From Actinomycetota bacterium (GTDB lineage: Bacteria > Actinomycetota > Actinomycetes > S36-B12): a stretch of 32,981 nucleotides of DNA. The translations under genes and the position numbers were made by a program. Positions 1-32,981 of this stretch are shown here, piece by piece; the stretch's first letter is position 1; every line of letters starts with the position of its first letter. The stretch is from NCBI GenBank assembly GCA_947449035.1, contig CANFQC010000027.1, positions 1 to 32,981 of the forward strand. The letters are read 5' to 3'. The notes beneath the pieces are model-generated. The model was not told the origin of the DNA. It saw nothing but the letters and a program-made list of their open reading frames with translations, and ran no database searches.

Positions 1-1381
1 GAGTAGCAAGTCGGCGCCAGCCCGTGGCCAGAAGGCCCATCACGCCGCCTGGGGCGATCAGGACCACCACCACCAGGAGGAGCCCGTATACGAAGGTGGG
101 GAGGTTATTGGTGACCTGGTCACTCCAGCCCCGATCCCCCGCCAGGTTCGAGACCGCCGCCGGCAATCCCACGAGCAGCACGGCACCAATAACGGCACCG
201 ACGAGGGAGCCGCGGCCGCCGAGAACCACGCCGACCAGCAGCGAAAGCGAGAGCGCGACCCCGTAGGCGCCTGGGCCGACGTAGGTCAGGATCTGAGCGA
301 AGACTGCACCGGCCAGGGCGGCAAACAGACTGCTCACGACAAAGGCAGAGACCTTTGATGCAGCCGGCGAGATACCCGAGAGCGCAGCCGCGATCGGATC
401 ATCACGTACTGCCTTCCACACCCGCCCTTGTCGGCCGCGCACCAGGTTGAGTGCCACGAAGCCGGCGATGCACGCCACGGCAATCGACACGGACGCCTGC
501 CACTGCTCAAGCACGAAGCCGACATCGGTGATCGTTCCGGTGGGTGTCGACGAGATCGCCGACGCGGAAGGCACGGGGACGGGATCCGCGGATGCACTCG
601 ACCCAGCGCCGGGGACATCGGACGGCGTGAGCATGTCGTCGGGCGAGGTCGATCCGGTGACGTCCGAAGGCGTGAGCATGTCGTCAGGCGAGGTCGACCC
701 GGTGACATCGGACGGCGTGAGCATGTCGTCAGGCGAGGTCGACCCGGTGACATCAGACGGCGTGAGCATGTCCGACGATGACGACGCAGCATCGGACGGT
801 GCAGCACTCGCACCAGCGAGTGCCTGATCGAGAGCTGCCGTGTCGCTCGCAACCGCGGCGTCCGCGGCTGCGGCGCTTTCAGCGATGTAGCCACCCTCGG
901 GATACGGAACTGTGAGCATCAAGCCCTGGCTGCCACCGAGGACGCCGGGGAATCGAGCAGCAATCGACGGAAGCCCGACCGCGATACCGAGGGTCAGGCC
1001 GGCCAGATACGGACCTCGCAATCGCGCAGCGAGCAGACCGATGATCAGACCTGCGATCACTCCCCCGAGCCCAGCGAAGATGACCGACCACACTGCATTC
1101 CATTGCATGCCGAGGATCGGAACTGTCTGCCAGTTCAAGCTCGTCACTGCAAAGACGTAACCACCTACGGCCATCAGGGCGCCATTGCCCAGCGATACCT
1201 GGCCCGACAGGCCTACCAGAATCACCATGCCGAACATCGCAGTCGCATACATCGCCGCGAGAGCGAGGTAGTAACTCATGAGCGGTTCGACCATCACGTT
1301 CAGGCGCGAGAGCACCAGCCAGATCGCAATGAAGAGCGGGGCGTGAATGAGAAGACGCGAGTTTCGCAGCCAAGTGGGCAT
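1..1381 (-). CDS. livM: Branched-chain amino acid ABC transporter permease LivM, C-terminus cut by window edge
   Basis: Inner-membrane permease of a LivFGHM-type importer; with LivH it would form the channel for branched-chain amino acids or a related substrate. The frame read from the ATG at 1379-1381 stays open to base 1, giving 460 codons, so the last residues lie outside the window. The N-terminal half shows several hydrophobic segments and the family motif SGQVSLGNGALMAVGGY near residues 59-75. The C-terminal half carries the EAA-like loop VRDDPIAAALSGI and then further membrane segments. Residues about 166-280 are an insertion absent from ordinary LivM proteins (about 320-360 aa): Ala/Ser/Asp/Thr/Pro-rich, acidic, with tandem 15-residue repeats. 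By topology it should lie in an external loop. The start is 2 nt after the livH stop, so the two are co-transcribed. Family assignment is firm; substrate is inferred. Confidence 0.88.
   Translation of the reverse strand, partial: MPTWLRNSRLLIHAPLFIAIWLVLSRLNVMVEPLMSYYLALAAMYATAMFGMVILVGLSGQVSLGNGALMAVGGYVFAVTSLNWQTVPILGMQWNAVWSVIFAGLGGVIAGLIIGLLAARLRGPYLAGLTLGIAVGLPSIAARFPGVLGGSQGLMLTVPYPEGGYIAESAAAADAAVASDTAALDQALAGASAAPSDAASSSSDMLTPSDVTGSTSPDDMLTPSDVTGSTSPDDMLTPSDVTGSTSPDDMLTPSDVPGAGSSASADPVPVPSASAISSTPTGTITDVGFVLEQWQASVSIAVACIAGFVALNLVRGRQGRVWKAVRDDPIAAALSGISPAASKVSAFVVSSLFAALAGAVFAQILTYVGPGAYGVALSLSLLVGVVLGGRGSLVGAVIGAVLLVGLPAAVSNLAGDRGWSDQVTNNLPTFVYGLLLVVVVLIAPGGVMGLLATGWRRLAT
615..772 (-). 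repeat. In-frame 45-bp tandem repeats inside livM (about 3.5 copies)
   Basis: Units at 615-659, 660-704 and 705-749 plus a partial copy at 750-772 are near identical, differing by a few mostly silent changes. Each encodes the 15-residue unit MLTPSDVTGSTSPDD or a slight variant (residues about 204-256 of LivM). Because the period is a multiple of three, gain or loss of units keeps the frame. Confidence 0.9.
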
Positions 1382-1383
1382 CA

Positions 1384-2262
1384 CTACACCGCCCTCGACT
1401 TACCGCGACCGAATGCGCCACCGGGGCGCACGACCAAGGTGATCGCCAGCAAAATGAGCACGACGATCGGCGCATCACCGGCCTCGCCGTATCCGGTGAC
1501 CAGGGCGAGCACCAAACCTGTGCCCACACCAAAGGCCACCGCACCAATGAGACTGTCGAGACCGCCGACGACCGCGGCCGTGAAGGCGAAGATGAGAAGG
1601 ATGTCGAAGCTATTGGGCGACAGGCTCGCAGTTGGCGCGATGAGAACGCCCGCGACAGCGCCCACGACGCCGGCGAGAGCCCAGCCGAAGGCCAGCATGC
1701 GATTGACGCGAATGCCGGAGAGCTTGGCAACTTCTGGGTTGAAGGCCGAGGCTCTCATCGACAGGCCGAGTGAGGTGCGCGTGAAGAGAAGCGTGAGAGC
1801 GACGACAAGCACTGCCGTGACGGCGTAGACGAGTACGTCGTACCAGGAGATGGGCCAGATGCGTCCGCCGATCTCGAGGCCGTTATTCGCCACCGGCGGC
1901 GCAAACGACTTCGGGTCGCCGCCCCAGATCATCGAGGCAAGCGCCTGCAGCGAGATGAGCACTCCGAAGGTCGCGATAATCGAACCCGAAGTGTCGAGCC
2001 GCTGCACGGGCCGCAGCACCAGCGCGTACACAATCAGTCCGAGAATTGCTCCGGCGACAAGACCGGCGAGCAGCGCGAGAATCCACGAACCCGTAGCGAC
2101 CTGAACCGCCAGGGCGATGAAGGTCGTGAACATGGCCTGACCAACCTGCGCGAAGTTCACGATTCGTGTCGAACGCCAGACGAGCACAAGCGCCAGAGCG
2201 AACAGCGCAATGACAGCGCCGCTGGAGAATCCACCTAGGAGGTAGTCGATGAATGTGGTCAT
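1384..2262 (-). CDS. livH: Branched-chain amino acid ABC transporter permease LivH
   Basis: Second membrane permease of the Liv-type importer, 292 aa, the normal length for LivH. The N-terminus is characteristic: DYLLGGFSSGAVIALFALAL, followed by an FAQVGQAMFTTF segment that matches the NFAHG-type motif of this family. About eight hydrophobic segments follow, with the cytoplasmic loop LSMRASAFNPEVAKLSGI expected to contact the ATPases. It starts at ATG 2260-2262, 8 nt after the livF stop, and ends 2 nt before the livM start, so it sits in the middle of a tight operon G-F-H-M. No periplasmic binding protein gene is visible; it may lie beyond the left edge. Family is certain; the transported solute cannot be read from sequence. 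Confidence 0.92.
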   Translation of the reverse strand: MTTFIDYLLGGFSSGAVIALFALALVLVWRSTRIVNFAQVGQAMFTTFIALAVQVATGSWILALLAGLVAGAILGLIVYALVLRPVQRLDTSGSIIATFGVLISLQALASMIWGGDPKSFAPPVANNGLEIGGRIWPISWYDVLVYAVTAVLVVALTLLFTRTSLGLSMRASAFNPEVAKLSGIRVNRMLAFGWALAGVVGAVAGVLIAPTASLSPNSFDILLIFAFTAAVVGGLDSLIGAVAFGVGTGLVLALVTGYGEAGDAPIVVLILLAITLVVRPGGAFGRGKSRAV

Positions 2263-2270
2263 GTCAGCGC

Positions 2271-2975
2271 CTACGAGCCCAGGTACGCATCGCGTAGTTC
2301 GTCATCGGCAGCGATCTCTTCCGCAGTACCGACCCTGACAACATTCCCGAGATTCATGATGATGCCCGTGGTTGCGACACGAAGTGCCGTCACCGCATTT
2401 TGTTCAACCAGCAGCACAGCCAGGTTCTTCTCCCGCGCGAGCTGACTCACTAGTTGCAGGATTTGAGTAACGATCAATGGCGCGAGTCCGAGCGAGGGCT
2501 CATCAAGCAGGAGGCAGGTCGGATCGCACATCAACGCGCGACCGATGGCGAGTTGTTGCCGCTCACCGCCAGACAAAGTGTCAGAGCGCATCCGCCGACG
2601 CTCCGCGAGAACAGGGAACATCTCGTAGATCTCTGCGGAGGTGGCCTTGCGTTCCGCACTCGGTCGCCAGAGCCCTCCGAGATGCAGGTTCTCCTCGACG
2701 GTGAGCTCGGGGATCGTCGAACGACCCTCGGGAACGAGCGCCATGCCGGAACGGACGATGTCCTCGGGGGAACGACCGGTCACGACAACGCCATCGAGTT
2801 CTGCCGTGCCAGAGACGGGCTTCACGAGCCCGGCCAAGGTGCGCATGAGCGTGGACTTGCCGGCTCCGTTCGCACCGATAACCGCAGTCACCTCGCCACG
2901 TGGCACGACAAGGCTGACCGAATCGAGTGCGCGCACCGCACCGAAGCTGACACTGAGCTGCTTGACCTCGAGCAT
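2271..2975 (-). CDS. livF: Branched-chain amino acid ABC transporter ATP-binding protein LivF
   Basis: Cytoplasmic ATPase of the Liv-type importer, 234 aa as usual for LivF. Visible motifs are Walker A GANGAGKST at residues 34-42, signature LSGGE at 134-138, Walker B CLLLDE at 154-159 and the switch LLVEQN (Q in place of H is normal for LivF). The start ATG (2973-2975) overlaps the livG stop by one base (TGATG), implying translational coupling, and equal amounts of the two ATPases are expected for a G:F heterodimer. Orientation and spacing put it in the same transcript as livG, livH and livM. Confidence 0.93.
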   Translation of the reverse strand: MLEVKQLSVSFGAVRALDSVSLVVPRGEVTAVIGANGAGKSTLMRTLAGLVKPVSGTAELDGVVVTGRSPEDIVRSGMALVPEGRSTIPELTVEENLHLGGLWRPSAERKATSAEIYEMFPVLAERRRMRSDTLSGGERQQLAIGRALMCDPTCLLLDEPSLGLAPLIVTQILQLVSQLAREKNLAVLLVEQNAVTALRVATTGIIMNLGNVVRVGTAEEIAADDELRDAYLGS

Positions 2976-3757
2976 CAGCTGGCCTCCTCGTGACCGAGGT
3001 AGGCCTCGAGGACCGCGGGGTTATTGCGGATTTCCTCGGGCGTACCGGAGGCGATCACCTTGCCGGCGTCGAGAACCCAAATGAGGTCGCACACGTTCAT
3101 CACGAGATCCATGTGATGCTCGACTAGAAGAACGGTGCGTTGCGGTGTCCAGCTGCGAATGAGCGCACCGAGTTCGGCGATGTCGCCGACACTCACGCCA
3201 CCGGCCGGCTCATCGAGCATGACAATGGATGGGTCACTGACCAATGCACGGGCGAGAGCGACGCGCTTTTGCACGGGATACGGAAGCTCGGACGGAAAAC
3301 GGTCACGCGCGTCTGCGACACCGAGCTCAGCCATCACGGCGAGGGATCGCTCACGAAGCCGCGCAATGCGCACATCAGCCCAGGGCATCGCCAGGCCGTC
3401 GGCGATGATGCCCGTGCGTATCGACGATGAGCCACCGAGCATGACGTTGTCGAGTGCCGACAAGGTCGCGAAGAGACCGACTCCCTGGAGACTGCGCGCT
3501 ACGCCGAGCTTGGTGAGTCGTTGTGGCTTGATGCGCCGCTGCTGCACGCCATTAAAGGCGACAGTGCCGGAGTCTGCGGACAAGAAGCCGGAGAGCACAT
3601 TGAAGACGGTGGTCTTACCGGCGCCATTGGGACCGATCAGCCCGGTGACAGCCCCCTTCGGGACATCGATACTGACGGAGTCGAGGATCTGCAGGCCGGA
3701 CAGACGAATGGAGACATCGCGCAGTGAGATCGCCGAGTCGACCGGCACCCCGTTCAT
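2975..3757 (-). CDS. livG: Branched-chain amino acid ABC transporter ATP-binding protein LivG
   Basis: Partner ATPase of LivF, first gene of the liv operon. From the chosen start it has 260 aa, close to the 255 typical of LivG. Walker A GPNGAGKTT is at residues 42-50 and Walker B is IVMLDEPAGG. The signature region reads LPYPVQKR, where many LivG proteins have an LPYG-type motif and classic ABC proteins LSGGQ. The LVEHH switch histidine is present. The frame is open as far as 3856, but that longer version would run through the promoter candidate and the rplA terminator hairpin. The ATG at 3755-3757 has a GGAG SD about 5 nt upstream and gives the normal N-terminus. An ATG at 3773-3775 is a less likely alternative. 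Confidence 0.9.
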   Translation of the reverse strand: MNGVPVDSAISLRDVSIRLSGLQILDSVSIDVPKGAVTGLIGPNGAGKTTVFNVLSGFLSADSGTVAFNGVQQRRIKPQRLTKLGVARSLQGVGLFATLSALDNVMLGGSSSIRTGIIADGLAMPWADVRIARLRERSLAVMAELGVADARDRFPSELPYPVQKRVALARALVSDPSIVMLDEPAGGVSVGDIAELGALIRSWTPQRTVLLVEHHMDLVMNVCDLIWVLDAGKVIASGTPEEIRNNPAVLEAYLGHEEAS

Positions 3758-3808
3758 GCGACTCCGTCCGAACATCAAGAACTCACGCCGACAATCGGCA
3801 GCCCTGCC

Positions 3809-3837
3809 AGTGTGTCGTGGGCATAAACAGCGGTCAA
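3809..3837 (-). promoter_or_regulatory. Candidate promoter of the liv operon
   Basis: On the minus strand TTGACC (3832-3837) and CACACT (3809-3814) are separated by exactly 17 nt and lie about 50 nt upstream of the preferred livG start. They sit directly downstream of the rplA terminator hairpin, where a new promoter is expected. Match is by eye only. Confidence 0.45.
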
Positions 3838-3851
3838 TCGGTTTGCCGTAA

Positions 3852-3890
3852 ATCAACGAAGGGGCAGCCGATGGCTGCCCCTTCGTTGAT
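3852..3890 (-). terminator. Intrinsic-type terminator hairpin after rplA
   Basis: An 18-bp perfect inverted repeat (arms 3852-3869 and 3873-3890, 3-nt loop) begins 13 nt after the rplA stop. The inner part of the stem is GC-rich and the outer part AT-richer. On the minus strand it is followed only by a weak T stretch (TTTA), so it may act as an actinobacterial U-poor terminator. It separates the ribosomal genes from the liv operon. Confidence 0.8.
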
Positions 3891-3903
3891 CGCTTCGAGA
3901 CGA

Positions 3904-4617
3904 CTAGATGTCGTCGTCCACAGTGAGGTTCTTGACGCGGTTGGAGTCAACCTGCACGCCCGGACCCATGGTCGAGGAGAAGGTTGCCTTCTTGATGTAA
4001 CGACCCTTGGCCGCGGACGGCTTCAGGCGCAGGACCTCGTCGAGGGCTGCTGCGTAGTTCTCGACGAGCTGGGTCTCGGAGAACGAGGCCTTGCCAATCG
4101 GGAACTGCAGGTTGGAGTGCTTGTCGACGCGGAATTCGATCTTGCCGCCCTTGATGTCATCGACTGCCTTCGCGACATCCATGGTGACGGTGCCAGTCTT
4201 GGGGTTCGGCATGAGGCCACGGGGACCAAGCACCTTGCCCAGGGTTCCGACCTTGCCCATCAGATCGGGCGTGCAGACGGCGGCGTCGAAATCAGTCCAG
4301 CCTCCGCGCACCTTCTCGATGAGCTCATCAGAACCGACGAAGTCGGCTCCTGCCGCGCGTGCTTCGTCAGCCTTCTCGCCGTTGGCGAAGACCAGGACCC
4401 GGGCGGTCTTGCCGGTGCCGTGCGGAAGGTTGACGGTGCCACGCACCATCTGGTCTGCCTTGCGGGGGTCAACGCCCAAACGCATGGAGACCTCGACGGT
4501 CGGATCGAACTTGCTTGCTACACCAGCCTTGACGAGACGAACGGCCGAGAGCGGTGAGTACAGCTCGTCAGCGTTGAACATCTCAGCGGCGGCGCGGTAT
4601 GCCTTGCTGCGCTTCAT
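3904..4617 (-). CDS. rplA: 50S ribosomal protein L1
   Basis: Large-subunit protein of the L1 stalk, which binds 23S rRNA and helps eject deacylated tRNA. It is usually also the repressor of its own rplK-rplA mRNA. Length 237 aa matches the family (about 230-240). The L1 signature is visible around [20 protein letters not shown], as is the N-terminal [13 protein letters not shown]. Start ATG 4615-4617 is preceded by a good SD (AAGGAG, 6 nt spacing). It follows rplK after 75 nt; that gap holds a short hairpin (arms 4647-4651 and 4657-4661) and a GTTTCC/GGAAAC inverted repeat straddling the rplK stop. rplJ-rplL do not follow directly; the hairpin at 3852-3890 ends the unit. Confidence 0.97.
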
Positions 4618-4692
4618 TTTCTGCTCCTTCGCAGGTTGTGGTTAGTGAGCCGCGCAGGCTCTCCCACGTGAATCGGAATTTTGGGGTTTCCG

Positions 4693-5124
4693 TTAGGAAA
4701 CGGTGATGCCCATCTGGCGAGCGGTGCCTTCGATGATCTTCATCGCAGCATCGATGTCATTGGCATTGAGATCGGGCATCTTGGTGGTGGCGATCTCGCG
4801 GACCTGATCCGAGGTGATGGATCCGGCCTTGACCTTGTGCGGCTCGCCCGAACCCTTCTCCAGGCCTGCGGCCTTGAGAATGAGGCGAGAAGCCGGCGGG
4901 GTCTTCAGGACGAAGTCGAAGGTGCGGTCTTCGTAGACCGTGATCTCGACGGGAATGATGTTGCCGCGCTGGGATTCCGTGGCCGCGTTGTAGGCCTTGC
5001 AGAAATCCATGATGTTCACGCCGTGCTGGCCAAGTGCAGGGCCAACGGGCGGCGCAGGATTAGCGGCGCCTGCCTGAATTTGGAGCTTGATCAGGCCGGC
5101 AACCTTCTTCTTCTTGGGTGCCAT
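4693..5124 (-). CDS. rplK: 50S ribosomal protein L11
   Basis: Ribosomal stalk-base protein that with 23S rRNA forms the GTPase-associated centre, the thiostrepton site and the RelA activation site. It has 143 aa from ATG 5122-5124, the usual length. The start [19 protein letters not shown] and the proline-rich N-terminal hinge ([20 protein letters not shown]) are diagnostic. The C-terminal domain ends [11 protein letters not shown]. The frame stays open upstream to 5484, but that part overlaps nusG and is not L11-like. An SD-like AAGGACC lies upstream. It follows nusG by 82 nt containing two hairpins (5154-5203) and is co-transcribed with rplA. Confidence 0.97.
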
Positions 5125-5153
5125 GGTGATTCGGGTCCTTACCTGTGTGATTA

Positions 5154-5203
5154 CCTCGCGAGTTCCCCGCGAGGGCCGTGCAATCTGCGGGTTACCCCGC
5201 AGA
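5154..5203 (-). promoter_or_regulatory. Twin hairpins in the nusG-rplK leader, candidate L1 autoregulatory site
   Basis: Two GC-rich inverted repeats lie back to back just after the nusG stop. The first (in minus-strand order) has 8-bp arms at 5184-5191 and 5196-5203 with a TTAC/GTAA loop. The second has 7-bp arms at 5154-5160 and 5168-5174. Neither is followed by a T run. In many bacteria L1 represses rplK-rplA by binding the leader mRNA, so one hairpin may be that operator and the other an attenuator. The structures are seen; the function is inferred. Confidence 0.5.
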
Positions 5204-5206
5204 AGT

Positions 5207-6037
5207 TCAGTCGTTCTTCTGGATCTGGCTGAAGGCCAGCTCCACGGGAGTCTCGCGACCGAAGATCTCGACCAGACCGGTGACCTTCTGGGCCTCGATG
5301 TTGATCTCGGAGATGGACGCGTGAAGTGTGGCGAACGGACCATCGACCACGGTGACGGAGTCGCCGATCGAGAAGTCGATCTCGATAGCCGGTGCGCTCG
5401 ACGAGGAACCGCCCGCAGTTGCAGGTGCACCAGGTGCGCCAGCCTTCTTCTCGGGAACGGGAGCGAGGATCGCGACGACCTCATCGAGGGTCAGCGGAGC
5501 GGGCTGGTGACCGTGACCAACGAAGCCAGTTACACCGGGGGTGTGGCGCACGACGCCCCACGACTCATCGGTGAGCTCCATGCGGACGAGCACGTAACCG
5601 GGGAACTTGTTGCGGCGGACGAGCTTGCGCACGCCGCTCTTGATCTCGGTGACCTCTTCCATCGGAACTTCGATCTGGAAGATGTAGTCCTCGACATTGA
5701 GGCTGATGACGCGGCTCTCAAGGTTGCCCTTGACCTTGTTCTCGTAGCCGGCGTAAGAGTGAATGACGTACCAGTCACCGGGAGAGATACGCATCTGCTC
5801 CTTGAACGCGGCGACAGGGTCTTCGTCCTCTTCCTCTTCGATCTCGGCAGCAACCTCAGCCTCGATCTCGATCACGGCAGCATCGACGATCAGTTCGGCT
5901 TCGATCTCCGCGTCGAGTGCGGCAGTGGTCACGACATCCGCAGCCGCCGTCTCGGCGATCTCCTCCGCGGCGGACAGCACAGCGGCAGCCTCTGCCTCGA
6001 AGTCATCAGCGGCGAAATCTTGGTCCAGATCGGACAC
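5207..6037 (-). CDS. nusG: Transcription termination/antitermination protein NusG
   Basis: Binds RNA polymerase and links it to Rho or the ribosome. The NGN domain starts near residue 88 ([17 protein letters not shown]) and contains the conserved [12 protein letters not shown] and GVTGFVG. A Pro/Ala/Gly/Ser linker (about 30 aa) leads to the C-terminal KOW domain, [13 protein letters not shown] to the end. The first about 87 residues are an Ala/Glu/Asp-rich acidic extension, as in other actinobacterial NusG proteins but long. The start is ambiguous. AAGGAG at 6048-6053 leaves 1 nt to an ATG at 6044-6046 but 10 nt to the GTG at 6035-6037, which I prefer (276 aa); the ATG would add three residues. 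It lies 49 nt downstream of secE. Confidence 0.93.
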
Positions 6038-6086
6038 GGCGGTCATTCTCCTTAATAGACGAACAGGGTGGGGGAAGTGAGCGTGA

Positions 6087-6332
6087 TCATCCGAAGATGA
6101 GCAGGACTCCCTTAGTGAAGATGTAGTCGAAGCCGGCGATGATCGCCGAGATGACTGCGACGAACACGATGACGACCGTCGTGTACGCAATCAACTCCTT
6201 GCGAGTGGGCCAGATGACCTTGCGCAGTTCGACGATGATCTGGCGAATGAACAGCGCGATGCGCGAGAAGATGTTCCCGCGCGAACGACGCGCGTCTGAG
6301 CTCGAACGCTCTGACGTGTCGGTGTCTGTCAT
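6087..6332 (-). CDS. secE: Preprotein translocase subunit SecE
   Basis: Small essential clamp of the SecYEG channel, 81 aa, the short single-span form found in most bacteria. A polar Ser/Arg-rich N-terminus is followed by the amphipathic conserved stretch [13 protein letters not shown] (about residues 36-48) and one transmembrane helix ([19 protein letters not shown]). Start ATG 6330-6332 has a GAAGG SD 5-6 nt upstream. The frame is open upstream but crosses the tRNA-Trp gene, so longer versions are rejected. The order tRNA-Trp, secE, nusG, rplK, rplA is conserved in actinobacteria. Confidence 0.95.
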
Positions 6333-6403
6333 GACTGCCTTCTCTTCGTGAACCTGGATAGTGCTGGTGGTGCAACCTGCTGCGCGGCCGTATGACCGCT
6401 CCG

Positions 6404-6476
6404 CAGGGCCGGAGGGACTTGAACCCCCAACCCCCGGTTTTGGAGACCGGTGCTCTGCCAGTTGAGCTACGACCCT
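6404..6476 (-). tRNA. trpT: tRNA-Trp (CCA)
   Basis: A complete cloverleaf folds on the minus strand. The acceptor arms AGGGTCG and CGGCCCT pair over 7 bp with one G-U. The D-arm is GCTC/GAGC, the anticodon stem CCGGT/ACCGG with loop CTCCAAA, and the T-arm contains TTCAAGT. The anticodon CCA is at 6441-6443. The discriminator is G, as expected for tRNA-Trp, and the 3' CCA is not encoded. It lies about 70 nt upstream of secE in the same direction and is probably co-transcribed. Confidence 0.95.
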
Positions 6477-6537
6477 TTGTGAGGAGAAGTCGGCTGCCTT
6501 TGGGCAGGCTGCCGCCAAGCTTCCTTACGGAGGAGTG

Positions 6538-6568
6538 AGTCTACGGCCCCCGCCGAAGGACGGTCCAA
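6538..6568 (-). promoter_or_regulatory. Candidate promoter for tRNA-Trp-secE-nusG
   Basis: On the minus strand TTGGAC (6563-6568) and TAGACT (6538-6543) are 19 nt apart, ending about 60 nt upstream of the tRNA. Spacing is slightly long. A small hairpin (CTGCC/GGCAG) lies between it and the tRNA. Judged by eye. Confidence 0.35.
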
Positions 6569-6644
6569 TCGGGCATTTCGGGCCGTCCCAAGCGCCGATC
6601 GGCACCCCTACGGATACCCGATCAGCGCACCCGAGCGAGCCTGG

Positions 6645-6650
6645 AACAAT
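6645..6650 (+). promoter_or_regulatory. -10 box placed for a leaderless transcript of the aminotransferase gene
   Basis: AACAAT ends exactly 6 nt before the ATG at 6657, which would put the transcription start on or next to the A of ATG. There is no SD upstream of the gene. No good -35 is visible. The same geometry is seen at the SDR gene (11234-11246). Confidence 0.4.
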
Positions 6651-6656
6651 AGGCAC

Positions 6657-7859
6657 ATGACCTCACGAATCTCCGCCCGCATCTCCTCCATCACCGAGTC
6701 GGCCACGCTGGCCGTTGACGCCAAGGCCAAGGCCCTCAAGGCCGCCGGGCGACCGGTTATCGGCTTCGGAGCCGGTGAGCCCGACTTCCCGACCCCTGAC
6801 TACATCGTCGAGGCGGCCGTGGCAGCCTGCCGCGTGCCGGCCATGCACCGCTACACCCCGGCCGGCGGCCTGCCCGAGCTCAAGGAGGCCATCGCGGCCA
6901 AGACCATGCGCGACAGCGGCTACTCGGTCACTGCAGCCCAGGTGCTCGTGACCAATGGCGGCAAGCAAGCCCTCTACAACGCCTTCGCGACCCTGCTCGA
7001 TCCCGGCGACGAGGCGATCTTGCCCGCCCCGTACTGGACCACCTACCCGGAAGCAATCCGCCTTGCTGGTGGCGTGCCTGTCGAGGTCATGACCGACGAA
7101 ACCAGCGGTTACCGCGCCACGGTCGACCAGCTCGAGGCAGCACGCACCCCCCGCACGAAGCTGCTCGTTTTCGTTTCGCCGTCGAACCCGACCGGCGCCG
7201 TGTACTCCCCCGCCGAGGTCAAGGCCATCGGTGAGTGGGCCCTGGCCCACGGAATCTGGGTCGTCACCGACGAGATCTACGAGCACCTCGTGTACGGAGA
7301 TGCCGAGTTCAGCTCGATGCCGGTACTCGTGCCCGGTCTCGCCGATACCTGTGTCATCGTCAACGGCGTCGCCAAGACCTATGCGATGACCGGCTGGCGC
7401 GTCGGGTGGCTTATTGGCCCTGCTGACGTCATCAAGGCAGCCACCAACCTGCAGTCACACGCGACCTCGAATGTCTCGAACGTGGCGCAGGCTGCGGCAA
7501 TCGCCGCTGTCTCGGGTGATCTCGCTGCAGTTGACGAGATGAAGGTTGCCTTCGATCGCCGCCGCAAGCTGATTGTCGCAATGCTCAATGAGATCGACGG
7601 CGTCGAGTGCCCGACACCTGAGGGTGCGTTCTACGTGTACCCGTCAGTCAAGGCCCTGATTGGAAAGACGCTGCGCGGCAAGACCATCGGATCATCTGCC
7701 GAGCTCGCGAATATCATCCTCGACGAGGCTGAGGTCGCAGTCGTTCCCGGCGAGGCCTTTGGTACTCCCGGCTACCTGCGTCTGTCATACGCACTCGGTG
7801 ATGCAGACATCACCGAGGGTGTCACTCGGATGCAGAAACTTCTGTCAGAAGCCAGCTAA
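6657..7859 (+). CDS. aspC: Pyridoxal phosphate-dependent class I aminotransferase (aspartate type)
   Basis: Transfers amino groups between an amino acid (probably aspartate, possibly prephenate/arogenate or aromatics) and 2-oxoglutarate in the cytoplasm. At 400 aa it has the family length. Visible features are [13 protein letters not shown] near residue 40, the cofactor-binding [32 protein letters not shown] and the PLP Schiff-base lysine K240 in [16 protein letters not shown]. The C-terminal arginine lies in LRLSYA. The start is ATG 6657 with no SD but a -10-like box 6 nt upstream. Its last 15 bp overlap the end of murB on the opposite strand. An aminotransferase near secE and murB is common in actinobacteria. 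Exact substrate is uncertain. Confidence 0.9.
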
Positions 7860-8870
7860 CTGCGGCTCGGGCACGAGCTCGATCCCGAAAACTTCGAGAA
7901 CTCGTCGGCGCATGACGTCGGCGAGTTCTCGTATCTCTGCGGCCGTTGCACCACCGGTGTTGGTGAGCGCAAGGGTGTGCTTGGTGGATACGCGGGCACG
8001 CGAGTCGGCGCTCACTCCGAAACCGCGCTCGATTCCGGCGTTCTCGATCAACCATGCAGCGCTCAACTTCACGCCGGCATCACTCGGATAGCGCGGGCAA
8101 TCCCCCGGAACCGTGGTGGCCGTGACAATGTCGATGATCGGATTGGTGAAAAAGGAACCCGCGCTCCAGGTATCAGTGTCGTCATCATCGAGCACCATGC
8201 CCTTCTCGCGACGAAGAGCTAGCACCGCTTCACGAATCCTCGCCAATGGGAGCTCATCTCCCACATTCACATCAAGCTGACGCGCGAGCTGTGAGTACTC
8301 CACCGATCCGCGATCACCCGCGGTCAGTTCGAACACCACCTCTAGAACTACGAAGCGATCTGGCTCGCGCTTATAGAGACTTGAGCGGTAACCGAATTCG
8401 CAGTCGCTTGCCGACAAGGTCACGAGTGCCGACGTTGTGCGATCCCACGCGCGCACCTCGCGGATCACCTGCGAGACATCCTGGCCGTAGGCACCAACGT
8501 TTTGCACGGGTGTAGCCCCGACCAGACCAGGAATTCCGGACAACGCCTCAATGCCCGACCAGCCCTGGCCCACTGCACGCGATACGAGTGCATCCCAGGA
8601 CTCGCCCGCGGCAACAGTCAGCTCAACGCGAGTGCCGATCTCGACCACTTCGAGTCCACGAGTGCGGATTGCAATGACAGTGCCGTCGAAACCCGCATCT
8701 GAGCACAACAGATTGCTTCCGCCGCCAATGAGCAGGACACGAGTGCCGGCCTCATCAGCGGCGCGTACCGCCTCGATCAGCTCGAGTTCAGTGGTGGCTA
8801 CGACAAGTGAGTCGATCGGACCGCCGATGCGGAAGGTCGTCAGGTCAGCGAGCGCCGGACGACTGGTCAT
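7845..8870 (-). CDS. murB: UDP-N-acetylenolpyruvoylglucosamine reductase MurB
   Basis: FAD- and NADPH-dependent reductase making UDP-MurNAc, the second committed step of peptidoglycan synthesis; cytoplasmic. From ATG 8868-8870 it has 341 aa. The N-terminus [12 protein letters not shown], the FAD-binding IGGGSNLL and the type-I motif [20 protein letters not shown] are diagnostic. The RSSLYK arginine follows. S239 in [10 protein letters not shown] corresponds to the catalytic serine that protonates the product, and a glutamate in the C-terminal LVPEPQL is the likely partner. The frame is open upstream to 9197, but that part overlaps the preceding gene. It starts 19 nt after the glycosyltransferase-like gene, in the same operon. 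Confidence 0.95.
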
Positions 8871-8889
8871 GAGGAGCACGGTACACAGA

Positions 8890-9825
8890 TCAGCGATGCA
8901 GGATCTCGTCGCGACCGCGGTACGACTGCAGAATTCGGTCGTAATTCTTGCGCGACTCCTTGTCGCGATATGCCGGATCGGAATCGTGATACCCGCGGTG
9001 GCGGTCCTGGCGCACCGGCAGGTCGAGAACGGGAACGACGAGAGAGCCGCCGGCGGCACGCAGCGCAAGCGACCACTCGAGATCGGCATTGCGGTAGAAC
9101 TTCGCCTTCGGGTTCGGGGGCGTGACCAGTGCAGCGTCGCGATCAAGTGCAGCGAAGTAGCCGAGCAGTACGTCGACCTCGCCAGGACCGGCGTCACTCA
9201 CCGAGCGCCAGGCATCATCGACATCGACATTGGCGCCCTTCCAGCCCGCACCGACGATCGTACCGTCGACAGCTGCGACCAACGGGGTGACCGCGTCGCC
9301 CTCGAGTACCGAGGAGAGATCCATGATGATGTGCACACGTGCTGCAGAGATGTTCAGAAGAGATGTGACAGCCGCCGACCACCCACACTGCTGAAGAGTC
9401 TGCGCGCAATGCAATTCAATGATGCGCGAGGGATGCGCCAACGCGTACTCGTGCAGCACCAACCCCGCACCATCGACATTGCCAAGATCGAGTGCCATGA
9501 CAACGGCACCATCGGGGGCATGAGTGATCAATGCATCCAGGCAGGTGCGCAAGTCATCGGGCCATCCGTCGACGATGACACCGATCGTGCACAACGAGGT
9601 CTGGACTCGCGGTGATTGCTCAGCAAGCGCACCGATTGTTGCAACAACCTCGAAGGGCGGCCTCTCGCTGAGCACGTAACCGTCGGAAGAGTCCTTGATC
9701 AGCCAGCCCGCGGCTGCGATGGCATCGCGTAGTTCGTCAGAGCGCGCGAAATCCTTATCAACACGAGCCTGGGCACGTGCGTCCGCGAGAGAGATGACCT
9801 CAGCAGGAGGGGTCGACATGCTCAC
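8890..9825 (-). CDS. Fusion: CysS-like C-terminal mini-domain plus glycosyltransferase 2-like domain
   Basis: 311 aa. Residues about 12-50 (ADARAQARVDKDFARSDELR, then GWLIKDSSDG) resemble the C-terminal helical segment of cysteinyl-tRNA synthetase, with its KDF..AD.LRD...GW...D pattern. The rest looks like a GT-A fold: GVIVDGWPDDLRTCLDAL near residue 81, a central DLSSVLEGDAVTPLVAA, and a C-terminal KAKFYRNADLEWSLALRAAG followed by VLDLPVRQDRHRGYHD, similar to family-2 transferases. No membrane segment or signal peptide is seen. The GTG at 9823-9825 overlaps the preceding dehydratase stop (GTGA); the ATG at 9817-9819 is an alternative. Placed just before murB, a role in envelope glycan or regulation is possible but unproven. 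Domain reading is from memory. Confidence 0.65.
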   Translation of the reverse strand: MSMSTPPAEVISLADARAQARVDKDFARSDELRDAIAAAGWLIKDSSDGYVLSERPPFEVVATIGALAEQSPRVQTSLCTIGVIVDGWPDDLRTCLDALITHAPDGAVVMALDLGNVDGAGLVLHEYALAHPSRIIELHCAQTLQQCGWSAAVTSLLNISAARVHIIMDLSSVLEGDAVTPLVAAVDGTIVGAGWKGANVDVDDAWRSVSDAGPGEVDVLLGYFAALDRDAALVTPPNPKAKFYRNADLEWSLALRAAGGSLVVPVLDLPVRQDRHRGYHDSDPAYRDKESRKNYDRILQSYRGRDEILHR

Positions 9826-10244
9826 GGCAGTCGGACGATGGCCTGGGCCTTACCCAGGACAGTGGCGTCATCGCACGATGCGCTGATGGTGATCAGCACC
9901 GTGTTGTCATCGCGCTTCTCGGTGACCTTCGCGTTCACCGTCACAGTGGCGCCCTTGTCATCGTCGGGCACGACAACAGGGCGAGTGAATCGGCAGCCGT
10001 AGTCAAGGAGTGCGCCAGGGTCGCCGAGCCAGTCGGTAACCACGCGTACTGCCTCAGCCATGGTGAACATGCCGTGGGCAATGACATTGGGCAGGCCGAC
10101 CGACGTGGCAACGCGCTCGTTCCAGTGAATGACGTTGAAGTCACCAGAAGCGCCGCAGTAGCGCACGAGATCGGCGCGGGTGATGGGGAAATCCTGCGCG
10201 GGCAACTCGTAGCCGACCTCGATGTCTGCGAAGGCGGGGATCAT
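9822..10244 (-). CDS. MaoC-like (R)-specific enoyl hydratase/dehydratase, HadB type
   Basis: Hot-dog fold protein of 140 aa that should catalyse hydration/dehydration of enoyl thioesters. The hydratase-2 motif YCGASGDFNVIHWNE, with Asp and His as catalytic pair, is at about residues 29-43, followed by LPNVIAHGMFTMAEAVRVV. It overlaps the upstream dehydratase gene by 4 nt (ATGA), which suggests an obligate heterodimer like mycobacterial HadA-HadB, where one subunit holds the catalytic dyad. In mycobacteria these act in mycolic-acid FAS-II. Whether this organism makes such lipids is not shown here, so the substrate is open. Located between rpmG and murB as in many actinobacteria. Confidence 0.85.
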   Translation of the reverse strand: MIPAFADIEVGYELPAQDFPITRADLVRYCGASGDFNVIHWNERVATSVGLPNVIAHGMFTMAEAVRVVTDWLGDPGALLDYGCRFTRPVVVPDDDKGATVTVNAKVTEKRDDNTVLITISASCDDATVLGKAQAIVRLP

Positions 10245-10699
10245 GCTCCGGCCTCCTCTGCAGCGCGGGCCACGATGGTCGAGTAGGTGGTGACGACATG
10301 CTCACCGGCGGTAGTGGCGACATCAGCGCGAGCGCTCAGCATGTCATTGCCAGCAACGGTGCGTGCGCTCTCAATGGTGGCAGTGACGACGAGTTCGTCT
10401 CCGGCACAGATCGGGCGGGTGTACACGAATCGCTGGTCGCCGTGAACCACGCGCGAGTAGTCGAGTCCTAGTTCGGGATCGTGGGCGACACCGGTGACAG
10501 CCTTGAGCGAGACGATGATCGCAAAAGTCGGCGGCGCGATGATGTCGGAATAACCGAGTGCAACAGCAGCGGCCGGGTCGTGAAAGACGGGGTTGGAGTC
10601 GCCGATCGCTGTCGCGAACTCGCGGATCTTCTCCCGCCCGACCTGATACACCGGGCTGGGCGGGAAGCTACGACCGACGAACTCCTGATTGAGTGCCAT
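10241..10699 (-). CDS. MaoC N-terminal-type dehydratase, HadA type
   Basis: 152 aa, matching the FAS1-like dehydratase / MaoC N-terminal family. Features are GRSFPPSPVYQVGREKIREF at the start, AIGDSNPVFHD near residues 31-41 and IAPPTFAIIV just after; the strand-rich second half contains GDQRFVYTRPICAGDELVV. In HadAB-type enzymes this subunit mainly shapes the acyl-binding pocket and partners the catalytic one. Start ATG 10697-10699; the stop overlaps the next gene by 4 nt. The rpmG gene upstream ends 29 nt away, so these genes follow a ribosomal protein in one transcript. Confidence 0.85.
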   Translation of the reverse strand: MALNQEFVGRSFPPSPVYQVGREKIREFATAIGDSNPVFHDPAAAVALGYSDIIAPPTFAIIVSLKAVTGVAHDPELGLDYSRVVHGDQRFVYTRPICAGDELVVTATIESARTVAGNDMLSARADVATTAGEHVVTTYSTIVARAAEEAGA

Positions 10700-10728
10700 G
10701 CGGACTCTAAGGCTCGAGGGCCCTGGGA

Positions 10729-10896
10729 CTAGCGGGTCTCTTTGTGAGCCGTGTGCTTATTGCAGTTCGGGCAGTACTTCTTGGCCTCGAGACGGTCAGG
10801 ATCATTGCGCCGGTTCTTCTTGGTGATGTAGTTCCGGTGCTTGCAGTCCTCACAGGCCATGGTGATCTTGGGGCGAATGTCGCTGGCCTTGGCCAT
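10729..10896 (-). CDS. rpmG: 50S ribosomal protein L33, zinc-ligand form
   Basis: Small ribosomal protein of 55 aa, read directly from the minus strand starting ATG 10894-10896 and ending TAG 10729-10731. The sequence begins [18 protein letters not shown] and ends [14 protein letters not shown]. The two CxxC pairs show it is the zinc-binding (C+) paralogue rather than a zinc-free one. An SD (AGAGGAAG) lies about 6 nt upstream. It is immediately downstream of tRNA-Met, which is typical of actinobacteria. Confidence 0.95.
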
Positions 10897-10963
10897 TGGA
10901 CTTCCTCTTTCGTCTGGACGTGCGTTCGGGTGGTGCTGGTCTTGGAGGCGGGAGCTTCCAAGG

Positions 10964-11039
10964 TGGTAGCGGAGGCCGGATTTGAACCGGCGACACAGCG
11001 ATTATGAGCCGCTTGCTCTGCCAACTGAGCTACCCCGCC
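10964..11039 (-). tRNA. tRNA-Met (CAT), elongator type
   Basis: Cloverleaf on the minus strand: acceptor GGCGGGG pairs with CTCCGCT, D-arm GCTC/GAGC, anticodon loop CTCATAA (anticodon at 11004-11006), T-arm with TTCAAAT. The anticodon stem lacks the three G-C pairs of initiator tRNA, and position 1 pairs with 72, so it is not the initiator. The 3' CCA (10964-10966) is encoded, unlike in the other three tRNAs here. A CAT anticodon could also be lysidine-modified tRNA-Ile, but genomic position favours Met. Confidence 0.9.
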
Positions 11040-11072
11040 GTGCGATGAGGCCTACCGACTCCTCATCAGCCG

Positions 11073-11145
11073 AGCCCCTTTACGGAATCGAACCGTAGAC
11101 CTTCTCCTTACCATGGAGACGCTCTGCCGACTGAGCTAAAGGGGC
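11073..11145 (-). tRNA. tRNA-Thr (GGT)
   Basis: Cloverleaf on the minus strand: acceptor GCCCCTT pairs perfectly with AAGGGGC, D-arm GCTC/GAGC, anticodon stem TCTCC/GGAGA with loop ATGGTAA (GGT at 11110-11112), T-arm TACGG/CCGTA with TTCGATT. CCA is not encoded. It is the first gene of the tRNA-Thr, tRNA-Met, rpmG unit. A TACGCT box on the minus strand at 11159-11164 could be its -10. Confidence 0.94.
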
Positions 11146-11210
11146 GTGAAGCCTGGCAAGCGTACAGGGGGGATCCCCTCATGGGGAAATCGGGTCCGGC
11201 AACCCCGTAG

Positions 11211-11239
11211 TTGCCCCATGGATGGTTCAGCGTGACACT
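11211..11239 (+). promoter_or_regulatory. Candidate promoter giving a leaderless SDR transcript
   Basis: TTGCCC (11211-11216) and GACACT (11234-11239) are 17 nt apart. The ATG at 11246 starts 6 nt after the -10 box, so transcription would begin at or beside the start codon. Confidence 0.45.
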
Positions 11240-11245
11240 GGAGAC

Positions 11246-12175
11246 ATGCCTTGGACTACCGCTGACCTGCCCGATCTGACCGGCCGAACTGCACTCGTCA
11301 CTGGCGCTAATTCCGGCCTCGGCTACGAGACGGCACTCGCCCTGGCCGGGTGCGGCGCCCAGGTGACCATGGCTGTGCGCGATACGGCCAAGGGAGAGCA
11401 CGCCGCGGCAGAGATTCGCCGAACCTTCCCCTCGGCCGATGTCACCGTGGGTCACCTTGATCTTGCGAGCCTGACTTCCGTCCGTGAGTTCGCCGGACAG
11501 TGGTCCTCACTTCACCCCCTGGGCCTTGACCTGCTCATCAACAACGCCGGCGTCATGGCGATCCCCCGCCACCTGACCGCTGATGGCTTCGAAATGCAGA
11601 TCGGAACTAATCACCTGGGGCACTTCGCCCTCACCGGCCTTCTTTTTCCGGCCCTCGTGGCCAGACATCGCTCACGAGTCGTGACCGTCTCCTCCGGCGC
11701 CCACCGACTGGGTCATCTCGACCTCGAGACCTTCCGCGGCCAAGGCACCTACCGCGCATGGGGCGCCTATGGCCAGAGCAAACTCGCGAATCTGCTGTTC
11801 ACCGGCGAGCTCCAGCGCCGCCTTGACCTAGCCCACCTCTCGATCAAGGCAATGGCCGCTCACCCCGGGTACGCCCACACTCACCTGCAGACTCGCAGCG
11901 CCCACATGCGCGGACGCAGCATGCAGGCCCGTGTCACCACCTGGGGCAACCACCTGCTCGCCCAGAGCGCCGCCATGGGCGCCCTGCCCACCCTCTTCGC
12001 GGCCACGGCCCCTGGCCTGCCGGGTGATTCGTACGTAGGCCCGAATGGCTTCATGGAGATGCGCGGGTACCCGCAGCTCGTCGATCGCAATGCCCGGGCC
12101 GCCGATGTCGCCGATGCAGCCCGGCTCTGGACGGCCAGCGAGGAGCTCACCGGGGTCGTCTACCCGTTCGACTAA
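11246..12175 (+). CDS. Short-chain dehydrogenase/reductase, retinol-dehydrogenase-like
   Basis: NAD(P)-dependent oxidoreductase of the classical SDR superfamily, 309 aa from the chosen start. Cofactor motif TGANSGLG lies near the N-terminus, NNAGV in the middle, and then TVSSGAH (catalytic Ser) and YGQSK (catalytic Tyr and Lys). The N-terminal pattern WTTADLPDLTGRTALVTGAN is typical of a large actinobacterial subgroup of unknown substrate. An upstream ATG at 11222 would add 8 residues but would lie upstream of the -10 box; the ATG at 11246 fits the family start. Stands alone, divergent from the tRNA-Thr unit, and ends at a bidirectional hairpin. Confidence 0.88.
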   Translation: MPWTTADLPDLTGRTALVTGANSGLGYETALALAGCGAQVTMAVRDTAKGEHAAAEIRRTFPSADVTVGHLDLASLTSVREFAGQWSSLHPLGLDLLINNAGVMAIPRHLTADGFEMQIGTNHLGHFALTGLLFPALVARHRSRVVTVSSGAHRLGHLDLETFRGQGTYRAWGAYGQSKLANLLFTGELQRRLDLAHLSIKAMAAHPGYAHTHLQTRSAHMRGRSMQARVTTWGNHLLAQSAAMGALPTLFAATAPGLPGDSYVGPNGFMEMRGYPQLVDRNARAADVADAARLWTASEELTGVVYPFD

Positions 12176-12180
12176 CGAAG

Positions 12181-12209
12181 AGGACCGGTTGCCAGGGGCA
12201 ACCGGTCCT
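12181..12209. terminator. Bidirectional terminator hairpin
   Basis: A 13-bp perfect inverted repeat (12181-12193 and 12197-12209, loop 3 nt), with pyrimidine-rich flanks (CTTCTT on plus), lies 5 nt after the SDR stop and 5 nt past the 3' end of the convergent tRNA-Tyr. It should end both transcripts. Confidence 0.85.
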
Positions 12210-12214
12210 TCTTG

Positions 12215-12296
12215 TGGCGGGTGATGGATTCGAACCATCGAAGGTAAAACCGACGGATTTACAGTCCGCTCCCATTGGCCGCTCGGGCAACCCGCC
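12215..12296 (-). tRNA. tRNA-Tyr (GTA)
   Basis: Class II tRNA on the minus strand: acceptor GGCGGGT pairs with ACCCGCC, anticodon loop CTGTAAA (GTA at 12260-12262), a long variable arm, T-arm GATGG/CCATC with TTCGAAT, discriminator A, no encoded CCA. A TATTGT box at 12324-12329 (minus strand) about 27 nt upstream is a good -10 candidate. Confidence 0.95.
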
Positions 12297-12388
12297 TTAC
12301 AGCCCACGAGGGGCTGCGGGAGAACAATACAGGCTCTCGAGTACGACAGAATGTGGCCCAGCAGTTTCACCCGCACTCAGGAGGATCA

Positions 12389-12880
12389 GTGGCCGACAGC
12401 AGCTTCGACATCGTTTCCAAGGTCGACCATCAGGAGGCCGATAACGCCCTGAATCAGACCGCGAAGGAACTCGCGCAGCGCTTCGACTTCAAGAACACCG
12501 ACACCACGATTGAGTGGAAGGGTGACATGGGCGTCGAGATCACCTCGGGTACCGAGGAGCGCGCCAAGGCAGCACTCGACGTCTTCCGCGAGAAGCTGAT
12601 CAAGCGCGGACTCTCGCTGAAGTGCTTCGAGGCTCAAGATCCCCGCTCGTCGGGCAAGGAGTACAAGATCTCCGGCACCTTCAAGGATGGCATCAGCCAG
12701 GAGCAGGCCAAGAAGATCGGCAAGCTCATTCGTGACGAGGGCCCCAAGACCGTCAAGACTCAGGTCATGGGCGAAGAGCTTCGCGTGACGAGCAAGAGCC
12801 GCGATGACCTGCAGGAAGTGCAGCGTCTGGTCAAGGAAGCCGATCTCGACTTCGCGACCCAGTTCGTCAACTACCGCTAG
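12389..12880 (+). CDS. YajQ family cyclic di-GMP/nucleotide-binding protein
   Basis: 163 aa from GTG 12389, the family length (about 160-165). An AGGAGG SD lies 4 nt upstream, so the longer open frame from 12275, which crosses tRNA-Tyr, is rejected. The start [20 protein letters not shown] and the end FATQFVNYR are hallmarks of the YajQ/UPF0234 family, as are [15 protein letters not shown] and [15 protein letters not shown]. Members form two ferredoxin-like folds and bind nucleotides or RNA; some bind cyclic di-GMP and act as transcription cofactors. The role here is unknown. Its last 14 bp overlap the end of the nuoI-like gene on the other strand. Confidence 0.92.
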
Positions 12881-13217
12881 CCGGGAACCACTTCACTAGT
12901 TGATCAATGCCGTGCACCAGGCCACCAGCCGCGTGCGCGGATGGATCGATCTCGCTTGACCATGCCAGTGCATCAAATGGGCAGACGTCCACGCAGATGC
13001 CGCAGTACATGCATGCACCGAAGTCGATCGTGAATTCATCAAGCACGTGAACGACTTTCGGACGTCGCGCGCCTTCCTCGGTTACCTCGTGCGTGTGGCT
13101 CGCGAGATCGATGCACCACACCGGGCACTCGCGCACGCAGATCATGCATGAAGTGCAGGCTTCTGGATTCAGGCCGATCAGCGAATGCGCATTCGGCGGA
13201 ATGACACGCTCAGTCAT
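12867..13217 (-). CDS. NuoI-like 2x[4Fe-4S] ferredoxin subunit (second copy)
   Basis: 116 aa iron-sulfur protein with two cluster motifs, [12 protein letters not shown] and [12 protein letters not shown], each C-x2-C-x2-C-x3-C-P as in NuoI of complex I and in 8Fe ferredoxins. It lacks the extra N-terminal part of the operon NuoI at 25282-25824 and the motifs between differ, so it is a diverged paralogue, not a recent duplicate. Start ATG 13215-13217 overlaps the nuoC-like stop by 8 nt. It is the last gene of a three-gene set. It probably passes electrons between a donor such as ferredoxin and the NuoB-like cluster. The partner is unknown. Confidence 0.85.
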
Positions 13218-13683
13218 CTGAGCCGCTCTCGTCGACAAGCCAGCCCTCGGCAACGCCGACAGCTCGCTGCCTGCGTCGGTTGGCCTTCGCGTCGTCGCCT
13301 GCATCGGCATCGCCGGGCCATGGAGTGAGAACGCGAGCTCCGAGAATCGTGCTCTTGAGAAGTGTGGGCGCACCTTCATCGGTACGACGAAGCAGCGGTC
13401 GATCATCACCAGCCCCTGCGACGAGTACGCCAAACATCTCGGCGAGCTCGCGCTCGTACCAGGCAGCGCCGGTGTACACATGCGCAATCGACGCGACAGT
13501 GCGATCCGCATCAAGGGTGGTCGACATGAGTTCACAGGATGCGTCAGAACTCCGCACCACCGACGCGATGACCTCAATCGACTCAACTCGATCGACGCCG
13601 GCGATCATGCCGAAGCAGTCGAAGCCGGCCGCCTGGCAGGCGGCGAGCTCCGTGACCCAATCAGAGACCGGAACGCGCCTCAT
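13210..13683 (-). CDS. NuoC-like 30 kDa complex I subunit (second copy)
   Basis: 157 aa, related to the 30-kDa hydrophilic subunit of complex I and of group 4 hydrogenases. The recognisable core is AAWYERELAEMFGV (about residues 73-86), which matches the ERE..DLFG-type signature, followed by DRPLLRR. The rest is weakly conserved and the C-terminus is short and charged. The start ATG overlaps the nuoB-like stop (ATGA), and the 3' end overlaps the nuoI-like start by 8 nt, so the three proteins are expected to be made together. The main operon has its own nuoC at the right edge, so this is a paralogue. No catalytic residues are expected in this family. Confidence 0.75.
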   Translation of the reverse strand: MRRVPVSDWVTELAACQAAGFDCFGMIAGVDRVESIEVIASVVRSSDASCELMSTTLDADRTVASIAHVYTGAAWYERELAEMFGVLVAGAGDDRPLLRRTDEGAPTLLKSTILGARVLTPWPGDADAGDDAKANRRRQRAVGVAEGWLVDESGSDD

Positions 13684-14081
13684 CGTGCTGCCAGTTCAGC
13701 AAGACCAGCGATCAGAGCCTCGGGGCGGGGCGGGCAGCCCGGCACGTAGACCTCAATCGGGATCACCTGATCGACGCCCTTGAGCACGGTAGGGGCATCC
13801 CAGTACGGGCCACCGGTGTTGGCACATGCGCCGAAGGAGACCGCACGACGCGGCTCCGGGAGGGCGTTCCAGGCGGAGAGCACTGCAGGGGCCATCGCGT
13901 CGGTGACCGTGCCAGAAACCAGGAGGACCGAGGATTCCGCGGAGCCGGAGTCGGAAGGGACAAGGAGGCCGGCCGTGACGGCCGCGGCGATCTCCAGGGA
14001 GCAGCAGGCCAGGCCGATATCGAGAACGCCAACAGCCAAACCGGGAACTCCCGGGACGCTGTAGTGGCGGGCCGAGGTCAT
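13680..14081 (-). CDS. NuoB-like [4Fe-4S] subunit (second copy)
   Basis: 133 aa, shorter than the usual NuoB (about 160-185), lacking the basic C-terminal tail. The four ligands of cluster N2 are in place: the tandem CC in LACCSLE, one C in GACANTGGPYWD, and one in VPGCPPRPEALI. Related subunits occur in group 3 and 4 NiFe hydrogenases. It is first of the trio B-C-I, head-to-head with korA across 180 nt. No quinone-site partner (NuoD) or membrane subunit is encoded beside it, which is unusual because N2 normally sits at the NuoB-NuoD interface. No strong SD is seen at ATG 14079-14081. Confidence 0.85.
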   Translation of the reverse strand: MTSARHYSVPGVPGLAVGVLDIGLACCSLEIAAAVTAGLLVPSDSGSAESSVLLVSGTVTDAMAPAVLSAWNALPEPRRAVSFGACANTGGPYWDAPTVLKGVDQVIPIEVYVPGCPPRPEALIAGLAELAAR

Positions 14082-14261
14082 GGGTCCAGGCTATTGGAGT
14101 TCGCGGCGAGGCTGCGCGGTCCCATGAGGCGCATATCACCTCTTATATGCTGAATTTGGGTTGAAGTCGGCGGCTTACTCCACTTGGATTCAACAAAGTA
14201 GTAATCCGTGCGTCATCCCCAGGTTTACATACATTCACATAGCTCCAGCGAAGGTGGGCCC
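14082..14261. promoter_or_regulatory. Divergent control region between the nuoB-like trio and korAB
   Basis: This 180-nt gap is visibly more AT-rich than its surroundings. It contains the inverted repeat GCATAT-8 nt-ATATGC (14131-14150), a possible operator. A TACATT box at 14230-14235 could be the -10 of korA, 26 nt before its GTG, and there is an AAGGTGG SD at 14251-14257. No convincing -35 is visible for either direction. Confidence 0.45.
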
Positions 14262-16124
14262 GTGGCCAAGCAGGTCGTTCAACTCAGCCAGGTCATCATT
14301 CGATTCGCCGGTGATTCCGGTGACGGCATGCAGCTCACCGGTGACCGGTTCACCTCCGAGACCGCAGGCCTGGGCAATGACCTGAAGACCCTGCCCGACT
14401 TCCCCGCCGAGATCCGCGCACCTGCCGGAACCATTCCGGGTGTCTCCGCCTTCCAGTTGCACTTTGCCGATCACGCGATCTCGACCCCCGGCGATGCCCC
14501 CGATGTGCTGGTCGCGATGAACCCGGCGGCCCTGAAGGCCAACCTCAAGCTGCTTCGTGCCGGCGGCACGTTGATCGTCAACACCGACGAGTTCGGCAAG
14601 CGCGCCTACGAGAAGGTCGGCTACACCGCCAACCCGCTCGAGGACGAATCACTCGAGGGCTACAACGTGATCCCGATCGCGCTGACCTCGATGACCGTTG
14701 AGGCACTCAAGGACTTCGACCTGTCCAAGAAGGAGGCCGAGCGCGCGAAGAACATGTTCGCCCTCGGCATGCTGTGCTGGCTCTACGACCGCCCGAGCCA
14801 GGGCACCATCGACTTCCTGACCTCCAAGTTCGGCAAGAAGCCGGAGATCCTCAAGGCCAACATCGCTGCCTACGAAGCCGGCTGGTCATTCGGTGAGACC
14901 ACTGAGTCGTTCGCAGTGCAGTACGAGGTCAAGCCAGCACCGATGCCGACCGGCGAGTACCGCAACATCCACGGCAACCTCGCGCTGTCGCTCGGTCTCA
15001 TCGCCGCTGGCCAGCTCAGCGACCTGCCGATCTTCTTGGGCACCTACCCGATCACCCCGGCGTCCGACATCCTTCACGAGCTCAGCAAGTACAAGAATTT
15101 CGGCATCACGACCTTCCAGGCCGAGGATGAAATCGCCGGTGTCACCTCTGCGATCGGCGCGGCCTACGGTGGCGCCCTAGGCATCACCACCACCTCTGGC
15201 CCGGGTATCGCACTGAAGTCGGAGGCCATCGGCCTCGGAGTAATGCTCGAACTCCCGCTGGTCATCGTCGACGTCCAGCGCGGTGGCCCGTCCACCGGCC
15301 TGCCGACCAAGACTGAGCAAGCAGACCTCTTGCAGGCCATGTTCGGCCGCAACGGCGAGGCACCTGTGCCGATCGTGGCGCCGCAGTCGCCCAGCGACTG
15401 CTTCTTCGCCGCCATCGAGGCAGCCCGAATTGCCATCGAGTACCGCACCCCGGTGTTCCTGCTCTCCGATGGCTACCTGGCCAATGGCTCTGAGCCCTGG
15501 CTGGTTCCCGACACCACCACCTTGGCGAAGATCGAGCCGAACTTCACCACCGAGCCCAATCACGAGCTGCCCGACGGCACCAAGGACTTCTGGCCGTACC
15601 TGCGCGATCCCGAGACCCTGGCTCGCCCGTGGGCAGTGCCCGGCACCAAGGGCCTCGAGCACCGCATCGGCGGTATCGAGAAGGCTGACGGCGCCGGAGG
15701 AATCTCCTACGACCCCGACAACCACGACAAGATGGTGCGCATTCGCCAGGCCAAGGTCGATGCGATTGCTCGCACCATTGACCCGATCGTCGTCGACGAC
15801 CCGAGCGGCAAGGCGCGGGTCCTGGTTATCGGCTGGGGCTCGACCTTCGGTCCGATCGGTGGTGCATGCACGCTGGTGCGCGACGCAGGGCTCGATGTCG
15901 CGCAGGCGCACATCCGCCACTTGAACCCGTTCCCGTCGAACCTCGGCGAGGTCCTGGCCAAGTACGACCGCGTGATCGTCCCCGAGATGAACCTCGGTCA
16001 GCTCAACATGCTGCTGCGCGCGAAGTACCTCGTCGACACCGTGAACTACAACCAGGTTCGCGGCCTGCCCTTCAAGACTGACGAGCTGGCAGGCGTCATC
16101 ACCGATGTTCTCAAGAGCCTTTAA
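14262..16124 (+). CDS. korA: 2-oxoacid:ferredoxin oxidoreductase subunit alpha (gamma-alpha fusion), probably KorA
   Basis: With KorB it oxidatively decarboxylates 2-oxoglutarate (or a similar 2-oxoacid) to the acyl-CoA and reduces ferredoxin, a CoA- and thiamine-dependent route around 2-oxoglutarate dehydrogenase. It has 620 aa from GTG 14262 (SD AAGGTGG); an upstream GTG at 14208 has no SD. The N-terminal gamma domain begins QVIIRFAGDSGDGMQLTG and extends to about residue 190. The alpha/pyrimidine part has TYPITPASDI near 261, E288 in AEDEIAG, the SGPG turn and DVQRGGPSTGLPTKTEQ. The C-terminal domain includes VIGWGSTFGPIGGA. Followed by korB 12 nt later with SD AAGGAG overlapping the korA stop. 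Substrate choice (2-oxoglutarate versus pyruvate) is by similarity. Confidence 0.9.
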   Translation: MAKQVVQLSQVIIRFAGDSGDGMQLTGDRFTSETAGLGNDLKTLPDFPAEIRAPAGTIPGVSAFQLHFADHAISTPGDAPDVLVAMNPAALKANLKLLRAGGTLIVNTDEFGKRAYEKVGYTANPLEDESLEGYNVIPIALTSMTVEALKDFDLSKKEAERAKNMFALGMLCWLYDRPSQGTIDFLTSKFGKKPEILKANIAAYEAGWSFGETTESFAVQYEVKPAPMPTGEYRNIHGNLALSLGLIAAGQLSDLPIFLGTYPITPASDILHELSKYKNFGITTFQAEDEIAGVTSAIGAAYGGALGITTTSGPGIALKSEAIGLGVMLELPLVIVDVQRGGPSTGLPTKTEQADLLQAMFGRNGEAPVPIVAPQSPSDCFFAAIEAARIAIEYRTPVFLLSDGYLANGSEPWLVPDTTTLAKIEPNFTTEPNHELPDGTKDFWPYLRDPETLARPWAVPGTKGLEHRIGGIEKADGAGGISYDPDNHDKMVRIRQAKVDAIARTIDPIVVDDPSGKARVLVIGWGSTFGPIGGACTLVRDAGLDVAQAHIRHLNPFPSNLGEVLAKYDRVIVPEMNLGQLNMLLRAKYLVDTVNYNQVRGLPFKTDELAGVITDVLKSL

Positions 16125-16136
16125 GGAGCACGCGTC

Positions 16137-17192
<1,056 letters not shown>

Positions 17193-17233
17193 TCACGAAC
17201 GACCGCGAGCCGCGGTCCCGAGCAGCGATCGGA

Positions 17234-18124
17234 TTGCTGTTCGGGATCGCGGCTTATGGCATCTGGGCCCTTTTTCCGTTCTACTTCAGGGCTGTCGATT
17301 ACGTCGCGCCGATCGAGATCATCGCGAATCGGATCATCTGGTCCTTCGTGCTGCTGATGATCATCATGACCGTCACCCGCCGCTGGCACGGCCTACGAGT
17401 GGCCGCCGGTGATCGCAAGGCCCTTGGGCTCGTCGCTCTCGGCGCGATCTTCGTCGCCGCAAATTGGAGCACGTACGTCATCGCGATCAGCACCAACCAC
17501 GCTCTGCAGGCGTCGCTGGGGTACTTCATCAACCCACTCGTCATCGTCGGGCTCGGCGTGTTCGTACTCAAGGAAAAACTGCGACCTGCGCAGTGGCTTG
17601 CTGTCGCTATCGCCGCACTCGCCGTGCTGGTGCTGACAGTGAGTTACGGAAGCCTGCCATGGATCGCGCTCATCCTGGCGTTCTCGTGGGCCACCTATGG
17701 CTTCATCAAGAGGTATGTGGGCTGGGGTGCCATTGAGAGCATTGCCGTGGAGACTGCGGTGCTCACTCCCGTGGCGCTTAGCGTGATGATCGTCCTGCTG
17801 ATCAATGGCACCGCAGTGTTCTTCGCCGACGGCCCGTCAACCAGCCTGCTGTTGATGCTGGCCGGTCCCATCACCACGATCCCGCTGCTCTTCTTCACCG
17901 GCGCCGCCACGCGCGTACCCTTCAGCACCCTGGGGCTATTGCAGTACATCACCCCGATTGGCCTGTTCATCGTGGGCGTCGCGTTCTTCGGCGAGGAGAT
18001 GTCGCAGATGCGGTGGATCGGCTTCGCAATGATCTGGGTGGCACTGATCGTCTTCACGATCGATGCACGACGGCACATGCGGGCTACCAGTCTCGCGGAT
18101 GCGCAGCTCCTGCCGGAGGAGTGA
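17234..18124 (+). CDS. rarD: EamA-family membrane transporter RarD
   Basis: Drug/metabolite transporter superfamily protein with about ten hydrophobic segments, 296 aa from a TTG at 17234. RarD hallmarks are AAYGIWALFPFYF at the start, EIIANRIIWSF, ANWSTYVIAI, the EASLGY-like QASLGYFINPLV, and VPFSTLGLLQYITPIGLFI near the end. The function of RarD in Gram-positives is not established. Homologues normally begin with 10-15 polar residues before the first helix, and in-frame codons for such residues (TNDREPRSRAAIG) exist from 17195, but no ATG, GTG or TTG precedes them after the stop at 17171. The true start may be an ATC at 17192, directly after the korB stop, or the TTG. Likely co-transcribed with korB. 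Confidence 0.85.
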   Translation: MLFGIAAYGIWALFPFYFRAVDYVAPIEIIANRIIWSFVLLMIIMTVTRRWHGLRVAAGDRKALGLVALGAIFVAANWSTYVIAISTNHALQASLGYFINPLVIVGLGVFVLKEKLRPAQWLAVAIAALAVLVLTVSYGSLPWIALILAFSWATYGFIKRYVGWGAIESIAVETAVLTPVALSVMIVLLINGTAVFFADGPSTSLLLMLAGPITTIPLLFFTGAATRVPFSTLGLLQYITPIGLFIVGVAFFGEEMSQMRWIGFAMIWVALIVFTIDARRHMRATSLADAQLLPEE

Positions 18125-19120
18125 TCAGCCGGTGCGGTCGACCACGTAGTCGCACAGCAGTTCAAGTGCGTCACGCGCGGAGTTCTCGGGAAGCTCATGC
18201 AGGCAGGAACGAGCCTTGTCAGCCCAGGCCCGTGCCTGCTGACGAGCTTCATCCAGCGCCGAGTGCATACGCAGCAAGGTAAGTGCCTCAGCATGCTCCG
18301 CTGCATCAGGAATCGGACGCGACAGCAATTCACGAAGTCGTGCATCAGCAGGCTCAGTGCCCTGGAGGGCAATGAGGCCGGCGAGGGTGGGCACGCCTTC
18401 CTTGAGGTCAGTGCCGGGTGTCTTGCCGGACTGCTCGGACTCTGAGGTGATGTCGACGAGATCATCGGCCAGCTGGAAGGCGATGCCGATGGCCTCGCCG
18501 AATTCCGTAAGCGTGCGAATCGTGGACTCGGAAGCGCCGGACATCAGGCCGCCGTACCAGCCGCTTGCCGCGATCAGGGAGCCGGTCTTGTCGGCCAGCA
18601 CCTCGAGATGATGCTTCACGGCATCTTCGCCGGGCTTGGGGCCAACGGTCTCCTTGATCTGCCCGATGCACAGGCGCTCGAAGGTGACGGCCTGGATGCG
18701 CACGGCCTCAGGGCCGAGATCAGCGAGGATGCCTGAGACACGAGCAAACAGGAAGTCGCCGCTGAGAATGGCAACCGAGTTGTCCCAGCGCGCATTCGCC
18801 GAGGCTGCACCGCGACGCAGCATGGCTTCGTCCATCACATCATCGTGATAGAGGGTCGCGAGGTGGGTGAGTTCGACGACTACGCCCGCCTTGACGACGT
18901 CAGAGCCGATGCCTGAACCGAATTGCGAAGAGAGCAGCACCAGAAGCGGGCGAAAGCGCTTTCCGCCTGCTTCGACCAGGTGACGCGACACCTCGGTCAC
19001 AAAGGAGTAGTCGCTCTCGATTGCCCGACGGATACCCGATTCAATCTCAGCCAGACCAGCCGAGAGCTCTGCCTCGAGGGCGGAGTCCGGCGTGGAGAAG
19101 CCGCTGGCGGAATCGGTCAT
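18125..19120 (-). CDS. Long-chain all-trans polyprenyl diphosphate synthase
   Basis: Condenses isopentenyl diphosphate onto an allylic primer to build a polyprenyl chain, probably the menaquinone side chain. It has 331 aa. First aspartate-rich motif DDVMD at residues 93-97; second motif DDLVD in FQLADDLVD; substrate-binding GGKRFRPLL near 52-60; GDFLFAR and KTGSLIAAS also match. Alanine at the fifth position before the first motif leaves the pocket open, which points to a long product. Start ATG 19118-19120, 12 nt after the nuoN stop, so it is the last gene of the nuo operon. It abuts rarD tail-to-tail with no base between stops. Product length (C35-C50) cannot be fixed from sequence. Confidence 0.9.
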   Translation of the reverse strand: MTDSASGFSTPDSALEAELSAGLAEIESGIRRAIESDYSFVTEVSRHLVEAGGKRFRPLLVLLSSQFGSGIGSDVVKAGVVVELTHLATLYHDDVMDEAMLRRGAASANARWDNSVAILSGDFLFARVSGILADLGPEAVRIQAVTFERLCIGQIKETVGPKPGEDAVKHHLEVLADKTGSLIAASGWYGGLMSGASESTIRTLTEFGEAIGIAFQLADDLVDITSESEQSGKTPGTDLKEGVPTLAGLIALQGTEPADARLRELLSRPIPDAAEHAEALTLLRMHSALDEARQQARAWADKARSCLHELPENSARDALELLCDYVVDRTG

Positions 19121-19132
19121 GTAAGCACGGTA

Positions 19133-20692
19133 CTACCGCAGGAACAGACCCGCATTGTTGACCAAGTCGAGCAACGGCTGCGGCAGGATTCCGAGCACGA
19201 CAGTGACCGTGGCGCCCGCGGCGATCACGATGGTCGTGAAGGCTGACGGAACCACGACTGAAGCAGTGTTCTCATTGGGCTCGGAGAAGAACATGATCAC
19301 GATGACTCGGGCGTAGAAGAACGCTGAGACCACCGAGGCCACGACTGCGACGATGACGAGCCAGGTTGCACCCGAGTCGATAGCCGCGGCAAACACGCCG
19401 AACTTGCCGATGAATCCGCTCGTGAGCGGAATGCCTGCGAAGGAGAGCATGAACAACGCCACCACGGTTGCCGTGACAGGCGACTTCTTGCCCAGGCCAG
19501 ACCACTTCGACAGATGCGTGGCTTCGCCGGACGAATCGCGAACGATCGAGATCACCGCGAAGGCGCCGATCGTGGTGAATCCGTATGCGATCAGGTAGAA
19601 CAGCACGCTTGAGAGACCCGCGGCGCTAGTGGCGATGACGCCCACCATGATGAAGCCCGCCTGGGCAACCGAGGAGTAAGCCAGCATGCGCTTGATATCG
19701 CTCTGAGTGACGGCGATAACCGAGCCCACGACCATGGTGAGGATCGCGACAATCCACATCATCGGCGCCCAGTCCAGACGCAGTCCCCCGAAGGCGACAT
19801 AGAGCACGCGAAGCAGTGCGCCGAAGGCAGCGATCTTGACCGTGGTCGACATGAACGCAGTCACCGCGGTCGGAGCGCCCTGGTAGGCATCCGGAGTCCA
19901 CTGATGGAACGGCACGGCTGCGATCTTGAACAGTAGGCCGACAAGGATCATGGCGACGCCAATGAGCAGCAGCGCGTTCTGACCGGTCTTGCCCGACACC
20001 GCATCAGCGATCCAGCCGAAGTTCACCGATCCGGCGAAACCGTAGATCAGCGCCGAGCCGTACAGGAAGAAGGCCGACGAGAAGGCACCCAACAGGAAGT
20101 ACTTGAGTGAAGCTTCCTGCGAGAGCAGGCGACGGCGCCGTGCCATGCCGACCAGTAGGTACAGCGGCAGTGACATGACCTCAAGGGCCACGAACATGAG
20201 CAGCAGGTCACTGGCCGCGACGAACAGCAGCATGCCCGCGACAGAGAAGAGGAAAAGCGGCCAGACCTCAGTCTGGAAGTAACCGCGAGCGGTGAACTGC
20301 TTCTCATCCTCAGAACCCGGCAGTGCAGATGCACGCGCGGCGAAAGCATCACCGGAGGGATCGACCAGACGCTCGGCCATGAGCATGGCGCCGAGTGCCG
20401 CGAGAATCAAGATTGCGCCCTGCATGACCAGCGCCGGGCCGTCGATCGCAATCGAACCGGAGGCCGTGATGGTGCGCAGGCCCGAGAGGGTTACAACATC
20501 GACGAAGGCGGCGATGAGTGCGCCGAACACGAGCACGAGCTGGATCGGGCGACGTGCGCGCTTAGGAGCGAAGGCCTCGACCAACACTGAGACAACAGCC
20601 ACGCCCAAAAGGATGAGAATCGGCGCGATCGCGCTGTAATCCAGCGGCGGGATCTCAAAGAGGGCCTTATCTGCCACGGCTATGGGATTCAC
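19133..20692 (-). CDS. nuoN: NADH-quinone oxidoreductase subunit N
   Basis: Antiporter-like proton-pumping membrane subunit of complex I, 519 aa, with about 14 hydrophobic segments. The conserved central region FKIAAVPFHQWTPDAYQGAP carries the discontinuous-helix lysine and histidine. QSDIKRMLAYSSVAQAGF is the next conserved block, and GIPLTSGFIGKFGVF is near the end. Residues about 107-130 form a charged loop (PGSEDEKQF). Its start overlaps the nuoM stop by 4 nt (ATGA), and it is followed by the prenyl synthase gene. Confidence 0.96.
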   Translation of the reverse strand: MNPIAVADKALFEIPPLDYSAIAPILILLGVAVVSVLVEAFAPKRARRPIQLVLVFGALIAAFVDVVTLSGLRTITASGSIAIDGPALVMQGAILILAALGAMLMAERLVDPSGDAFAARASALPGSEDEKQFTARGYFQTEVWPLFLFSVAGMLLFVAASDLLLMFVALEVMSLPLYLLVGMARRRRLLSQEASLKYFLLGAFSSAFFLYGSALIYGFAGSVNFGWIADAVSGKTGQNALLLIGVAMILVGLLFKIAAVPFHQWTPDAYQGAPTAVTAFMSTTVKIAAFGALLRVLYVAFGGLRLDWAPMMWIVAILTMVVGSVIAVTQSDIKRMLAYSSVAQAGFIMVGVIATSAAGLSSVLFYLIAYGFTTIGAFAVISIVRDSSGEATHLSKWSGLGKKSPVTATVVALFMLSFAGIPLTSGFIGKFGVFAAAIDSGATWLVIVAVVASVVSAFFYARVIVIMFFSEPNENTASVVVPSAFTTIVIAAGATVTVVLGILPQPLLDLVNNAGLFLR

Positions 20693-22236
20693 TGGCCGTT
20701 CCCTTCAACGGAGGCACTAGGCACGGTCGGGGCAGGATCACTGGCACCGATCGTGGTCATCACGCGATCGACCGCGGGATTGATGACATTGAGAATTGGA
20801 GCCGGGAAGAAGCCGAGCACGATGGTCAGTGCGGCAATTGGCACGAGTGCGGTGATCTCGCGGCCGCCGAGATCCTTCATGCCCGACAGTCCGTCGGCCA
20901 GCGGGCCGGTCATCGACTTCTGGTAGACGCGCAGTACGTAGGCCGCAGTAATCACGATGCCGAAGGTGGCGATCGCGCCCACCCACATGTAGCGCTGGAA
21001 GGAACCCAGCAGCACCATGAACTCGCCCACGAAGCTGACCAGGCCCGGCAGGGCGAGTGAGGACAGCGAAGCGATGAGGAAGAAGCCGGCGAGAACCGGT
21101 GCGACCTTGTTGACGCCCGAGTAATCGGAGATCAACGCAGAGTTCTTGTTGCGCTGCATCAGGAAGCCTGCGGTCAAGAAGAGTGCCGCGGTCGACAGGC
21201 CGTGGGCGACCATGTAGACCACCGAGCCCGACTGGCCAATGCTCGTGAAGACGAAGATGCCCAGGGCGATGAAGCCGAAGTGCGACATTGACGAGTAGGC
21301 GAACAGGCGCTTCATGTCGTTTTGACCCAGGGCCACGTAGGCGCCGTAGAAGATGCCAATCAAGGCCATACCGATCACGATCGGTGCATAGAACGACGAA
21401 GCGTCGGGGAAGATCGGCAAGCAGTAGCGCAGCATGCCGAAGGTGCCGACCTTGTCGAGCACGCCGATCAGCAGCACGGCAGTGCCGGGCTTGGACTGAG
21501 CAGCCGCATCGGGCAGCCAGGTGTGGAAGGGCCACAACGGTGCCTTGACCGCGAAGGCGAAGAAGAAGCCGAGGAAGAGAAGCTTCTGCGCGAACGGATC
21601 TATGTCGAGACCGACCAGCGAGGCGTAGTCGAAGGTGCCGTGCCCGGTGATCTGGGCCGAGACAACGTAGAGACCGATCAGCGAGGCAAGCATGAACAGG
21701 CCGCCGACTAGCGAGTACAGCAGGAACTTCACGGCAGCGTAGGAACGCTGCGGGCCGCCGTAGCGACCGATCATGAAGTACACCGGAATGAGCATCGCCT
21801 CGAAGAAGACGTAGAACAAGAAGACATCGGTGGCGGCGAAGACGCCGATCATCAAGGTCTCGAGCACGAGGATCAGGGCGAAGTAGCCCTTCACGCTGCC
21901 GCGCTCGTTGTCGGCGTCCTTCCAGCCGGCCAGGATCACGATCGGTACGAGCGTGGTGGCGAGTGCAACGAGCACCAGGCCTATGCCGTCGACACCGACT
22001 GCATAGGAGATGCCGAATGCCGGGATCCAGGACTGCTGCTCGACGAACTGGAACTGCGCGGTCGAGTCAGCCTGGAACTGCAGGGCCATGGCCACGGTGA
22101 GGACCAAGGTGACAATTGCGAAGGCGAGTGCGACCTGCTTAGCGAGAAGAGCCTTGGCCTTCGGCAGGAAGACCACGACGAGACTTCCGACGAGAGGCAC
22201 CACTCCGAGGAGGGTCAGCCAGGGAAAGGAGCTCAT
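20689..22236 (-). CDS. nuoM: NADH-quinone oxidoreductase subunit M
   Basis: Antiporter-like membrane subunit of complex I, 515 aa. Conserved blocks: FYVFFEAMLIPVYFMIGRYG with the essential glutamate, KAPLWPFHTWLPDA with the channel lysine and histidine, and QNDMKRLFAYSSMSHFGF. The stretch after HTWLPDA reads AAQSKPGTAVLLIGVLDKVG rather than the enterobacterial HTEAP form. The C-terminus has a Pro/Ser/Ala tail of about 20 residues. The start shares a base with the nuoL stop (TAATG), and the stop overlaps nuoN by 4 nt. Confidence 0.96.
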   Translation of the reverse strand: MSSFPWLTLLGVVPLVGSLVVVFLPKAKALLAKQVALAFAIVTLVLTVAMALQFQADSTAQFQFVEQQSWIPAFGISYAVGVDGIGLVLVALATTLVPIVILAGWKDADNERGSVKGYFALILVLETLMIGVFAATDVFLFYVFFEAMLIPVYFMIGRYGGPQRSYAAVKFLLYSLVGGLFMLASLIGLYVVSAQITGHGTFDYASLVGLDIDPFAQKLLFLGFFFAFAVKAPLWPFHTWLPDAAAQSKPGTAVLLIGVLDKVGTFGMLRYCLPIFPDASSFYAPIVIGMALIGIFYGAYVALGQNDMKRLFAYSSMSHFGFIALGIFVFTSIGQSGSVVYMVAHGLSTAALFLTAGFLMQRNKNSALISDYSGVNKVAPVLAGFFLIASLSSLALPGLVSFVGEFMVLLGSFQRYMWVGAIATFGIVITAAYVLRVYQKSMTGPLADGLSGMKDLGGREITALVPIAALTIVLGFFPAPILNVINPAVDRVMTTIGASDPAPTVPSASVEGNGQ

Positions 22237-24158
22237 TACAGCCTCACCAACACCAGGGCGAGGACGACAATCACGGCGCCACCCACCATCGACAACGCGT
22301 AGGAACGTGCAAAACCACTCTGGTACTTGCGCATGCGGCCCGAGGCCCCGCCGACGAATGCAGCGGTTCCGTTCACGAAGCCGTCGACGGCGCGGGAATC
22401 GAACCAGTTGAGCACGCGGGCCAGGTGGTACGACGGGCGCACAACGAGTGCATCGTTGACCGCGTCACCGTAGAGATCCTGACGGGCCGCGCGTGTCAAC
22501 CATGAGCCGCGAGGGGCCTCGATCGGAACCGCGCGACGGGCGTACATGACCCAGCCGATGATCGCGCCGATGATCACTACCGAGAGCGTGATGATGATGA
22601 TCGCGAGCTCGGGAAGGGCTGTCTCCGCCTCGGTCAGACCCAGGACCGGCTCGAGCCAGGTCTTGATGTTGCCCCAGAAGAGCAGCGCCAGACCAAGGAA
22701 GGTCGAGCCGATTGCCAAGATGATCAGCGGGATGGTCATGACCTTGGGTGACTCGTGCGGATGCGCGTCGTCCTCCCAGCGGGCCTTGCCGAAGAAGGTC
22801 ATGGCCACCATGCGGGTCATGTAGAAGCCGGTGATACCCGCGGCGATGATCGTCAGCACGCCGATCAGGGTGCTCTTCTCGAATGCGGCGTGAACGATGG
22901 AGTCCTTCGACCAATAACCCGCGAACGGCGGAATGCCGATGATGGCCAAGTAGCCGGCCATGAAGGTCACGAAGGTGATTCCCATGGCTCCGCGCAATGC
23001 GCCGTAACGGCGCATGTTCACGTTGTCGTTCATGCCGTGCATGACCGAACCGGCACCGAGGAACAGGCCGGCCTTGAACACACCATGGGTGAGCAGGTGG
23101 AAAATCGCGAAGACATAGCCAATGGGGCCGAGGCCGACGGCCAGCACCATGTAGCCGATCTGACTCATGGTCGAGCCGGCAAGGGATTTCTTGATGTCGT
23201 CCTTCGCTGAACCAATCGTGGCACCCATGAAGATGGTGATGAGGCCGACGATGATCACCGCCGTGGCAGCCCACACAGCTCGATCGAAGATCGCATTGCT
23301 GCGAGCGATCAAGTAAACGCCCGCAGTGACCATGGTGGCGGCGTGGATAAGAGCCGAGACAGGAGTCGGGCCTTCCATCGCATCGAGTAGCCACGCCTGC
23401 AGCGGGAACTGTGCCGACTTACCGCACGCGGCGAGCAAGAGCAGCAGGCCGATTGCCGTGAGTGTGCCCTCGCTCGCCTGGCTCGCACTGCCGAAGACAT
23501 CGGAGAAGGTGACCGACCCGAAGGTCACGAACATGAGCATGATCGCCAGGCTCAGGCCGACGTCACCGACGCGGTTGATGACGAATGCCTTCTTGGCCGC
23601 AGCTGCAGCGGAGGGCTTGAACTGCCAGAAACCGATGAGCAGGTAGGACGCCAGACCCACGCCTTCCCAGCCGACATAAAGCAGCAGGAAGTTATTCGCG
23701 AGAACCAGGATCAGCATCGCGGCAACGAACAGGTTCAGGTAGCCGAAGAACTTCCGCTTGTCCTTGTCATGCGACATGTAGCCAAGGGAGTAGATGTGGA
23801 TCAACGTGCCGACGATGGTGATCAGCAGGACGAAGACCATTGAGAGCTGGTCGAGCTGGAAGGCAAGGTCGACCTGGAAGCCACCTGCGAAGACCCAGGA
23901 GTACAGCGATTCGCCGATTGCGCGACTCTCGGACGGGAGGGCCATCAGCTTGACGAGCATGACGATGGCAATGACGGCAGAGGTGCCCACCGTGAGCACG
24001 CCGAGGTACGGACCCCACTTATTGGTGCGGCGACCGCCGAGCAGCAGCACGGCAGCACCGAGGAGCGGGAGGCCGATGAGCAGCGCGATCAGGCTGAACA
24101 CACCCGTTGCCGGGGTGACCTCCTGCAGCGTCGCAGAGCTCAGGACGAGAGGGCTCAT
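22236..24158 (-). CDS. nuoL: NADH-quinone oxidoreductase subunit L
   Basis: Most distal proton-pumping subunit of complex I, carrying the long lateral helix; 640 aa. Conserved sequences include [69 protein letters not shown] and [12 protein letters not shown]. The C-terminal region after about residue 500 contains the lateral helix and a final transmembrane anchor ([15 protein letters not shown]). ATG 24156-24158 has a strong SD (GGAGG, 7 nt), which itself lies inside a 17-codon open frame between nuoK and nuoL. Confidence 0.96.
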
Positions 24159-24208
24159 CGACGTGCCTCCACGTTCGTCACGATGGTGTCCATTCCGTTA
24201 TTCGTCAT
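24155..24208 (-). CDS. Possible 17-codon leader ORF between nuoK and nuoL
   Basis: The 54-nt gap between nuoK and nuoL contains an open frame from ATG 24206-24208 to TGA 24155-24157, encoding [17 protein letters not shown]. It starts 4 nt after the nuoK stop, its own stop overlaps the nuoL ATG (ATGA), and it spans the nuoL SD. Such an arrangement would couple nuoL translation to nuoK. No similarity is claimed; it could be chance. Confidence 0.25.
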
Positions 24209-24212
24209 AGTC

Positions 24213-24512
24213 CTAGTACTTCAGCAGGTTCGGCTCATCGATCGAGACCGAGCGACGCGTGCGGAAGATCTGCACGATGATCGCCAGGCCGACCACGACC
24301 TCGGCAGCCGCGACCACCATCACGAAGAAGGCGATCACCTGGCCGTCGAGATTGCCGTTGATCTTGGAGAAAGCCACAAAGGCCAGGTTCGCGGCATTGA
24401 GCATGAGCTCGACACACATGAACACGACGATCGCATTGCGGCGCACCAGCACGCCGACGGCGCCGAGGCTGAAGAGCACCGCGGAGAGAATCACGTAGTT
24501 CGCCGGATTCAT
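24213..24512 (-). CDS. nuoK: NADH-quinone oxidoreductase subunit K
   Basis: Small three-helix membrane subunit of complex I, MrpC/NuoK fold, 99 aa, the normal length. The conserved glutamates of the proton path are in [15 protein letters not shown] (helix 2) and [13 protein letters not shown] (helix 3). The start ATG overlaps the nuoJ stop by 4 nt. Confidence 0.96.
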
Positions 24513-25285
24513 GACTGGCTCCCCTCGTCAATGCTCGTGATTTCGTCCATTTCCATGTGATCGACAGGACGCACATCACCGCGGGCCTTGAGCGGACCGG
24601 GGATGGAGATGTCGCTGACCGAGCCATCAGGCAGGAGAGCCGGAGTGTCGACGGCGTTGTGACGCGCATAAACACCAGGGGCCGGAAGGTTGCCCGGGTG
24701 CACTGCACCGGCAAAGCGAGCCTTGGACATCTCGGACTGCGTCGGCTTCGGCAGCCAGCGCTCGCGATGGGCCAAAACCATGGCGCCGAGTGCGGCGGTG
24801 ATCAGCAGTGCCGAGGTGACCTCGAAGGGCACCAGGTACGTGGTGAAGATCAGGTGAGCGATGCCCTGGACGTTGCCGCCGTCGACGCTGTTGGCGTCAT
24901 CGAGGCTGCCCGGGCCGACATTGGTCATCGAGCTGCCGATGCCCCAGATGAGCAAGATCGCCAGGCCAAGGCCGAGCAGAATCGCGGCGATGCGCTGGCC
25001 CTTGACGGTTTCGATCAACGAGTCAGAGGAATCGACGCCGACCACCATGAGCACGAAGAGGAAGAGCATCATGACCGCGCCGGTGTACACCACGATCTGC
25101 ACCATGCCCAGGAACGGAGCCTGGTTAGCGACATAGAGCACTGCGAGGCTGATCATGGTCAGTGCCATCCACAGTGCACTGTGCACGGCCTTCTTGGAGA
25201 AGATGAGGCCGAGGGCACCGAGGACTGCGAAGAATCCGCAGATCCAGAAGACGATGGTCTCGCCCTGGTTCACTGCAGTGTTCAT
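24509..25285 (-). CDS. nuoJ: NADH-quinone oxidoreductase subunit J
   Basis: Five-helix membrane subunit next to NuoK in complex I, 258 aa. The core of about 170 residues is typical: [20 protein letters not shown] at the start, [19 protein letters not shown] with the pi-bulge region of helix 3, and the last helix [20 protein letters not shown] hydrophilic C-terminal tail of roughly 80 residues follows (to [12 protein letters not shown]), longer than in E. coli NuoJ (184 aa) but usual for actinobacteria. The nuoI stop overlaps its start by 4 nt. Confidence 0.95.
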
Positions 25286-25824
25286 GAGCCCACCACCGTC
25301 TGGCTGGCGTCAGCGCCCTTGATCTTGTTGGCGTAGTAGTCCTGCTCGGTGGTGCCCGGGACCATCGCATGCGGCGGGGCGATCATGCCTGGCAGCATCG
25401 GTGCGAGGAGGTCCTTCTTCTCGTAGATGAGATCGGCGCGATTGTCGTCAGCCAACTCGAACTCGTTGGTCATCGTGAGCGCACGAGTGGGGCACGCCTC
25501 AATGCACAGGCCGCAGAAGATGCAGCGCAGGTAATTGATCTGGTACACGCGTCCGTAACGCTCACCCGGGGAGAAGCGCTCCTCCTCGGAGTTGCTCGCA
25601 CCCTCGACGAAGATCGCATCGGCCGGGCAGGCCCATGCACACAACTCGCAGCCGACACACTTCTCGAGACCGTCAGCCCAGCGGTTGAGCTGGTGACGAC
25701 CGTGGAAGCGAGGCTTCGGCGGGTACTTGGATGCGTCCTCCGGATACTGCTCCGTGACCACCTTCTTGAACATCGTGATGAAGGTGACCCCGAAGCCGCG
25801 CACGGCCTGGGGCAGCTCAGCCAT
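25282..25824 (-). CDS. nuoI: NADH-quinone oxidoreductase subunit I
   Basis: Carries clusters N6a and N6b between NuoG and NuoB, 180 aa. The two motifs are [12 protein letters not shown] and [12 protein letters not shown], with [20 protein letters not shown] before the first. An AGGAG SD 7 nt upstream supports ATG 25822-25824 ([10 protein letters not shown]). A GTG at 25842 would overlap nuoH by 26 nt and has no SD, so it is rejected. This is the canonical copy; a shorter paralogue is at 12867-13217. Confidence 0.95.
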
Positions 25825-27160
25825 CGGGATTCTCCTGCTCACTCGTGACTGCTTCGGTTACCGCGCGGTCGGCGACGATCGTCGTGCTCGCTGCCATCGA
25901 ACGGCGGGTGGTGATGGTGAACTCCTGGCCGGGCATCGGCGGGACGGGGAAACCGCCCGCTGCTGCCTCGAAGACCGACTCGGCCTCAGCTGCAGCAGCC
26001 TCGTCGAGCGCAGCCTGCTTGCGATCGGCGCGAACCTGGAATGCCCAGGACACGAGCAGAAGCAAGATGATCACCGCGGCGCCGACGAGCAGCAGGCTCT
26101 GATTACTGAAGTTCACATCGTTGCGAAGCGCACGCGCGACCGCGACGATGATGATCCAGACGATGGAAACCGGGATCAGCAGCTTCCAGCCGAACTTCAT
26201 GAACTGGTCGTAGCGCAGGCGAGGAAGCGTGCCGCGCAACCAAATGAAGACGAAGATAAAGATCTGCACCTTGAGCAGCCACCACAGCATCGGCCACCAG
26301 CCGGAGTTCGCGCCATCCCACAGCGACAGCGGCCACGGGGCCATCCATCCGCCGAGGAAGAGCGTGGTGGCGAGCGCAGAGACGGTGACCATGTTGATGT
26401 ACTCGGCGAGGAAGAACAGTGCGAACTTCAGCGAGGAGTACTCAGTGTGGAATCCGCCGACGAGCTCGCCTTCAGCCTCGGGGAGGTCGAAGGGTGCGCG
26501 GTTGGTCTCGCCGGTCATCGCGGTGATGTAGATAAGGAAGGACGGCAGCAAGATCACGCCGAACCAGACCGACTGCTGTGCGGAGACAATCTCTGAGGTC
26601 GACATCGAGCCGGCGTACAGGAAGACAGCAACGAAGGAGAGGCCCATCGCGATCTCGTAGGAGATCATCTGGGCGCTCGAGCGCAGGCCGCCGAGTAGCG
26701 GGTAGGTCGAGCCCGAGGACCAGCCCGCGAGCACGATGCCGTAGATGCCGATCGAGGCAATCGCCAGCACGTAAAGCACCGAGACCGGGAAGTCAGTGAG
26801 CTGAAGAGGGGTCTCGACGCCGAAGATGGAGACAGTCGGGCCAAAGGGAATCACCGCGAAGGCGAGGAATGCCATGGTGGCCGAGATGACCGGTGCGATC
26901 CAGTAGACCGCGAGGTGCGCGGTCTTGGGGATGATCTCTTCCTTCAGCGCAAGCTTGATGCCGTCCATCAGTGACTGCAGCAGGCCCTGCGGACCCACGC
27001 GGTTCGGACCGATGCGGTTCTGCATGCGCGAGACAACGCGACGCTCCCACCAGATGGTGAACAAGGTGAGCAGCACGAGGATCACGAAGATCGCCACGAC
27101 CTTCAAGATCACCAGCCACCACGGGTCGACGCCGAAGACGCCGAACTGCGAGTTGGTCAT
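25817..27160 (-). CDS. nuoH: NADH-quinone oxidoreductase subunit H
   Basis: Membrane subunit that forms the quinone tunnel with NuoB and NuoD and links redox to pumping; 447 aa against about 325 in E. coli. Conserved parts: [35 protein letters not shown], and [20 protein letters not shown] with HTEYSS. After the last helix (about residue 375) comes a soluble Ala/Glu-rich tail of about 75 residues ending TSEQENPDG, a form common in actinobacteria. Start overlaps the nuoG stop by 4 nt; the 3' end overlaps the nuoI start region by 8 nt. Confidence 0.95.
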
Positions 27161-29541
27161 GCCGCACCTCCTGCGCGCAGTGAGACCTGTTCGCCGTAGC
27201 CGGCGCCCAGATCACGAGCGACCACGCAGCCAGCCGAGTTCATCGGCAGGACGACTGCGTTGTCGACGACGTTGCCGACCTCGAGCGGGAGCACGATCGC
27301 GCCCGCCGGGCCGGAGATGGTGACCTCGGCGGGATTGCCGAGTGATGCGGCAGTCGCGGCAGAGACAACGGCTGCAGCCGAACGCGCGGTGGCGGCCAGG
27401 TGCGGCTCATCGTCTTGCATCGAGCCTTCATCGAGTAGGTAGCGCCAGGTCGCGAGTGCGACTCCCCCAGCGGCTGCCGCAGGTGCAACGGTCGGTGCCG
27501 ACTCGCGTGAACCCTGCCAGGCACCGAGGGATGCCATCTGCCTGCGCAGTGCGGGAACATCAGATGCACCGACATTCGCCCCGAGATTCTGTGCAATGAG
27601 ACCGAGCACTGCGGCATCGGACATCATCAGCGCATCGCGCAGCACCTCGCCGAACGGGCGGGGACGACCTTCCCAGTTCAGGAAGGTGCCCGACTTCTCG
27701 GTGACCACCGCGACCGGCAGGACGACATCAGCGATTGCGGTAACGCTGGAGTGATGGTTCTCAAGGGAGAGAACGAAGCCGGTGCTCTCGAAGGCCTCGC
27801 GTGCAAGAGCGGGGTTCGCGAAGTCACCAAGGTCGACGCCACCGGAGATGATCGCGCGAATGGTGCGCGACTTTGCCGCCTGAAGCAGGTTCTCGCCAGC
27901 GAGACCGGGCTGGCTCGGCAGTGAGTCGGCAGAAACACCCCACGCCGCAGCGACCTCGCCACGTGCGGTCGCATCAGTGAGCGGACGGCCCAGCGGGAGC
28001 AGGCCGGCAAGTGCGCCGGCATCGAGTGCACCGCGCTCGCCTGCGCGACGCGGAACCCAGGAGAGTGCTGCACCGGTCGATGCAGCAAGTGCCTGCACGG
28101 CGGATGCGCCACCAGCGATGGAGGCAATGCGCTCGCCGACCAAGATGACCGCACCTGGCTGGCGCAACTGATCGAGTACCGCGGAGTCGAGTGCACCAAG
28201 TACGGAGGCCTCGGCTCCCGGGGCTGCCGGAATCCAGGTGCCATGCATCTTCTCGAGACCGCGAGTGGCGGTGGCCGAGACGCTGAGCACTGCTGTGCGA
28301 GCGGCTGCAGCCTTGCGCAGACGCAAGAACACGATCGGTGATTCGTCTTCGGGCTCGAAGGCGACCAGAAGTACTGCCGGTGCGGTCTCGAGATCGGCAT
28401 ACGTGGTGCGCACGGGTGCGCCGGCCACGGCCGACTTCAAGAAGGCGGCCTCTTCATCAGAGTTCGCACGGACACGGAAGTCAAGGTGATCAGAGCCAAG
28501 GGCGATGCGCGCGAAGCGCTGGTAGGCGTAGGCATCTTCAACGGTCGCGCGGCCACCAACGAGCACGCCGACAGCCGTACCGGCCTTGCGCAGCCCCTCG
28601 GCCGCGACAACGAGTGCCTCGGGCCATGAAGCAACGCGCAGCTCGCCGTTTTCGCGAATCATCGGAGCAGCGATGCGGCCTTCGGTCTGGTACTGGAAAG
28701 CGAAGCGGCCCTTGTCGCAGTTCCACTCCTCATTGACCTCGGGGTCATCCCATGCGAGGCGTCGAGTGACGACACCACGGCGGTAGTCGGTGCGCAGCGA
28801 GCAACCCGATGCGCAGTGCTCGCACGTGGTGGGAACTGACACGAGGTCGAACGGACGCGAACGGAATCGGTAGGCAGAGCTCGTGAGCGCACCGACCGGG
28901 CAGATCTGCACGGTGTTGCCGGAGAAGTAGGAGTCGAAGGGCTGGTCATCAGCCGTACCGACCTGCTGCTTTGAGCCGCGCTCGAGAAGATCGATGAAGG
29001 CATCGCCGGCGATCTGATCGGCAAAGCGCGTGCACCGTGCACATGACACGCAGCGCTCGCGATCGAGCAGGATCTGCGCGCTGACATTGATCGGCTTTTC
29101 GAAGGTGCGCTTCTCTTCGGTGAAACGCGACTCCGGACGACCGACCGACATCGCCTGGTTCTGCAGGGGGCACTCGCCACCCTTGTCGCAGACAGGGCAG
29201 TCGAGGGGGTGGTTCAGCAGAAGGAACTCCATGACACCGGCCTGAGCCTCGGCCGCAACTTCGGAGGAGTTCTGGGTGCGGATGACCATGCCGTCGGTGA
29301 CCACCTGAGCACAGGCAGGCTGCGGCTTGGGCATGCCCTCGACCTCGATGAGGCAGGCACGGCAGGCCGCGACCGGGGTGAGCAGCGGGTGATCGCAAAA
29401 GCGCGGGATCTCAGTGCCGATGAGCTCTGCGGCGCGAATGGCCAGCGTGCCCTTGGGTACCTCGACTGCAACACCGTCGATGACGACGGTGATGGTCTCG
29501 ACTGCTGCGAGATCGGAGCCGGTGTTGTTCGTGATGGTCAT
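27157..29541 (-). CDS. nuoG: NADH-quinone oxidoreductase subunit G
   Basis: Large iron-sulfur subunit of the peripheral arm, 794 aa. The N-terminus holds the [2Fe-2S] ligands in [20 protein letters not shown] and QPAC. The His-Cys3 [4Fe-4S] site is [18 protein letters not shown], and the third cluster uses CVSCARC with ICPVGAL. The sequence CEHCASGC followed 27 residues later by C is the extra N7 cluster site, which many complex I enzymes lack. The remaining about 500 residues are a diverged molybdopterin-oxidoreductase fold, Ala/Val-rich, without an evident cofactor site. Start overlaps the nuoF stop by 4 nt. Confidence 0.96.
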
Positions 29542-30842
29542 CGGGCTACCGCTCCCGCAAAGACGTAGGACGCCACCGGATCGAACTGCTCATCGGCAGA
29601 CGTGGTGGTTGCCGCAAGGAACTCCTCGCGGAAGTACTTCAGCGCTGCCGGGTACGGCGTTGCCGCAGCATCGCCGAGGGCGCAGAACGAACGCCCGGCG
29701 ATCTGGCCGCAGAGTCCGACGAGTGTCTCGACCTCAGCCTCGGTGCCGTGGCCGTGCTCGAACTTCTCGAGCACGCCGGTGATCCAGTAGGTACCTTCGC
29801 GGCACGGGGTGCACTTACCGCACGACTCGTGCTTGTAGAACTCGAGCCAGCGGGTGACGGCCTTCACGACCGAGACCGTGTCGTCGAAGAGCATCGGCGT
29901 GCCGGTGCCGAGCATGGTGCCGGCCGTTGCCATGTCCTCGTAGGTCATCGGAATGTCAAGGTGATCGGCGGTGAGCATCGGCACTGACGATCCACCGGGC
30001 AGCCAGAACTTCACGGGGCGGCCATCGCGCATGCCGCCGGCGTAGTCGAGCAACTCGCGCATGGTGATGCCGAGCGGAGCTTCGTAGATGCCGGGACGGT
30101 TGACGTGACCTGAGACCGCGAAGACCTTGAAGCCCGGGGACTTCTCGGTACCGAACTGGCGGAACCACTCGACACCGCGATCAACGATGTAGGGGATGTT
30201 CGCGATGGTCTCGACGTTGTTGATAACAGTCGGCGATGCATACAGACCCGCGACTGCGGGGAACGGGGGCTTCAGGCGCGGCTGGCCGCGGAAGCCCTCA
30301 AGGGAGTCGAGCAGTGCGGTCTCTTCACCGCAGATGTAGGCACCTGCACCGGAATGCGCAACAACCTCGAGATCGAAGCCACTGCCGAGAATGTTCTTGC
30401 CGATCAGGCCGGCTGCGCGAGCCTGCTCGATCGCGTTCGCGACGCGGCGGATTGCCTCGGGAACCTCACCGCGAATGTAGATGAAGGCGTGGTTCGCGCG
30501 AATTGCGAACGAGGAGATGATGACGCCTTCGACGAGTGCGTGCGGATTCGCCATCATGATCGGGATGTCCTTGCAGGCACCCGGCTCTGACTCATCGGCG
30601 TTGACAACGAGGTAATGCGGCTTGCCGTCGTTCTGCGGAACGAAGCTCCACTTCAGGCCGGTCGGGAAGCCCGCACCGCCACGACCGCGAAGGCCGGAGT
30701 CCTTGATGGTGCCGATGATCGCGTCGGGGTCCTGCTTCAGCGCACTCGCAAGTGCGCGGTAGCCGCCGTGCGAGCGGTAACCATCGAGCGTGTAGAGCTT
30801 GGGGTCGTCCCAGAACTCGGTGATGATCGGGGTAAGAGTCAT
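29538..30842 (-). CDS. nuoF: NADH-quinone oxidoreductase subunit F
   Basis: NADH-oxidising subunit with FMN and cluster N3, 434 aa. RGRGGAGFPTG at residues 52-62 is the nucleotide-binding motif, GAGAYICGEETALLDSLEG the FMN region, and ESCGKCTPCREG (near residue 340) with a fourth cysteine in GRSFCALGD the N3 ligands. Start ATG 30840-30842 lies 3 nt after the nuoE stop. With NuoE and NuoG it forms the NADH dehydrogenase module, showing that this complex I is NADH-linked and not a ferredoxin-only type. Confidence 0.97.
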   Translation of the reverse strand: MTLTPIITEFWDDPKLYTLDGYRSHGGYRALASALKQDPDAIIGTIKDSGLRGRGGAGFPTGLKWSFVPQNDGKPHYLVVNADESEPGACKDIPIMMANPHALVEGVIISSFAIRANHAFIYIRGEVPEAIRRVANAIEQARAAGLIGKNILGSGFDLEVVAHSGAGAYICGEETALLDSLEGFRGQPRLKPPFPAVAGLYASPTVINNVETIANIPYIVDRGVEWFRQFGTEKSPGFKVFAVSGHVNRPGIYEAPLGITMRELLDYAGGMRDGRPVKFWLPGGSSVPMLTADHLDIPMTYEDMATAGTMLGTGTPMLFDDTVSVVKAVTRWLEFYKHESCGKCTPCREGTYWITGVLEKFEHGHGTEAEVETLVGLCGQIAGRSFCALGDAAATPYPAALKYFREEFLAATTTSADEQFDPVASYVFAGAVAR

Positions 30843-30845
30843 CGA

Positions 30846-31499
30846 TCAGCCCTCCTTCGTGCTCGTCGGGGCGGACATGCCGCGTTCCTTGGCGACGGCC
30901 AGACCGGCCAGCATCTTGGCGTCGACGGGATTGCCCTCATCGGCAAGACCATCGAGTGGGAAAGCAAGGGTGTGCTCGGTCGCGCGGAAGTCGCGGATGA
31001 CCGGACCACGGGTCGACGCAACCTGCTCGCCACGAGCCAGGCGATCGACGATGTCAACTGCCGAGGTGGGCGTGACGTCGTCCATGAACTCCCAGTCGAC
31101 GGTCATGACCGGTGCGTGGGTGCATGCTGCCTGGCACTCGATGCGCTCGAGCCAGAACTCACCATCAGCAGTGGGCTGATCGTGGCCGACACCAAGACGC
31201 TCGGAGAGTGCGTCATAGACAGCATCGCCGCCGAGGAGACCGCACAAGGTGTTGATACAGACACCGATGTGGTGCTTGCCGACTGGCTTGCGCTTGTACA
31301 TCGTGTAAAAGGTCGAGACTGCCTTGACCTCGGCCGGGGTGATGCTCAGGACATCGGCGCAGGCCTCAATGCCATCAGTGGTGACTTCGCCCTCGACACT
31401 CTGCACGAGATGGAGCATCGGCAGAAGTGCCGAACGAGGCTGCGGGTAGCGAGCAGCTAGCTGCTGCATCTGCTCGCGAGTCGCTTCGGTGATTGCCAT
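30846..31499 (-). CDS. nuoE: NADH-quinone oxidoreductase subunit E
   Basis: Thioredoxin-like [2Fe-2S] (N1a) subunit of the NADH module, 217 aa. An N-terminal helical bundle (YPQPRSALLPMLHLVQ) precedes the cluster ligands CINTLC (C-x4-C) and CQAAC (C-x3-C) with the typical CTHAPVM. About 50 extra C-terminal residues, relative to E. coli (166 aa), are usual for actinobacteria. ATG 31497-31499 has an AAGGAC SD; the 46-nt gap from nuoD is the second largest inside the operon. Confidence 0.95.
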   Translation of the reverse strand: MAITEATREQMQQLAARYPQPRSALLPMLHLVQSVEGEVTTDGIEACADVLSITPAEVKAVSTFYTMYKRKPVGKHHIGVCINTLCGLLGGDAVYDALSERLGVGHDQPTADGEFWLERIECQAACTHAPVMTVDWEFMDDVTPTSAVDIVDRLARGEQVASTRGPVIRDFRATEHTLAFPLDGLADEGNPVDAKMLAGLAVAKERGMSAPTSTKEG

Positions 31500-31545
31500 G
31501 TCCTTGCCTTCTGTTATCTCGTACGGAACCGGGATCGTCGCCGCG

Positions 31546-32913
31546 TTAGCGGTCGACGCCTCCCATGACGGGGTCGATGCTGGCCACTGCCGCGATGACG
31601 TCGGCGATTTGGCCGCCCTCGCTCATTGCCGCGGTTGCCTGCAGGTTGGTGAACGACGGATCGCGGAAGTGAATGCGATACGGACGCGTGCCACCGGCGC
31701 TGACCAAGTGGCAGCCGAGTTCGCCGCGAGGCGACTCGATGGAGGCGTAGGCCTGGCCTGCCGGAACGCGGAAGCCCTCGGTGACCAGCTTGAAGTGATG
31801 GATAAGTGCCTCCATCGACTCCGACATGATCTCCTTGATGTGCTCGACCGAGTTGCCCTGGCCATCGCTGCCGACGGAGAGCTGTGCGGGCCACGCGATC
31901 TTCTTGTCAGCAACCATGACCGGATCACCGGCGCTGGCACGCAGGCGCTCGATGCACTGCTCGACGATGTGCATCGACTGATGCATCTCGCGCACGCGAA
32001 TCAAGAAGCGGCCGTAGGCATCGCAGGTGGTCTCGGTGACAACCTCGAAGTCATAGGTCTCGTAGCCGCAGTACGGCTGTGACTTGCGCAGATCGTGCGG
32101 CAGGCCGGTGGCGCGCAGGATCGGGCCAGTGACGCCGAGTGCCATGCAGCCGGTGAGATCAAGGAAGCCGATCTCGACGGTGCGACCCATCCAGATGTTG
32201 TTGTCGATCAAGAGGTTCGCGGTGTCCTTGAGGCGCTTGCGCAGCAGCGGAAGAGTCTCGGCGATCTTGTCGACGCCGCCCTCGGGGATATCTTGCGCGA
32301 CGCCGCCGGGACGGATGTACGCGCTGTTCATGCGCAGGCCGGTGATCATCTCGAAGATGTCGAGAATGAGCTCGCGCTCACGGAAGCCGAAAGTCATGGC
32401 GGTGAGCGCACCGAGTTCCATGCCGCCGGTGGCCAGTGCCACGAGGTGCGAGGAAATGCGGTTGAGTTCCATCATCATCACGCGGATGACATTGGCGCGC
32501 TCGGGAATCTGGTCGGTGATGCCGAGCAGCTTCTCGACGGCCAGGCAGTAGGCGGTCTCGTTGAAGAACGGGGCCAGGTAGTCCATGCGGGTCACGAAGG
32601 TGACGCCCTGCGTGAACGAGCGGAACTCCATGTTCTTTTCGATGCCGGTGTGCAGGTAACCGATGCCGCACCGCGCCTCGGTCACTGTCTCGCCTTCGAT
32701 CTCAAGGATCAGGCGAAGCACGCCGTGGGTCGACGGGTGCTGCGGACCCATGTTGACGACGATGCGCTCCTTCTCGCCGTCAGGTGCGGCCGAGATGGTG
32801 TCCCAGTCGCCGCCGGAGACCGAGTACACCTTGCCCTCAGTGGTCTCGTAGGAGCCTGCGTACGAATCGGTGCCTGCTTCTGCACTCGAGTAGGTGATGT
32901 TTTCGGTCGACAT
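31546..32913 (-). CDS. nuoD: NADH-quinone oxidoreductase subunit D
   Basis: 49-kDa subunit forming the quinone headgroup site with NuoB; it is a hydrogenase large-subunit relative without NiFe; 455 aa. [15 protein letters not shown] supplies the quinone-binding histidines, followed by [20 protein letters not shown] and [10 protein letters not shown]. The C-terminus reads [11 protein letters not shown], then [19 protein letters not shown] and ends near [10 protein letters not shown]. It has about 45 extra N-terminal residues over the core. The start shares one base with the nuoC stop (TGATG). Confidence 0.97.
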
Positions 32914-32981
32914 CAGTTGTACGACCTCCGCTGATCCGGGGGCGGCGTTGTGGCGCCCTTGTACTCGACGGGAATTCCGCC
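32913..32981 (-). CDS. nuoC: NADH-quinone oxidoreductase subunit C, last 22 codons only
   Basis: Reading from the right edge on the minus strand gives [20 protein letters not shown], then YN and a stop at 32913-32915. The [17 protein letters not shown] ending is typical of actinobacterial NuoC. The stop overlaps the nuoD ATG by one base. The rest of nuoC, with nuoA and nuoB, should lie to the right. This confirms that the genes at 12867-14081 are extra copies. Confidence 0.9.

Follow-up and report, generated by a model that had tools for sequence, protein, structure and literature searches.

The permease gene livM, at the start of the 32,981-nucleotide actinobacterial contig analysed here (the window), raises the question of why a transporter subunit should carry a long, acidic, repeat-bearing insertion between two of its membrane segments, and what such an insertion might do. 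The gene belongs to a liv-type importer operon, in which the genes for two permeases and two ATPases accompany one for a Peripla_BP_6 binding protein (Table 1). The window contains 461 codons of livM; the overlapping contig C30 of the same assembly supplies the final RR and the stop codon, with livK and rplJ after them and rpoB at a greater distance (rplA, rplJ and rpoB are named here from a reading of the open reading frames). LivM passes the gathering score of PF02653 (101.8 versus 26.8 bits) in two stretches, with the insertion between them, but does not reach the NCBIfam cut-offs for LivM (NF008450; 91.1 versus 366 bits) or UrtC (TIGR03408; 74.8 versus 296.2 bits). It shares with LIV-I type LivM proteins (PF02653) the fold family, the livGFHMK operon, the position of the next membrane helix and the cytoplasmic GR motif, and differs from them in its 119-residue acidic repeat insertion. 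The two other liv operons of this genome encode a short-loop LivM and a lipidated, acidic LivK.

Table 1. Features of the liv operon and of the LivM insertion (window coordinates unless a locus is given)
Feature	Location	Strand	Remarks
livM	2..1384	minus	PF02653 (BPD_transp_2) permease; last two codons and stop on contig C30
LivM insertion, predicted external, residues ~167-285	530..886	minus	acidic, no Lys/Arg
Repeat unit 4, residues 250-264	593..637	minus	DMLTPSDVPGAGSSA; end diverged; nearest to last unit of L001
Repeat unit 3, residues 235-249	638..682	minus	DMLTPSDVTGSTSPD
Repeat unit 2, residues 220-234	683..727	minus	DMLTPSDVTGSTSPD
Repeat unit 1, residues 205-219	728..772	minus	DMLTPSDVTGSTSPD
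livH	1384..2262	minus	second permease (PF02653)
livF	2271..2975	minus	ATPase
livG	2975..3772	minus	ATPase
rplA	3904..4617	minus	marks the setting rplA-[livGFHMK]-rplJ
livK	L078:268-1539		binding protein, contig C30; no lipobox, basic
rplJ	L078 ORF 1615-2508		contig C30

The initial annotation had placed a repeat-bearing insertion at 535–885, and it was indeed found there, with slightly wider limits and a length of about 119 residues. Tandem Repeats Finder reported a single tandem array in the whole window (609–772; period 45, 3.6 copies), with 91% matches and no indels, lying in frame within LivM. The full units 1–3 differ from one another at 1–5 of 45 bases, and from the full units of the five-unit array of the nearest relative at 7–10, which agrees with the earlier view that the repeats are recent or homogenised. 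The window's last, partial unit is nearest, at 6 differences, to the one that ends the relative's array. This end unit is common to both arrays, which have four and five units, respectively; copy number thus differs between species.

In an AlphaFold model of LivM built with 47 sequences (mean pLDDT 82), the membrane part mostly exceeds 90, and confident helices are present on both sides of the loop, at residues 125–144 and 292–316. The loop itself (about 165–286) is predicted with low confidence (pLDDT mostly about 43–55), consistent with disorder, with a possible, weakly predicted helix at 171–191; such values do not indicate a folded domain of the MalF P2 kind. The helix leading into the loop is preceded by a basic segment, AARLRG, and the one that follows the loop terminates in RGRQGR together with the conserved GR...AVRDD motif; this motif faces the ATPases on the cytoplasmic side. 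Given the position of this motif and the positive-inside rule, the loop probably lies on the outer face of LivM, as had been proposed; in this topology check, the model and the charge of the flanking segments both favoured that orientation. Sequence searches found no solved relative of LivM, and a fold search gave no significant match (best E 0.91).

The initial annotation had also stated that an ordinary LivM has a short loop at this position, and alignments bear this out: the GGxxGL-to-GR distance is 34–63 residues in 73 LivM proteins of other types (a count that omits fragments truncated at contig ends), versus 167 in the window and 88–216 in loop-type relatives. A scan of genome contigs recovered 44 related loci, and some match was obtained in 50 of the 59 genomes searched, many of these matches being paralogs. 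Wherever the family label is known, loop-type systems belong to family f1; when 166 genomes of the order were searched for LivK, 48 contained it, of which 46 belong to f1 and two to f6. The operon is flanked by rplA and rplJ in all 11 f1 loci tested, and neither gene occurs within the available stretch in 22 tested loci of f6, f31 and outgroups, so the loop and this location among ribosomal genes co-occur. The 46 distinct loop segments of same-family relatives have 59–187 residues, a net charge of −6 to −74 and only 0–2 Lys/Arg each. Their Ser+Thr+Pro content ranges from 9% to 46%, while the acidity and the scarcity of Lys/Arg persist; from one species to the next, the loops vary widely in repeat unit, length and copy number. 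The hosts appear to be uncultured aquatic actinobacteria, the habitat being taken from the titles of sequence records, among which Nanopelagicales, Actinomycetales and an acSTL bin are mentioned. An f1-type LivM is also present in L008, L010, L011, L012, L013, L015 and L016, from records titled Bifidobacterium breve, Rubrivirga and Gammaproteobacteria; these titles are probably wrong. A literature search, at the level of search listings, found no account of a LivM insertion of this sort, which is, as far as such searches show, undescribed.

Beneath this variability, a short motif has been retained. In a set of 33 loops made non-redundant at 75% similarity, the pattern [DEG][LM]LT.[DE] was found in 25, with 57 copies in all, as against a mean of 0.4 loops and a maximum of four in 1000 shuffles. 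As written, it is missing from the other eight; the window has its own form, DMLTPSD, in which D[LM]LT is present and the acid two residues later is absent. The shorter core [DEG][LM]LT is found in 26 of the 33 loops, and an ELPTxQ-like motif in 15 (shuffle mean 2.2, maximum 7). The number of motifs varies from one to six across loops. Tandem repeats, scanned only at periods that are multiples of three, are present in 22 of the 33 loops, with units of 5 to 49 residues. In these 22 loops, neighbouring units differ by 42 synonymous and 20 non-synonymous changes, where 24.5% synonymous would be expected (binomial p about 1e-12, with the differences treated as independent, which is not fully true). 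The retention of the motif across lineages and the mostly synonymous nature of the unit differences indicate that the protein sequence of the loop is under selection. Together with the homogenisation of units within species and the shared end unit, this suggests that the array turns over while the protein that it encodes remains constrained.

LivK, the binding protein of the operon, has an ordinary leucine-binding-protein fold (its model matches leucine-binding proteins) and is basic, with a pI of 9.4. It has a plain signal peptide with no lipobox (AVPSHA^ADPG) and is thus not lipid-anchored in the manner of most monoderm binding proteins. In genome G000, to which it belongs, 15 binding-protein genes found with PF13458, PF01547 and PF00496 were examined (L080–L094): the 11 lipidated proteins are all acidic (−10 to −24), and the four without a lipobox, LivK among them, are all basic (+8 to +11). 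The same combination characterizes loop-type systems, as none of the 43 LivK rows (two of them cut copies of other rows) has a lipobox in its signal peptide and all have a mature charge of +4 to +27; the 'LIPO' flags raised by the regular expression on L023 and L153 are due to a Cys that precedes the start. Among lipidated orthologs from farther genomes, 11 of 12 are negatively charged and one has a charge of +2. In the table of relatives, 14 binding-protein rows were dropped because the comparison had no anchor in them; judged by their N-termini, most are lipidated paralogs. The paralogs L117, L136, L146 and L147 were flagged 'nolip' through a misplaced mature start and have N-termini with a lipobox-like Cys, and the Cys in the signal peptide of L201 is ambiguous. 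L142 (G029:C32), which truly lacks a lipobox and yet is acidic, departs from the pattern and may come from a foreign contig.

A tentative reading of these observations, which we would put at rather less than an even chance, is that the loop forms a disordered, multivalent, acidic strap outside LivM that captures the soluble, basic LivK near the permease. A soluble LivK would risk being lost by diffusion where no outer membrane encloses the cell. Long-range charge attraction to the acidic loop could capture it, and a short motif of acidic and hydrophobic residues (core D-[LM]-L-T), present in several copies, could add to this capture, the strap thereby doing part of the job performed by the lipid anchor in most monoderm binding proteins. 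The distribution among families suggests that the loss of the anchor and the basic LivK, common to f1, f6 and f31, came first and the loop, confined to f1, afterwards, in which case the loop would be an improvement rather than a precondition. The broader claim, that an acidic strap with a motif number tuned by repeat expansion evolved after anchor loss as a further way of keeping a binding protein at its importer, is more doubtful.

Three observations keep the proposal of a LivK-binding strap tentative. Firstly, the LivK proteins of loop-less relatives (two f6 genomes and 14 f31 rows) are also anchorless and basic; the loop is therefore unnecessary for a soluble LivK, a one-for-one replacement of the lipid anchor by the loop can be rejected, and the association between loop and LivK rests on one nested origin. 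Secondly, the charges of loop and LivK are correlated across 33 pairs (Spearman −0.53), but the relationship does not hold up convincingly in phylogenetic contrasts (r = −0.27, p = 0.12, permutation p = 0.06), only 13 of 32 having the expected sign; charge co-variation was thus discarded as proof of docking. Thirdly, anchorless exported proteins of G000 are mostly basic: nine of ten non-lipobox candidates encoded in its loci, LivK included, are basic (some are probably false, the export scan being a crude heuristic), and the charge of LivK need not, therefore, be an adaptation to the loop. No strap is known for the other binding proteins here that lack a lipid anchor, namely the orphans encoded on C41 and C3 and ModA, encoded on C17. 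The orphan on C41 (L103:5975-7105) is a basic Peripla_BP_6 protein with no lipobox, and no ABC genes were recognised among the nearby open reading frames.

Known transporters offer partial parallels. The P2 loop of MalF, in the maltose importer of E. coli, is a folded domain; like the LivM loop as predicted here, it is a large external insertion between the membrane helices of a permease, whereas the LivM loop is apparently disordered, repetitive, acidic and located in another permease family. MalF P2 is reported to interact with MalE throughout the cycle, according to the titles of work cited in PMC3328499 and PMC7756565, and a MalE–MalF fusion transporter is among the works cited in PMC7756565. 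This fusion resembles the proposed strap in that the binding protein is kept at the transporter, but LivK is a separate protein and any link to it would be non-covalent.

The loop might, instead, act as a spacer or wall-interaction segment positioning the transporter in the cell wall, or dock a protein other than LivK. Such a role, which seems unlikely, would suit a disordered, probably external segment of 59–187 residues, and no result obtained here names the partner; LivK is, however, the sole exported product found in the operon, and a plain spacer leaves the conserved motif unexplained. The spacer function put forward in the initial annotation is thus compatible with the disorder of the loop and fails to account for its motif. 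It is a little harder still to believe that the loop raises the local concentration of cations, or of a cationic substrate, at the transporter entrance with no contact with LivK. Strong acidity with almost no Lys/Arg in every lineage would be expected of such a device, and the substrate is not fixed by sequence, LivM being far below the LivM and UrtC cut-offs, but charge alone does not require the conserved hydrophobic pair of D[LM]LT. Also improbable, and more so, is a tolerated low-complexity expansion, in which slippage would keep lengthening an exposed loop that tolerates nearly every hydrophilic sequence. Marked variation across species in unit, length and copy number, and arrays that gain or lose whole units, are what slippage would produce; the motif kept in most loops and the excess of synonymous unit differences, strong even though these are incompletely independent, argue against indifference to sequence.

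The mucin-like, O-glycosylated segment also suggested initially would fit the window's own loop, with 41% Ser+Thr+Pro, but this role is highly improbable and was rejected on loop composition, as the proportion falls to 9% in relatives that retain the acidity. An assembly artefact can be dismissed as the source of the insertion because in-frame loops are present in many independent assemblies, including one on a 1.42-Mb contig (L029), although seven of the 44 loci stop at a contig end within the loop (L034–L038, L042 and L043) and L040:4935-6379 changes frame inside an EEDLLT array, through either a true frameshift or a sequencing error. Contigs ending there suggest that such repeats interrupt or collapse assemblies made from short reads; some arrays may be collapsed, and exact copy numbers remain uncertain.

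The insertion is, thus, real, conserved and selected, and docking is a plausible mechanism. Of the three functions initially put forward, docking of LivK is plausibly the best on sequence evidence: charge complementarity, the anchorless LivK, the motif and selection on the repeats speak for it, and the f6 and f31 systems that have no loop, the phylogenetic contrasts and the basic exported proteins against it. The rule seen in this genome, that a lipid anchor goes with an acidic binding protein and its absence with a basic one (all 15 examined), can be tested widely. If the strap does bind LivK, the natural series of loops, with one to six motifs, would allow motif number to be related to transport, and it would be seen how a monoderm bacterium can rely on a binding protein that is secreted freely and yet not lost.
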